Virus record (IMG/VR): IMGVR_UViG_3300027708_000108 | Coordinates: 1 to 48,722 of that record | Direction: 5' to 3' (one strand) | Length of the DNA stretch: 48,722 bases | Source: a virus | In this document: in pieces, positions 1-48,722 of the stretch | Numbering within the stretch: the stretch's first letter is position 1 | How the letters are laid out: each line of letters begins with the position of its first letter | Translations under genes and position numbers: made by a program | Notes under the pieces: generated by a model | The model's input: the letters and a program-made list of their open reading frames with translations, nothing else | The model's database searches: none | What the model was told of the DNA's origin: nothing

Positions 1-5
1 ACACG

Positions 6-3000
6 ATGAAGCGGTACATCTACGGTGAGTACTGGGAAGGGTCGCTGGAGGATAAGGTCAACAGCGCAGAGAACCAGCGATACGGAGGTTTGCAGGCCAG
101 CGGCAAGACGTTCACGCGGGGCTACTCTGGTTCGGTGAACGGTCGGCGAGCAGATGTCTACTTCCCCGACTACAGCAGTTTGAGCGTGTGGTTTTGCACA
201 GGTGTCTACTCAAGCAACTTGGCGCATTGGACACGGGCCGATGTCAGCGTGACACAGGAAACAGTCAACGGCATCACCGCGAAATACCTTCGCATTCGTC
301 TCAAGCCATCTGCTCGAGCAAAGACGGTCAAGAGTCTGGGCGGTGCGGCCCTTGCCACGCGGCTGGAGAATTATGACGAGTTCCCCAACGCCATCGCTCC
401 GGAGATTCGCATTCCCCTCACGGAATGCCCAGAGTCGTGGGTCATCACCGACACTCAATGCCGGCCCACCAGCGCAAAGGAAGCCAAGACAAATCATCTT
501 GAGTGGTGGTCGCCAAGCACTCAGGTTAGCCGGCCGATCGTTGGCATCACGCCAGACGGCTCGGCTGCAACGGCAAATTCCATCACGATCACAGACCCCG
601 GCTCTGGATGGCAGAAGGATGCCCTGTTTGCAATCCGCATCTACCAGGCCAACCCGTATACCCAGCACGTTGCCTACAACACCTCGGCCGCCAGGAACAC
701 GGTGAAGATGGGCCACGCGGCCTACGATCCGAACGGCCGCTTTGTCGAATTCCGGTTGAGGGCAGACACGCCCGACCAGCTCACACCACACGGCCCGCCG
801 AACACGCTGATCACGCCCGTCCAAGTCACGATTCCTGGTGACGGCTACTCCACCAATCAGACGGCATATCTGACGCTATACAAGCGTGGCCTCACCCAGA
901 CTGCCAGCCAAGCCGTTGTGGCCCAGACCATAACGTGGACTGCATCAACGCTTCAGACGCTATCTGCAACCTCGCAAGGGCAGATCTCACAAGTTGTCAT
1001 CCGCAACAAGGGGCGCAACTACTTCTCGCCTCCGACCGTAGAAGTTCGCGGCGGTGGGCAGGGGTACGGGTTGGCCGTAGAGCCGGTCGTTGAGAACGGT
1101 CGAATTGAGTCGTGCCGCATCACAGATCCTGGCGTGGGGTACACGACTGTTCCCGAGCTGTTCACCTCTGCCACGGCGGCCCAGCTCACGCCCGTCATGC
1201 GGCCGGCCATGCGTGGCAAATACCGCTGCGCCTACCGATTTGCAGACTTGTCAGAGACAGTCATCAAAACGATCACCGTCACTCGCGCCGAGTCTTCGAC
1301 CACGTTGACGCTATCGGATGTGAAGGGCGTCGAGCCGGGAATGGTTCTCGACTCCAGCTCGCTGCCGTTTAGGGCAAGGATCAAAAGCGTCACCAACAAC
1401 CAAGTCGAGATCAACCAAGAGATTACAGCCCTAGCACAGGGGCAGACGGCAACCGCGATTGTCAGAGACATGACGAAACCGATCGCCTACAGCGACCTGT
1501 CGCCAATCACTGACGTTGACGCGGGGCCGAATGACGAGCGATCCCACTGTGCCAAAATGGTGTGGTCGCTCCCAGGCGTGACTCCACCCGCCAGGGCCGA
1601 TATGGTTGAGCTGTGGCGAACCAGTGCCGAGCAGTCGCTGGTCTACTACCGCCTTGAGGCCTACGGAATTCCGGCTCCGAGCGGCGTCCAGATCGTTGGC
1701 ACCGACACGCTCACCGACGAGGGGCTGTTCGATCCCGAGCGGGCTAATTACGCCGCTATGCCCATCGTATTACCGAACGGTAGCGTGAATGCCTATCGAT
1801 TCGGCAAGCCTCGCAGTGACATGTCAGTTGCCGTAGCGTTCCAAGACCGGCTGTGGATGGCGGTGTCTACCAGCGGCGAAGGTGCGAACACTCTGTACTA
1901 CAGCGAGTTCGATGAATTTGAGTCGATGCCGGATGTCAACGAGCTGCCCATTCAAAACAACCAGAAGTCTACGGATGTTCTGACGGCTCTCGTCCCGTTC
2001 GGATCCCTCCTGCTCGCGATGCAGAACACGCACACCTACGCTCTCGCTTACAACACGGATCCGGCGATCGACGCTTCGATCCAGATGATGTCGCACCGCG
2101 GGTGCCTACACCAGCGATGTTGGGATATCCACGAAAATATTCTCTATGCCGCGGATGAGTCTGGCATTTACGCCATGTCTCGCAACGGTGAAGTCGCAGA
2201 CATCAGCACCCCTATTCGCGACTTCTTCGTGAGCGAGCTGCTAGACTTCAGCAAGCGAGAGACATTCTTCCTGCAATCCGATCCGCGGACTCACATCCTC
2301 AGATTCTTCTGCTGCCTCAAGTCCAATCCCACTGACACCCCGTCGATGGCCATGTGCTTCGACATCCAGGCGAAGTCGTGGTGGACTGAAAGCTATCCCA
2401 ACAGCATGACGGCCGCCTGCACCGGCCGCCCTGGTGACGCCCGCATCAACACGATTCTGCTCGGGGCGGTCGATGGCAACCTCTATGAGATCGCCGGCAA
2501 CAGCGACCACGCCAACGATTGCATCACCGACTGCTTTGTCGAGGAGGGTGGGACGGGTTACCGAGAGGCTCCCAAGATCACGGTGCCAGCCTGCGACGGT
2601 GCGATTGTGCAGGGCGTTGTCAGCGAGGGACGGCTCGTTGATGTGATCATCCAGAACCCAGGCTGGAACGCACAGGGCGGCATCACGCTAACCACCGAGG
2701 CCGGCGAGCCTTTGGCCACGAAAAGCTCCATCCCAGCAAATGACGGCTTGCTCCTGTCTGGGGTGGAGTACTATCCGCTCAAGCTAGAGATCGGGGAGCC
2801 GGAGCCTGGTGGCGTCCAGGCGGTGGCCTACGCGAACTTCTCGGTGACGCCGCGGGTCGCGCGCGGCTGCACCGTTTCGCTTGGGGAATCATTCGTTCGG
2901 CTTGACCCAGCTCGCACGGCCCAGCTCGAGGCCAGTGCCAACCCGCCTCTCTGCACCCAAGATGGCGGCACCTTGCTAACCCTCGACAGTCGCCCCATCA

Positions 3001-3725
3001 CCACCGAGGCGCCGCCCGTAGAGATCGGGATGGAGGCTATTGGCGACTTCATCCCATTGAATGCTTTCGTATCAAAGATCGTGGGGCGCGACGTTTACCT
3101 TGAGCATCCGGACGGCACGGCAGTGTCGATCCTATTTGGCGATGCCAGGACGAACCAAACCGGAACCTCAACGGACTACCTAGAGCTTGGCGGCTCCTCA
3201 ATGGATGTCACCTTCCGCAAGCCGTACCGCACCCACATCCCGTTCCGGATGGCTACCGGCTTCATGCAGTTGATCAATGAGGAGAACGTCAAAGGCGGCG
3301 GCCAGCTCGTTGATCGGTCTGTCACGATTGTCTATACGCCTACCGAGGGCGACAAAACAGTTGAGCTGATTGAGCGATTCAACGGCCGCGAGGACATGCG
3401 GCCGAATATCGCACGACGCGATTATGGCGGCCCTGGTGGATTCATCCACCGCCAAGACAGTGCCAGCACGGCACTCAACACCAGCCGCTACGCCTCGTCC
3501 CTTGGTTTCTCAACAGGGGTGGCCAAGGCCAAATTTGCCAGCCAATCCCACTCCGACCTGACCGGCGAGGATCAGCATCTCCAGATTGAGCTGTACGCCC
3601 GCCCCGAGCAGGCCAGCCCGTGGCGACGAGAGAACTTCTGGGTGGTGGACGAGAACATTAAACCGGAACAGCCGTTTGTTCTGCACAGCCTAAACGTCAA
3701 CGGTGTGTTTGAAGATGCCGAATGA
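6..3725 (+). CDS. Large beta-rich tail protein (nozzle/propeller-like), possibly 5'-incomplete
   Basis: 1239 residues if the ATG at 6 is the start; the frame is open to the window edge, so the true start could lie upstream. Around residues 610-720 a segment beginning FQDRLWMAV and continuing with TLYYSEFDEFESM resembles the propeller region of podovirus tail nozzle (T7 gp12-like) proteins. Gly-rich repeats of the type I.DPG.GY..PP occur near residues 195-210, 275-290, 340-390 and 840-880, as in many phage tail proteins. It begins the virion block and overlaps the next gene by 11 nt. A tail role is likely; nozzle identity is an inference from sequence pattern and length, since it is longer than T7 gp12. 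Confidence 0.65.
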   Translation: MKRYIYGEYWEGSLEDKVNSAENQRYGGLQASGKTFTRGYSGSVNGRRADVYFPDYSSLSVWFCTGVYSSNLAHWTRADVSVTQETVNGITAKYLRIRLKPSARAKTVKSLGGAALATRLENYDEFPNAIAPEIRIPLTECPESWVITDTQCRPTSAKEAKTNHLEWWSPSTQVSRPIVGITPDGSAATANSITITDPGSGWQKDALFAIRIYQANPYTQHVAYNTSAARNTVKMGHAAYDPNGRFVEFRLRADTPDQLTPHGPPNTLITPVQVTIPGDGYSTNQTAYLTLYKRGLTQTASQAVVAQTITWTASTLQTLSATSQGQISQVVIRNKGRNYFSPPTVEVRGGGQGYGLAVEPVVENGRIESCRITDPGVGYTTVPELFTSATAAQLTPVMRPAMRGKYRCAYRFADLSETVIKTITVTRAESSTTLTLSDVKGVEPGMVLDSSSLPFRARIKSVTNNQVEINQEITALAQGQTATAIVRDMTKPIAYSDLSPITDVDAGPNDERSHCAKMVWSLPGVTPPARADMVELWRTSAEQSLVYYRLEAYGIPAPSGVQIVGTDTLTDEGLFDPERANYAAMPIVLPNGSVNAYRFGKPRSDMSVAVAFQDRLWMAVSTSGEGANTLYYSEFDEFESMPDVNELPIQNNQKSTDVLTALVPFGSLLLAMQNTHTYALAYNTDPAIDASIQMMSHRGCLHQRCWDIHENILYAADESGIYAMSRNGEVADISTPIRDFFVSELLDFSKRETFFLQSDPRTHILRFFCCLKSNPTDTPSMAMCFDIQAKSWWTESYPNSMTAACTGRPGDARINTILLGAVDGNLYEIAGNSDHANDCITDCFVEEGGTGYREAPKITVPACDGAIVQGVVSEGRLVDVIIQNPGWNAQGGITLTTEAGEPLATKSSIPANDGLLLSGVEYYPLKLEIGEPEPGGVQAVAYANFSVTPRVARGCTVSLGESFVRLDPARTAQLEASANPPLCTQDGGTLLTLDSRPITTEAPPVEIGMEAIGDFIPLNAFVSKIVGRDVYLEHPDGTAVSILFGDARTNQTGTSTDYLELGGSSMDVTFRKPYRTHIPFRMATGFMQLINEENVKGGGQLVDRSVTIVYTPTEGDKTVELIERFNGREDMRPNIARRDYGGPGGFIHRQDSASTALNTSRYASSLGFSTGVAKAKFASQSHSDLTGEDQHLQIELYARPEQASPWRRENFWVVDENIKPEQPFVLHSLNVNGVFEDAE

Positions 3726-4392
3726 GCTAGAGAACAGCTTGATTGTAGGTGGTCTTTCGCCGGCCGCGGCCAAAGTCATCAGCAACGCCATCTCCAACGT
3801 GGCAACCGGCCGAACCAATATCGGACGGCAGCTCGCGGACGCCACCCCATCGCAATCCATGCGACTGATCGACAGTGACACTAGGCGGTATGTCCTGACG
3901 AATCTCGACTACCCCACGCCTCCGCAGCGTTCCGGCGGCCCGACACTGCCGAAAACCACCAAGCATCCATACGAGGGAAGCCAGCCGGCATCCGCGAACC
4001 CAACGCTCAATACCCCAGGCGTAAAGGGCGGATCGTTCGTGGCCGTGGCCAGCGGGGCAGAGAACGAGGTCGCTCAAGCCGAAGTATCGCTCAACGTCAC
4101 CAAGCGTGGGGGTGCGCATGCTCGGCTAAACGAATCCACAGGTGCCGTGGAGTCTGTGCCGATTTCGGTGGAATTTGAACCAAAAGGAATAATGGAGGCT
4201 GACGTTATTGAGGAGGAAGGCAGGACTGTCATCAAGATCCGAATCATCAGTTCTGGCCTACGGCAGCTCCTCAACCGGCGTTTTGCTGCGACCACATCGA
4301 TATACACACCCGCTGCCCCTGGTTATTCCACGTTGAATGTCGAAGGAAAAGCAGTGGCGTCAGGCGGCTCGTTCGTGTTGATACCCGAGTGA
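3715..4392 (+). CDS. Unknown virion-block protein
   Basis: 225 residues from the ATG at 3715, which overlaps the end of the tail gene by 11 nt; a GTG at 3703 in the same frame is a less likely alternative. No family is recognised. The N-terminal third is Ala/Ser/Thr-rich and low in complexity. The part after residue 110 alternates hydrophobic and polar residues (for example VPISVEFEPKGIMEADVIEE), suggesting a beta-rich domain. It lies between the tail protein and several small virion genes on the same strand, so a structural or tail-accessory role is plausible. Confidence 0.55.
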   Translation: MPNELENSLIVGGLSPAAAKVISNAISNVATGRTNIGRQLADATPSQSMRLIDSDTRRYVLTNLDYPTPPQRSGGPTLPKTTKHPYEGSQPASANPTLNTPGVKGGSFVAVASGAENEVAQAEVSLNVTKRGGAHARLNESTGAVESVPISVEFEPKGIMEADVIEEEGRTVIKIRIISSGLRQLLNRRFAATTSIYTPAAPGYSTLNVEGKAVASGGSFVLIPE

Positions 4393-4406
4393 GGCTGGGA
4401 TAGCAC

Positions 4407-4937
4407 ATGAAACCAGTACCAGAGCGACCACCTCCGATAGGGCGTGCGCCGGTAGCCGGCTACGATAGCCGCCGGTTTCCTGTCGTTGGCCCGATGGAGC
4501 CGAAGGGTTTCTATCGCTCACATATCTCCACTGCCGAGCCTCTCGGGCAATCGGTGCGCGACACCATTGCCGCAGTGAAGACGCCGCGCCTGCAAGACAT
4601 TCGACTGATCAATTCTGCTGGTAACAACTCCCGAGTGGGTCTGGCAGAGGCCACCGCCAAAACCAGCAGCAATGCTCTGCGGCGATCGGCCGACGAGTTC
4701 AACACGAAGTACCGGACGCAAGCCGAGCAAGCCCGATCGCAGGACATTCTTTCGCAGAGGCAGAACACCCAAGACCAGTTCCGCATGGACTCCGGTCTAG
4801 CCACGTTCAACTTCGACACGCTCACCCGATTCACCCAGGGCGTTGAGGACATCTACGCCCGCGGCAAGCGAGCCAGGTCTGCTGCCCAAGCACAGATCAC
4901 TGCATCCTTCATGCGGATGCTCGGAGGGCTGTTCTGA
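4407..4937 (+). CDS. Unknown helical virion-block protein
   Basis: 176 residues, no recognised family. A Pro-rich start is followed by a long helical stretch rich in Arg, Gln and Ala (residues about 75-165), ending in the short hydrophobic tail SFMRMLGGLF. Small, Gln/Ala-rich helical proteins in this position of podovirus-like genomes are often internal virion or tail-accessory proteins, but nothing specific is visible. It is closely followed by the next gene (1 nt gap), consistent with one transcript. Confidence 0.55.
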   Translation: MKPVPERPPPIGRAPVAGYDSRRFPVVGPMEPKGFYRSHISTAEPLGQSVRDTIAAVKTPRLQDIRLINSAGNNSRVGLAEATAKTSSNALRRSADEFNTKYRTQAEQARSQDILSQRQNTQDQFRMDSGLATFNFDTLTRFTQGVEDIYARGKRARSAAQAQITASFMRMLGGLF

Positions 4938-4938
4938 C

Positions 4939-5451
4939 ATGTTTGCCCAATCCGGCGCCGGTTTTCTCCCGTCGCAGTTCCAAACCCAGAAGAACTACGC
5001 AACCACGCTCTCTGGGCCAATCAAGCCCGACCAGGAGCTGGCACGCACCAATCGCAACGAGTCGATGGCGAAGGCTGCTTTCGGCGGCGACATGCGGCAG
5101 TTCAACCAGCAGGCCGGAAAGGGAGTCGAAGCTGGATCGAAGATGTCGGCTTTTCGAGCTGGCCTGCTTGCTGACTCCGAGGCGGGTAAGGCCTACGCCC
5201 AAGCCCAGCAAGACAAGCTGAACATGTACGCCGATCAGAAGGCGCCCGAGCTGGCCTTCCAAGAGAAGCTTGCCGGTGAACAGGGTTGGCTGCGGGAACT
5301 ACTGATCGACAAGAAGGACGTGCAGAACCGCGAGCGGATGGCCTCCTACAAGCGGAAGGCCGACGTTGACCTACAGAAATACGATCGCACCATGCTGGAC
5401 GCCCAGCAGAGTTGGGAAAACGAAGCCACTATCGTCAGCTCTTTGTTCTAG
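4939..5451 (+). CDS. Unknown helical protein, possible internal virion protein
   Basis: 170 residues from the ATG at 4939, preferred over an upstream in-frame start because GGAGG lies about 11 nt before it and the extension would overlap the previous gene. Composition is rich in Ala, Gln, Lys and Glu with an expected long coiled or helical region (residues 35-160). No transmembrane segment or known motif. Similar in style to the preceding gene; the two could be partners, but there is no clear sequence match between them. Confidence 0.55.
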   Translation: MFAQSGAGFLPSQFQTQKNYATTLSGPIKPDQELARTNRNESMAKAAFGGDMRQFNQQAGKGVEAGSKMSAFRAGLLADSEAGKAYAQAQQDKLNMYADQKAPELAFQEKLAGEQGWLRELLIDKKDVQNRERMASYKRKADVDLQKYDRTMLDAQQSWENEATIVSSLF

Positions 5452-5461
5452 GAGACATCAG

Positions 5462-5797
5462 ATGGAATGGAATATTGACTTGGCCGATCTGAAGGAATCC
5501 GCAGTTCGGCGGATGCTGCGCGAGGCCATCACCACCCACAAGAACAGCTCGCTACCCATGCACAAGCGTGGCAAGAAACAGGACGAGCTGGAGGTCGAGG
5601 ATCACAACGCCGACTCCGAAGACGAGGAGAACGAGAAGCTGACCGAGCTGGCTTCGGAAAAGGGTGAGCCGGCCGAAATCCCCATGACCAACGAAGACAT
5701 CTCGGAAGAGGCCGGCGAAAAGCTCATGCCTCCGAAGAAGATGGCGGCCAAGTCTGTGGTCAAGACGAAGCTAGGCAAACCGTACACCCCATCGTGA
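5462..5797 (+). CDS. Small acidic protein, unknown
   Basis: 111 residues from the ATG at 5462, preceded by TAGGAGA at a good distance. The middle is strongly acidic (Asp/Glu runs at about residues 45-60) and the last 25 residues are basic (Lys-rich), giving a charge-segregated and probably disordered protein. It ends overlapping the GTG of the next gene. Scaffold-like or DNA-handling roles can be imagined, but no homology is recognised. Confidence 0.5.
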   Translation: MEWNIDLADLKESAVRRMLREAITTHKNSSLPMHKRGKKQDELEVEDHNADSEDEENEKLTELASEKGEPAEIPMTNEDISEEAGEKLMPPKKMAAKSVVKTKLGKPYTPS

Positions 5798-6393
5798 GGC
5801 CAGTGATGCTCCCTCCCCGCAACCCGAATATGCCGACGCCGGATCTGGAGCAGCAGCTCCTCGAGGATCCGCCGGCCGACATGATCCCGGCCCGCAACGC
5901 CAGGGAGGTGCAGGCAATCACGGAAGAGCTGCTCATGCGGATGCAGACCGCCTCCCCCGAGGAGAAGGCCCAGATTGCCGAGCTGCTCGCGCGGGTGAAT
6001 TCCGAGGCCGATCCCGGCAAGCCTGGTGCCGATGCCACCATGACCCAGCCATTCATGGACGCCCTCATGCAGCTCCCTCCGGAGTCGCGTGACGAGTACA
6101 TGCAGATGGCCGGCGGCCTGCCCATGTTGATGGGACAGGAGGATGATGGCTCTCGGTATGAGCCTGTCTCCTCGGGCATGCCGAACGAGATGCCACAGCC
6201 GCTGCCAGATGGCGCTCCCGTCAGCGGCCAGCCAGACACCGTTCCCAGTTACATGGTTCGCCAGCAGGACGTTCCGATGGGCGGCCGGCAGCAGGGCGTG
6301 GATCTCATGGCCCTCATGGGTGGCGGGAATATGCCGCAACAGCCCATGAACATGGGGAGCGGGCAGCGTGTCCTTGGTTCTCTAATGGGATAG
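5794..6393 (+). CDS. Met/Pro/Gln-rich protein, unknown
   Basis: 199 residues from GTG 5794, which overlaps the previous stop (GTGA); the ATG at 5806 is an alternative start. Residues 40-75 look helical (EELLMRMQTASPEEKAQIAE); the rest is rich in Met, Pro, Gly and Gln and probably disordered, ending VLGSLMG. Similar Met/Pro/Gln composition recurs in the genes at 7859, 15181, 17060 and 22412, so these may be a functional group of small or linker-rich virion proteins. No family recognised. Confidence 0.5.
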   Translation: MRPVMLPPRNPNMPTPDLEQQLLEDPPADMIPARNAREVQAITEELLMRMQTASPEEKAQIAELLARVNSEADPGKPGADATMTQPFMDALMQLPPESRDEYMQMAGGLPMLMGQEDDGSRYEPVSSGMPNEMPQPLPDGAPVSGQPDTVPSYMVRQQDVPMGGRQQGVDLMALMGGGNMPQQPMNMGSGQRVLGSLMG

Positions 6394-6401
6394 GAGTTTT
6401 T

Positions 6402-7859
6402 GTGGCACAGACCAAAGCTGTACAGAACGCTGCCGAGGCCTCGGGCCAAGCTCAACGGGCCACCAAGAAGGCCGGAAGGGCTAGCAAGCCCAAGGGCGAG
6501 TTTGAGATTCCAAAAACCGAAGCTGAATGGATGCAGCTTGCCGACTCGCTCAACCTCGACAGTGTCGCCACGAAGCAGCTCTACAACGATCTGATTCCAG
6601 AGATTCAAGCTGCGGGATATCCCAACGCACGGATCAAAGGGATCTTGCAGGCGGAAGATCCGCACATGGCCGCCAGGGCATTCATTGCCGATGAGCGAGC
6701 TGCTCTCAGTGAGGCTCTCAGCAAGTCGAACTTCGGGTACAAGCCCGAGCAGATCAATGCCATGAATCTGCGCGACTTGAAGAACACGGTCGATGACGCC
6801 GTGACGAAGAAGAATGGCCGGCCAAGCGGGATCCGAGGCAAGGATCCGAACGCACCCACCACCGTCGAAACAAAGGTTCCAGACGAGAAGCAGACCGCTA
6901 GCACCAAGACCGAGCTGGCGGCCACGCCAGCCAAGGAAGCCGCTCCCGCAGGCCAGCAGAAGATGACGCCGTTTGAGCGTTACTTGGCTAACAACCAATT
7001 CTCTCAAGATTCGACCGCGGCCCCACAAGGCTCGTTCCGAACTGAAGTGGTTGGCCCCCAGGGTGATTTCCGTGCGACCTCAAACCCAGGCGGCGGGATC
7101 ACCAAACCGTTCATGGCTGACGTTGGCCCAGCGGCGCCAAAGACAGAGTCGCTGGCTGCGATTACTGACGCGATTCAAGGCATCAAGCCAAAGAAAGCCG
7201 CAGCGGAAAAGCCGGCCCCTAAGGTGCCGCTCCGTGACCAGCAGCTTGATTCTGCTCGCACCCAAGTCCAAATGGCGGATGTGGGCGAGCCGGCCGACCG
7301 GGGCAGTGGTGCGATCGTGGTTGGGCAAGACTTCCGCCCAGGCCAGACTGTTGGCGTTGCCGACGCTACTCCAGCTCGAGGTGGTGCGGCCAGCCCAGGC
7401 GTACAGCCTGCTCCTGCTCCAGAGGTTTCCGTTACTCAGCCCGATGTTCCGAAGGGGCCGTCGATCATGGAAACCGATCCGCTTCTGCGGGCCGGATCCG
7501 CGACTGTCGGCGCCACTGGCTATGCAGCGAGGAAGGCATGGCCCACGCTCCTCGCTACTGGAGCAGGCCTGACTGCCTTGGGCTACGGCCTCGGGTTGTT
7601 TGGCGGCAACAAGCAGCAGCCGGCCGCCGGCCCGCAGCCCGCTGGGCCTGGTGGCGTACCAGCTCCCCAAGGCGGCTCGCGGATCATCATCCTGCCCAAG
7701 GATGTTCTGAACCAGATGGAGCAGAGGCCGATGCGGCAGCAGCCTCCGATGCCACCAGCTCCTCAAGCCGCGCCCCCGCAGGCGCCGCCACCGGCACGGC
7801 CGGCCGGCCCCGGCCAAACGACTGACATCATCCGCGCTCTCTCGGGGAGAATGGCGTGA
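6402..7859 (+). CDS. Putative internal virion protein with one membrane segment
   Basis: 485 residues; starts at GTG 6402 behind the strong site TAGGAG. Residues 35-120 form a helical domain (MQLADSLNLDSVATKQLYND) of unknown type, followed by a long Ala/Pro/Lys/Thr-rich linker. A hydrophobic segment at about 380-400 (LLATGAGLTALGYGLGLFGG) could span a membrane, then a Pro/Gln-rich tail ends in TTDIIRALSGRMA. The DIIR motif recurs at the N-termini of three small proteins at 21.2-22.4 kb. A role in genome ejection would fit a membrane-seeking internal protein, but this is inference. Confidence 0.5.
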   Translation: MAQTKAVQNAAEASGQAQRATKKAGRASKPKGEFEIPKTEAEWMQLADSLNLDSVATKQLYNDLIPEIQAAGYPNARIKGILQAEDPHMAARAFIADERAALSEALSKSNFGYKPEQINAMNLRDLKNTVDDAVTKKNGRPSGIRGKDPNAPTTVETKVPDEKQTASTKTELAATPAKEAAPAGQQKMTPFERYLANNQFSQDSTAAPQGSFRTEVVGPQGDFRATSNPGGGITKPFMADVGPAAPKTESLAAITDAIQGIKPKKAAAEKPAPKVPLRDQQLDSARTQVQMADVGEPADRGSGAIVVGQDFRPGQTVGVADATPARGGAASPGVQPAPAPEVSVTQPDVPKGPSIMETDPLLRAGSATVGATGYAARKAWPTLLATGAGLTALGYGLGLFGGNKQQPAAGPQPAGPGGVPAPQGGSRIIILPKDVLNQMEQRPMRQQPPMPPAPQAAPPQAPPPARPAGPGQTTDIIRALSGRMA

Positions 7860-8086
7860 TGGACTTGCCCTACACGAACCTTCCGGCTGACGGCCAGCAG
7901 ATCCCGTCTGGCGAATACCAAGGCCTGCCCGAGCCTCCCGGCGCCGAGGAGATGGGGCAGCAGCCCGAAGCTCCTCCTCTGCATGGGGTGGATCACAACA
8001 TGGCCATGCGGTGGGCAGCTCAGTATCTGATGCCGCATTTGTTTGGCAACGTCGAAGGCCAAGACGAACAGCAACGTCCCTACTAG
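7859..8086 (+). CDS. Small Pro/Gln-rich protein, unknown
   Basis: 75 residues from the ATG at 7859, which overlaps the previous stop codon (TGATG) and is therefore probably translated by coupling. Rich in Pro, Gln and Gly with a short helical stretch near residues 45-65 (AMRWAAQYLMPHLFG). No recognised domain. Followed after 9 nt by a tail-fibre gene. Confidence 0.45.
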   Translation: MDLPYTNLPADGQQIPSGEYQGLPEPPGAEEMGQQPEAPPLHGVDHNMAMRWAAQYLMPHLFGNVEGQDEQQRPY

Positions 8087-8095
8087 AGGTGAGCG

Positions 8096-9262
8096 ATGGC
8101 CGATCCCGTAAAGATTTCTGCACTGCCGGCTATCTCGTCCGTGCAGCCAAACGACATCATCCCGATCGTTGACTCTGCTTTGACCCAGACCAGCAAGGCA
8201 ACGGCCGCGCAGATCGCCGGCATCGGTGGCGGCCCCCCTGGTGACAACACGGTAACCAGCGCCAAGATTGCCAACGGTGCTGTGCTGGCGGCGAAGCTCG
8301 GCTTCACAGCAACCGACAAGATCGTGGGCCGCGCGTCCGCGGGGGCGGGTAACGGCGAGGAGATCACTTGCACCAGCTACGCTCGCGGCCTGCTTGCCAG
8401 CGCCGATGCCACGGCCGCACAGCAGTATCTCAACGCTCTTCAAAGCACGAACAACCCGACGTTCACGGGTCAGGTCAAGTTCGCTGACGGCACGGCCGAC
8501 GCCCCTTCAATCACGAACACCGGCAATACGAATACCGGCATCTTCTTCCCGCAGCAGAATTCTGTGGGTGTCGCTCTCGAAGGCCAAGAGTTTGTCCGGT
8601 TCCTGTCAGACGGCACCACGCTCTCTCGCACCTATACCAGCACGAATGCCTCAGTGTTGCTGCCGCAATACAGCGTTCGGTCGTGGGTTGTGCTGGACGG
8701 CACGGTTGGCAACACCTATGTGATCAACAACCAGCATCTCATCGCAGCTCGCTACGGCCTCCCTGGTCAGTCGCTCTACTATGACGCCGCAACAATTGCC
8801 CGTATCTCGGCCCTCGAGGTGGCCTACGGCAATTCTGTGATCTCCACCAGCACAACGGCCTATGACGGCCGCACCAACTACACCTCGCCTGGCGACAACA
8901 TCCACTATCGCTGGAACGGCGCTGCGTGGGTGTCCACAGGCTCGCCTGCACCAAACCCGTGGATCGGCAGCATCACGCTCAAATCGAGTGCCACCAACAC
9001 GGTGAAGAGTGGCGGCAACGTCACCTCAATCACGGACGTTCGCAACGTCAACAATGTCGTGGTGGCCGGCACATATCAGATCAACTTTGCTACGCCCATG
9101 CCCGACACTTCATACGCCGTGCTGATCACCAGCAAGCGGGGGAGCTGGGCCGATGGCGGCGATCAGACGGGTGCCAAGACCACCACCTCATGCATCGTCC
9201 AGCACGTTCAAAGCTCCACGGCCACCGACACATCCGAAATGAACGTCATCATCGTGAGGTAA
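8096..9262 (+). CDS. Tail fibre-type protein
   Basis: 388 residues. The N-terminus VKISALPAI...DIIPIVDSA matches the short attachment segment that opens many phage tail-fibre proteins. The body is rich in Thr, Ser, Asn, Ala and Gly with a repeated NTGNTNTGIFFPQQNSVGVA type segment, common in trimeric beta-helical fibres. The last ~110 residues form a different, probably globular tip. The start is supported by GAGGTGAG just upstream. It is followed by two small fibre-associated genes and a second larger fibre, making a host-adsorption module. Confidence 0.7.
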   Translation: MADPVKISALPAISSVQPNDIIPIVDSALTQTSKATAAQIAGIGGGPPGDNTVTSAKIANGAVLAAKLGFTATDKIVGRASAGAGNGEEITCTSYARGLLASADATAAQQYLNALQSTNNPTFTGQVKFADGTADAPSITNTGNTNTGIFFPQQNSVGVALEGQEFVRFLSDGTTLSRTYTSTNASVLLPQYSVRSWVVLDGTVGNTYVINNQHLIAARYGLPGQSLYYDAATIARISALEVAYGNSVISTSTTAYDGRTNYTSPGDNIHYRWNGAAWVSTGSPAPNPWIGSITLKSSATNTVKSGGNVTSITDVRNVNNVVVAGTYQINFATPMPDTSYAVLITSKRGSWADGGDQTGAKTTTSCIVQHVQSSTATDTSEMNVIIVR

Positions 9263-9266
9263 CCCT

Positions 9267-9524
9267 GTGACTCAATGCATCATCTATCCGAACGAAGGCA
9301 CCATTGCCATCATCCATCCCTGCCCGTGCGGACTGACGGTGTCAGAGATCGCCCGCAAAGATGTCCCGGCCGGCCTGCCGTATCTGATCATCAGCAGAAG
9401 CGATCTGCCCGAGGATCCCACCTACCGCACCGCCTGGACTGCCGACTTCACTGATCCTGACGGCCACGGAATCGGGCCGGATGCCTGGTTCGCGGAACAG
9501 GCCGAACAAAATAACGGAGGCTGA
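9267..9524 (+). CDS. Small fibre-associated phage protein
   Basis: 85 residues from a GTG start. The stretch IARKDVPAGLPYLIISRSDLP and the later AWTADFTDPDG resemble small proteins that lie directly after tail-fibre genes in many phages. Their role is not firmly established; fibre assembly or chaperone activity is often suggested. Position between two fibre genes and coupling to the next gene by a 2-nt gap support this. Confidence 0.55.
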   Translation: MTQCIIYPNEGTIAIIHPCPCGLTVSEIARKDVPAGLPYLIISRSDLPEDPTYRTAWTADFTDPDGHGIGPDAWFAEQAEQNNGG

Positions 9525-9526
9525 CG

Positions 9527-9871
9527 ATGGGCATCATCACGATCGATCCGGCAAAGAAGGCAGCTATCGATACCAAGAAGGCACAGGCCGAGCTGGATCG
9601 ATGGTTTGCCGACAAGGTGATTGAGGGATTCACGACCGAGAGTGGTTGGCGTCTTGGCATTGAGCCAAACGATGTGACGCTACTGACGGGCCAGTTCGTC
9701 CTCGCCAAGGAGGCTGACGCCGCCGGCCTCGAGCTGCCGCCCGTGATCGACATGGCAGGGGCAGCTCATCAGTTGTCCATGAGTGATCTGACGGCCCTCA
9801 TGCTTTCCTACGGCCAGTTCCGTGCCGAGCTTTCCGCCGAATACTCCCAGCGTAAGGCAGCAATTGAGTGA
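9527..9871 (+). CDS. DUF4376-like tail-associated protein
   Basis: 114 residues. The central pattern GWRLGIEPNDVTLLTGQF, then a Met/Leu helix (LSMSDLTALMLSYGQFRAEL), matches my memory of the DUF4376 domain, typical of small phage proteins coded next to tail fibres. Function is unknown; association with fibre assembly is a guess based on location. The stop overlaps the GTG start of the larger fibre gene (GTGA). Confidence 0.5.
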   Translation: MGIITIDPAKKAAIDTKKAQAELDRWFADKVIEGFTTESGWRLGIEPNDVTLLTGQFVLAKEADAAGLELPPVIDMAGAAHQLSMSDLTALMLSYGQFRAELSAEYSQRKAAIE

Positions 9872-12156
9872 ATCCTCAATACCAGCAACGACGCGGCACC
9901 GCCGCCAAGCTCATCGCCGCCAACGAGCTGCCGCTGGATGGGCAGATCTACTTTGAGAAGGACACAAACCGTCTCAAGGTTGGCGATGGAGTGCGGCGGT
10001 ACAACGATTTGCCGTACCTCACGGCCACCCCGACAATCTCGGAAGTGGTTGGGCTGACCTCGGCCCTCAATGGCAAGCAGGCGGCCGGCAGCTACGCGGC
10101 CTTGGTGCATGGCCACAGCTCGTCCGAGATAACGGATTTCGCCTCGGCCGTGGCGACTGTATCTCCTTCCACGACGAATGCCAGCCTGCTGACAACAGGA
10201 ACGCTTGATGCGGCACGGTTGCCGGCATCGGCCGTAATAACCACCGATAGTCGGTTGTCGGATTCTAGAACGCCACTATCTCATACGCATTCCGGTTCCG
10301 ATATCGTCAGCGGCACCATTGCCCCGGCTTACCTTGGTTCCGGCACAGCAAATACCACTTCGTTCTTGCGTGGCGACGGTGCGTGGTCTTCTCCAACATC
10401 GACAACTGCCACAAGCATGACGTTTGCCCTCGCCGGCACCACTGTGATGCAGCTTGGAACTACTTCCAGCACTCACAAAGGGAGGTTCTACGGTGAAGCC
10501 ATTGGCGAACCGTGGGGCATCGGGGCGCGCCATACCGCTGGTGGCGGCGCGGTATATTTTGGTGCCACCGATGCTGGTGCAACGCCGTCTGCGCAGATTA
10601 GTAACGTAAGCGGCGTAGCATTGATGACTCTCACAAATGGTGGAGCCGTCAGCATTCCAGGCAGCTTGTCGGTCGCTGGCAACGCCGTGGTGGTCACGAA
10701 TGATTCACGATTGTCGGACTCGAGAAACCCGACATCGCATACCCACGGAAACATCAGCAACGCGGGAGCCATCGGCACGACGGCCCAGCTCCCGATTATC
10801 ACGACCACCAGCGGTGTGCTAACCACCGGCGCGTTCGGAACCACATCGGGCAGTTTTTGCCAAGGGAATGACGGCCGGCTATCCGACGCTCGCACCCCCG
10901 TCAGCCATACCCATGCCGCCTCCGATATTGTCAGCGGCTACATCGCACCGGCTCGGCTTGGAAGCGGCACGGCCGACAGCACTACGTTCCTTCGTGGCGA
11001 CGGCACTTGGCAAGTAGGCACTGGCGGATCGGGGTCAGGCATCACTCAGGCCGACGCTGATGTGCGGTATGTCAACGCGGCTGGCGACTCCATGACGGGA
11101 TCGCTCTCCATTTCGCAGAACGCTGGAAATACCTTTCTCGTCAGCCTGGTCAACGGATCTAGCTACACCTACCTAAACGGTGGAACGTACATCTCAGGCC
11201 GATTCGGCCCGCGACCCGTAAACGACGGCTACTGCACGATGACCTATAGCTGGGACACCGTTGCAAGCAATAACTACTGGAGTACGGACTACTCCAGCAC
11301 TGCCGTCACATTTTCTCTCTCAACTGCTGGAACGTCTTCCACTAAGGTGACATTCGGAAGCACTGGTGGCATCACCGCCACTGGGCAGATCGCGGGTGCG
11401 ACTTGCGTAGCCACTGGCGGCAGGAGTTTGTTCACGGCTGTGACCGAAGCGTATGCCGTGGGTGCTAGATACAGTTCCGCTACCGGCGCGGGTTATGTCT
11501 ACTTCGGCGCGACAGACGCCACCAGCACTCCCGGCATGCAGATCAGTCGCGCCGGTGGTGGCGTGATGATCTCCTGCACCGATGCTGGTGCTGTGAGCAT
11601 TCCTGGCAGTCTGTCTGTTGCTGGCAATGCCGTTGTTGTCACGACTGATTCCAGATTGTCGGACTCACGAAGCCCCACTTCGCATTCACACGGCAACATA
11701 ACAAACGCTGGTGCTATCGGCACCACCTCTGGCTTGCCGATCATCACGACCACAAGCGGAGTGTTGACTGTCGGTTCCTTCGGCTCGACCGCTGGCAGTT
11801 TTTGTCAGGGCAATGATTCGCGACTGTCTGATTCGCGCACACCGCTCACGCATACCCATGCAGCCACAGATATTGTGAGCGGCACGCTGGATGTGGCGCG
11901 GCTCCCGGCCCATACCCACAACGCTTCTGACATCAACGCTGGTGTGCTAGCGGAAGCCCGCATCCCGACATCAGTCATCAAGGTCATCGAAGCGGCCAAT
12001 CTCTTGTCTATGCCGGCCGGTGCGGCGGGATACATCTATGTGGCGTTGGACACCAACAAAATCTATCGCTGGTCTTCCAGTGCTGGACAGATGATTGAGC
12101 TGGCACCGATACCGACAACACTCATAACCCGCGGAACCATCTTCGCCCTTTCGTGA
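9868..12156 (+). CDS. Long tail fibre with repeated modules
   Basis: 762 residues from GTG 9868. The first ~50 residues (QQRRGTAAKLIAANELPLDG, then RLKVGDGVRRYNDLPYL) match the N-terminal domain shared by Mtd-like and other phage receptor-binding proteins. The body contains five copies of a SRLSDSRTP.SHTH...DIVSG unit and a duplicated module of ~150 residues (see the repeat entry). Such units build trimeric beta-helical shafts. The C-terminus (IYVALDTNKIYRWSSSAGQM) is short. A receptor-binding role at the virion surface is likely. Confidence 0.75.
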   Translation: MNPQYQQRRGTAAKLIAANELPLDGQIYFEKDTNRLKVGDGVRRYNDLPYLTATPTISEVVGLTSALNGKQAAGSYAALVHGHSSSEITDFASAVATVSPSTTNASLLTTGTLDAARLPASAVITTDSRLSDSRTPLSHTHSGSDIVSGTIAPAYLGSGTANTTSFLRGDGAWSSPTSTTATSMTFALAGTTVMQLGTTSSTHKGRFYGEAIGEPWGIGARHTAGGGAVYFGATDAGATPSAQISNVSGVALMTLTNGGAVSIPGSLSVAGNAVVVTNDSRLSDSRNPTSHTHGNISNAGAIGTTAQLPIITTTSGVLTTGAFGTTSGSFCQGNDGRLSDARTPVSHTHAASDIVSGYIAPARLGSGTADSTTFLRGDGTWQVGTGGSGSGITQADADVRYVNAAGDSMTGSLSISQNAGNTFLVSLVNGSSYTYLNGGTYISGRFGPRPVNDGYCTMTYSWDTVASNNYWSTDYSSTAVTFSLSTAGTSSTKVTFGSTGGITATGQIAGATCVATGGRSLFTAVTEAYAVGARYSSATGAGYVYFGATDATSTPGMQISRAGGGVMISCTDAGAVSIPGSLSVAGNAVVVTTDSRLSDSRSPTSHSHGNITNAGAIGTTSGLPIITTTSGVLTVGSFGSTAGSFCQGNDSRLSDSRTPLTHTHAATDIVSGTLDVARLPAHTHNASDINAGVLAEARIPTSVIKVIEAANLLSMPAGAAGYIYVALDTNKIYRWSSSAGQMIELAPIPTTLITRGTIFALS
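10489..11882 (+). repeat. Two diverged copies of a ~450-nt module inside the long fibre gene
   Basis: Approximately 10489-10938 and 11427-11882 encode the same module: YFGATDA, then AVSIPGSLSVAGNAVVVT, SRLSDSR.PTSH.HGNI, AGAIGTT and GSFCQGND.RLSD. Protein identity is high while the DNA has drifted at many third positions, so the duplication is old and kept in frame by selection. The intervening ~490 nt encodes a different segment. Confidence 0.75.
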
Positions 12157-12162
12157 GACATC

Positions 12163-12534
12163 ATGGCTAACCCCAATATCAATTCGCCAGCGTCCTGCTA
12201 CGGGAACAATGCTCAGGTTTCGTTGTCTACCACCACCGAAACACAGCTCATGTCAAACGCCGCCAACAGCGGCAAGCTGTTCTTGGTGGATTCGATCATC
12301 CTCACGAACGTCAGTGCCGCCGCCGTCAACGTCTATGTGACGATGTGGAACGCTGCGACAAACACAGGCACCAGCACCCGACTTGCCCACAACGTAGCTA
12401 TGGCGGCTGGCACCACGCTTGTAGTCTCCAACAAGTCGCACAACGTAAACCTCAAAGAGACTCAGTCCATCTACTGCACAGCGACGGTTGCTAACGCCGT
12501 CACATGCACAGCGTTTTGGAAGGAGTTCACTTGA
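12163..12534 (+). CDS. Small beta-sandwich-like virion protein
   Basis: 123 residues. Beta-rich pattern with Asn/Thr/Ala-rich strands (LFLVDSIILTNVSAAAVNVY). The N-terminus MANPNINSP resembles MANPDLARP of the gene at 12768, and both have a similar length and strand pattern (a hydrophobic strand plus N(V/T)(S/T)AAA), so the two are probable paralogues. They lie between fibre genes and adhesion-type genes, so a head- or tail-decoration role is plausible. Confidence 0.55.
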   Translation: MANPNINSPASCYGNNAQVSLSTTTETQLMSNAANSGKLFLVDSIILTNVSAAAVNVYVTMWNAATNTGTSTRLAHNVAMAAGTTLVVSNKSHNVNLKETQSIYCTATVANAVTCTAFWKEFT

Positions 12535-12767
12535 GGCGTGAGCGCAGCACCATTGATTCAAAGCTCGCGATTAACCCTCGCCAGAACACAGGGGTATTCA
12601 CCATCGGTGCGCACCCAGAGGAAGACGGCAAGGTGGGTGCATGCTCTTTCGTGCGACTGTGGACGGGTGTCGAATGCATTGACACCCTGACAGATGACCT
12701 ACCTCCATCAACCGTATTTCCGCTTTTTTACTTTGCTGAAGTGATGCCTTTTTTCTGGAGCAAATAA
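12531..12767 (+). CDS. Small unknown protein with TTG start
   Basis: 78 residues. I chose TTG 12531 as start: it overlaps the previous stop (TTGA) and has AAGGAG at 12520-12525 with a 5-nt spacer. Upstream in-frame starts would place the site inside the coding region. The protein is mixed in composition and ends in the hydrophobic FPLFYFAEVMPFFWSK. No family recognised. It separates two paralogous beta-sandwich genes. Confidence 0.5.
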   Translation: MRRERSTIDSKLAINPRQNTGVFTIGAHPEEDGKVGACSFVRLWTGVECIDTLTDDLPPSTVFPLFYFAEVMPFFWSK

Positions 12768-13124
12768 ATGGCTAACCCCGATCTCGCCAGGCCAGCAAAG
12801 GTCGAGGCTCACCAGACAATGCTGAAGCCGTCCAATGCTACCGCGGTGACGGTGCTGACATGCCCCACTGATTCGGTGATGCGGCTACGAACCATCTATG
12901 TTGCCAACACCACTGCCGCGGCGCAGACGTTTAACTTGTACATCCAGCGATCCAGCGTGAACTACTTCCTCCACACTGGCGTGACGGTGCCGATCAAGAA
13001 TCTTTTCAATGCGACCACCGTAGATGACGCGCTGTACCTCGAGGCTGGCGACATCTTGCTCTTCAACCAGGCGGCGACCTCTGCGGCCCTCACCCTCTTC
13101 GTTGCCTACGAACTGGTGACTTGA
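12768..13124 (+). CDS. Small beta-sandwich-like virion protein, paralogue of the 12163 gene
   Basis: 118 residues, starting directly after the previous stop. Strand pattern VMRLRTIYVANTTAAAQTFN parallels the 12163 product, as does the N-terminus. Such single-domain beta proteins in adsorption clusters are often decoration or adaptor proteins; nothing here proves it. The stop overlaps the ATG of the next gene (TGATG). Confidence 0.55.
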   Translation: MANPDLARPAKVEAHQTMLKPSNATAVTVLTCPTDSVMRLRTIYVANTTAAAQTFNLYIQRSSVNYFLHTGVTVPIKNLFNATTVDDALYLEAGDILLFNQAATSAALTLFVAYELVT

Positions 13125-13642
13125 TGGCGAAGCCGAACTTCGGGTTCAAGGGCGACGGCATCACAGCGGCCAATGCGATGGCCGCGGGAGCTAGCGTCAC
13201 CGCAGGCACCTACGTTTACTTAACACAGTTGAGCGCGATCACGCCTTCGACCACTTATCCTCCAATGGCCTCCGATCCCGGCTCACAGTCGGCACTGTTC
13301 TCAAGCCCAAGCACCCAATGGACATCGCTGTTTGGTGCGACCACATCCACTTCTGGCACGGCATCGTCGCCTTACTCTGCCAGCTTCAGCGGAATCGACT
13401 TTTCATCTTGCACCATCAGTGTCGCTCTAGGAACACTAAGAGTCACCGGAACCGCCAGCGGAGACACGACGTTTGCAGTGATCGCTGACGGCAGCAACGC
13501 CGTTCTGGCCGCTGTTGGTGACTACAACGGCTTTGACACCACGGCCATCAATTGGACGATAACGGGCGTTAACGGCAGCATACGCCTTGATGGATCACAG
13601 ATCGCAGCATCCGGCCTCAACATCTGGTTGATTCCAAACTAA
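13124..13642 (+). CDS. Virion protein sharing an N-terminal segment with its downstream neighbour
   Basis: 172 residues from ATG 13124. The first ~40 residues (PNFGFKGDGITAANAMAAGA, then YVYLTQLSAITP) align with the start of the next gene product (DNYGFRGDALTPAAAFAAGA, then YQYAVQLNYVTP), while the C-terminal parts differ. This looks like a common virion-anchoring or trimerisation segment followed by an exchangeable Ser/Thr/Gly-rich beta domain. Adsorption or decoration function is inferred from position. Confidence 0.55.
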   Translation: MAKPNFGFKGDGITAANAMAAGASVTAGTYVYLTQLSAITPSTTYPPMASDPGSQSALFSSPSTQWTSLFGATTSTSGTASSPYSASFSGIDFSSCTISVALGTLRVTGTASGDTTFAVIADGSNAVLAAVGDYNGFDTTAINWTITGVNGSIRLDGSQIAASGLNIWLIPN

Positions 13643-14613
13643 TGCCGCGCGACAACTACGGATTTCGAGGCGATGCGTTAACGCCAGCAGCAGCATTCGC
13701 TGCCGGTGCGGCTGTGTCGTCACAGGAATACCAGTACGCTGTGCAGTTGAATTATGTCACGCCAGTTTCTGACGGGCCGACGTTTGATAACGTCACGACT
13801 TGGACGCAATCAGACACTGCTTCATCCACCACTTGGTCAGCTACGGGCAGCGGAACCAACACTCTTGCGGTGTCAAACTCTGTTGCCGGTACATCCAAGT
13901 ATGGACACCACTATGTTGAGTTCACTCTGGCGAGTGCCTGCATTCTTGATATCGACAATTGGCAGTTCGACGGCAGTTACCCAGTGGTCAGCGGAATCGA
14001 CTACCCATGCATCTCCACTAGCGGCGCGTTCCCCGGTTTTTCTTTGGATAAAGACGGCAGGCGGCGATCTGACCTGCCGTATCGATACGGGACTATCGTC
14101 GCGACCAAACCTATTCGTTACGCATTGTCCGCAGGTACATGGCGATTGGAATGGACTTATGCTGGAAATGGCGCAGCGACAAAGACTTCAAGCTTCACCG
14201 CTGTTTTGAGTACGCTCCCCTCGTACACCAAGTCCTTCAATAACAACAATGGAACAACAGGGCAGAAGGCATTCCAAGGTCTTGGAACCGATAAACTGAT
14301 CTTGTACGCGATGCCGGGAAACTCCGTTTCTGTGCGCTATGCCACTAATCAAACTGATACGACATTCGCCTTTGGTCTTGCCACTGGCAACTCCGTAACT
14401 GTGTCTGTGAACTACTACGATATCACTGCAAGCGGTAGATCGTACCTGACTTCCAACGGGTGGGGTTTCGATGACAAGCCGCAGAACTACATAAAACTGA
14501 TTACTGGAGCGACCACCCTTACGATTCCCGCTATGGGTGTCACCCGCACTACAGCGGGCATTGGCGTAAGCGGCACCACCAATCAATCAATGACCATCAC
14601 CATCGTCAGCTAA
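13642..14613 (+). CDS. Virion protein with shared N-terminal anchor and long beta-rich body
   Basis: 323 residues, start overlapping the previous stop (TAATG). Residues 1-42 match the N-terminus of the 13124 product. The rest is rich in Ser, Thr, Tyr, Asn and Gly with predicted beta strands (FTLASACILDIDNWQFDGSY), like carbohydrate-binding or fibre-tip domains, but no specific fold is recognised. It ends 15 nt before the sulfotransferase-like gene. Probably a surface protein of the virion. Confidence 0.55.
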   Translation: MPRDNYGFRGDALTPAAAFAAGAAVSSQEYQYAVQLNYVTPVSDGPTFDNVTTWTQSDTASSTTWSATGSGTNTLAVSNSVAGTSKYGHHYVEFTLASACILDIDNWQFDGSYPVVSGIDYPCISTSGAFPGFSLDKDGRRRSDLPYRYGTIVATKPIRYALSAGTWRLEWTYAGNGAATKTSSFTAVLSTLPSYTKSFNNNNGTTGQKAFQGLGTDKLILYAMPGNSVSVRYATNQTDTTFAFGLATGNSVTVSVNYYDITASGRSYLTSNGWGFDDKPQNYIKLITGATTLTIPAMGVTRTTAGIGVSGTTNQSMTITIVS

Positions 14614-14628
14614 CCAAGCGAGGCACTG

Positions 14629-15156
14629 ATGCAGGGCGCAAAACTGACTCTTCCCAATGGCAAGCGATTCGCAGTGGTGGCCCGCTCTGGTAGCTACTCC
14701 ATCTGCTGGCAGTCGCTGCCCGAAGAACTGCAACATGTTCCTGCTGGTTCACAGCGTTGGCACCCCATCTCTGCCTCTCCCTACAAGGGGCGTCTTGAGG
14801 AAACAGACGAGCCTGTCGGAATGTGCTGTATGGTGCGTGACCCTGTCGAGCGGTTCCGATCATCCTGCGCCCGCCAGCAATGCACACCCGAAGAGGGGCT
14901 TGGGCGAACGGAGTTTGACGTTCACTTCTGGTCGCTTGGGCAGATGGGCCTCCTTGCCGAAGGGGTGACCTACTTCCGGTTTCCTGACCAGCTTGAAGCC
15001 TGTGCCGAATGGCTGGGCCTGCCCACTCCTGTCCAGCAGCTCAATGCGGAGGCCGACGAAGGAAAACCAGACCTGACGGCCGAGCAGGAGGCCGCGGTTC
15101 GAGCTGCTTACGCAGACGATATCGCCCTGTGGGAATCGTTGCAGCCGCAGCCATAA
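14629..15156 (+). CDS. Sulfotransferase-like protein
   Basis: 175 residues. FAVVARSGSYSI at residues ~13-25 fits the 5'-phosphosulfate-binding loop of PAPS-dependent sulfotransferases (RSG(S/T) type). MVRDPVERFRSSCA at ~64-77 fits the 3'-phosphate-binding motif (RDP..R..S). YFRFPDQLEACAEWLGLP later fits the region before the final helix. It is shorter than usual (250-300 residues), so it is a minimal or trimmed version. If active it would transfer sulfate from PAPS to a glycan, protein or small molecule. Its place among adsorption genes suggests modification of the virion or the host surface; that part is inference. Confidence 0.6.
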   Translation: MQGAKLTLPNGKRFAVVARSGSYSICWQSLPEELQHVPAGSQRWHPISASPYKGRLEETDEPVGMCCMVRDPVERFRSSCARQQCTPEEGLGRTEFDVHFWSLGQMGLLAEGVTYFRFPDQLEACAEWLGLPTPVQQLNAEADEGKPDLTAEQEAAVRAAYADDIALWESLQPQP

Positions 15157-15180
15157 GCACATCAGTCGCAGGAGACAATC

Positions 15181-16680
15181 ATGGCCGGCCCACTGATCGA
15201 AATGTTGCAGGGTTTGCGTGCGCGGAGGCAGAAGCGCCTAGCCGGCTGGGGCGGCGGCGGCACCCCCGGCATGCGGGACATCATCAGCCCGCTTGATTCA
15301 CAGTCGATGATGGATCGCGCCCAGGGCGTGGACATCAGCACCGCCATGCCCTCCACCAGGATGCAGACCCAGTTCTCAGAGCCGATGCAGGAGTCATTTG
15401 CTGCCTCGCAGCTCCCCCGGCCCGAAGCCAGCTCGACGGTGGTTGAGCAGCAGATGGCTCCGGAAGAGGGGCCAGCTCGACGCTCTCCTTTTATGACCGC
15501 TGCCGGCAGCAATGCCGTCGCCAATCCCATGCAAGACTCGCAGTGCGAGGACGGCTTCTGCCCCACTGGGCCGCAGATGCAGCAGTATCCTATTGAGATG
15601 TCGCAAGGAATGCCGCAGGGGATGCAGCAGTCCATGCCGCAGGCACCGCAGCAGCAGGGGCTTAACCCTCGCGACTACGGAATCACTTTGTCCCCCGGCG
15701 AAATTCTTACTCGAGTTGGGCCGCCGCAGGGTGGATCGACCGCAGCTCCAGCTCAAGGCATGATCTCTCCGCAGGCTGGGGTGCCGATGGCAGCAGCTCC
15801 TGCCGCAGCTCCCGTACCCAATGAGCCGTTCGCAAAGTTCCAAGAGAACTTCAAGAATTTCGCTGCGGATCCCGCAAATGCGACTTGGCTCAACCACGCC
15901 ACCTCGGCGGCAGACCAAGCCAACGCTTTCTTCAAGTTGTCGCAGACGGCACAGCACCCAAGCGAGAAGCACTGGTATCGCCAAGCTGCCAACCAGTGGG
16001 GCATGGAGGCAATGAACGGCCTCAAGGCTGCGATCATGCAGTCTGACGCCCAACAGCGACGAGCCTTGGTTGAGCGTGGGATGAACAAGGACACGCTTGG
16101 CGGGCAGACCGAAGAGATGATGAACTTCCTGACCGGCAACAATCCCGAGCTAGGCCCAGAAGAGCGAGCTGCCGTCTATGTCGGTCGATATCGCCAGATG
16201 ACCGGCGCGCCGGCATACCAGACCGAGGCCGAGATGGTGGCCGATCCTCAGTTCAAGACGGCTCGATCGATTGCTCACGCCAGCAACATCGCTGGGATGG
16301 CGGTAAACAACGCCGCGGCAGGCGGTTCACCGTGGGGCGATGCTGCTGCCAGGGCCGCTGGTGCCGAGCCAGCCTACAGCCAAGCCCTCGCACACTACGG
16401 CAACATGCCGTTTGAGGCGGCAGCTCACGAAATCCAAACTCGATTCGTGCCGGCCTACACTCGAGCGCTCACGACCGCGAACAAGAGCTTCGCACCCGAG
16501 GATCGGATGACTCCTGCCGAGGTGCAGAACGCTGCTTATCTGGCTGGCGTCACGCTCCAGAGTCACATCTATTACGCCCAGCAGCCCGAGCCTGCACCAG
16601 AGCCGGCACCGCAGCAGGAAGACGCAAAGCCGGCGACGGCCACGCCACCGGCTCCCCGTAGACGCACCTCCAACAAGTGA
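15181..16680 (+). CDS. Putative internal virion protein, Gln/Met-rich linker
   Basis: 499 residues; start supported by AGGAGACA. Residues 1-210 are rich in Gln, Met, Pro and Ala and likely unstructured (repeats of the type MSQGMPQGMQQSMPQ). Residues ~215-460 form an alpha-helical domain (FKNFAADPANATWLNHATSA) of unknown family. The C-terminus is Pro/Glu-rich. It lies upstream of a hydrophobic Gly-rich protein and the giant putative ejection protein; a role in the internal core or ejection apparatus is possible. No enzymatic motif is visible. Confidence 0.5.
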   Translation: MAGPLIEMLQGLRARRQKRLAGWGGGGTPGMRDIISPLDSQSMMDRAQGVDISTAMPSTRMQTQFSEPMQESFAASQLPRPEASSTVVEQQMAPEEGPARRSPFMTAAGSNAVANPMQDSQCEDGFCPTGPQMQQYPIEMSQGMPQGMQQSMPQAPQQQGLNPRDYGITLSPGEILTRVGPPQGGSTAAPAQGMISPQAGVPMAAAPAAAPVPNEPFAKFQENFKNFAADPANATWLNHATSAADQANAFFKLSQTAQHPSEKHWYRQAANQWGMEAMNGLKAAIMQSDAQQRRALVERGMNKDTLGGQTEEMMNFLTGNNPELGPEERAAVYVGRYRQMTGAPAYQTEAEMVADPQFKTARSIAHASNIAGMAVNNAAAGGSPWGDAAARAAGAEPAYSQALAHYGNMPFEAAAHEIQTRFVPAYTRALTTANKSFAPEDRMTPAEVQNAAYLAGVTLQSHIYYAQQPEPAPEPAPQQEDAKPATATPPAPRRRTSNK

Positions 16681-16688
16681 CCTAGCAC

Positions 16689-17060
16689 ATGTCCGCACTC
16701 ATCCCAGCTCTCATCTCGCTCCTTTTGTCTGGCCGCGGCCGTGGTGGCGGTGGCGGCGGCGGCGGATATTCCGGTGGCTCCGGTCGCAGTAGTGGCTATG
16801 GCCGTGGCCGTTATCCACGCGAGCCGAAAGAACCAAAGGCACCACGGGAACCTCGAGCCAAACCGTTCGATCCGCAGGCAGATCTCGACAAGAAGGCCGG
16901 CCAAGACATGCACAGCGATGCATTCAAGTTTGGCCCCGACAAGTCGAGCAACGATTTCTGGAATGACATCTTCAAATCTTACAACGCAGATTCGGAGATT
17001 CCCGAGCCACAGATGCCGAATCCGTTCAAGCAGAAGCGGGCCTCCGAGGACAATGAGTAA
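16689..17060 (+). CDS. Gly-rich protein with hydrophobic N-terminus
   Basis: 123 residues. A short hydrophobic start (LIPALISLLLSG) is followed by a run of eight glycines, a Gly/Ser/Arg/Tyr-rich stretch, a Lys/Pro/Glu-rich linker and an acidic tail. The hydrophobic segment is short for a full membrane span. The stop overlaps the next ATG (TAATG), and that next protein also starts with a hydrophobic Gly-rich segment, so both may interact with membranes or one another. Confidence 0.5.
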   Translation: MSALIPALISLLLSGRGRGGGGGGGGYSGGSGRSSGYGRGRYPREPKEPKAPREPRAKPFDPQADLDKKAGQDMHSDAFKFGPDKSSNDFWNDIFKSYNADSEIPEPQMPNPFKQKRASEDNE

Positions 17061-17788
17061 TGTTTGGCATTGGCCTACTCCTTGGCGGATTGGTGGGTCA
17101 CGCCGCGGCCGGTGCGGCAGCTAGAACCGCTATGCACCATCCCCTATTGGGTGGCCTCATGTCCCGCCGCGGCGGCGGTGCTGGTGGTAGCCAAGGCGTC
17201 AGCGGCATCAGCTCGCCAGGGGCGTCCGAATCACCCACTACAGTGAAGCAGCCGCAGCAGGAGCAGCCTTTGCAGCAGCCTGCCGAGCAGCAGGCACAGC
17301 AGCAGGAGCAGCAGCAGGCACCGCGACCACAGGAACCACCACCGATGGCGCAGGAGGTGTCCACCGAGCTGAAGCAGCAGCCGACGCTCGCCACCAAAGA
17401 AGCACAGCCCAGCAATCCGACCACGCCAATCAAGCCACTTGAGGGTCTGCTCGACAACGAGGCATCGCCTGCACCACCACCGCCTCGGCCAATCGAAGGT
17501 ACGCCAGTGGATGCGCCGCAGCCCGTGGTGTCGCTCGCTGCCAATACTCCACCCACCACAACGCCCGAGGGTGACACGTTTCCCAACGCACCGCCGATCG
17601 GGCCGACGTTCATGCCAGACAAGAACTCGCAGCTCCCGCCACGCACCTTCTTCGTCGCACCGGACGGCAACCCATCCAAAGCCATCGACACATCGACCAA
17701 GGTGAACAACAGCAGCCCAGGCTACGCCACGGTGGGCATGTCATCGCCTGCCTCTGCTGCTCCACAGTTCAGCTATTTGAGGAGGTAG
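17060..17788 (+). CDS. Gln/Pro-rich protein with membrane-seeking N-terminus
   Basis: 242 residues. Residues 1-22 (MFGIGLLLGGLVGHAAAGAA) are glycine-zipper-like and hydrophobic. Residues 60-115 are almost entirely Gln, Glu, Pro and Ala, followed by Pro/Thr-rich sequence and a short ordered-looking end (RTFFVAPDGNPSKAI). Most of it should be disordered. Placed immediately before the 1141-residue protein, it may be an accessory of the ejection core. No family recognised. Confidence 0.5.
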   Translation: MFGIGLLLGGLVGHAAAGAAARTAMHHPLLGGLMSRRGGGAGGSQGVSGISSPGASESPTTVKQPQQEQPLQQPAEQQAQQQEQQQAPRPQEPPPMAQEVSTELKQQPTLATKEAQPSNPTTPIKPLEGLLDNEASPAPPPPRPIEGTPVDAPQPVVSLAANTPPTTTPEGDTFPNAPPIGPTFMPDKNSQLPPRTFFVAPDGNPSKAIDTSTKVNNSSPGYATVGMSSPASAAPQFSYLRR

Positions 17789-17789
17789 C

Positions 17790-20700
17790 ATGACAGGGTT
17801 CCTCATGCCGCTGCCCTCGCAGCCGCAGAAGCCGCAGAACGGAACCAGCGCCACCACGGGCCGCAAGCTGAAGGAGTACCTCCCTCCCGAGGAAGCGGAC
17901 TCAATGCTTGCCGAGCTGGGCAAGTCGGCGTGGGGAGCTGTTGACGTTCTGGGCAGGACGCTGGACTACCCCGGTGCCATTGCTCGAGGTGTGCTGGCCG
18001 GCAAGCCCACATCGGGATTCAACTGGGATTGGGACAAGCGTGTCTCTGGCGAAGAGCTGCTTGACTCCTATGGGCTGGCGTCACCGGATGCTAACCCATA
18101 CGCCAAGACGGCGGCAGGCTTCGCTGTTGAGATGCTGACCGATCCGTTGGCCTGGGCCTCGTTCGGTGCATCTGCCCTCGGCAAGGGAGGCAAGGCGGCC
18201 AAGGCGGCAGGCATCCTCGACTCAGCTCCGCTCGCAGCTCAGAAGCGAATGGGGCAGCAGGCTGTGAAAAGCACCCTCACCGGCAGCATGGCCGACAATG
18301 CCTACAACGCACTTGGCCGTGAGGGGATCGCACGATCGGATGACATGTACCGCATGCGTCCACTGATCGGCCCGCGGTACGCCCAAGCCACCACCACACT
18401 TGATGAAACGATCAAGGCATCTCCAGACCCGATTCGGGCGATGGACGATGTGATGAAGTACCTCAACAAGAGTGGCATCAACTACGATGACATCAAGCAC
18501 GAGAAGCTAGGCGGTGCCATCGGACTTGGCTTCATGTCTCCGTGGGTCACGTTCACGCCGCCTGGTAGCTTGAAGGCTCTCGACGCCTTGGATGCTGTGG
18601 GGCAAGCGACCAAGTGGTCTGCCCCGATGCGGTACGCTGCCTCGTTCGTGGATCAGCGGGTGGCCGGCCAGACGGGTGCAGCCGACCAGCTCTCTGCGAT
18701 GAAGAACTTCGGCATGCGGAAAGCCGCCGAGAAGGTGGGTCGAGAGGCGGCAGTCGATCATGCGATGAAGTTGGCCACCATCGAAGTGACGCCGCAGGCC
18801 GCCGCGATCCTCGGCACCAACACGTTGCTATCGCCGCAGGGGAATGACTTCCTGACCAGGGTGTTTGAGAACGTCCCCACCAAGACAGACCTCCAGCTCA
18901 AATCGATGCTGCCTGGTATTGAGCGTGCCTACGATTCGTGGGACGCCATCCGGAAGTTCAATGTGGATGAGGCTCGCAACCTTGGCATGCGGATCAATCC
19001 GTATGGCGATCGTTTCGGCGTCCTCTACTCGCCACGCAATGGCTCCGAGTTCGACTTCAAGGACTTCCAGCAGGGCATGAGCCGGTCGCTGTTCTCGGCC
19101 TCGAGTGCCGAGGGGTACAGCCGGCGTCCGCATCTGATCACACCAGGCGGAACGATGGATCTCCGCGAGGTGTCGATGTTGCCGAACGTCCGCGCCCACG
19201 CCCAGGCAGGCATCGATTCACCAATGGCCAACCGCCAAGTCGGCCAAGAGATTGCCGATTTCATTAACAAGAAGCATGGCTACGATGCCATCACAAGCGA
19301 CCAAGGCGAGTCGATCGCTCGCAGCATGATGCGGATCAACAAGGATCTGCCGGCCGATATCCCTGCCTTTGCACAGCATCCGATCAATGCACAGGCCCGC
19401 AACATCGTCAACCAAGAGATGGCTAGGGCCAACGCTCGATTCATCTATGACTCGCTGGCTGACGCCGCTATCAACGCCGATGCCAACTCACTGGCCGGCG
19501 GTAGGTTCCGGCCCTTGAACACCGCACTCAACGACATCGCCGGCAAGACGGGACTGCGAACCAACGCTGGCGAGGCGGCCGGCTCCGTGCAGCGAAACGT
19601 GGTGGAACGCATCGCGGCAAAAATGGGGGTAGCTCCCGATGCGGTTGACCTGTCGAAGATCGCGATCCCCGAAGCTGTGCATAGTCGGCTGACCAAGATG
19701 GCTGACTTCTACGCGCAGCCTGGATCCATCGAGGAAGTCGGCAATCTGTGGAACAAGTTCACCAGCCTTACAAAAGGCAGCCTTTTGGCTTGGCCATCGC
19801 GACATGTTCGTGACGCCTATAGCAACGTGTTCTCAATCTTCCTCGAGACAGGCAGCGCACCCGATACCTTCGCCGGCATCCAGCTCGCGAAGAAGATCAT
19901 GGCCGGCGGGTTCGATGAGGTGGCGGGCGAGGTGGCCAAGCTGCCACGGTATCAAGGCATTGCCGACAAGGCCGCGCTGAAGCAGGCCTTCATGCGGGAC
20001 ATCGGTGGTGCTGGCGTCCTGTCTACTCTCTCAACGTCTGACCTCATCACGACCTCGCGGGCCGGCGACCTCGACCAGCTCCTCCCCGGCACAACGCCCA
20101 TGCGGCGCGGCGACTTCCTCAAGGACTTGATCCCTGACGGGACTCGCAACCCTGCCCAGATGGCGAAGGACTTCTTCACCATCCGCAACGTGACCGATCA
20201 GTACAAAACACTGAACCCGATCCTCAACGCATCGCAGCGGTACGGTGATTGGAACGACAGTGTCGCGCGGCTCGGCGGTGTGATCTCTCTCATGCGTCAA
20301 GGCGTGTCGGTAGACGAAGCTGCCAAGCGGATGCGTGACGCGCTCGTGGACTACTCGAGCCTGACGCCCATCGAACGAAACACGATTCGCAATGTTTTTG
20401 TTTGGTGGGCATACAACTCCCGTATTGGCAAGTTCGCGGTGCAGTCGCTGTACAACAATCCCGGTGGCCGCTACGCCCAGACCATCCGTGGCATGAACAC
20501 GCTCCAGCGTTCGGACGAGAACCACTACGTTCCCGAGGCTCTGCGGCAGCAGCTCGGCATTCGTATCGGCAAGGGCGATGCCGTGTCCGATGCGATCCGC
20601 CGTGTGCTGGCGATTCCCGAGGACGCACAGACCGACACCTACTTGAAGGACATCGATCTCCCAGGCATCGATGTGTTGTCATTGTTCGCTCCCGGCGACA

Positions 20701-21215
20701 TAAGGGCCACGGCCGGTAACCTCGCCAACGCGATGCACCCGACCATCCGCACGCTCGCGGAGCTGGCCACCAACCAGGATCTCTTCAGCAAGCGTCCGCT
20801 TGACGAGGCCGTCGCTCCAATCGACCGGCTGTGGATGAAGATGTCTGGCTCGACCACGGGCGTGAACCCCACGCTCAAGGCGCTGATCAACAACGTGCCA
20901 GGGCCGCAGCGTCTGATCGGCTTGGCCGGCGGTCTGTCCGACCAGCGTATCCCGTGGGATCAGCGGTGGAGGAAGCAGTTCGCCAACGCCACGCTCGGCG
21001 TCAAGTTCCAAGATGTCGATCCCGACTACTGGATTCAAGAGGCCCGCCGAAAGAACGCTGACAAGATGAAGGGCTACGCCAAGCAGGGTGGGTTCTTCTT
21101 CCTGCCAAAGGACACGCGAGAGACTGCACCAGAGGAAATCAAGAAACGATTCGCCCTCGAGCAGGAGCTGGCCCGCCGGCAGCGAATGCAGGGCAAGGAG
21201 CAAAAGAAGTCGTGA
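17790..21215 (+). CDS. Giant putative ejection/internal virion protein
   Basis: 1141 residues, start fixed by GAGGAGG 4 nt upstream. Mostly helical with Ala/Gly-rich amphipathic stretches (EMLTDPLAWASFGASALGKG near residue 110). Near residues 850-895 the pattern LVDYSSLTPIERNTIRNVF, then WWAYNSRIGKFAVQ and NNPG, resembles a segment repeatedly seen near the C-terminus of very large phage polyvalent or internal proteins, where it precedes a DNA-ejection or head-core role. No transglycosylase or protease motif could be picked out. Position at the end of the virion block and size fit a T7 gp16-type ejection protein functionally. Confidence 0.6.
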   Translation: MTGFLMPLPSQPQKPQNGTSATTGRKLKEYLPPEEADSMLAELGKSAWGAVDVLGRTLDYPGAIARGVLAGKPTSGFNWDWDKRVSGEELLDSYGLASPDANPYAKTAAGFAVEMLTDPLAWASFGASALGKGGKAAKAAGILDSAPLAAQKRMGQQAVKSTLTGSMADNAYNALGREGIARSDDMYRMRPLIGPRYAQATTTLDETIKASPDPIRAMDDVMKYLNKSGINYDDIKHEKLGGAIGLGFMSPWVTFTPPGSLKALDALDAVGQATKWSAPMRYAASFVDQRVAGQTGAADQLSAMKNFGMRKAAEKVGREAAVDHAMKLATIEVTPQAAAILGTNTLLSPQGNDFLTRVFENVPTKTDLQLKSMLPGIERAYDSWDAIRKFNVDEARNLGMRINPYGDRFGVLYSPRNGSEFDFKDFQQGMSRSLFSASSAEGYSRRPHLITPGGTMDLREVSMLPNVRAHAQAGIDSPMANRQVGQEIADFINKKHGYDAITSDQGESIARSMMRINKDLPADIPAFAQHPINAQARNIVNQEMARANARFIYDSLADAAINADANSLAGGRFRPLNTALNDIAGKTGLRTNAGEAAGSVQRNVVERIAAKMGVAPDAVDLSKIAIPEAVHSRLTKMADFYAQPGSIEEVGNLWNKFTSLTKGSLLAWPSRHVRDAYSNVFSIFLETGSAPDTFAGIQLAKKIMAGGFDEVAGEVAKLPRYQGIADKAALKQAFMRDIGGAGVLSTLSTSDLITTSRAGDLDQLLPGTTPMRRGDFLKDLIPDGTRNPAQMAKDFFTIRNVTDQYKTLNPILNASQRYGDWNDSVARLGGVISLMRQGVSVDEAAKRMRDALVDYSSLTPIERNTIRNVFVWWAYNSRIGKFAVQSLYNNPGGRYAQTIRGMNTLQRSDENHYVPEALRQQLGIRIGKGDAVSDAIRRVLAIPEDAQTDTYLKDIDLPGIDVLSLFAPGDIRATAGNLANAMHPTIRTLAELATNQDLFSKRPLDEAVAPIDRLWMKMSGSTTGVNPTLKALINNVPGPQRLIGLAGGLSDQRIPWDQRWRKQFANATLGVKFQDVDPDYWIQEARRKNADKMKGYAKQGGFFFLPKDTRETAPEEIKKRFALEQELARRQRMQGKEQKKS

Positions 21216-21604
21216 CAGACATCATTCGACAGGCCCGTGCAATCTACGGCCCAGACTTCGACCGGATGATGGTCGAGGCCGGCCGCATCAAACAGGAGTA
21301 CGTTGCGGCCGGCGGCCGGCCCGAGGATGTCTATTCTCCCGAGCGTATCGATGCCCTGCATAAAGACGGCCCTGGTGCGTTGATGGGAGCATCCCAGCGC
21401 GGGGATGGATCCATCGCCGGCCCGTATGTGCCGACCGAGATGGCTCTCGCCGCGGGGCTGATTGAGCCGCGGGCTGTTCCGGCCGTGACCGAGGCCATGA
21501 ACAAGGGTGTGAACACAGTCAGCTCGGGATTCGATCCTGACATGCAAGTGGGTTTCGCGATTGGGCGTGCGCCCAACGGACAGGTCGTTCGAGTGGAGAG
21601 ATAG
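21212..21604 (+). CDS. DIIR-motif small protein
   Basis: 130 residues from GTG 21212, overlapping the previous stop by 4 nt; AAGGAG lies about 10 nt upstream. N-terminus MTDIIRQARAIYG carries the DIIR motif shared with the proteins starting at 21942 and 22145 and with the C-terminus of the 6402 product. Residues 50-125 look ordered but unfamiliar (GPYVPTEMALAAGLIEPRAV). Function unknown; probably a small virion or assembly protein. Confidence 0.5.
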   Translation: MTDIIRQARAIYGPDFDRMMVEAGRIKQEYVAAGGRPEDVYSPERIDALHKDGPGALMGASQRGDGSIAGPYVPTEMALAAGLIEPRAVPAVTEAMNKGVNTVSSGFDPDMQVGFAIGRAPNGQVVRVER

Positions 21605-21606
21605 TT

Positions 21607-21945
21607 ATGCCAAATCCTTATGACGAGATGCAACAGCCTTATGACTACGGTACGCCTTTTCAAGACTACCGTCAGAAGCAGATGGCCATGATGAGCGACA
21701 TCTTCCAGTACACGCCGAAGACACGCGAACAGAAGATGATGGATCACATCACCCAGTACACGCCGAAGCCCCGTTCGGCTGATGCGGCACAGGGTGGGCC
21801 GTACAGCAGTGACAGGCAGCGCATCCTTCGCGGCCTGATGGATGGCTACGAAAACATGGGCCAGAAGAACGCCGCCCCAAAGATGCAAGGCGGCATGGAT
21901 TCGTTTGATCCAAGCCATCCGATTTACCGTGGGGGCATGTTTTGA
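21607..21945 (+). CDS. Small protein with QYTPK tandem repeat
   Basis: 112 residues. Two adjacent similar segments, MSDIFQYTPKTREQK and MMDHITQYTPKPRSA, form a short tandem repeat near residues 35-60. Composition is rich in Met, Gln, Tyr and Asp. No domain recognised. Its stop overlaps the TTG start of the next gene, continuing the chain of coupled small genes after the giant protein. Confidence 0.45.
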   Translation: MPNPYDEMQQPYDYGTPFQDYRQKQMAMMSDIFQYTPKTREQKMMDHITQYTPKPRSADAAQGGPYSSDRQRILRGLMDGYENMGQKNAAPKMQGGMDSFDPSHPIYRGGMF

Positions 21946-22148
21946 GCGACATCATCCGCCAGCTCTCTCGAGAGTCGGAGCGTGAGGCCGCGGCCACGCA
22001 ACGCGAGATCAGCCGCATGACGCGAGCTGTGCGAGATCAGTCGTTTGCCCCCGTGGGTGGATACCGGCCGGCCAGCGTCCTTCCCACCAGCAGCGTCAAC
22101 ATCCCGGCTGGCGTGACCATCTCTGTCATTGCTCCGAGGTTCCCGTGA
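21942..22148 (+). CDS. DIIR-motif small protein (TTG start)
   Basis: 68 residues from TTG 21942, which overlaps the previous stop (TTGA) and has a G-rich stretch (GGGGG) upstream. N-terminus SDIIRQLSRESEREAAATQR is a charged helix; the C-terminal half is Pro/Val/Ser-rich. The DNA of its start (GAGCGACATCATCCG) repeats at the start of the next gene, so the two openings probably arose by duplication. Confidence 0.5.
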   Translation: MSDIIRQLSRESEREAAATQREISRMTRAVRDQSFAPVGGYRPASVLPTSSVNIPAGVTISVIAPRFP

Positions 22149-22411
22149 GCGACATCATCCGTGAGCTGGTGTGCAACCAGCCCAAGCCGACGCCCGATCA
22201 CAAGCGTTACTCGCATGTGGTCAAGGCCTGCAAGGATGGCAAGGAGAAGATCATTAGGTTTGGTGAGGCTGGCGTGGAGGGCGTTCCAGAGAATGCCGTA
22301 TCGACCAAGGATCAGAAGAAGCGAGCCGCGTACTACGCCCGCAACAACGCCGTGAACCCCAACCCCGATTTCTTCACAGCCCGATACTGGGGCCAGAGAG
22401 CGAAGTGGTAG
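22145..22411 (+). CDS. Small conserved phage protein with KACKDGKEKIIRFG motif
   Basis: 88 residues from GTG 22145. After the DIIR opening, the segment HVVKACKDGKEKIIRFGEAG, then the AYYARNN and ARYWGQRAKW elements, match a small basic protein found in many tailed phages near structural genes. Its function is not known to me. The basic charge suggests nucleic-acid or capsid interior contact. The preceding gene overlaps it by 4 nt. Confidence 0.55.
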   Translation: MSDIIRELVCNQPKPTPDHKRYSHVVKACKDGKEKIIRFGEAGVEGVPENAVSTKDQKKRAAYYARNNAVNPNPDFFTARYWGQRAKW

Positions 22412-22717
22412 ATGAACAACCCGATGCAGCGGTACAAGCGTCACATGTATGACCAAGGCACGGACATGGCCTTGGAAAACCTTGAGCAGTTCAACCAGGC
22501 CGACGCCGACTCGCAACCTCGCCTGCTCGACCATCTGCTCGATGCCCCGTCACGCAAGCCAAGCTTTATCGATGGCATCCTGCCAACTCCTAATGGGGTT
22601 CCTCCTCTGCCAATGGGCATGCCGCAGCCGGTGCCTGGGCAGAACCCACTGATGCAGATGGCGCCACCGCCGAGGCCTCCCGCGCAGCCGCGACCTAAGT
22701 CGGTGCTGAAGCGTTGA
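22412..22717 (+). CDS. Small Pro/Met-rich protein, last of the virion block
   Basis: 101 residues, beginning right after the previous stop. Residues 1-45 look helical and acidic; the rest is Pro/Met-rich (PMGMPQPVPGQNPLMQM). Its TGA stop at 22715-22717 is directly adjacent to the stop of the convergent integrase gene, the two forming TGATCA. No terminator hairpin is seen here, so transcripts may read into each other. Confidence 0.5.
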   Translation: MNNPMQRYKRHMYDQGTDMALENLEQFNQADADSQPRLLDHLLDAPSRKPSFIDGILPTPNGVPPLPMGMPQPVPGQNPLMQMAPPPRPPAQPRPKSVLKR

Positions 22718-23581
22718 TCACCTCGGCTTCCGGATTGGGGGAGGTGACATCGGTATCGCCGCCTGGGTGGCATCGAGGTAATGCCGCCTGACCAGAGATG
22801 GGTGGGAATGCTGAAGGAAGTCCGTGGCGGCTCCCGGCTGCACCTGTTCGATCGCGGTGGCGGCTGCACGGCGGAACCACTTGGTCGATCCCCCGAACCC
22901 ATGCTGGTCGAGAAACTCCCTCCACATGCGGAACGCCCTACGCCTGGGGAGGCACCACTTGAAGAGGGTGCCATCCTCACTGTGCTGGAACAACTTAGCC
23001 ACAGCTACCTGTGTCCTCTCTGACAACGCCCGCACCAGCGGCTTGCCGGTCTTGGCCGCTGTGATAGCTATGCATTCATTCCGGAAGCTGTGCTTGGTCA
23101 GGGCATGAACGTCACTGAACCGCATGCCCGAATCGTAGGCAATGCCGGCCCACGCTGGGATCACATCACACCTCCGCAGTGCCATGCGAGAGCTGATGCG
23201 AGTCTCGTCTGTCTCCGCTGCGGTAATCAGCTTGTCGAGCGAGGCCAGTTCCCACGTTACGGGAGGGGCAAAGCTAGCACGAATTTTCCGCACCCGAGCC
23301 GGATAGATCTCGGTCATCCCCTGCTCGTAGGCAAACCTCCAAAGCGTCAGCAATTCCCGGCGAATATTGTGCCTGGTCGTGGCCCCAACGTCGAGGCTCG
23401 CAAGAAACTTGTTCACTCTTTCTGGCGAGAGTTGACAGATTTCCGATAGGCCCATATCTTTCGCCCGTCTACACGTTCGCAGAAGGGACTCTGTGTATCT
23501 CGGGCTGCATTCAACAGCCGCAAGATAGCGGTCTAGTAGATCAAGGATGTTCATTATGTTGCAGAAAAGTGTTGCAACCAT
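22718..23581 (-). CDS. int: Tyrosine integrase
   Basis: 287 residues with the start at 23581 (GGGAG 7 nt upstream) rather than a longer frame opening at 23647. N-terminal SAM-like core-binding domain about 10-100, catalytic domain about 110-270. Candidate active-site residues: R154 in SGMRFSD, K177 in TAAKTGK, R237 in STKWFRR, H258 or H260 in LQHSHPS, nucleophile Y268 in RRHYLD. The usual His of H..R is Lys234 here. It lies next to the tRNA-derived core at 23792-23838, the expected arrangement for site-specific integration into a tRNA gene. The C-terminal signature reminds me of planctomycete recombinases (inference). Confidence 0.9.
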   Translation of the reverse strand: MVATLFCNIMNILDLLDRYLAAVECSPRYTESLLRTCRRAKDMGLSEICQLSPERVNKFLASLDVGATTRHNIRRELLTLWRFAYEQGMTEIYPARVRKIRASFAPPVTWELASLDKLITAAETDETRISSRMALRRCDVIPAWAGIAYDSGMRFSDVHALTKHSFRNECIAITAAKTGKPLVRALSERTQVAVAKLFQHSEDGTLFKWCLPRRRAFRMWREFLDQHGFGGSTKWFRRAAATAIEQVQPGAATDFLQHSHPSLVRRHYLDATQAAIPMSPPPIRKPR

Positions 23582-23729
23582 TTCTCGGCTCCCGGTATGG
23601 GGATCCTTCCAAGGTGTTGGTGCGATTTCGCTTCGTGCAAAATGCACGGCGAAGTACAGTCCTTGTAGGGGGACGCACTCTCAAGCTTGGCCCCTTCAAC
23701 CGGTAGCCCCCAACCCGTAGGAGAGAACC
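23582..23729. promoter_or_regulatory. Divergent int/exonuclease control region
   Basis: 148 nt between the integrase start and the exonuclease start. It carries a hairpin-capable inverted repeat at 23631-23654 (core CGTGCA-AAA-TGCACG) and a site AGGAG before the ATG at 23730. No confident sigma-70 promoter was found. Integrase arm sites or an operator could be here; unproven. Confidence 0.35.
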
Positions 23730-24671
23730 ATGCCAGCCGTCAGGGTTTCACCCCCTGACGCAACGGGAAAATCACCAGCAGCTATCGACCACCGGCTTCA
23801 TAAGCCGGGTGTCGCCGGTTCAAGTCCGGCCGCTGCTATTGATTCTGCCGATTGCGTCATCGACCACTGCCCGAACGAGGAATACCACGCTCGGCCAGAG
23901 GTCAGTGCCTCCCAGCTCAAGGAGCTGGCGCTTTCGCCGGTTGCATTCTACCGGCGGTTCATTGCGGGGGAAGCGCCCCCCAAAAGCAGCGATGCCCTCA
24001 GTTACGGGAGCCTTCTCCACACTTGGGGGGAACTCCGTGACGAGCTGTTCTGGCCGCGCGTCAGGGTTGCCGGTGCTGATGTCCTCACGGCGACCGGACA
24101 GTTTGGCAAGGCGGCCAAGGAGTGGCAGGCAACACTCCCCGCTGATGCCATTCCCCTGTCACCATCGGACTACAAAAAACTATGGGATCAGACGAGGCAA
24201 ATCCTTGCCAACTCTGCGGCCCGCGAGCTGATCGAAGAGTCGGTCGATCGTGAGTTCAACATCCGGTGGTCGTGGCATGGCCACGCCTGCCGGTGCCGCG
24301 TCGATGGTGCGACCAGTGAAGTCTTCTATGACTTCAAGACAACGAGTGATCCCGATCCCAAGTGGACGTTTCACTCGAGTGTGAAGAAGTGGCGCTACGA
24401 TCTTCAAGCGGCCTTCTATGGGTCTGCCGCGGTGGCTGCTGGATGGCCGGCCCACCCGATGGTGTTCATCATCACCAGCACCACCGAGCCGTATCTCTGT
24501 CATGTAGCGCAGCTCCCTGCTGCCCTCATGGCCAAGGGCCGAAGCCGCTGCCTCGCCCTGCTGAAGGATCTCCAGCGCCGCAAGGATTGGGATTGCTGGA
24601 CGCCGGCCGACTACGGCCGGATCAATGAGTTGTTCGTTCCTCGTTACATGCTTGAAGGGAGTGATCTGTGA
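23730..24671 (+). CDS. RecE/lambda-exo-like PD-(D/E)XK exonuclease
   Basis: 313 residues. Start ATG 23730 is fixed by AGGAG upstream and an in-frame TAG at 23715. Nuclease motifs: D in CRCRVDGAT, DFKTTSDP ((D/E)xK) and YDLQAAFYG (QxxxY) at about residues 190-235, typical of RecB/RecE-type 5'-3' exonucleases that make 3' overhangs for annealing. The next gene is an ERF annealing protein, so the pair forms a recombination system. Odd: residues 21-36 are encoded by a tRNA 3' half (HKPGVAGSSPAAA), and no ATG, GTG or TTG codon occurs in frame between it and the domain. Confidence 0.8.
   Translation: MPAVRVSPPDATGKSPAAIDHRLHKPGVAGSSPAAAIDSADCVIDHCPNEEYHARPEVSASQLKELALSPVAFYRRFIAGEAPPKSSDALSYGSLLHTWGELRDELFWPRVRVAGADVLTATGQFGKAAKEWQATLPADAIPLSPSDYKKLWDQTRQILANSAARELIEESVDREFNIRWSWHGHACRCRVDGATSEVFYDFKTTSDPDPKWTFHSSVKKWRYDLQAAFYGSAAVAAGWPAHPMVFIITSTTEPYLCHVAQLPAALMAKGRSRCLALLKDLQRRKDWDCWTPADYGRINELFVPRYMLEGSDL
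23792..23838 (+). other. Putative attP core: 3' half of a tRNA(CAU) gene
   Basis: Reads as tRNA from the anticodon stem to the discriminator base: stem CCGGC, loop TTCATAA (anticodon CAT), stem GCCGG; variable GTGTC; T-stem GCCGG, loop TTCAAGT, stem CCGGC; acceptor strand CGCTGCT and A. The D-arm is missing, so it is not a working tRNA; it is the piece an integrating element carries to restore the target tRNA. The stem is unlike initiator tRNA, so the target is elongator Met or Ile(CAU). An ATCGACCAC direct repeat flanks it (23784 and 23859). Confidence 0.8.
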
Positions 24672-25381
24672 ACATGATTGCAAAGCCGATGCGGATGACG
24701 GTGTACCGCGAGAAGTCGCCCGAAACAGCAGCGCTGTGCAAGGCGATGTGTGAGGCATCATTGAAGTTTGGGCCGCTGCACTTCGACTCGATCGGGATCG
24801 ATGACGCCGGTCGCGAGTACAGCTACGCCTCTCTGGCCGCCATCAAGAAGGCGACCAGCAGACCGTTGGCTGAAGCCGGCATCTGGATGCATGCCGACTA
24901 CGGGTTTCACGATTCGACACGCTACATCTCGGTGACCATTGAGAAGGATAACGAGTGGGTCACCAGCTACATGGACATCCCCGAGGCCACAACCCTGCGG
25001 AAGCGGAAGGGAAACATGACACAGCTCCGCAGGGCTGCGATCGAGGGGCTGCTCGACCTCGCTGCCGAGCAGGACACCGATGCCCGTGGTGTCGAGGACA
25101 CGCCGGCAGAGGTTGCTGCGGAGGTGGCCGAGTTCGCGAAGGAGCAGCTCGAAGCCTGGGCCGGCCTCAAGCAGATGGCCAGCGATGCGATCCAAGCAGC
25201 GGCCAACCAGAAGACGGTCGAGGCGAAGATCGAGAAGGTGCGTCAGAAGGTCGAGGCCGGCGAGATGAACCCCGCCGATCTGCCCGAGCTGGTGCAGCTC
25301 GCGGAGAAGCGGATCAAAACGCTCGAGGTGGCGGCGGCCAAGGCAGGCGTGAAGCCCGAGCCGGTAGGAGGTGCTAAGTGA
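24668..25381 (+). CDS. erf: ERF-family single-strand annealing protein
   Basis: 237 residues from GTG 24668 (AAGGGAG upstream; ATG 24674 is an alternative). Residues 1-150 show the ERF pattern: a lead helix with FGPLHFDS, YSYASLAAIKKATSRPLAEA, then GIWMHADYG and a conserved strand around ISVTIEKDNEWV. The C-terminal part is Ala/Glu/Lys-rich helical. ERF proteins bind single-stranded DNA and anneal complementary strands. Overlap with the exonuclease gene (GTGA) indicates coupled production of a two-component recombinase. Confidence 0.85.
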   Translation: MNMIAKPMRMTVYREKSPETAALCKAMCEASLKFGPLHFDSIGIDDAGREYSYASLAAIKKATSRPLAEAGIWMHADYGFHDSTRYISVTIEKDNEWVTSYMDIPEATTLRKRKGNMTQLRRAAIEGLLDLAAEQDTDARGVEDTPAEVAAEVAEFAKEQLEAWAGLKQMASDAIQAAANQKTVEAKIEKVRQKVEAGEMNPADLPELVQLAEKRIKTLEVAAAKAGVKPEPVGGAK

Positions 25382-25860
25382 TTGCACCCAACGAGATGCT
25401 GGCGTTGAAGCAACGGATGCTCATCGCCGCGGATGCGGCATATCGAATTGCCTCCACATCGGAGCAGTTCGTGTTGCATGACCAAGAACAGTTTGAGCTG
25501 GTGATGGGATCACTGCTCGCACTGAAGGCCGATGTTCGCAGGCTGATGGCGGAACACGACATCCTGCGCGGGATGTTCAGTGAAAAGCTTTCCGCTTTCT
25601 TCATGGAGGGTATGAGCGATGGAAGCACAGGATGTGCCGAAGCTGTGGAAGGAGTGCCACGACACGAAGATCTCGATCGTGGCGAAGAGAAACGGGATGA
25701 CACGCCAAGCTCTGATGGGCCTGTTCTGGGAGTGGAGACTCCTCGGAAACGAGCTGGACGATCCCACGCCCGAGGCAATCGCAAAGGAAACCGCCGCGCT
25801 CCGGTCAACGTGGAGCGAGGAGCAGGAGAGGAGTCGGTGGATGGGGGCCAGGACAGCTAA
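25378..25860 (+). CDS. Small helical protein, C-terminus overlapping the next gene
   Basis: 160 residues from GTG 25378, preceded by TAGGAGGTG and overlapping the ERF stop. Residues 1-78 form a convincing helical protein (MLALKQRMLIAADAAYRIAS). The C-terminal half, after FMEGMSDGS, is hydrophilic, Arg/Gly/Asp/Glu-rich and overlaps the gene at 25619 in another frame for 242 nt, so this part may be little constrained. Function unknown; position suggests a recombination or replication accessory. Confidence 0.5.
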   Translation: MIAPNEMLALKQRMLIAADAAYRIASTSEQFVLHDQEQFELVMGSLLALKADVRRLMAEHDILRGMFSEKLSAFFMEGMSDGSTGCAEAVEGVPRHEDLDRGEEKRDDTPSSDGPVLGVETPRKRAGRSHARGNRKGNRRAPVNVERGAGEESVDGGQDS

Positions 25861-25876
25861 CCCCATAGGACGCTAA
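25619..25876 (+). CDS. Small HTH-like protein
   Basis: 85 residues; start supported by GGAGG about 9 nt upstream. The segment VPKLWKECHDTKISIVAKRN, then GMTRQALMGLFWEW, looks like a helix-turn-helix. The end with TPEAIAKETAALRSTWSEEQ fits a motif seen in small bacterial and phage HTH proteins, with a charged final helix. It overlaps the upstream gene out of frame. DNA-binding is likely, and the location between ERF and helicase suggests a replication or regulatory role. Confidence 0.55.
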   Translation: MEAQDVPKLWKECHDTKISIVAKRNGMTRQALMGLFWEWRLLGNELDDPTPEAIAKETAALRSTWSEEQERSRWMGARTANPIGR

Positions 25877-25879
25877 GTC

Positions 25880-27466
25880 ATGGAAGACACAGAGCTATTT
25901 CGGTTGTACGCGGGAGAGGCCAAGCCGGCGACGGCTGGGCTAACCCTTCGTCCGTACCAGCAGCAGGCGGTCGCGGCAGTGGTGGACATGCTTCGTGAAC
26001 ACGACTCATGCCTACTGACGCAAGCTACTGGCACCGGCAAGACCGAGGTGGCGGCTGCACTCATCGATGAGCTGGATGCTCGCGATGGTGCAGTGATCTG
26101 CGGCCCCTTCATTGATCTGGTTGGGCAGACCGCCGCCCGATTCAGATCACGGGGCATTCCATGCGGCGTCGAGCAGGGGTTCCTGCGCAGCACCGAGCCT
26201 GTGACCGTGGCCTGCTACGCCAGCCTGCTCTCTCGGAAACGGTATGAGCAGTTCCTTGGGAAGACCAAGCTGTTGCTCGTGGACGAGTCACATCTGAACT
26301 ACACGCCGGCATCACTGAAGATGTTGGGTTACTTCCGCGAGGCCGGCACCAAGGTAGTGGGCATGACTGCCAGCCCGCAGCGCGGATCGGGGGATCCACT
26401 CACCGCCTGGTACGGGCCGGTGGCGTTCGACTACCCGTACCAGCGGGCGGTCGAGGATGGCTACCTCGCACCAACCAAGCTGTGGACTGTGCTGCTCGAA
26501 GGCCTTGACCTATCCGCATTCAAGGGACGGTTCGGTGACTTCGACCAAGAGAAGGTGGATGCCCTGCTCCGCTCCGAGGCGAACGTCCAAGCTGTTGCCT
26601 CGGGCGTAGCCCAGCACTATGAGGGCAAGCCCTCTGTCGTGTTTTGCCAATCCATCAAGCATGCGGAGATGCTGCGAGAGATCCTCTGGAGACGGGGAAT
26701 CCACACCGCCATCGTTCACTCCCGCATGGATCCGGACGAGCGGCGTCAGCACCTTCGCGACTTTGAGGAAGGGACGGTGCAGATCGTTCTCAATGTTGGA
26801 TGCCTGACAACGGGATGGGATTACCCGCCACTCGCCAAGCTGTTTATCGCCCGCCCTACCAAGTCAAAGAGTCTGTACATCCAGATGTTCGGCCGCGGCA
26901 CCAGGGTTCTCCCCGGTGTGATCGACGGCCTGCACACGGCAGCGGATCGTCGCGCCGCCATCGATGCCAGCGGCAAGCCATTCGCGGAGGTGTTCGATTT
27001 CACCGACACCTCCCGGCACTGCGACCTCCGCAGCGGCGTCGAGGTGCTGGCCCCCGAGCTGGAGGGCGAGCTGCTGAAGCGGGTCAAGAGGGCCACAGAA
27101 GGCCGCCAGAAGCCGGCCGAGGTAGATGCCGTCATCGCGGAGGAGCGGGCTGCTATGGCCCGTGAGGAGGCCGCCAGACATGCCCTCGAGGTCGAGCAAA
27201 GAAAACGGCTGACAGCCGAGGGCCGGTTCAGCGTATACGAACGGGATGTATTTGCCGCGGCCGAGATCCAAGAGAAGCCTCGCCGCAGTTGGTACATCGA
27301 GAACCACATGCTGTTCGGCAAATTCAAGGGGCAGAAGATTCGCACTGTCGATACCGGCTATCTCCGGTGGGTGCTGAACGAGTCGAGCTGCAAGAACCGC
27401 ATACACGTTGAAGCAATTCGGAGAGAGGTGGCACGGAGGGACAGACAGAAACAACGCTCACGATAG
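25880..27466 (+). CDS. SF2 DEAD/DEAH-type helicase with C-terminal DUF3820-like domain
   Basis: 528 residues. Superfamily 2 motifs in order: LRPYQQQAV, Walker A ATGTGKT (K54), DESH (135-138), GMTASPQR, VLNVGCLTTGWDYP, QMFGRGTR (about 336-343). It is likely a DNA or RNA translocase acting in phage replication, recombination or restriction-like processing. Residues about 485-515 (MLFGKFKGQKI, then GYLRWVL) resemble DUF3820, a small domain often found alone in phages. It follows the exonuclease and ERF genes and precedes an iteron-like region, supporting a replication role. Confidence 0.8.
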   Translation: MEDTELFRLYAGEAKPATAGLTLRPYQQQAVAAVVDMLREHDSCLLTQATGTGKTEVAAALIDELDARDGAVICGPFIDLVGQTAARFRSRGIPCGVEQGFLRSTEPVTVACYASLLSRKRYEQFLGKTKLLLVDESHLNYTPASLKMLGYFREAGTKVVGMTASPQRGSGDPLTAWYGPVAFDYPYQRAVEDGYLAPTKLWTVLLEGLDLSAFKGRFGDFDQEKVDALLRSEANVQAVASGVAQHYEGKPSVVFCQSIKHAEMLREILWRRGIHTAIVHSRMDPDERRQHLRDFEEGTVQIVLNVGCLTTGWDYPPLAKLFIARPTKSKSLYIQMFGRGTRVLPGVIDGLHTAADRRAAIDASGKPFAEVFDFTDTSRHCDLRSGVEVLAPELEGELLKRVKRATEGRQKPAEVDAVIAEERAAMAREEAARHALEVEQRKRLTAEGRFSVYERDVFAAAEIQEKPRRSWYIENHMLFGKFKGQKIRTVDTGYLRWVLNESSCKNRIHVEAIRREVARRDRQKQRSR

Positions 27467-27844
27467 GACTGATGGGTCGTGAGGCAGAGTGCGTTCCATT
27501 AGCGGAGCCAGTAACTGCGGCCACCTCGGTGGCTGAAGGCAGAGCTGGGTGGTGGCGGCCGGCAAACACGCACAGGGCAAGCCCGAAAGCAGATAGCCCA
27601 AGCCGGAACTGATGCGACAGAGAAAGACGCTGCAAGCCCAGACCTCGCATGAACCTGGGCCGCACGAAACGACACGGATACCTCAGAGAGGCAGACGGAG
27701 ATCGTGGAGTCGAGGGTCATCACGGGTAACCCCCGTGACGGCTCTCCCTCCGCACTCACTCTACGTTTCCTAGAGAGGCAGACACTACTTAAGGCATTTG
27801 TTAAGCGTTGTTTTCAGAGTTGATTAACCATTAGGAGATGCGCG
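27467..27844. other. Non-coding gap with iteron-like repeats: candidate replication origin
   Basis: 378 nt with no convincing gene. Four copies of (G/A)AGGCAGA(G/C): 27481, 27536, 27688 and 27775; two of them are 12-nt identical (AGAGAGGCAGAC at 27685-27696 and 27772-27783). A 7-bp hairpin TCACGGG...CCCGTGA lies at 27720-27738 and CCCAG...CTGGG earlier. The end (27784-27836) is AT-rich and may contain a promoter (TTGTTA at 27798, 18 nt, GATTAA at 27822). Iterons plus AT-rich tract after a helicase suggest an origin (inference). Confidence 0.4.
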
Positions 27845-28174
27845 ATGAAGGTGAGATACAAGGGACAGGCTTTCGATGTGGAGGTGGATGGGAAGGATGC
27901 GAAGGACACGTTCGCCCAGCTAGCTGCGGCGGTCGAGGTGTTCGGCAACACCACCTGTGGTGCATGCGGCGCCCCTGGTGCGGTGCCTGTCGTGCGAGAG
28001 AACGACGGCCACCAGTTCCATGAGATCCGCTGCCGGCAGTGCGGTGCGGTGTTGGCCCTCGGCCAGAAGAAGGACGGCGGCGCCCTGTTCCCCAAGAAGA
28101 AAGACCGCGACGGCAACTGGCTCGACAACAACGGCTGGGTGAAGTTCAAGCGGGCTGATGCTGCCTTTGAGTGA
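27845..28174 (+). CDS. Zinc-ribbon protein
   Basis: 109 residues; start ATG 27845 after TTAGGAGATG. Residues 1-30 form a small beta/alpha unit (VRYKGQAFDVEVDGKDAKDT). Two CxxC pairs, CGAC and CRQC (about residues 38-66), make a zinc ribbon. The C-terminus is basic with repeated Lys (KKKDRDGNW). Such proteins bind single-stranded DNA or partner proteins; here the place is the first gene after the candidate origin. The exact role is unknown. Confidence 0.6.
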   Translation: MKVRYKGQAFDVEVDGKDAKDTFAQLAAAVEVFGNTTCGACGAPGAVPVVRENDGHQFHEIRCRQCGAVLALGQKKDGGALFPKKKDRDGNWLDNNGWVKFKRADAAFE

Positions 28175-28203
28175 CGCGCTTGACACGCAAATAGGATGGT
28201 TGC

Positions 28204-28449
28204 ATGTACTCGCTTCTCCATTCCGGCCCTGCTTCTTGCGGCAACTGCAAGTTCTTTCGCGTCATCAATGCGGCTGAAGAAACCGAAGCGGAGATCGAGG
28301 TCGATGCGTTTGCTGATGAGGCTGGGCAAGAGTACGGGCGGTGCATTCGATTCCCGCCCGTACTCTTCCACCCTGGCTTGCTCAATGGTGAGTTCCCAGT
28401 TGTTGCCGCCACTACTTTGTGCGGTGAGTTCAAGCGTGACATTGAGTAA
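28204..28449 (+). CDS. Small Cys-containing protein
   Basis: 81 residues. Cys pattern CGNCKFF near residue 12, GRCIRFPP near 46 and CGEFK near 73 resembles small metal-binding phage or bacterial proteins of unknown function. The start ATG 28204 lacks a strong ribosome site; the upstream TTGACACGC (28180-28188) plus TAGGAT six nt before the ATG suggests a promoter with a very short or absent leader. The stop overlaps the HNH gene start (TAATG). Confidence 0.5.
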   Translation: MYSLLHSGPASCGNCKFFRVINAAEETEAEIEVDAFADEAGQEYGRCIRFPPVLFHPGLLNGEFPVVAATTLCGEFKRDIE

Positions 28450-28871
28450 TGGAAGATCCGCAGTTGGAGTTACAGAAACTGAAAGGCGAGATGGCAGACA
28501 ACCTCACACGCAACGACTACATGCTGATGCATCCTCGGTGCGCCGTCTGCCACTGGCCCGTAGAAAGGAAAGGTCGTTGGCTTGAGCTTCACCACATCGT
28601 TGCTGGCCCTGGTCGAAAGGATCTGCCGAACGGCGAGTCGTGGATATCGCTTTGTTGTCGATGCCACCACGCCGTCCACGACAGGCTTCCGCACTACGGG
28701 GAGCTACCGAAGGGATCGATACTGGCCGCCAAGGAAGAGGAGGACGGCCATGTCGAACTTGAGAAACTTGCGGCGCTCAAGAACAGAAAAGCGTTGCCAT
28801 ACGAAAAGCAACCCATACCTGAGAAATTTCTGAACGATCGCACACGAAGGGGAGGTGATCCGTGGCCATAA
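28449..28871 (+). CDS. HNH endonuclease
   Basis: 140 residues. HNH core around residues 25-80: CAVCHWP, ELHHIVAGPGRKDLPNGES, then LCCRCHHAVH, with two CxxC pairs binding zinc. It should cut or nick DNA. In phages such nucleases take part in packaging or are free-standing. The C-terminus is charged. It overlaps the following resolvase-like gene by 10 nt, so the two nucleases are probably expressed together in this mid-genome cluster. Confidence 0.75.
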   Translation: MEDPQLELQKLKGEMADNLTRNDYMLMHPRCAVCHWPVERKGRWLELHHIVAGPGRKDLPNGESWISLCCRCHHAVHDRLPHYGELPKGSILAAKEEEDGHVELEKLAALKNRKALPYEKQPIPEKFLNDRTRRGGDPWP

Positions 28872-29308
28872 ATTCTCGAGCCAAGGGGAAACGTGCAGAG
28901 CTGATGGCATGTCAGGTTCTCCGTGACTTGTTCGGTTGGGCGGCAAGAAGGTCGCAGCAGTTCTCGGGCTGGGCCAAGGGGGGAGCGTCACCCGACATCA
29001 TTGTTGACCAGACGCCAAGCCTGTTCTGGGAGATCAAGTTCGTGGAACGGCTCTCCCTACCAAAAGCAATGGGGCTGGCAGTGAGGCAGGCGGGCCGGAA
29101 GACTCCGGTCGTGATGCATCGCACCAGCCGCAGTGCCAGCGGTTGGCTGCTGACGATCCGACTCACCGACCTACCCCTACTCGTCCATGCCTACGAAACT
29201 GCGCAGCATGTTGCAGTGGCTTCGTCGCCACTACCCAGCGAGGACACCGATCGTTGTTCGGGTGGCAAAGAAACAGCCGGGGCTGCACGGCGTTTGCCTA
29301 ATCGGTGA
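28862..29308 (+). CDS. Resolvase-like PD-(D/E)XK nuclease
   Basis: 148 residues from GTG 28862 (GGGGAGGTG upstream). Pattern SRAKGKRAELMACQVL, then SPDIIVD, LFWEIKFVE and AVRQAG is typical of phage Holliday-junction resolvase-like nucleases; E in GKRAE, D in SPDI and E-x-K in WEIKF are candidate metal ligands. It probably resolves branched replication or recombination intermediates before packaging. The last ~25 residues overlap the next gene and are low-complexity. Confidence 0.7.
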   Translation: MAINSRAKGKRAELMACQVLRDLFGWAARRSQQFSGWAKGGASPDIIVDQTPSLFWEIKFVERLSLPKAMGLAVRQAGRKTPVVMHRTSRSASGWLLTIRLTDLPLLVHAYETAQHVAVASSPLPSEDTDRCSGGKETAGAARRLPNR

Positions 29309-29483
29309 CGGCCGCGCGCTGATACGAATCACATCAGCTCAAGACACGCTGATGGCTGACACCCTGCTCGAGGAATACTGCCATGTGCTGCGGCACGACT
29401 GCCCGCTTCCAATCACGGATGACCACGACGCTGTGTTCTGGGCCATCCTCGGAGAAGTCACCAAGGCATGGCGTGGTGAATGA
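29187..29483 (+). CDS. Metallopeptidase-like small protein (possible inactive zincin)
   Basis: 98 residues, overlapping the upstream gene by 122 nt; no good ribosome site, and the ATG at 29208 is an alternative. LLEEYCHVLRH followed by DDHDAVFWAILGEV resembles phage zincin-like proteins in which HExxH is followed by a D/E-H...FW element, but here the first His is Glu (EEYCH). If related, it may be non-catalytic or use altered ligands. Function uncertain. Confidence 0.45.
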   Translation: MPTKLRSMLQWLRRHYPARTPIVVRVAKKQPGLHGVCLIGDGRALIRITSAQDTLMADTLLEEYCHVLRHDCPLPITDDHDAVFWAILGEVTKAWRGE

Positions 29484-29533
29484 TGTTCGAGCATCCGTTC
29501 GATTGGTACTTCGAGGATGACGAATGCGACTAG
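29483..29533 (+). CDS. Possible 16-codon coupled leader peptide
   Basis: ATG 29483 overlaps the previous stop (TGATG) and the TAG ends inside the start of the next gene (29524). It codes for the acidic, aromatic peptide MFEHPFDWYFEDDECD. The perfect head-to-tail overlaps at both ends suggest translation by reinitiation, perhaps only to pass ribosomes on to the next gene. Coding value is uncertain. Confidence 0.3.
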   Translation: MFEHPFDWYFEDDECD

Positions 29534-29712
29534 AGGATCCGCTTGCACGAATGCACCGTGAGTACCGGGAGTGGTGCATCAAGCAAGGTACATACAAGGG
29601 CATTGACCCATCAGATGTGGAGAGGGAGGAAGCAAGGTGGAAAGCAGAATGCACCAGGCCGCCGAGGAACGTAACGAAACGGAAGCACCCTCCGAAGGGA
29701 ACAGCGGACTAG
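29524..29712 (+). CDS. Small charged protein, unknown
   Basis: 62 residues. Rich in Arg, Lys and Glu, with a helical YREWCIKQGTYKGIDPSDVE segment and a basic tail. No recognised domain. Translation probably depends on coupling to the 16-codon frame it overlaps. Its 3' part overlaps the DUF3310-like gene out of frame for 76 nt. Confidence 0.45.
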   Translation: MRLEDPLARMHREYREWCIKQGTYKGIDPSDVEREEARWKAECTRPPRNVTKRKHPPKGTAD

Positions 29713-29927
29713 ACATGATCGATCACCCGCCGCACTACACGGCGACGTTGGTCGAGCCGATCAACGTGATAGAAGCATGGCACCTGTCGTTCCATCTTGG
29801 GAACTGCGTGAAGTACATAGCGAGGTGCGACCTCAAGGGCAAGCCGATCGAGGATCTCGAAAAGGCGAGGTGGTATCTCGACCGGGAAATCGCCAAGCGA
29901 AAGGGACAGCTTGATCAGCTCACTTGA
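29637..29927 (+). CDS. DUF3310-like protein
   Basis: 96 residues from GTG 29637 (GGAGG about 9 nt upstream). From residue 27 the sequence IDHPPHYTA, VEPINVIEAW, LSFHLGNCVKYIARC, then DLEKARWYLDREI is the DUF3310 pattern, found widely in tailed phages and sometimes named nucleotide kinase without proof. The conserved helix around HLGNCVKYI is the most telling element. It is probably an early accessory protein; its biochemical role is not known. Confidence 0.75.
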   Translation: MESRMHQAAEERNETEAPSEGNSGLDMIDHPPHYTATLVEPINVIEAWHLSFHLGNCVKYIARCDLKGKPIEDLEKARWYLDREIAKRKGQLDQLT

Positions 29928-30312
29928 ATCCATCGTGTTTGAGGATCTCGACTGCCTGTCTCCCGGTGAGCTGGAGGCTAGCTACCGTGCCATCTGTGCA
30001 ATGGTTCTGTACCGCACAGCGTTGGTTGCCAGCCAGCCGGCTCCGCCCAGGCGGCAGGAGATTGAGGCCAAGATTGCCGCCCGCAAATGGCTGGTTGGTG
30101 ACGTTGGCGTGATCACCTTCCCCGAGGCCTGCTCGGCCGTGTCGCTGGATCCCGACTCTGCCCGCACGAAGATCGCCAGGTATGCCGATCCCTCCACGCC
30201 CGAGGCCATAAGCAGAAGGAAGCGATGCCCTCGAACTCACTACGTTTTCGGCAGGAGGAAAGATGCCCGATCAAATCCTGACTCTCCCCGCAAAGATCCG
30301 CCTACTGGTTGA
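29911..30312 (+). CDS. Putative HTH-type small protein (TTG start)
   Basis: 133 residues from TTG 29911, with AGGGA 5 nt upstream; the end of the previous gene overlaps it by 17 nt. The middle ITFPEACSAVSLDPDSARTK resembles a helix-turn-helix of phage regulators; the basic end (SRRKRCPRTHYVFGRRKDAR) overlaps the next gene. Likely DNA- or RNA-binding; specific role unknown. GTG 29935 is a possible alternative start. Confidence 0.45.
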   Translation: MISSLESIVFEDLDCLSPGELEASYRAICAMVLYRTALVASQPAPPRRQEIEAKIAARKWLVGDVGVITFPEACSAVSLDPDSARTKIARYADPSTPEAISRRKRCPRTHYVFGRRKDARSNPDSPRKDPPTG

Positions 30313-30559
30313 GTGGTCGCCGGCCCTTCAGATCCTGCCGGCCATCGCCGCGGCTACGCCTGGTCAGCCCCGCGCCATTGAGGTGATGCGTCTCCTCGAG
30401 TTCCTCGCCAGCAAGAGCGAGCTGCAACTCGATGACAAGATCGCCCATCTTCTCAAGGAAATCCTGCTGACGAAGCCGGGTACGGAACTGGCAGACTACA
30501 TCGCTGGACTCATTAGCGGAGCGATCGAATATGAGATGGCTCGATACCCTGGTAATTAG
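30263..30559 (+). CDS. Small helical protein at the start of the membrane/protease cluster
   Basis: 98 residues; the strong site AGGAGG precedes ATG 30263 while the upstream gene is still being read, so this start is well supported. Helical pattern (LLEFLASKSELQLDDKIAHL) without clear membrane segment. Followed by three membrane or secreted proteins and a cysteine protease, so it may belong to the same lysis or exit module. Unknown family. Confidence 0.5.
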   Translation: MPDQILTLPAKIRLLVEWSPALQILPAIAAATPGQPRAIEVMRLLEFLASKSELQLDDKIAHLLKEILLTKPGTELADYIAGLISGAIEYEMARYPGN

Positions 30560-30782
30560 CGGTGTGCTGGCGGCCGTGTGCTACCCGCTCATCGCATCCA
30601 ATCTTCTGAAGCTGCCGCTCTTCAAGTCGGCCGCCGCCACGAAGGAAGAGTGGAGACAGAAGTGGACTGCCACTCTCATCGATCTGCTTGCCGACCTCGA
30701 CAAGGGCGGCATGCAACAGGGTGCCACGCTCTGCCGTGAGCTGATGTGGGAAATCATTGGGGGCGAGGGTGAAAAGAAATGA
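30531..30782 (+). CDS. Small membrane protein, possible holin
   Basis: 83 residues. Residues 5-25 (DTLVISGVLAAVCYPLIAS) form one membrane segment, followed by a charged helical part (EEWRQKWTATLIDLLADLDK). A single N-terminal transmembrane helix with a charged tail fits a holin or antiholin, or a small accessory. It directly precedes the secreted protein and the papain-like protease, the place expected for a lysis protein. Identity as holin is inference. Confidence 0.45.
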   Translation: MRWLDTLVISGVLAAVCYPLIASNLLKLPLFKSAAATKEEWRQKWTATLIDLLADLDKGGMQQGATLCRELMWEIIGGEGEKK

Positions 30783-31225
30783 ACAGGGTTCTCATAGCAC
30801 TGGCACTAGCGATCGTCTATGCGGTGTTCCGCTTCGCGCCGATCCCGTCGCTGCCGATTCCAACCCCGACGCCAGCCTCGGCGGTGGCGTTCCCCGATGT
30901 GGCGGCCGTCGCCCAGAAGATGTCGGCCGGCGACAGGTCTGCACTGGCCGCTGCCTATCTGATCCTGTCCCGATCGGTCGATGCCAACCCAACGATTGAG
31001 CCGGTGTTCCCCGACACGGCCGCGGTCAGGCGTGCGCATCGAGCTGCCCTGCTCTATGTGTGGGCGGCCGTGCTGAACAACAAAGCAGGCGAAGTTCCCG
31101 GCCTGCGAGAGGCGCTCGAGTCCGCAATCGCCAGCCGCATCGGCACCGAGGATATCCCCCTCAATCCAGAGAACCAGAAGGAAGCAGCGAAGGCATTCGC
31201 TGATCTCGCCGCCTCACTCCGATGA
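30779..31225 (+). CDS. Exported or membrane-anchored helical protein
   Basis: 148 residues. Begins with a signal-anchor (VLIALALAIVYAVFRFAP) followed by a Pro-rich linker (PIPSLPIPTPTPAS) and a helical domain of about 110 residues (KMSAGDRSALAAAYLILSRS). Overlaps the protease gene by 4 nt (ATGA), suggesting equal production. It could tether or hold the protease in the periplasm or at the membrane. No known family. Confidence 0.5.
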   Translation: MNRVLIALALAIVYAVFRFAPIPSLPIPTPTPASAVAFPDVAAVAQKMSAGDRSALAAAYLILSRSVDANPTIEPVFPDTAAVRRAHRAALLYVWAAVLNNKAGEVPGLREALESAIASRIGTEDIPLNPENQKEAAKAFADLAASLR

Positions 31226-32214
31226 CCATCTCCGAGCTGATCAAAAGCTATGAGGCGGGACTCCAAGGATTCATTGCGGATCCGGTGGCCGATGCTGAAC
31301 TGGCATCATTCCTCCGCGAGTCTGGTGGGTACGCCAAGGCCGGCGATGCCATCGATGACTACTCGCTGCGAGACACTGGCAAGGACAAGCTATCGCTGCC
31401 ATACCTCGCAGCTCTCACCTACTACCCCGGCTGTTTGCCTGGTGGGGCGCAGGGCCGCGGCTCATGCGTGGCGTGGTCAACCAGGAACGCTGCTCTCGTC
31501 AGCTACTGTGCCTATCTGATGTACGGCCCGAACACCGAGAAGTTTCGGCCGCCCGTGGTATCCCCTGTCGCCCAAGCAAACGGGGTCTTCTCGACCGAGG
31601 GGATCTACTGGTTCCGCCGAAAGCCAACCGATGGCTGGAGCTGTTCGGCAGCAGCTCAAGTGGTGGTGAAGGAATGCGGGCTGCTTACCCGACAGGCGTA
31701 CCCCGAGGTGGGCCTCGACCTCACCGAGTATTCGTCCAGCACCGAGGGTCGATGGGGTCTGACCATCCCTCCCGAGAATGTCCGAGCTATCTGCTCGCAG
31801 CATCTCGTCTCGAATGCCACGGTAGCCGAGGGGTGGGAAGAGGTTCGAGACATGCTGGCCAATGGATTCGCACTGACCACATGCGGTGGTGAATCGTTCA
31901 GCAAACAACGCGATGCGTTCGGAGTGTGCAAGAGGACGCCCGAGGGGTGGGCGCACGCGATGTGCTTCTGTGCGGCGGATGATCGGCCCGAGATTCGCCA
32001 GCGTTACGGCTGCGGCTTGGTGCTGCTGGCCAATTCTTGGGGTGATTACTTGTCAGGGGCAGACATCGTGCAGGGTACGAACTTCCGTATCCCTGTCGGT
32101 AGTTTCTGGGCGAGGTGGGAGGATGTGAAGGATCGGTATTGCGTGGCGCTCGGCCCGAGTAAGGGATGGCCCGCGGCCAAGCTGCCCGATTGGGGATTAG
32201 GGGGAGTCATATGA
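31222..32214 (+). CDS. Papain-family (C1) cysteine protease
   Basis: 330 residues. Catalytic signature: GRGSCVAWSTRNA with Cys82, GWAHAMCF with His245, and LLANSWGDY with Asn271, in the order and setting of peptidase family C1. No signal peptide is visible, so export would need a membrane pore or partner. Flanked by a membrane-anchored protein and small secreted or membrane proteins, and no classical endolysin (muramidase, amidase, transglycosylase) is seen in the window. It may act as the lysis enzyme on a protein-rich envelope, or process host proteins. The protease call is strong; the lysis role is inference. Confidence 0.8.
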   Translation: MTISELIKSYEAGLQGFIADPVADAELASFLRESGGYAKAGDAIDDYSLRDTGKDKLSLPYLAALTYYPGCLPGGAQGRGSCVAWSTRNAALVSYCAYLMYGPNTEKFRPPVVSPVAQANGVFSTEGIYWFRRKPTDGWSCSAAAQVVVKECGLLTRQAYPEVGLDLTEYSSSTEGRWGLTIPPENVRAICSQHLVSNATVAEGWEEVRDMLANGFALTTCGGESFSKQRDAFGVCKRTPEGWAHAMCFCAADDRPEIRQRYGCGLVLLANSWGDYLSGADIVQGTNFRIPVGSFWARWEDVKDRYCVALGPSKGWPAAKLPDWGLGGVI

Positions 32215-32438
32215 AGCGCCTGTTGATGTTGGCTGTAGCGTTGTGGCAGATCGAGCTGGCCGTGCAGTGTGGGATCGCAGCATCCCAACGCCCGACCGCA
32301 GCTCACCCTGTCACGCCGCCGGCACCGACGCCACCAGACGCCCGTCAGGTAATCGTTCGACCGCAGCCCTCACTCCCCAATTGCGAGACAGGCAAATGTC
32401 CACCGCCACAGAAGCCGCAGTCGATGCCGGCAAGATAA
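32211..32438 (+). CDS. Small secreted Pro-rich protein, possible o-spanin-like
   Basis: 75 residues from ATG 32211, overlapping the protease stop (ATGA). Residues 1-24 (RLLMLAVALWQIELAVQC) look like a signal or anchor segment; Cys20 is near the cleavage region but the preceding residues are not a good lipobox. The mature part is Pro/Gln-rich with two more Cys (NCETGKC). Its partial overlap with a membrane coiled-coil gene resembles Rz/Rz1 spanin pairs, though the order differs. Spanin identity is only a suggestion. Confidence 0.45.
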   Translation: MKRLLMLAVALWQIELAVQCGIAASQRPTAAHPVTPPAPTPPDARQVIVRPQPSLPNCETGKCPPPQKPQSMPAR

Positions 32439-32683
32439 CAGTCTCTGCTCCGGTGCCGAACGAGTTTCTCTACCGTGTCGCGGAGAGGTTCGGCCTGCCC
32501 GTGCTTATCCTCCTGCTCGTCCTATGGTGGGCCAGGACTGACATCGTGGCGCCGCTCATGCAGGCCCACTTCCAATCGATCGAGGCCATCGTCGCCGGCC
32601 AAGAGAAACACACCTCGTCCATCGAGAATCTCGGGAGGAAACTCGATGAGCTGATCAGCATCGAGCGATCCTCCCAGAGATGA
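32396..32683 (+). CDS. Small membrane protein with C-terminal coiled coil (holin- or spanin-like)
   Basis: 95 residues from ATG 32396. About 30 hydrophilic residues, one membrane helix (FGLPVLILLLVLWWA), then a heptad-like helix (IEAIVAGQEKHTSSIENLGR). This topology matches both single-pass phage holins and inner spanins. Overlaps the Pro-rich gene by 43 nt and the sigma gene by 4 nt. Part of the putative exit module. Confidence 0.5.
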   Translation: MSTATEAAVDAGKITVSAPVPNEFLYRVAERFGLPVLILLLVLWWARTDIVAPLMQAHFQSIEAIVAGQEKHTSSIENLGRKLDELISIERSSQR

Positions 32684-33201
32684 CCAAACCCAGGCGGTTA
32701 ACCGCGAAGCAGCAGCAGACCGCCGAGCAGGCGATGCGGTTTGTGCAGCCGTGCATCGCCGTGTTCATCCGCCGGAACCCAGACCTACGCATAGCAGCTC
32801 GTCGCGTGGATCTGGAGAGCGTGGCATTGCAAGCTGTGTGCATGGCGGCCATGACCTACCGGCCCGACCGCAGCCAGCCCACCACCTACTTCGGTTCGGC
32901 CATCCGCCACGCCCTCTATCGTGAGGTGCTGAAGCAGCAGCGGCTGGATGGTAGGTACATCCCAACCGAACGCATCCTCGATCCGCAGCCGGCCCTTCAT
33001 CGCACCAGGCAGGAGATGCGGGCGTTGCGGGCGTTGCGGCTGCTCTCCATAAACGACCGAACGCTGCTCGAGGATAGGCTGGTCGAGCAAGTGACACTCG
33101 AACAGCTCAGTCTCGAACAGCGTTGCGATCCTCGAACATTGAGCAAGAGGGTGCAGCGGGCCATCGCCGCCTTGCGGCAGGCCGAGAGCGACCTACCCTA
33201 G
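32680..33201 (+). CDS. Sigma-70-family (ECF-like) RNA polymerase sigma factor
   Basis: 173 residues. Region 2 at about 44-90: DLESVALQAVCMAAMTYRPD, then TTYFGSAIRHALYREVL. Region 4 HTH at about 125-165: TLEQLSLEQRCDPRTLSKRV. Regions 1 and 3 are absent, as in ECF-type sigma factors. It should redirect host RNA polymerase to a set of phage promoters, probably late virion genes, which show no sigma-70 promoter that I could find. It overlaps the membrane gene (ATGA) and ends 9 nt into the convergent 33193 gene. Confidence 0.75.
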   Translation: MTKPRRLTAKQQQTAEQAMRFVQPCIAVFIRRNPDLRIAARRVDLESVALQAVCMAAMTYRPDRSQPTTYFGSAIRHALYREVLKQQRLDGRYIPTERILDPQPALHRTRQEMRALRALRLLSINDRTLLEDRLVEQVTLEQLSLEQRCDPRTLSKRVQRAIAALRQAESDLP

Positions 33202-33522
33202 CCCGTGCGCTCGATCCCACGCCTTGCCCACCGGGATAGCCCAGCGGGTTTCGCACCACATGACAGGGGCCGGCAGCTCGACAAGCGAGTCGCCCTCCCA
33301 CTGCCAGTAGCGGACGGCGGTGTACCCCTTCTCATCGGGATCCACCTTCTTCCCGTCCGCATCGTAGTAGTAGCAGCAACAATCACGCAGCCGCACGGCA
33401 GCGCCATCCATCTGCCACATTCCCAAGAACGTGGACGCTGCCGGCGGCAGGACTGTCGCAGTCTCCATCCACAGCCCGAACGTGGGCGCCCATGTGTCGA
33501 GCTGCTGTTTCTTCTTAGCCAT
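33193..33522 (-). CDS. Unknown protein with Cys/Tyr cluster
   Basis: 109 residues; ATG 33522 preceded by the near-perfect ribosome site GGGAGGTGATT. Contains an odd stretch CCCYYYD (about residues 48-54) and several Trp residues (YWQWEGDSLVE). Beta-rich appearance, no recognised family. It is the last gene of the minus-strand operon headed by the 34644-34901 gene. Confidence 0.55.
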   Translation of the reverse strand: MAKKKQQLDTWAPTFGLWMETATVLPPAASTFLGMWQMDGAAVRLRDCCCYYYDADGKKVDPDEKGYTAVRYWQWEGDSLVELPAPVMWCETRWAIPVGKAWDRAHGLG

Positions 33523-33536
33523 CAATCACCTCCCTT

Positions 33537-34295
33537 CTAGCAATATGTCAGCAGCTCGCCGGCCTGCTGAAGTTTGAAGAACGAACGATACCCACCGATC
33601 TTTGGCCAGCCGGCGAGGCCCGCCTCGACCGCCCACTTTGCCATGATCCCTGTCGGAAAGGTTCGCTTGGCACCACGCTGCCGCATCGTCCAGAGGGCGA
33701 TGTCATCGTAGCTCTCGCCTACCTCCCGCAGCTCGATCATCCTGCGAACCATCCGCCTCTCGTCCTCATCGACACGGTAGTAGCGGCGCGGCTTCTCGCC
33801 GCAGACCCGCCAGCCTACCGCACATCCCTTCGAGGCGGGCAGACCCTGCTCCATCCTCGAATGAAATACAGCCTCGGTTCTCTCCCGTGCCAGCTCCCGC
33901 TCCAGCTCTGCCATCGAGAGCAGGAGGTTGCGGATCAGCCGGCCGATCGCATCGTTCGCCCCGATGGGGTAGTCCAATGCGTGGATGGTGACGCCCCGGT
34001 TCTCAAGCTGCTCGATGGTACTGACGCCATCGAGCAGCTTGCGAAACAAACGGTCGAGCTTGCTGACCACGATGTGATCACCAGGGCGAGCCATCACGAA
34101 GAGCTGGCGGCCGGCCTCCCGTTCAGAGAACGGTTTGCTGGCAGAGGTGGCGGCATCGTAGTGGAAGCCACCCCACCTCACGCCCTCGGGTTCGAGCATC
34201 CGCCGCCAGTGATCCTCGGTGCGTGACGCCTGCACCGAACGGGTCATCGACTGCTTCCGTGTGGAGTGGCGGCCGTAGCCGTAGCAGAAGTTCAT
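33537..34295 (-). CDS. Serine recombinase (resolvase/invertase family)
   Basis: 252 residues from ATG 34295 (GGAGG 8 nt upstream), not the longer frame from 34637. Catalytic domain: YGYGRHSTRKQS with nucleophile Ser11 and Arg9, VVSKLDRLFR, then the linker helix MAELERELARERTEAV, and a C-terminal HTH-like DNA-binding part (about 165-250). It could invert, resolve or integrate DNA. The phage already has a tyrosine integrase at the att site, so this one may act in DNA inversion, dimer resolution or a second mobile function. Coupled (ATGA) to a LexA-like gene. Confidence 0.8.
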   Translation of the reverse strand: MNFCYGYGRHSTRKQSMTRSVQASRTEDHWRRMLEPEGVRWGGFHYDAATSASKPFSEREAGRQLFVMARPGDHIVVSKLDRLFRKLLDGVSTIEQLENRGVTIHALDYPIGANDAIGRLIRNLLLSMAELERELARERTEAVFHSRMEQGLPASKGCAVGWRVCGEKPRRYYRVDEDERRMVRRMIELREVGESYDDIALWTMRQRGAKRTFPTGIMAKWAVEAGLAGWPKIGGYRSFFKLQQAGELLTYC

Positions 34296-34549
34296 ACGAA
34301 CGCCCTCCAATCGAACTCGATGGCTCTCGCGCCGTGCTGCGCCACGACCACGCCCTTCCGCCGGCAGCTCTCGACCAGGCAGGGAACGTAGCCGGGGCTG
34401 GCATAGCCCAGCTCGCTGGCGATCTCCCGCATGCTGGGCTGGTAGCCGTACTGGTTGATCCTCCACGCGATGAACTCCAGCATCTTCCGCTCGGTATCGA
34501 GCAGCTCGGCGCCGGACTTCGCATGCTTCACCACTGATTGTCTCGACAT
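34292..34549 (-). CDS. LexA-type winged-helix DNA-binding protein (no protease domain)
   Basis: 85 residues from ATG 34549 (GGGAG 6 nt upstream). LDTERKMLEFIAWRINQYGY, then QPSMREIASELGYASPGYV and RRKGVVV...ARAIEF matches the N-terminal DNA-binding domain of LexA. The self-cleaving protease domain is missing, so it would not be inactivated by RecA in the usual way, unless it works with host LexA. Likely a repressor; operator candidates with CCGATATCG core sit at its own operon and others. It overlaps the recombinase gene by 4 nt. Confidence 0.75.
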   Translation of the reverse strand: MSRQSVVKHAKSGAELLDTERKMLEFIAWRINQYGYQPSMREIASELGYASPGYVPCLVESCRRKGVVVAQHGARAIEFDWRAFV

Positions 34550-34572
34550 CGCAATCTCCCTTCGTGTGTGTG

Positions 34573-34647
34573 TTACCGACTGAAACAAGCAATCCAAATA
34601 AAAACCACCGACGCACCAGCCACCAGCATGAAGTCATTGGGTGTCAT
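34573..34647 (-). CDS. 24-residue putative membrane peptide
   Basis: ATG 34647 overlaps the stop of the 34644 gene (ATGA) and reads MTPNDFMLVAGASVVFIWIA then four residues to TAA at 34573-34575. Nearly all of it could span the membrane. Coupling plus membrane character supports a real small protein, but its short length leaves doubt. Confidence 0.35.
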   Translation of the reverse strand: MTPNDFMLVAGASVVFIWIACFSR

Positions 34648-34901
34648 GCTTCGGCCCTCTTCGCCTCGGCCAGCGTGATCGCCCGCTCGGCCAGCTTGGC
34701 CGAGGTAGCCGTCTTCCTGTTGCGTTCGAGCATCTTGCGGACGTTGTAGGCCGGCTGCCCCGTCCGCTCGCAGAACTCGATGCTGCGTTCCTCAAGGCTG
34801 ATGCGGCGCCGCAGCTCCAGCCCGAGCAGACGCATCGCCTCTTTCACAGCAGCCAGCTCGCTGTGCGTGAACCGAACCGACACTTTGCCAATCGCCTTCA
34901 T
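34644..34901 (-). CDS. Small helical protein, first gene of the LexA-like operon
   Basis: 85 residues from ATG 34901 (GAAGGGAGA upstream). Opens with a beta strand (IGKVSVRFTHSELAAVKEAM) as in ribbon-helix-helix proteins, then Arg/Glu-rich helices. A ribbon-helix-helix-type regulator is possible, though the spacing is not a clear match. Transcribed from the promoter region at 34941-34985 with the winged-helix and recombinase genes. Confidence 0.5.
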   Translation of the reverse strand: MKAIGKVSVRFTHSELAAVKEAMRLLGLELRRRISLEERSIEFCERTGQPAYNVRKMLERNRKTATSAKLAERAITLAEAKRAEA

Positions 34902-34940
34902 CACTGTCTCCCTTCGAGGTTGGTCAGCCACCCACTGTGG

Positions 34941-34985
34941 GTAAGCCGATATCGAGTATATCACACATGTCAACACCCGTACACT
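34941..34985 (-). promoter_or_regulatory. Promoter/operator A of the LexA-like operon
   Basis: Reading the minus strand: ACGGGTGTTGAC, then TGTGTGATATACT (extended -10 TGATATACT), then CGATATCGGC (operator core, centre 34950/34951). GTCAACACCCGT(A/T)CACT is also present, plus strand, at site B (38347-38363). The operator lies at or just after the -10, so binding would block transcription. Located just upstream of ATG 34901. Confidence 0.5.
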
Positions 34986-35436
34986 ACCGCTTGCTCTTGA
35001 GCAGCAGGCCGATCAGCTCACGCGCCTTGCGGTAACGCTCGATCGATCCGCTTCGCAGGCAATCAACCGGCAGGCCGTCATCGCCCAGCCGGCCACGCTG
35101 ATCGGCCGGCATCCGTGCCAGGTGTTCGAGCAGATGGGAATGAGCCAGCGGCAGCAGATCGATCACCGCTTCGAGCAGCTCGGGGCCGTGTTCCCTGGCC
35201 GCCTGGTTCTGTACCCGATCGCGATCGACCGAGGCCGGCGTCTTCGGGTAGTCCAGCTCGACGTTGCAGTCACAGTCGTGGCACCAGTTGGCCTCCTCAC
35301 CGAACAGCGGCCCTTCGGAGTTGATCACCCGCTCGCTCATGTCCTCGCGGTATTCCACCCACGCGCAGGTATCCACGTTCGTGCCGCCGCACTCGCAGCA
35401 TGTGGGCCGGTAGTCCTTCTTCGCTTTCGTCTTCAT
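34984..35436 (-). CDS. Zinc-binding Cys-rich protein
   Basis: 150 residues; ATG 35436 with AAGGGAGA upstream. CCECGGTN at residues 13-16 and CHDCDC near residue 52 give CxxC pairs of a zinc ribbon; the region between is acidic. Residues 85-150 are helical (LLEAVIDLLPLAHSHLLEHL). Last gene of the long operon that begins at 38279 and contains the DpdA/TGT-like gene. Function unknown. Confidence 0.5.
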   Translation of the reverse strand: MKTKAKKDYRPTCCECGGTNVDTCAWVEYREDMSERVINSEGPLFGEEANWCHDCDCNVELDYPKTPASVDRDRVQNQAAREHGPELLEAVIDLLPLAHSHLLEHLARMPADQRGRLGDDGLPVDCLRSGSIERYRKARELIGLLLKSKR

Positions 35437-35460
35437 CGTCAGGTTCTCCCTTGGTTAGGT

Positions 35461-36714
35461 TCAGTCCAGCCGCCGCAGCACATTGCCACGGCGTTCAATC
35501 GTCCGCTCTTGCGTCCGCTCCACGTTCGTGAGCGGATAGCCCCACTTGCCCACGCCACCGCAGTCGAACCGGCTTCCCGGCTGAACACGGTGGCGCTGAT
35601 AGTCCCGTCTGAATTCATCCACGTTCGGATAGCAGTACGGTTCCCCGATCGTGGCGTAGCCCACCAGCGTGGCCTTGCCCTGCCCCGTGCGGATGATGCC
35701 CACGCGCTTGCCGACCACGCTATCGAGCGACCTCGATGCCCGTGTCTCGACCGTCTTCACGCCGGCCATGATCATGTCGGTATAGGGGGCGTCACCATCG
35801 TTGATGTTCACGCCCCTCGTCGCAGTCTCGAACTCGATCGCCCGCTGCTCCATCCTCGACAGGCTGGCCTCGATAGCGGCGCGGCTATCGGCAGCGGTGC
35901 CGTGCTTGACCCGATGTCGCAGCTCATCGAACATCCGCGCCGCTTCGGCCGGCGCCTCGACTTCGAGCCGGTCGATACCGACACAGCTCGAATCGATCCG
36001 GCCACGGATACGCTTGGCGTAGCGGGCCACATGCCCCTCGCCTTCCGCCTTGTACCGGCAGTGGTTGACCGCGACCGAACAGCTATCCGCGGAATCGAAT
36101 GGGTAGCGGTGGGCCTCGCTCTGCGCCCGCATCATGTGAATCCACGGCCGAACGTAGGCACCTTCGCTATCCGCACAGAACCGCTCAATGTGGTCGAACG
36201 CTTCCGCGATGCGGGCATGCCACTGCGGTGTACCCACCTTGGCATACTCGCCGCTCGAACCGATGGCGATGTACTGGTAGCAGCCCTCGATCAGACCCGT
36301 CAGGCGGTCGAGCGATTCGTGCATGTGCCAGACCATCATCATCCGCTCGCCGGGGATGAACGCATCGGCTTCGAGCATGGCGCCGCTGAAGTCGAGCCGC
36401 ATCTCGTCATTGGCCAGCTCATCGCCGTCGATGACATCCGGCACCACGACCACCGCCTGCGGGCAACGCCGGCAGATGTCGGCCGCCCACCGCACGAACC
36501 CATCGACATCCATCGGTACGCCCGATCGCCATGCAGAGAACGCGCCATTGTCGAGCAGCAGGATTCCATCATCGGCCACCAGGCGGATGGCGTCATCGAG
36601 CTGCCGGCCCAGCCGGTTGCGGGTGGCGTAGGACAGGCAGAACGATTCCCCCTTGAGCTGCTCCAGCAGATGGATCGGCGTCAGGGGAAGGCCGAACACG
36701 GTACGTTTCTTCAT
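35461..36714 (-). CDS. DpdA/TGT-like transglycosylase fused to an ASCH-like domain
   Basis: 417 residues from ATG 36714. Residues 1-245 look like a TGT-type base-exchange enzyme, as in phage DpdA that puts 7-deazaguanine derivatives into DNA: LLLDNGAFSAW (D55), VVVPDVID, VWHMHES (H130), YIAIGSSGEY (G152), WIHMMRA (H193) and FDSADS (D207, D210). Residues about 300-400 (PYTDMIMAGVKTVETR, ending WGYPLTNVER) resemble an ASCH/PUA-like fold. Such a C-terminal fusion might read modified bases or nucleic acid. Family assignment comes from motif recall. Operon partners are small unknown proteins; no preQ0 synthesis genes are visible. Confidence 0.65.
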   Translation of the reverse strand: MKKRTVFGLPLTPIHLLEQLKGESFCLSYATRNRLGRQLDDAIRLVADDGILLLDNGAFSAWRSGVPMDVDGFVRWAADICRRCPQAVVVVPDVIDGDELANDEMRLDFSGAMLEADAFIPGERMMMVWHMHESLDRLTGLIEGCYQYIAIGSSGEYAKVGTPQWHARIAEAFDHIERFCADSEGAYVRPWIHMMRAQSEAHRYPFDSADSCSVAVNHCRYKAEGEGHVARYAKRIRGRIDSSCVGIDRLEVEAPAEAARMFDELRHRVKHGTAADSRAAIEASLSRMEQRAIEFETATRGVNINDGDAPYTDMIMAGVKTVETRASRSLDSVVGKRVGIIRTGQGKATLVGYATIGEPYCYPNVDEFRRDYQRHRVQPGSRFDCGGVGKWGYPLTNVERTQERTIERRGNVLRRLD

Positions 36715-37031
36715 TGCGTCACCCATCCCTGCTCGATGGCCATCATCTCGCGGTACAGCTCGCCTTCCGCCCGCTCGCCGCCCAGCTCCAGCCCGCCACG
36801 CTCCACCCACCACTGGGCCTGCTTCAGCGCACGGAACGTGGCCACGCCTGCGCCACCGCCATGCCATCCGTACCCCTTGATGTAGTAGGGTCGCAGTGCA
36901 GTGGGATGGCCGCAGTGCAGGACGGTGACGCCCGCGTAATCGGGGTGCGTCCACGCCACGTTCACGGTTGTGCGTCCCTTTCCCTTGTGGCCCACCCATC
37001 CCTTCGACACGGTTAGCTTCGAGCCTCTCAT
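36711..37031 (-). CDS. Small protein upstream of the DpdA-like gene
   Basis: 106 residues; AAGGGAG before ATG 37031. Basic and Gly/Trp/Tyr-rich N-terminus (TVSKGWVGHKGKGRTTVNVA, PYYIKGYGWHGGGAG), then a helical end (ALKQAQWWVERGG). No family recognised. It is coupled to the TGT-like gene (ATGA), suggesting shared function or stoichiometry. Confidence 0.5.
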   Translation of the reverse strand: MRGSKLTVSKGWVGHKGKGRTTVNVAWTHPDYAGVTVLHCGHPTALRPYYIKGYGWHGGGAGVATFRALKQAQWWVERGGLELGGERAEGELYREMMAIEQGWVTQ

Positions 37032-37210
37032 CGTTTTGCTCCCTTCATTTGCTTGACCAGCTCACGCGCCTCTTCCCTGGTGTCGATGGCATCGGCCACC
37101 CGCACCCGCGATCCGCCCTCATAGACGGCGTCGATCGCAAACCAATAGCACCCGCGGTTCCGCTCCATGCATTCCCGCACCACCACATAGGTGACAGGCT
37201 TGGCATTCAT
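37028..37210 (-). CDS. Small beta-alpha protein, unknown
   Basis: 60 residues. Strand-rich start (TYVVVRECMERNRGCYWF), then DTREEARELVKQMKG as a helix. Similar one-domain proteins occur in phage early regions. Overlaps both neighbours by 4 nt, so it is within a coupled operon. No function recognised. Confidence 0.45.
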   Translation of the reverse strand: MNAKPVTYVVVRECMERNRGCYWFAIDAVYEGGSRVRVADAIDTREEARELVKQMKGAKR

Positions 37211-37608
37211 GCTTGTGCCTCCTCGGCTGCTTTGATGGCGGCCTTGAGGGCGTCGATCGTCTGCTCGCCGGCCGGCGTGTGGGCTTGGTTGCCAAACGCG
37301 CTCACCGCCATGCGACAGGCCTTGAGCAGCTCATCGGCCACCTCTGCCGGCGTGGACTTGTGCTGATGCTCGGCCGGCACCGGCCACCGCTGCATGGCAC
37401 CGTAGCCGGGGCGGGTCGGCACCAGCTCCTCGATATCGCTGATCCAGTGATCGCCCGCATCGTCATCGTGGTAGGCGATGTCACCGAGGTCTTCGGCTTC
37501 GCCACGCATGACGATGGCACAGGCCTCCTCCGCGGTGGTGGCCTGCACGGTTTCAACGCGCTCGGCAATCGCTGGCCAGCGTACAGTCACATCGAATTGT
37601 TTCAGCAT
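37207..37608 (-). CDS. Unknown acidic protein
   Basis: 133 residues. N-terminal beta-alpha unit of the type seen in small phage proteins (FDVTVRWPAIAERVETVQAT, then TTAEEACAIVM), an acidic centre (AYHDDDAGDHWISDIEELVP) and a helical C-terminal end with Ala/Glu. RBS AGGGAGA lies before ATG 37608. No biochemical role can be inferred. Confidence 0.5.
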   Translation of the reverse strand: MLKQFDVTVRWPAIAERVETVQATTAEEACAIVMRGEAEDLGDIAYHDDDAGDHWISDIEELVPTRPGYGAMQRWPVPAEHQHKSTPAEVADELLKACRMAVSAFGNQAHTPAGEQTIDALKAAIKAAEEAQA

Positions 37609-37637
37609 CGTCGTTCTCCCTTACTGGAAAATGGAAA

Positions 37638-38279
37638 TCACCCACCCTGCAATGCGTCAACGTGACGCAGCAGGCTATCGCGATCGGCTTGGGTGCCGAG
37701 TATTGCACGGCCGATCATCTCTTCGCTGGGGAACGGATGTTCCCCCATCACCAGGCGGTAGGTCTGCCGGTTGGCGGCGTGTCGCTGTGCCGCCACCAGC
37801 AGCAGGCCACGCCGCAGCCCACGCGGCACGGTCAGGTAGATGTACTGCATGGTGATCCGCCTGCGAACGGCCCGCGCCACAGTGCGGAATGGCTCGGCCA
37901 CATGCAGCCGATCGACCACCGATCGAATGAGCTGATGATGCGGCTCGTCCAGCTCCAAGATGTTGCCCGAGTTGATGACCCGCGCGACCTCATTGGGCTG
38001 CGCGCAGATGCAGGGCAGCGGCTTCAAGCCGGGGTGCCGGATCAGCTCGGGGTCAGGGTAGGCCATCAGCTTCGGCTTGACCAGCGCCGGCTTCGGCTGA
38101 TCGACCAGCGGTCGCAGCCTTCGAGCTGTGGTCAGGATGTGCCGGTGGGTGTCGTGCGTCAGCACCCGGTATTGGAATGAGCTGCTCCTGCCCAGCGTCT
38201 GCAACACGGTGACCTTCGCTAGGCGCCCGTTCACCTTCAGCCTATAGGTGCCACCGACCTTGATATCTGTCGCTCGCAT
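37638..38279 (-). CDS. First gene of the DpdA-like operon, unknown
   Basis: 213 residues from ATG 38279 with GAGGAGG upstream (a longer frame to 38327 would run over the promoter). Residues 1-60 (DIKVGGTYRLKVNGRLAKVT, then ARRLRPL) resemble small phage domains of the type 'DIKVGG.Y'. The rest is basic and helical with Arg-rich parts (AVRRRITMQYIYLTVPRGLR). Possibly nucleic-acid binding. Transcribed from promoter B. Confidence 0.5.
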   Translation of the reverse strand: MRATDIKVGGTYRLKVNGRLAKVTVLQTLGRSSSFQYRVLTHDTHRHILTTARRLRPLVDQPKPALVKPKLMAYPDPELIRHPGLKPLPCICAQPNEVARVINSGNILELDEPHHQLIRSVVDRLHVAEPFRTVARAVRRRITMQYIYLTVPRGLRRGLLLVAAQRHAANRQTYRLVMGEHPFPSEEMIGRAILGTQADRDSLLRHVDALQGG

Positions 38280-38322
38280 CGTCTTCCTCCTCGTTTGAAA
38301 AGCAAACCATCCACAGCCCACA

Positions 38323-38366
38323 TACATACCCGATATCGGCTATGTAGTCAACACCCGTTCACTTCA
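38323..38366 (-). promoter_or_regulatory. Promoter/operator B of the DpdA-like operon
   Basis: Minus strand: -35 TTGACT (38351-38346), 17-nt spacer, -10 TATGTA (38328-38323). The spacer holds the best operator copy, CATACCCGATATCGGCTATG (plus strand 38325-38344), a 20-bp near-perfect palindrome. The block GTCAACACCCGTTCACT matches site A. Binding there would occlude RNA polymerase. Confidence 0.6.
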
Positions 38367-38371
38367 AACCG

Positions 38372-38395
38372 AACCCCAACCCCAACCCCAACCCC
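38372..38395. repeat. Four tandem AACCCC hexamers (potential G-quadruplex on the minus strand)
   Basis: AACCCC is repeated exactly four times (38372-38395). The complementary strand reads (GGGGTT)4, with four G-tracts suitable for an intramolecular quadruplex. It lies in the 276-nt region between the divergent promoters B and C. Confidence 0.85.
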
Positions 38396-38477
38396 GACGC
38401 CTTGTCGCGCGTGGAGAGGGGCGGCCGGCCGTCGCCCTGGTGCGCCCTGGTGGCCGGGGAAATCCGCTCGCGAACGG

Positions 38478-38506
38478 TTGTACAGTTTGCCGATATCGAC
38501 TATGTT
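38478..38506 (+). promoter_or_regulatory. Promoter/operator C of the lone Cys-rich gene
   Basis: TTGTAC (38478-38483), 17 nt, TATGTT (38501-38506). The spacer contains GCCGATATCGACTATG (38489-38504), the same core and right arm as site B. Geometry equals promoter B, with the operator core between -35 and -10. It drives the gene at 38556. Confidence 0.55.
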
Positions 38507-38555
38507 GTAGGTGGTTCGGTTTGGTTTGGTTCAACACTTCAAACGGGAGAGAGAC

Positions 38556-39416
38556 ATGACGACTTTTCAGACGATCGAGCAGTTCGGCGGTACGGTTTTG
38601 GGCAGTTTCTCTAAGGGTGTCGATGGTGCCGCGTCGCTCAATTTCGGCCGATCGGGGGGGGCTAACTGCGACACCGGATGTCGGCACCATCCCGCGAACT
38701 ATGCTCCCGGCGCCGATCGTGCGGGATGGTGCTATGCCGACATCGTCGAACGGCGCGCCGATCGCGTGCAGCTTATGCACAAGCTGGATCGGCACGAGCA
38801 GACGCCGCCGAGCGTGTTGGTTGGCAAAGCGCTGCTAGAGCTAGAGCGTGAAGAAATGTACGGTCGGCCCCCGCGGCCGTGGTTCCGGTTCGCTACCAAC
38901 GGCGCGCTGCCGGCGCCAGCGGACGCACTAGCCGATCGGATGTTCCTCCCCCGTATGCGGGCGCTGCTCACACACTTGAACCGCCGCGGCACCCCCGTGC
39001 ATCTTCCGTGTGAGTCTGCCGAAAAGGCTGCTTTCTATCGTGAGCAGTTGGGCGACCTAGTGATCGTGCGGGAGTCTGTGCAGACGCACAGCATGACACC
39101 GGACACGATCGCCAACCACGCGCTGCCGGCCGGCGCAGTGTCGTTCACCGCGGGGGAGGATGTCGGCCGTGGCCCCAACAAGCGTATGCGGATTCTGGCC
39201 GCCGCGGATGCCGCGGCACGGGCGTGGGCAAAGCTAACCGGCCGGAAGACGATCGTCTGCCCTGCTGTGCGGGTGTCGTTCCTGTCCCGTTGCAAGTCCG
39301 GCCGTGGTAACCGAACCACGGAGCAGGCCGCCGCATGGCGGGAGGGTGCAAAGTGTGGGCAGGGCGGTTGCCCAGGCTGCTCCCGTGATGTCGATGTGGT
39401 CTATCCTGCCCACTAG
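38556..39416 (+). CDS. Cys-rich phage protein, single-gene transcription unit
   Basis: 286 residues from ATG 38556 (GGGAGAGAGAC upstream). N-terminal Cys/His cluster (GGANCDTGCRHHP, then GWCYADIVERR) and a C-terminal cluster (CGQGGCPGCSRDVDVVY, ending in His). Spacing resembles an uncharacterised phage family with an N-terminal C..C..CYA and C-terminal C.GC..C motif; metal or Fe-S cluster binding is possible. It has its own operator-type promoter and strong terminator, unlike its neighbours, as expected of a separately controlled gene. Function unknown. Confidence 0.6.
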   Translation: MTTFQTIEQFGGTVLGSFSKGVDGAASLNFGRSGGANCDTGCRHHPANYAPGADRAGWCYADIVERRADRVQLMHKLDRHEQTPPSVLVGKALLELEREEMYGRPPRPWFRFATNGALPAPADALADRMFLPRMRALLTHLNRRGTPVHLPCESAEKAAFYREQLGDLVIVRESVQTHSMTPDTIANHALPAGAVSFTAGEDVGRGPNKRMRILAAADAAARAWAKLTGRKTIVCPAVRVSFLSRCKSGRGNRTTEQAAAWREGAKCGQGGCPGCSRDVDVVYPAH

Positions 39417-39445
39417 CAGACAGGCCGACGCTCGAACCACCCGCG

Positions 39446-39484
39446 CCCGAGGCGATCGATCCCGATCGCCTCGGGTTTTCTTTT
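39446..39484 (+). terminator. Rho-independent terminator after the Cys-rich gene
   Basis: Perfect 13-bp stem CCCGAGGCGATCG / CGATCGCCTCGGG with loop ATCC (39446-39475), followed by TTTTCTTTT (39476-39484). Located 30 nt after the stop codon. Confidence 0.9.
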
Positions 39485-39996
39485 GCGCTGTGCCAGGCGG
39501 CCGGCGCCTGCGATGGCGGCGCCCGCGCCTACGCTGGCAGCGGGGGGGGTCGGCACTCGATACCCTAGCGATTGCCGTGCTTGTTGGTCTGTTGGTTCCA
39601 ACGGACAAAACGTAAACCCAGACAGGCTAAAGACTTACGACACACACACCCCACCCAGCACCCCCCCACCCACACCCTATATAATATATGTCCCGCTCTT
39701 GGATTTTTTCCGAAATCGCAAATGGCCCCCCTGGCGTTCGTTCTCCCGCCACGCCGCCCTCCGAGGCACTCTCGACACCCTTCGCCCCGGTTGACCCGCC
39801 AGAAGCGATGCTATACGCTTGAACAGGCATCCCCGGCGGCAGACCCCTACTGGGGCGATGCAAGGCCCGCTGGCAGGATGTAGGCACATCGGGGATCGCT
39901 ACCCCGGTGCGAGCTGCGGTCGGTATCTTGCGACCGTGAGTCGTGGCCGGCACCGGACAGATAAACCGGCTAGCCCTATCCGCGGCCCCCTCCCCG
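39485..39996. other. Non-coding stretch with hairpins and an AT island
   Basis: About 510 nt without a credible gene. It contains G/C homopolymer runs, an AC-rich tract, an AT island with TATATAATATAT (39678-39689), and GC hairpins such as CCCCTACTGGGG near 39846 and CGGGG...CCCCG near 39890. It sits beside an HNH gene, which in cos-type phages often lies near the packaging site; I see no proof of a cos or pac site. Confidence 0.35.
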
Positions 39997-40344
39997 TCAG
40001 TCTCGAGCTGCGGGAGGGTCTTGAGCCGCCTTCTGGGCCTCAAGCTTCTGGCGGTAGCTGGCGGCGTCCTCCCTGACATCGGGATTGTGCCGCATGAACG
40101 ACATGAGGTGGCCGTGTACCAGATGGCACGGGTCACCACAGAGGCTGATCAGATTGGCCCTGTCCAGCTCGCGGGACGGGTCAACGTGTACGGGAACGCA
40201 ATGGTGAACCTCAATGTCCTTCCGCCGGCCGCAGGCGGCACAGGCAGGCTCGGCGGCTAGATGCTCTCGACGCACCCGTGGCCACGCCCCAGAGCGGGCA
40301 GACCCAAAGAGCTGTTCGGTGGTGCGGCGGAACCAAGCAAGCAT
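39997..40344 (-). CDS. HNH endonuclease
   Basis: 115 residues. RSGAWPRVRREHLAAEPACA followed by CAACGRRKDIEVHHCVPVH, then LDRANLISLCGDPCHLVHGH: HNH with zinc-binding Cys pairs. The type matches HNH proteins coded next to terminase genes in many phages and found in planctomycete genomes as well (recall). Weak ribosome site; start ATG 40344. It may act with terminase in packaging, but terminase genes are not in the window. Confidence 0.7.
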   Translation of the reverse strand: MLAWFRRTTEQLFGSARSGAWPRVRREHLAAEPACAACGRRKDIEVHHCVPVHVDPSRELDRANLISLCGDPCHLVHGHLMSFMRHNPDVREDAASYRQKLEAQKAAQDPPAARD

Positions 40345-40354
40345 GATGCCATGC

Positions 40355-40927
40355 TTATGGTGTCTCGGTGGCAGGATTGGTCAGCCGGTTGGCCATATCC
40401 AGCAGGATGGCGGCGTCTTTGGGGCATCCAGCGTTTTCGGCATCCCAGACGGCCGACATGACCGCCAGCCGCTCCTCCTCAGTGATGTACCGGCCGTTGA
40501 CGCACAGCTCCTTCATCTTGTTGTATTCCTCAATCGACTTGCCCAGCGACTCGCCGTCGAGCTTTCGCAGCTCCCGCATCTTCTGCGACTCTGTGGCCAT
40601 GAGGCTGATGACCAAGCCGTCTTGGCTGCGCAGCTCCTCGAGCAGCAGCACCTTGGCGATCAGCTTGCAGATGAGGGTGGAGGAATAGCGATCCTTCAGA
40701 TGCGGCGGCAGGCTGGCGATGTGGGCGCGGGCCGCGGCGACGATGTCCTTCATGCCATCCTCTCCAGTGGGGCGGATCGTATTTGCATCTGTGCGTTTTT
40801 CGTCGCTTCGCCCATACGATTGGTTTTGCAGCCGCTCTATCTCATCCGCGGCCTGCTCCGAGAGCCTGTCCGTGGCTTTGAAAGCGTATGCCCTATCACG
40901 GAGCTGCTGAACGATAGAGTCATCCAT
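40355..40927 (-). CDS. Unknown helical protein
   Basis: 190 residues; AGAGGAGA before ATG 40927. N-terminus VQQLRDRAYAF...LSEQAADEIERLQ is the common phage pattern of short helical proteins with AADEIERL. The remaining two thirds are helical and charged (SAVWDAENAGCPKDAAILLD). Placed immediately upstream of the HNH gene (10 nt gap). No function recognised. Confidence 0.5.
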   Translation of the reverse strand: MDDSIVQQLRDRAYAFKATDRLSEQAADEIERLQNQSYGRSDEKRTDANTIRPTGEDGMKDIVAAARAHIASLPPHLKDRYSSTLICKLIAKVLLLEELRSQDGLVISLMATESQKMRELRKLDGESLGKSIEEYNKMKELCVNGRYITEEERLAVMSAVWDAENAGCPKDAAILLDMANRLTNPATETP

Positions 40928-40996
40928 GTCACTTCTCCTCTGGTTCTGCCGATTCTAAGAGGCCGTCAACAGCGTCGAAGATTTTTTCAGTAGCGC

Positions 40997-41039
40997 TTGA
41001 CACGCCCTTAAAACAGGGAGATAGCCGATATCACTCAAC
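40997..41039 (+). promoter_or_regulatory. Promoter/operator D of the 41 kb operon
   Basis: TTGACA (40997-41002), 17 nt, GATAGC (41020-41025; weak -10). ATAGCCGATATC (41021-41032) is the left half and centre of the shared operator; the right half is degenerate. Starts the operon at 41061. Confidence 0.45.
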
Positions 41040-41060
41040 AAGCTTTAAGGGAGAGCTGTG

Positions 41061-41486
41061 ATGAAAAACGCATCTGTGGTTGGAGAGGGCGAGATGGAGG
41101 TGGCCATGCCTCTGGTGTTCGTGGACTGCCAGTGGAGGATTACAAGGCATGCGGAGCCGGATAACGGCACAACGGTCTTGGGCCTTTGGCAGTTGTGGGA
41201 TTCGTTCAACGCTTGTTTCCAGACATGGATCATCCCGGTGACTTATTGGGCTGGAGAAGACGAAGACGATGACGATGATGAACCACACGGTTGGTATCCG
41301 CAGCTTGGCTACGAAATGAGCGGTGGCGTGCTGATGGGGCGCGAAGAAAAGGCTGACGCGCCGCCGACGTTCTGGTGCGACATGATCTTCGAGGACGGCA
41401 ACAGGTCGTTCCGCGTCAAGGCAGGCCCATCGGCAAAGAGTGCCAAGCAGATAATCGAATCGCTGGCACATAGGGCTGCAAACTGA
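41061..41486 (+). CDS. Unknown protein with acidic run
   Basis: 141 residues; ATG 41061 with AAGGGAGA upstream. Trp- and Tyr-rich (CFQTWIIPVTYWAGED), followed by a run of acidic residues (EDEDDDDDE). The end (AKSAKQIIESLAHRAAN) is helical. The acidic stretch could mimic DNA, but there is no family match. First gene of the operon behind operator D. Confidence 0.5.
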   Translation: MKNASVVGEGEMEVAMPLVFVDCQWRITRHAEPDNGTTVLGLWQLWDSFNACFQTWIIPVTYWAGEDEDDDDDEPHGWYPQLGYEMSGGVLMGREEKADAPPTFWCDMIFEDGNRSFRVKAGPSAKSAKQIIESLAHRAAN

Positions 41487-41683
41487 TGAAGAAGCAACCA
41501 AAGAAGCCGGCCAAACAACCGGCCAAGAAACCCAACCCGCTCGCGGCCGAGGTGGCCCGCCTGCGGGCGATCATCGCCGTTCAGCATGAGCTGATCCGAG
41601 CGTTGCGGAACTGCAATGCAGCTCTGGACGCCGATCGGCTCATGCACCGCGGTGCCGAAATCACCATGACGTTTGAGAGGTGA
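41486..41683 (+). CDS. Small basic coiled protein
   Basis: 65 residues, coupled to the previous gene (TGATG). The first 18 residues are Lys/Pro/Gln repeats (KKQPKKPAKQPAKKP), then a helix (LAAEVARLRAIIAVQHELIR) likely forming a coiled coil. DNA-binding by the basic tail is possible. No family recognised. Confidence 0.45.
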   Translation: MKKQPKKPAKQPAKKPNPLAAEVARLRAIIAVQHELIRALRNCNAALDADRLMHRGAEITMTFER

Positions 41684-41685
41684 TC

Positions 41686-42114
41686 ATGGATGACGAACCA
41701 CGCATCATCACGGTGGGGAAATCCCACTCGCCCACCGAAGCAGAAGCCAAGCACAACATGTACGGCAAATCGACTGTGGCGTCGAACTCCGACAGGTCGT
41801 TTTGCGAGACTTTCGAGGTGTCGGTCTACATGGCCGGCGACATCGAACACGCTAAACAGGTCATCCGGAGATACTGCAACTCGCACCCCTGTTGCGTCAC
41901 GGTGACCCCTACCGCCTACATCTACCGCGGCGGCGAGGAGGCAGGGTTCGTGGTGACGTTCCGCAACTACCCTCGGCATACCAGCGAAGGCTGTACGCTC
42001 GAGGATCAAGGCCGGGACTTGGGTCTGCTACTCAGGGGCGAGTTGGGGCAGGACAGCTTCATGGTTGTCTCTCCCCGCGGGACTATGTTGAACTCTGTGC
42101 GAGGAAAGTCGTGA
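41686..42114 (+). CDS. Unknown protein
   Basis: 142 residues from ATG 41686, favoured over GTG 41680 because GAGGTGAT sits 6 nt upstream. Mixed alpha/beta pattern (SFCETFEVSVYMAGDIEHAK, VTVTPTAYIYRGGEEAGFVV) reminiscent of a small regulatory-type fold, but I cannot name it. Overlaps the PP-loop gene by 4 nt, suggesting a partner role. Confidence 0.5.
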   Translation: MDDEPRIITVGKSHSPTEAEAKHNMYGKSTVASNSDRSFCETFEVSVYMAGDIEHAKQVIRRYCNSHPCCVTVTPTAYIYRGGEEAGFVVTFRNYPRHTSEGCTLEDQGRDLGLLLRGELGQDSFMVVSPRGTMLNSVRGKS

Positions 42115-42965
42115 GCGAGAAACACATCTTGAACCTGGGGGCCGGCGTCCAATCCACGACGCTTTTCCTCATGTCGATCGCTGGCGAGGTGCATAAGTTC
42201 GACTACGCCATCTTCGCGGACACCCAAGAAGAACCGGACGATGTCTACCGGCACCTTGAGTGGCTTGAGTCTCTCGGCGGCCCTCCGATCCTGCGATGCA
42301 CGGCCGGCCGGCTGGGCGATGCGTTGGATAAAGGCACGGACGCCAACGGGAACGGCCGCACAGACGGCGGCCACTACATCTCAATCCCGGCGTTCACCAA
42401 GCACCCTGACGGCAGAATGGGAGCTGTGCAGCGGCAATGCACGAAAGACTTCAAGGTTGTCCCGATTGAGCAGTCAATACGGCAGCGAGTCTTCGGCGCG
42501 GCCCCAGGCAAGGGGATCCCGAAGGACTCCGTGTGCGTCCAGTACATGGGCCTGTCGTTTGACGAGCCGAAGCGGGTGATCCGCGTGAAAGAGCGGTTCC
42601 TCTCCAAGCCCAAGAACTGGAAAGTGCAGTTCCCGCTCTGGGAGATGCAGATGACCCGTGGCGACTGCATGGCCTACCTCAAGGAGCGAGTCCCGCATCA
42701 AGTCCCGCGGTCAGCTTGCGTGTTCTGCCCGTTCAAGAAGGACGATGAGTGGCGGCTGCTTCGCGACCACGATCCCAACGGATGGGCAAGAGCTGTTGAA
42801 ATCGACCATGTCTGTAGGACGGGTACGGGCCTAGACGCCCAGCGGTTCCTGCATCGGCAGTGCGTTCCGCTGGAGCAAGTGGATCTGCGGCCCGAGCATG
42901 AGCGTACCGGCCAGATGATGTTTCAAGGGTTCCAAGACGAGTGCGAAGGGTACTGCGGCAACTGA
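42111..42965 (+). CDS. PP-loop (PAPS reductase-like) ATPase
   Basis: 284 residues from GTG 42111 (AGGA upstream), not the longer frame from 41892. N-terminal PP-loop ILNLGAGVQSTTLFLM, then FADTQEEPDDVYRHLEWL: adenylating ATPase of the PAPS-reductase-like class common in phages. Cys pair SACVFCPFKK (C203, C206). These enzymes activate a substrate by AMP transfer; in phages they are linked to sulfur or base modification in several systems. Its real substrate is unknown. Preceded by coupled small genes and close to a C5 methyltransferase. Confidence 0.75.
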   Translation: MSEKHILNLGAGVQSTTLFLMSIAGEVHKFDYAIFADTQEEPDDVYRHLEWLESLGGPPILRCTAGRLGDALDKGTDANGNGRTDGGHYISIPAFTKHPDGRMGAVQRQCTKDFKVVPIEQSIRQRVFGAAPGKGIPKDSVCVQYMGLSFDEPKRVIRVKERFLSKPKNWKVQFPLWEMQMTRGDCMAYLKERVPHQVPRSACVFCPFKKDDEWRLLRDHDPNGWARAVEIDHVCRTGTGLDAQRFLHRQCVPLEQVDLRPEHERTGQMMFQGFQDECEGYCGN

Positions 42966-42991
42966 CTCCAGCTCATCGAAAGAGGTGCTGT

Positions 42992-43159
42992 GTGCGACCA
43001 GGCAGTGATGATGACCTGTTGCGGATCATGTCCGAGATCGAGCGTGGCCGGCGTGAGATGCGAGAGCAGTACCGCCGGCAGCAGTTGATGATCGATCTGG
43101 TCGCCTGTGTCCTCTGGATTTCCTTTGGCATCCTCGCCCTGCAAAGCATCTCGAGGTGA
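42992..43159 (+). CDS. Small tail-anchored membrane protein
   Basis: 55 residues from GTG 42992 (AAAGAGG 5 nt upstream). Charged helix (MSEIERGRREMREQYRRQQ) followed by a C-terminal membrane segment (LVACVLWISFGILALQSI). Topology suits a tail-anchored inner-membrane protein. Unknown function. Confidence 0.45.
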   Translation: MRPGSDDDLLRIMSEIERGRREMREQYRRQQLMIDLVACVLWISFGILALQSISR

Positions 43160-43164
43160 ACTCC

Positions 43165-43656
43165 GTGCCGGAAACCGTCACTGTCACGCTGGACAACTCC
43201 GAATACCTCCACGCCCTCATTGCCGGCTCTCTCCGCAGGGCATCTGCTAGGGAGAAGGGGCGGAAGAACTACTACGGGGCGCAGTCGGCCGACTCCGAGC
43301 TGCTCGACCTCATAGGCTCCGTGGGGGAATGCGTGGTGGCCAAGCACCTCGACAGGTTCTGGGCCGGCGCCGGCCTGTTCCGCGGCGAGGATGTGGGCGA
43401 GTACCAAGTCCGCACCACCACCTATGACTCCGGTCATCTGGTGCTGAACAAGAACGACTCCGATGACAAGAAGTACATCTTGGTGTGCGTGAACAGCGGA
43501 GTCGGCAAGATCCGTGGCTGGATGTACGCCCGAGACGGGAAGCAGGAAAAGTACTGGAAGGACATGTCTGGCCGGGGCGGCGCCTTCTATGTCCCGCAAT
43601 CCGACTTACGGCCGATTTCCACGCTCAAATCCCCCAGTGTTGACAACGAGTTTTAG
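43165..43656 (+). CDS. PD-(D/E)XK-like small protein
   Basis: 163 residues from GTG 43165, since CGAGGTGAA lies 8 nt upstream and the other GTG (43156) overlaps that site. Pattern IGSVGECVVAKHLDRFW, DVGEYQVRTT, SGHLVLNKND and KYILVCVN resembles a phage protein family of restriction-endonuclease-like fold, with E in GE and the E-Q-R segment as possible active-site traces. Classical (D/E)xK is not clear, so activity is uncertain. Confidence 0.5.
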   Translation: MPETVTVTLDNSEYLHALIAGSLRRASAREKGRKNYYGAQSADSELLDLIGSVGECVVAKHLDRFWAGAGLFRGEDVGEYQVRTTTYDSGHLVLNKNDSDDKKYILVCVNSGVGKIRGWMYARDGKQEKYWKDMSGRGGAFYVPQSDLRPISTLKSPSVDNEF

Positions 43657-43670
43657 GCGGTGCCTATACT
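43640..43670 (+). promoter_or_regulatory. Promoter of the excisionase-like gene
   Basis: TTGACA (43640-43645), 19 nt, TATACT (43665-43670). The ATG follows only 6 nt after the -10, so the transcript may start at the AUG (leaderless). Confidence 0.6.
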
Positions 43671-43676
43671 CGCAGC

Positions 43677-43901
43677 ATGGCTAAGAAGAAACCGAGAAAG
43701 ATCATGCCGATCGACCTGGAGGAGATGGTCACCCTCCCAGATGCCGCCAAGCTCATGGACGTTGCCGAGTCCTATGTGCGGAAGCTCGTGCGCGAGAAGC
43801 GGGTTGTCGGCGTGAAGTTCGGCCGCAACTACATGGTCAGCCGGCAGTCGGCCTCCCTGTTCCAGAAGAAGCCGGGATACGGCCGGCCCAAAAGCCGCTA
43901 G
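43677..43901 (+). CDS. Excisionase/MerR-like HTH protein
   Basis: 74 residues from ATG 43677. VTLPDAAKLMDVAESYVRKL followed by VREKRVVGVKFGRNYMVSR is the winged HTH pattern of phage excisionases and small MerR-like proteins; the C-terminus is basic. It may direct excision by the integrase at 22.7 kb or act as a regulator. It lies far from int and has an unusual, apparently leaderless start with its own promoter, so separate timing is likely. Confidence 0.65.
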   Translation: MAKKKPRKIMPIDLEEMVTLPDAAKLMDVAESYVRKLVREKRVVGVKFGRNYMVSRQSASLFQKKPGYGRPKSR

Positions 43902-43932
43902 TAGCACTTGACTCGCCCATAAACTGGGAGTC

Positions 43933-44184
43933 ATGGCAAAACGCTACGAATGCATCGGCGGCCCACTGTGCGGCGAGAAGTATCCGCTGTTCTATGGGCT
44001 ATCCATGTCCCAAGCTTTCGGGACTATCGATCGCGATGGCGGTGCGCACTACTACCGCCTCTGCATCGTCCGCGATGAGATGGATCGCGTAGCCAAGTTC
44101 TGGCATTACGCCGGGGTTGAGCTGAACCCATTCATGCCGCCGACGCTTCTCCCACCTCGGCGGATGTTCCGAGAAAACTGCTGA
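43933..44184 (+). CDS. Small Cys-containing phage protein
   Basis: 83 residues. YECIGGPLCGEKYPLFYGL and HYYRLC...FWHYAGVELNP: Cys and Tyr spacing typical of short phage proteins of unknown role, perhaps metal binding. The start ATG 43933 lies 19 nt after TTGACTCGC (43908-43916), an element also found before 28204 and 41061. Followed by a strong terminator. Confidence 0.5.
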   Translation: MAKRYECIGGPLCGEKYPLFYGLSMSQAFGTIDRDGGAHYYRLCIVRDEMDRVAKFWHYAGVELNPFMPPTLLPPRRMFRENC

Positions 44185-44252
44185 CACTGGCCTACATCTG
44201 CCAGTGACACTTCTTTCAATCCTTGCCTGTCGCACCTAGCCCGTGCGACACG

Positions 44253-44295
44253 ACGCGGCCCAGCGCTCTCCCTTCGCGCTGGGCCGCGTTCTTTT
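44253..44295 (+). terminator. Rho-independent terminator
   Basis: 14-bp stem ACGCGGCCCAGCGC / GCGCTGGGCCGCGT (44253-44266 and 44276-44289), loop TCTCCCTTC, then TCTTTT. It separates the 41-44.2 kb operon from the methyltransferase block. The 175 nt from 44185 to 44359 hold nothing else that I can identify. Confidence 0.9.
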
Positions 44296-44359
44296 GTGTC
44301 CATAAGCAAGGCAGAGGTTCTCTGGCCCCTAACCAATGGAAGGGAGGTGATCGAAATCT

Positions 44360-44515
44360 ATGGCGACGAAGAAAGCTCCGAAGAAAAGCCTCAAGGACAA
44401 GTTCAACGCAGCCTACGAAAAGATGGAATTCGCTCGCATGAAGGAGCGATCGAGCAAGTCTGGCAAGGGCGGTTGTGAATCATGCGGCAAGAGTGGATGC
44501 AACTGCGGGAAATGA
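44360..44515 (+). CDS. 51-residue basic protein with Cys-rich tail
   Basis: ATG 44360 preceded by GGGAGGTGATC, one of the strongest ribosome sites in the window. Residues 1-30 are basic and helical (ATKKAPKKSLKDKFNAAYEK). The C-terminus GGCESCGKSGCNCGK has four Cys in a pattern suited to zinc or other metal binding. It is followed 3 nt later by the next gene. No known family, but codon structure and site make it very likely real. Confidence 0.65.
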   Translation: MATKKAPKKSLKDKFNAAYEKMEFARMKERSSKSGKGGCESCGKSGCNCGK

Positions 44516-44518
44516 GTA

Positions 44519-44902
44519 ATGCCGCTGCCAACCCGAACGCTCGAGCAATTGCAGGAGTGGGTGTGGTCTGAACTTCCCGTTCGCAAGAACGTGGCGGGCA
44601 AGGAGGCGGTGTTCGATGCCGTTTCCGCGGCCGTCCATGAGTGGCCCGATGAGGAGCTTTCTTCGTCGCCGGCCGGCGGCGAGCGCGAGATGGCCGCGAT
44701 GCTCAGTCTCAGCAAGAGCGTCAGGCGGCACATGGCTCTCGTCTATGGCGATAAGCAGTTCGGTTCCATGTGGGTGATCGCCCTCCAGATCCTTCTGCCG
44801 CTGATCGTGGATCTGGTTCTCAAGTGGTGGCGCCGCCGGAAGGAACACCGCGCCCGCATCCGCGTATGGAGGAGGAAGTGGGTCAATGGCTCCGAACAGT
44901 AA
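44519..44902 (+). CDS. Membrane protein, unknown
   Basis: 127 residues. N-terminal helical domain (LEQLQEWVWSELPVRKNVAG), then one membrane segment at about 82-105 (MWVIALQILLPLIVDLVLKW) followed by a strongly basic tail (WWRRRKEHRARIRVWRRKW). The positive end should stay in the cytoplasm. It may be a small holin-like or virion-associated membrane protein; the overlap with the methyltransferase gene (17 nt) says only that they share a transcript. Confidence 0.5.
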   Translation: MPLPTRTLEQLQEWVWSELPVRKNVAGKEAVFDAVSAAVHEWPDEELSSSPAGGEREMAAMLSLSKSVRRHMALVYGDKQFGSMWVIALQILLPLIVDLVLKWWRRRKEHRARIRVWRRKWVNGSEQ

Positions 44903-45797
44903 GACACTGATGGGAGCCGTCCGAGCATCCCAGCGGCCCATCAACGTGGTGTCCGCATTCGACGGGATTGCCGGTGCCAGAGCTGCCCTCGACCAGGCGG
45001 GCGTCCCTGTTGGCTCATACACGGCCTACGAAACAGATCCCACCGTCGCAGCGATTGCCTCGAGGAACTATCCGGACATCCAGCAGCGTGGCGATGTCCG
45101 CGGGTTCGTGCGACCGGAGGGCAGTACCGATCTGCTCTGTGCCGGCTTCCCGTGCCAAGATCTATCCCGTGGAAATGTCACCGGAAAGGGGCTGGAGGGC
45201 GAGCGATCCGGCCTGTTCTGGGAGCTGCCCAAGATTCTGGATGAGGCACAGCCGAAGCACTTCCTCATCGAGAACGTAGTTCCGAAGGGATCTCGCGGCG
45301 ATCAGAACGTCGATGTCATCTCCCGCGCTCTCGGCGTCGATCCGGTGTTCCTCGATGCCAAGGACTTCGGGCCGATGGCTCGACCTCGAGCATTCTGGAC
45401 GAACATCCCGGTTGGCGACTATTCGCCGTCGCAGGCCATGTTCCGAGATGCACTGCTGGGGGAGGTGCCTGACAAGTACCAGATCTCTCCCAAGGGCGTG
45501 GCGTACCTCAACCGCCAGGCACCCGATGGCCGCACTCACTTCGAGAAGCACGGGATGGACATCAATGACCCGAAGGCCCGCACCATCCCGGCCGTCATCA
45601 GCAAGGGCATCCCATACAACGCCGTTCGGATGGATGACGGCAGCTTCCGCCGGATGACGCCGCAGGAGATCGAGGGGATGTTTGGCTTCCCGCAGGGCTA
45701 CACCGAGGGAACGTCCGACTTCCAGAGATACAAGGCACTAGGAAATTCCTGGAGCATTCCCACCGTCAGTCACGTTCTTCAAGGGCTTGTGCAGTAA
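44886..45797 (+). CDS. C5-cytosine DNA methyltransferase
   Basis: 303 residues from ATG 44886. Motifs: I VVSAFDGIAG (residues 21-30), IV CAGFPCQDLS with catalytic Cys90, VI LIENVV (128-132), VIII ARPRAFW (165-171), X ALGNSWSIP near the end. The spacing LSRGNVTGKGLEGERSGLFW resembles Dnmt3-like bacterial and phage methyltransferases. It would place 5-methylcytosine on phage DNA, possibly against host restriction. No cognate restriction enzyme is visible, so it is an orphan. The stop overlaps the next gene (TAATG). Confidence 0.85.
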   Translation: MAPNSKTLMGAVRASQRPINVVSAFDGIAGARAALDQAGVPVGSYTAYETDPTVAAIASRNYPDIQQRGDVRGFVRPEGSTDLLCAGFPCQDLSRGNVTGKGLEGERSGLFWELPKILDEAQPKHFLIENVVPKGSRGDQNVDVISRALGVDPVFLDAKDFGPMARPRAFWTNIPVGDYSPSQAMFRDALLGEVPDKYQISPKGVAYLNRQAPDGRTHFEKHGMDINDPKARTIPAVISKGIPYNAVRMDDGSFRRMTPQEIEGMFGFPQGYTEGTSDFQRYKALGNSWSIPTVSHVLQGLVQ

Positions 45798-48722
45798 TGG
45801 CTACACCAAATGCAGTCCGCGGCGCATTGCGGGCAAACAACATTGTCGGCCTCTTGGAACACAAGCCTGGGCCGGGGATCTACTCCCGCCTTGAGCGAGC
45901 CGTGCAGCAGCTCCCCGAGAACGTCAGGGTGCAGGAACTTCCCGGCCTGCTGAAGCGGTACAAGGACGGCATCCCTGGTTGGGAGCTGAACGCCGTCGAT
46001 CTGAACTCCGTGGTGGCCGGCCGAACGGTCGTGCCGCGCGAGGAGCTGCTGGCCGCGGTTCGAGAGCGTAGCCCCGTGTTTACGAACAAGAACGTGATTC
46101 TCGGTGGCAACGCAACCCGCTCTACGATGGCGTACCAGCCAGATCCCGTCACGGCCAAGCCCGTTCCGATTGGCGGTGACGGCAGGCATGGCAAGCCTGT
46201 GTGGGAAGCATATGGCCTACAAGGGCCGGAATACAAAGAGAGGCTGTTGTTGCAGCCGGAAGACCCACAGCCGGCAACACCAGGCCAATGGCAGGACAAT
46301 CGCAATCGCGGCCGCAACCATTTCGTTGGCAACTGGCTTGGCGGGAACGTGGTTTCCCACTTGCGGACAGACACGAACGGAGATGCTCTCCGGATCGTGG
46401 AGTTGCAATCTGATCTACAGAATCAAGCCCAGAGGGCCGCGGATCCAAATACCGTTGTGTTTCCAACTGCCGATGTTTGGCAGGAACTTCAACTCAAGTC
46501 GGCTTTGCTAGATGCAGCTCGCAGCGGCAAAAACGCCCTTGAGGTCGCAAATCCAGAAGACATTTCCGCAGTGGTGGGTTTCCCAAAGGACAAGTCGAAG
46601 AAGTTCTACGGAACAATGGTGCCTCAGATTCTGGAGAAAACGGGCAAGAGGTTGGGCGGCTTCAGTGAGATCAGCCGGCCAGCCGCAGAAGCCGGTCAAT
46701 CTCAGTTCGTGGATGACACGGTCAGATACATCAACTCCACTCACAACCAGCAGAGGGGAGAGGCGCTGGAAAATGCGGTGATGGATCTTGCCAAGATGGA
46801 CGACATCCACGCGGCAGAAATGCATCTGCGAGAAAACCCTAGCATTATTGAAACAGCAAACATCCCCCAGGAGGCAAAGACAGAGCTGCAACGCTATCTG
46901 GCGTATGCGAATCAGCGAGCCACAATCTGGGACAATACCGGAGCAGAGGACTACTACTCCGCAATGGATGTGTTGAGCAACCCGAATTGGCGGCATGAGT
47001 ACGGGTTCAACGGGATGGATGCCGTGAATGTGGGGCGGTTGCGAACAGAGTTGGGCTTGGATGTAGATGAAATCAATCCAGCATTTGCAGGCCCGCTTGG
47101 CCATACAGAGACAGGGTTGCGCAACCTTGACAACGGCTCCGAAGAAATCCTCAACAACATCCAGCGCAAGATTGTTCGCGAGCTGGATGGCACAGACCGG
47201 ACATTCTTTGAAGTCAACAGCGGCGACAACGCAGACTTGATCACTTCGCAAAAGCTTCACGGACTTCTGCACAACCTCCAGAACACCGCCGAGACAAGGG
47301 CGCACGTTCTAAATCGAGGCGAACACCCAAGGGGCTTCGCGGCGGAAAGAAACGGCCCAGACCTCTACAGAAAACTAAGCGAGATACTGGGTGAAGAGCG
47401 AGCCACTAAATTGCTGCCAGAGATCATGCACGATCTCGAGCAATACGGTGAGATGCGAAACAACATGGGGCGGTTGCAAGACGTTCAAGAAACGCTCGTT
47501 GGCAACGCTGAAAACGCACTGAAGCCATCTGGATGGCGTGGCGTCATCTCCGACGAGATGCGGAGGCGGATCATCAACGAGGGGATCCCGGCCGCCGTGG
47601 CGATCGGCGTGGGAACCGGACTCGCAACCGGCAGCAACGAGGCCCAGGCAAAGCCCGTCCTGCCGGAATCGGATGCCGTCCTCCGAGCTGCCATGCCGTG
47701 GCAGACCCAGCGGAAGATCAACCGCCTCACCAAACAAGTCGATACCGCCTACGAACGTGGCGACTTCAAGACTGCCGAGAAGCTAGACGCCCAGCGGGAG
47801 CAGCTCGTTGAGGATTGGGACAATAAGCTCGCGGGCCTCGATGAAGGCGACGGCAACGTAGATTTTGAGCCAGAGCCTTACGATCAAGAGTCTTCGTGGA
47901 CTGACGAGCTGGCCAACATCTACGGGCGAGCGGCCGTGGCCCAAAGCCCCACCTACGGGATAGGGAACGACGCCGAGCTGGCCCAAGCTCTCCGTGGCGT
48001 GTTCCCAGACACCGCCCAGGCAAACGCGATCCCAGACTCCGAGATCATCCAGTACGCCAAGGATGCTTTCGACCAGCGGCAGTCCCACCTAGACAAGGTG
48101 CGGTCGAGATCACCCGAGGACGGCGTCCGTGCCATGCAGACCCAGATGCGCGGGGCCGGCATCGCCCCCGCTATGGCCGCCGGTATGCCGGGGCAGCAGT
48201 CGGAGGATCAGTCTGGTGGCTACAAGTTCGACGCGATCAAGGCATTTAACGAGCTGCCTCGAGGGCGCGTTGACCTCGGGCCGATGGGGAGCGGCACCCC
48301 AGACCGTAGCTTCGACTTCTCAATGGCAAACTCGCCAGGGGAGTGGGCGACCTACTATGACAAAGCTGCAAAGGAAGGTTACTCGCAGGAACACCTCCAG
48401 TTCAAAAAGAACGTGGCCGAGGTGATGCAGCAACCTCTCATCCGAGTCGGCGCCGCTAACGACAGGGATGTGCAGGGAGGAACTGGCCTGCTTGTGGATG
48501 GCGACCCGCAGGACAGGATCACACCGGCCCAGTTCGTCAACGAGTACCTCGATGTCTTCGCCGGCCGGATGCCTCCGGAGCGCCGCGCTCAAGTTGTGCA
48601 GCGGGTGCAGGCCAAGCTCGACGGCTCGACCCGCGCTCCAGACGAGCTGGCCGATCCGATCGTTAACCGGATGATGAACTCGTTGCAGGCCAGCTCACCA
48701 GGCGGGAAGCATGCCGCGGTCG
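45797..48722 (+). CDS. Giant polyvalent phage protein, 3'-truncated by the window end
   Basis: Open for at least 975 codons from ATG 45797 to the window end with no stop codon. Residues ~105-220 show the sequence NVILGGNATRSTMA, then EAYGLQGPEYKERLLLQ, NHFVGNWLGGNVVSHLR and LRIVELQSDLQNQA. This resembles the 'NVLAHIR...EIQSDW' region of very large phage polyvalent proteins thought to be packaged and injected. The rest is helical, with a signal-like segment near 595-610 (AAVAIGVGTGLATGSNEAQA) and Glu/Asp-rich stretches. It may be a second ejection protein, besides the one at 17790. Complete length unknown. Confidence 0.7.
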   Translation, partial: MATPNAVRGALRANNIVGLLEHKPGPGIYSRLERAVQQLPENVRVQELPGLLKRYKDGIPGWELNAVDLNSVVAGRTVVPREELLAAVRERSPVFTNKNVILGGNATRSTMAYQPDPVTAKPVPIGGDGRHGKPVWEAYGLQGPEYKERLLLQPEDPQPATPGQWQDNRNRGRNHFVGNWLGGNVVSHLRTDTNGDALRIVELQSDLQNQAQRAADPNTVVFPTADVWQELQLKSALLDAARSGKNALEVANPEDISAVVGFPKDKSKKFYGTMVPQILEKTGKRLGGFSEISRPAAEAGQSQFVDDTVRYINSTHNQQRGEALENAVMDLAKMDDIHAAEMHLRENPSIIETANIPQEAKTELQRYLAYANQRATIWDNTGAEDYYSAMDVLSNPNWRHEYGFNGMDAVNVGRLRTELGLDVDEINPAFAGPLGHTETGLRNLDNGSEEILNNIQRKIVRELDGTDRTFFEVNSGDNADLITSQKLHGLLHNLQNTAETRAHVLNRGEHPRGFAAERNGPDLYRKLSEILGEERATKLLPEIMHDLEQYGEMRNNMGRLQDVQETLVGNAENALKPSGWRGVISDEMRRRIINEGIPAAVAIGVGTGLATGSNEAQAKPVLPESDAVLRAAMPWQTQRKINRLTKQVDTAYERGDFKTAEKLDAQREQLVEDWDNKLAGLDEGDGNVDFEPEPYDQESSWTDELANIYGRAAVAQSPTYGIGNDAELAQALRGVFPDTAQANAIPDSEIIQYAKDAFDQRQSHLDKVRSRSPEDGVRAMQTQMRGAGIAPAMAAGMPGQQSEDQSGGYKFDAIKAFNELPRGRVDLGPMGSGTPDRSFDFSMANSPGEWATYYDKAAKEGYSQEHLQFKKNVAEVMQQPLIRVGAANDRDVQGGTGLLVDGDPQDRITPAQFVNEYLDVFAGRMPPERRAQVVQRVQAKLDGSTRAPDELADPIVNRMMNSLQASSPGGKHAAV

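Follow-up and report, generated by a model that had tools for sequence, protein, structure and literature searches.

An attachment core inside a phage exonuclease gene as the probable basis of a lysogeny-coupled OFF switch in Planctomycete phages

Results

We analysed a 48,722-bp virus record (hereafter the window) from a phage assigned to freshwater Planctomycetes. The attP core of this phage lies within the first codons of its exonuclease gene, so that integration would sever the gene from its start signal and excision would restore it. We consider a lysogeny-coupled OFF switch, thrown by site-specific recombination, to be the best explanation of this arrangement, and a probable one. A switch of this kind had been proposed for the window in an original prediction made from its letters, and that interpretation is largely supported overall.

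While the phage is circular, exonuclease translation would begin at the ATG at 23730, pass through the tRNA-Met core and continue into the nuclease domain. Recombination between this core and the tRNA-Met gene of the host is predicted to be carried out by the divergent tyrosine integrase. The leader, comprising the start codon, the ribosome site and probably a promoter between the integrase and exonuclease genes, would then remain with the integrase gene at attR. Behind the restored host tRNA at attL would stand the nuclease body, with the annealase and replication genes after it. Read-through from the tRNA promoter would yield no exonuclease in the lysogen, because the host tRNA contributes a TAG in this frame without any start codon, and usable internal starts are almost absent from the body. 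Excision would rebuild the gene. We infer that the nuclease is silent in the lysogen and expressed again on excision, and the benefit may be to shield the lysogen from nuclease made under the tRNA promoter. Directly between the two genes, no promoter of the sigma-70 type was recognised; if a promoter does lie there, the whole downstream operon would lose its native promoter on integration.

Organisation of the integrase–exonuclease region

The region contains the following features:

22718–23647, minus strand: tyrosine integrase, divergent from the exonuclease (phrog_1, E = 3.8e-13; PF00589, E = 4e-5, below the PF00589 cut-off)
23718–23720, plus strand: in-frame TAG 5′ of the exonuclease start (from sequence and reading frame)
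23719–23723, plus strand: ribosome site AGGAG, 6 nt 5′ of the ATG (from sequence)
23730–23732, plus strand: exonuclease start codon ATG, on the integrase side of the core
23739–23759, strand not assigned: inverted repeat GTCAGGG...CCCTGAC directly past the start codon, a recurring structure
23777–23838, plus strand: tRNA-like element, made of the core and a partial 5′ acceptor strand and without a D arm (Rfam RF00005)
23790–23838, plus strand: attP core, the 3′ half of the host tRNA-Met(CAU), 49 bp, read in the exonuclease frame as HRLHKPGVAGSSPAAA
23730–24671, plus strand: RecE/exonuclease VIII-like PD-(D/E)XK exonuclease, split by the core, 313 aa (phrog_412, E = 4e-43, from aa 34; PF12684 from aa 59)
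24330–24344, plus strand: catalytic motif DFKTT (D-x-K), codons 201–205 (from sequence)
24381–24383, plus strand: GTG, the first in-frame ATG, GTG or TTG past the core, beyond the catalytic motif
24668–25381, plus strand: Erf-like annealing protein (phrog_2324, E = 1e-7), whose start overlaps the exonuclease stop

With its phrog_412 and PF12684 matches and its D-x-K motif, the exonuclease is a RecE-type nuclease by family; 5′–3′ activity on double-stranded DNA is predicted. Placement of the tRNA(CAU) 3′ half within exonuclease codons 21–37, as originally predicted, was borne out by Rfam (29.7 bits at 23777–23838, gathering threshold 29) and by matches to host tRNA genes (23790–23838). AGGAG and the ATG at 23730, named there as the start signals, were confirmed in the sequence, and the upstream in-frame TAG is present, three nucleotides away from the position 23715 given for it. 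The claim that no start-type codon occurs between the core and the interior of the nuclease domain also held, since the 195 codons up to the GTG at 24381 contain no ATG, GTG or TTG. ARAGORN reported no complete tRNA for the window; the element is therefore a tRNA half, and its identity as a phage tRNA gene was ruled out. Ribosome sites comparable to that of the window lie 6–8 nt 5′ of the start in L003, L016, L008, L017, L030 and L035.

Host attachment sites and prophage junctions

An exact copy of 43 nt of the core (ACCGGC...CCGGCCGC) was present in 33 Planctomycetota MAG loci, and in 32 it is enclosed by a complete tRNA-Met gene. The 5′ half of this host gene (GTAGCTCAGTTGGTTAGAGC) is absent from the phage. 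An attB in tRNA-Gly(CCC) was likewise confirmed in host genomes. In the host sequences, both usable frames are closed within the tRNA-Met gene (GTAGCTC, GTTAGAGC), and in the tRNA-Gly gene a TAG of the exonuclease frame falls precisely on the edge of the core (CGC TAG CTT), where Gly-type phages have CAG (L029, L051 and L059) or TAT (L053).

A Planctomycete MAG, G198, appears to carry the predicted lysogen junction, an attL in which the nuclease would be OFF. The host side of this junction (G198:C271) consists of MutS, RpoN and molybdopterin-enzyme genes followed by a complete tRNA-Met. The exonuclease body starts 65 bp past the tRNA (A2 profile, E = 6.5e-92) and precedes Erf-like and replication-initiation genes; the order of exonuclease body and then Erf-like gene is common to the window and this lysogen. 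Read backward, the exonuclease frame reaches the tRNA's own TAG (GTAGCTC), no ATG, GTG or TTG stands between that TAG and the body, and the first such codon lies 162 codons past the core. The phage core matches the 3′ half of the tRNA exactly, and integration restores the tRNA, as its completeness at this attL indicates. Neither a second core nor a matching integrase was found in the G198 bin, so no full prophage is seen and the contig could in principle be chimeric.

The MAG locus L090 carries an attR-like junction. The core there is joined to non-tRNA sequence on its 5′ side and to a flank of host type on its 3′ side, and the integrase beside it is 53% identical to that of the window. Two related integrases lie in the same direction beside this single junction (L090, 1600–3666), perhaps as remnants of tandem prophages.

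The search for integrated relatives and the comparison of their att sites, which the original prediction had put forward as a check, yielded one attL (only in G198) and one attR-like junction (only in L090); no genome carried both. The nuclease body behind a restored host tRNA is seen as anticipated at G198:C271, and integration at the tRNA core agrees with the intact tRNA of empty hosts and with the L090 junction beside its integrase. No lysogen retaining the exonuclease start was encountered, the G198:C271 body being without one, and the junctions sit at the tRNA core, not elsewhere.

Lysogens were rare in the searched genomes (1 of 72 in the family), and an exonuclease profile search of 32 attB-bearing MAGs found no prophage. 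None of the viral contigs searched contained a full host tRNA junction (Met or Gly), which places those contigs in the free-phage configuration at the site. G202, G008, G049 and G016 (second tRNA-Gly core) were rejected as prophages of this kind, their junctions having no exonuclease or window-type integrase. Junctions of other integrated elements were observed at tRNA-Gly(CCC) in Planctomycete genomes (L166, L168, L170 and L172), with a common 5′ flank motif (GGACTTAGAACTACG) in L166, L168 and L172.

The effect of integration on the protein depends on where translation begins. Were a non-standard codon downstream of the core the true start, integration would leave the protein unaffected. The nuclease domain match does begin past the core (PF12684), and ATT codons occur before the exonuclease body in G198, but the long run without ATG, GTG or TTG past the core in the window and the good ribosome sites before the upstream ATG in group I phages make a downstream start extremely improbable.

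Recurrence of the in-frame core across related phages

The architecture with a core inside the exonuclease gene was found in ~25 distinct related phages and involves three tRNAs (Met-CAU, Gly-CCC and a reversed Val-GAC with a putative attB). A 34-nt core is present in 20 viral contigs, and the exonuclease frame passes through it in all except L011. Searches with the exonuclease body added variant Met cores (L030, L035 and L045) and tRNA-Gly(CCC) cores (L029, L051, L053 and L059), and a search with the integrase added L187, L192 and L199. Homologues of the window integrase adjoin the core in the phages with this architecture. In L199 (about 2837–2923), the exonuclease frame runs through the reversed 5′ half of tRNA-Val(GAC), an odd polarity for an att core.

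In all 22 distinct phages tested in detail, the exonuclease frame was open through the core from an upstream start (21 ATG and 1 GTG). The stop-free run 5′ of the core had a median of 120 nt in this frame vs 46.5 nt in the other frames (p = 2e-6, uncorrected for relatedness). The linkers, 69 to 99 nt long, occur in eight lengths that are all multiples of 3 and keep one register in 20 of the 22 phages; in the remaining two, L008 and L030, an alternative frame is open, each with its own upstream ATG. Given these upstream starts, longer stop-free runs and shared register, the in-frame passage of the exonuclease through the core appears to be more than chance. Of the 22 phages, L008 and L051 alone have a GTG or another common start codon within the core, which could permit an escape from silencing. 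The upstream start is less sure in group II, because its ATG overlaps the integrase start and the ribosome site is at least 11 nt away or absent in most members.

Most relatives have hairpins past the exonuclease start that differ in sequence and could be an operator or RNA element; in group II, these hairpins also hold the ribosome site of the integrase on the other strand. The core might accordingly be kept in frame for lytic expression, with a tRNA-like mRNA structure or the post-start hairpin controlling exonuclease translation or RNA processing. The Rfam tRNA-like match of the window, with its partial acceptor strand, and the recurrence of a hairpin 5–10 nt past the start with changing sequence are consistent with such a role. 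It would, however, explain neither the depletion of downstream starts described below nor the presence of host-identical halves of different tRNAs, and ARAGORN detected no tRNA-like fold in most relatives, so we regard a lytic role of this kind as very unlikely.

Among relatives without a core, L032–L034, L041/L073, L056 and L058 have no window-type integrase on their available DNA; L040/L057 and L074 have the integrase and no recognised core. Rfam found no tRNA-like core in L052, L057 or L074; a T-arm pattern search revealed a Gly core in L052 and L055 despite the null Rfam result for L052. The A3 search of genome contigs recovered no relative.

Depletion of internal start codons in split exonucleases

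We counted possible start codons (ATG, GTG and TTG) from the start of the exonuclease body to the catalytic motif and compared them with those after the motif. In the split genes, their density was 2.4% before vs 7.1% after the motif and was lower before it in 23 of 23 genes (Wilcoxon p = 1e-7). Unsplit relatives had 5.2% before and 8.9% after the motif, with a lower density towards the N-terminus in 9 of 10, showing that part of the depletion is general to the exonuclease family. Between body start and motif, methionine accounted for 16 of 3485 codons in split genes vs 37 of 1519 in unsplit ones, and GTG made up 18% of the valine codons in split genes vs 44.5% after the motif. The difference between split and unsplit genes persisted after collapse to clusters, which handles relatedness roughly (p = 0.016). 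Other window genes showed no comparable gradient, and depletion was slight in L051/L053.

Start loss could also be an accident of a compact genome, in which attP sits beside the integrase gene, the next gene merely overlaps it, and the loss is unselected, a repressor silencing the early genes anyway. Phage attP sites normally adjoin the integrase gene, and the leader peptide sequence is not conserved among the relatives here. The best argument for an accident comes from a natural variant. In L052 (3186–3938), and at the matching position in L055, another gene has been inserted before the exonuclease and continues the reading frame of the leader and tRNA-Gly core; this gene is HNH-endonuclease-like by eye and has no Pfam match. 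The split position is therefore tied to the core and not to the exonuclease alone. In both phages the exonuclease again has an ATG of its own, with a remnant of the core end still present, and it can thus be freed from the split.

Against an accident stand the preservation of the frame with three tRNA targets and eight linker lengths, and a depletion of internal starts beyond the level of unsplit relatives. We consider an accident unlikely, since the depletion in split genes, together with the recurrence of the architecture with three tRNAs, suggests selection for the OFF state over accidental overlap. We lean towards a selected, recurrent switch in which integration separates an early recombination-replication operon from its start and probably also from its promoter. 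The host tRNA would give the stop, and internal starts would have been purged from the nuclease gene, leaving transcripts that read through from the tRNA promoter unable to yield nuclease.

Relation to known systems

An attP inside a phage gene is already known. Archaeal SSV-type elements have a tRNA-derived attP inside their own integrase gene, which is split on integration. The window shares the tRNA-derived site in a gene of the element split by integration; its integrase gene stays whole, whereas the neighbouring nuclease gene is split. In inovirus XacF1, attP lies inside ORF12, which integration splits in two (PMC5666396). XacF1 resembles the window in having attP within a phage ORF divided on integration, but it is a filamentous phage that uses host XerC/D at dif and a possible regulator gene, whereas the window phage has its own tyrosine integrase, tRNA gene targets and a recombination exonuclease.

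In mycobacteriophage BPs and its relatives, attP lies inside the repressor gene next to the integrase gene, and integration alters the gene product by removing 33 C-terminal residues, whereupon the repressor becomes stable and active (PMC4557955). The original prediction had likened the window to this integration-dependent immunity. The likeness stands for an attP within a phage gene beside the integrase gene, with a product that would differ between virus and prophage. It does not extend to the gene, an immunity repressor in BPs and an exonuclease VIII-like nuclease here, nor to the outcome, since BPs trims the C-terminus to an active prophage form, whereas the window gene loses its start and first codons and is predicted to be silent. 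Compared with RecE/exonuclease VIII-like phage exonucleases (phrog_412, PF12684), the window gene shares the nuclease family and the annealing-protein neighbour; in ordinary members, by contrast, the start lies immediately ahead of the nuclease domain and no att core is present. In the open-access literature searched, we found no recombination nuclease that loses its start by integration, and the combination of start removal with a gene of this type is in this sense without a found precedent.

Integration into a tRNA gene puts phage genes behind a host promoter, and how the first of them is kept harmless is seldom asked. In the proposed switch, the recombination event itself would double as the control, with no regulator. 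A recombination nuclease would then join repressors among the targets of integration-coupled control, and start removal would join C-terminal trimming among its means; a prediction testable in any cultured Planctomycete lysogen follows. Depletion of internal starts may also be usable as a signature for finding other prophage-silenced genes.

Additional observations

Besides the tyrosine integrase, the window carries a serine recombinase (integrase/invertase-like, phrog_95/125) at 33537–34637 and a queuine tRNA-ribosyltransferase-like gene (phrog_887) at 35461–36999. We count the presence of this second recombinase among the points that weigh against the proposed switch. G236, a single-contig Planctomycete chromosome, contains three distant exonuclease relatives at separate sites (L123, L146 and L149), two of them with identical scores.
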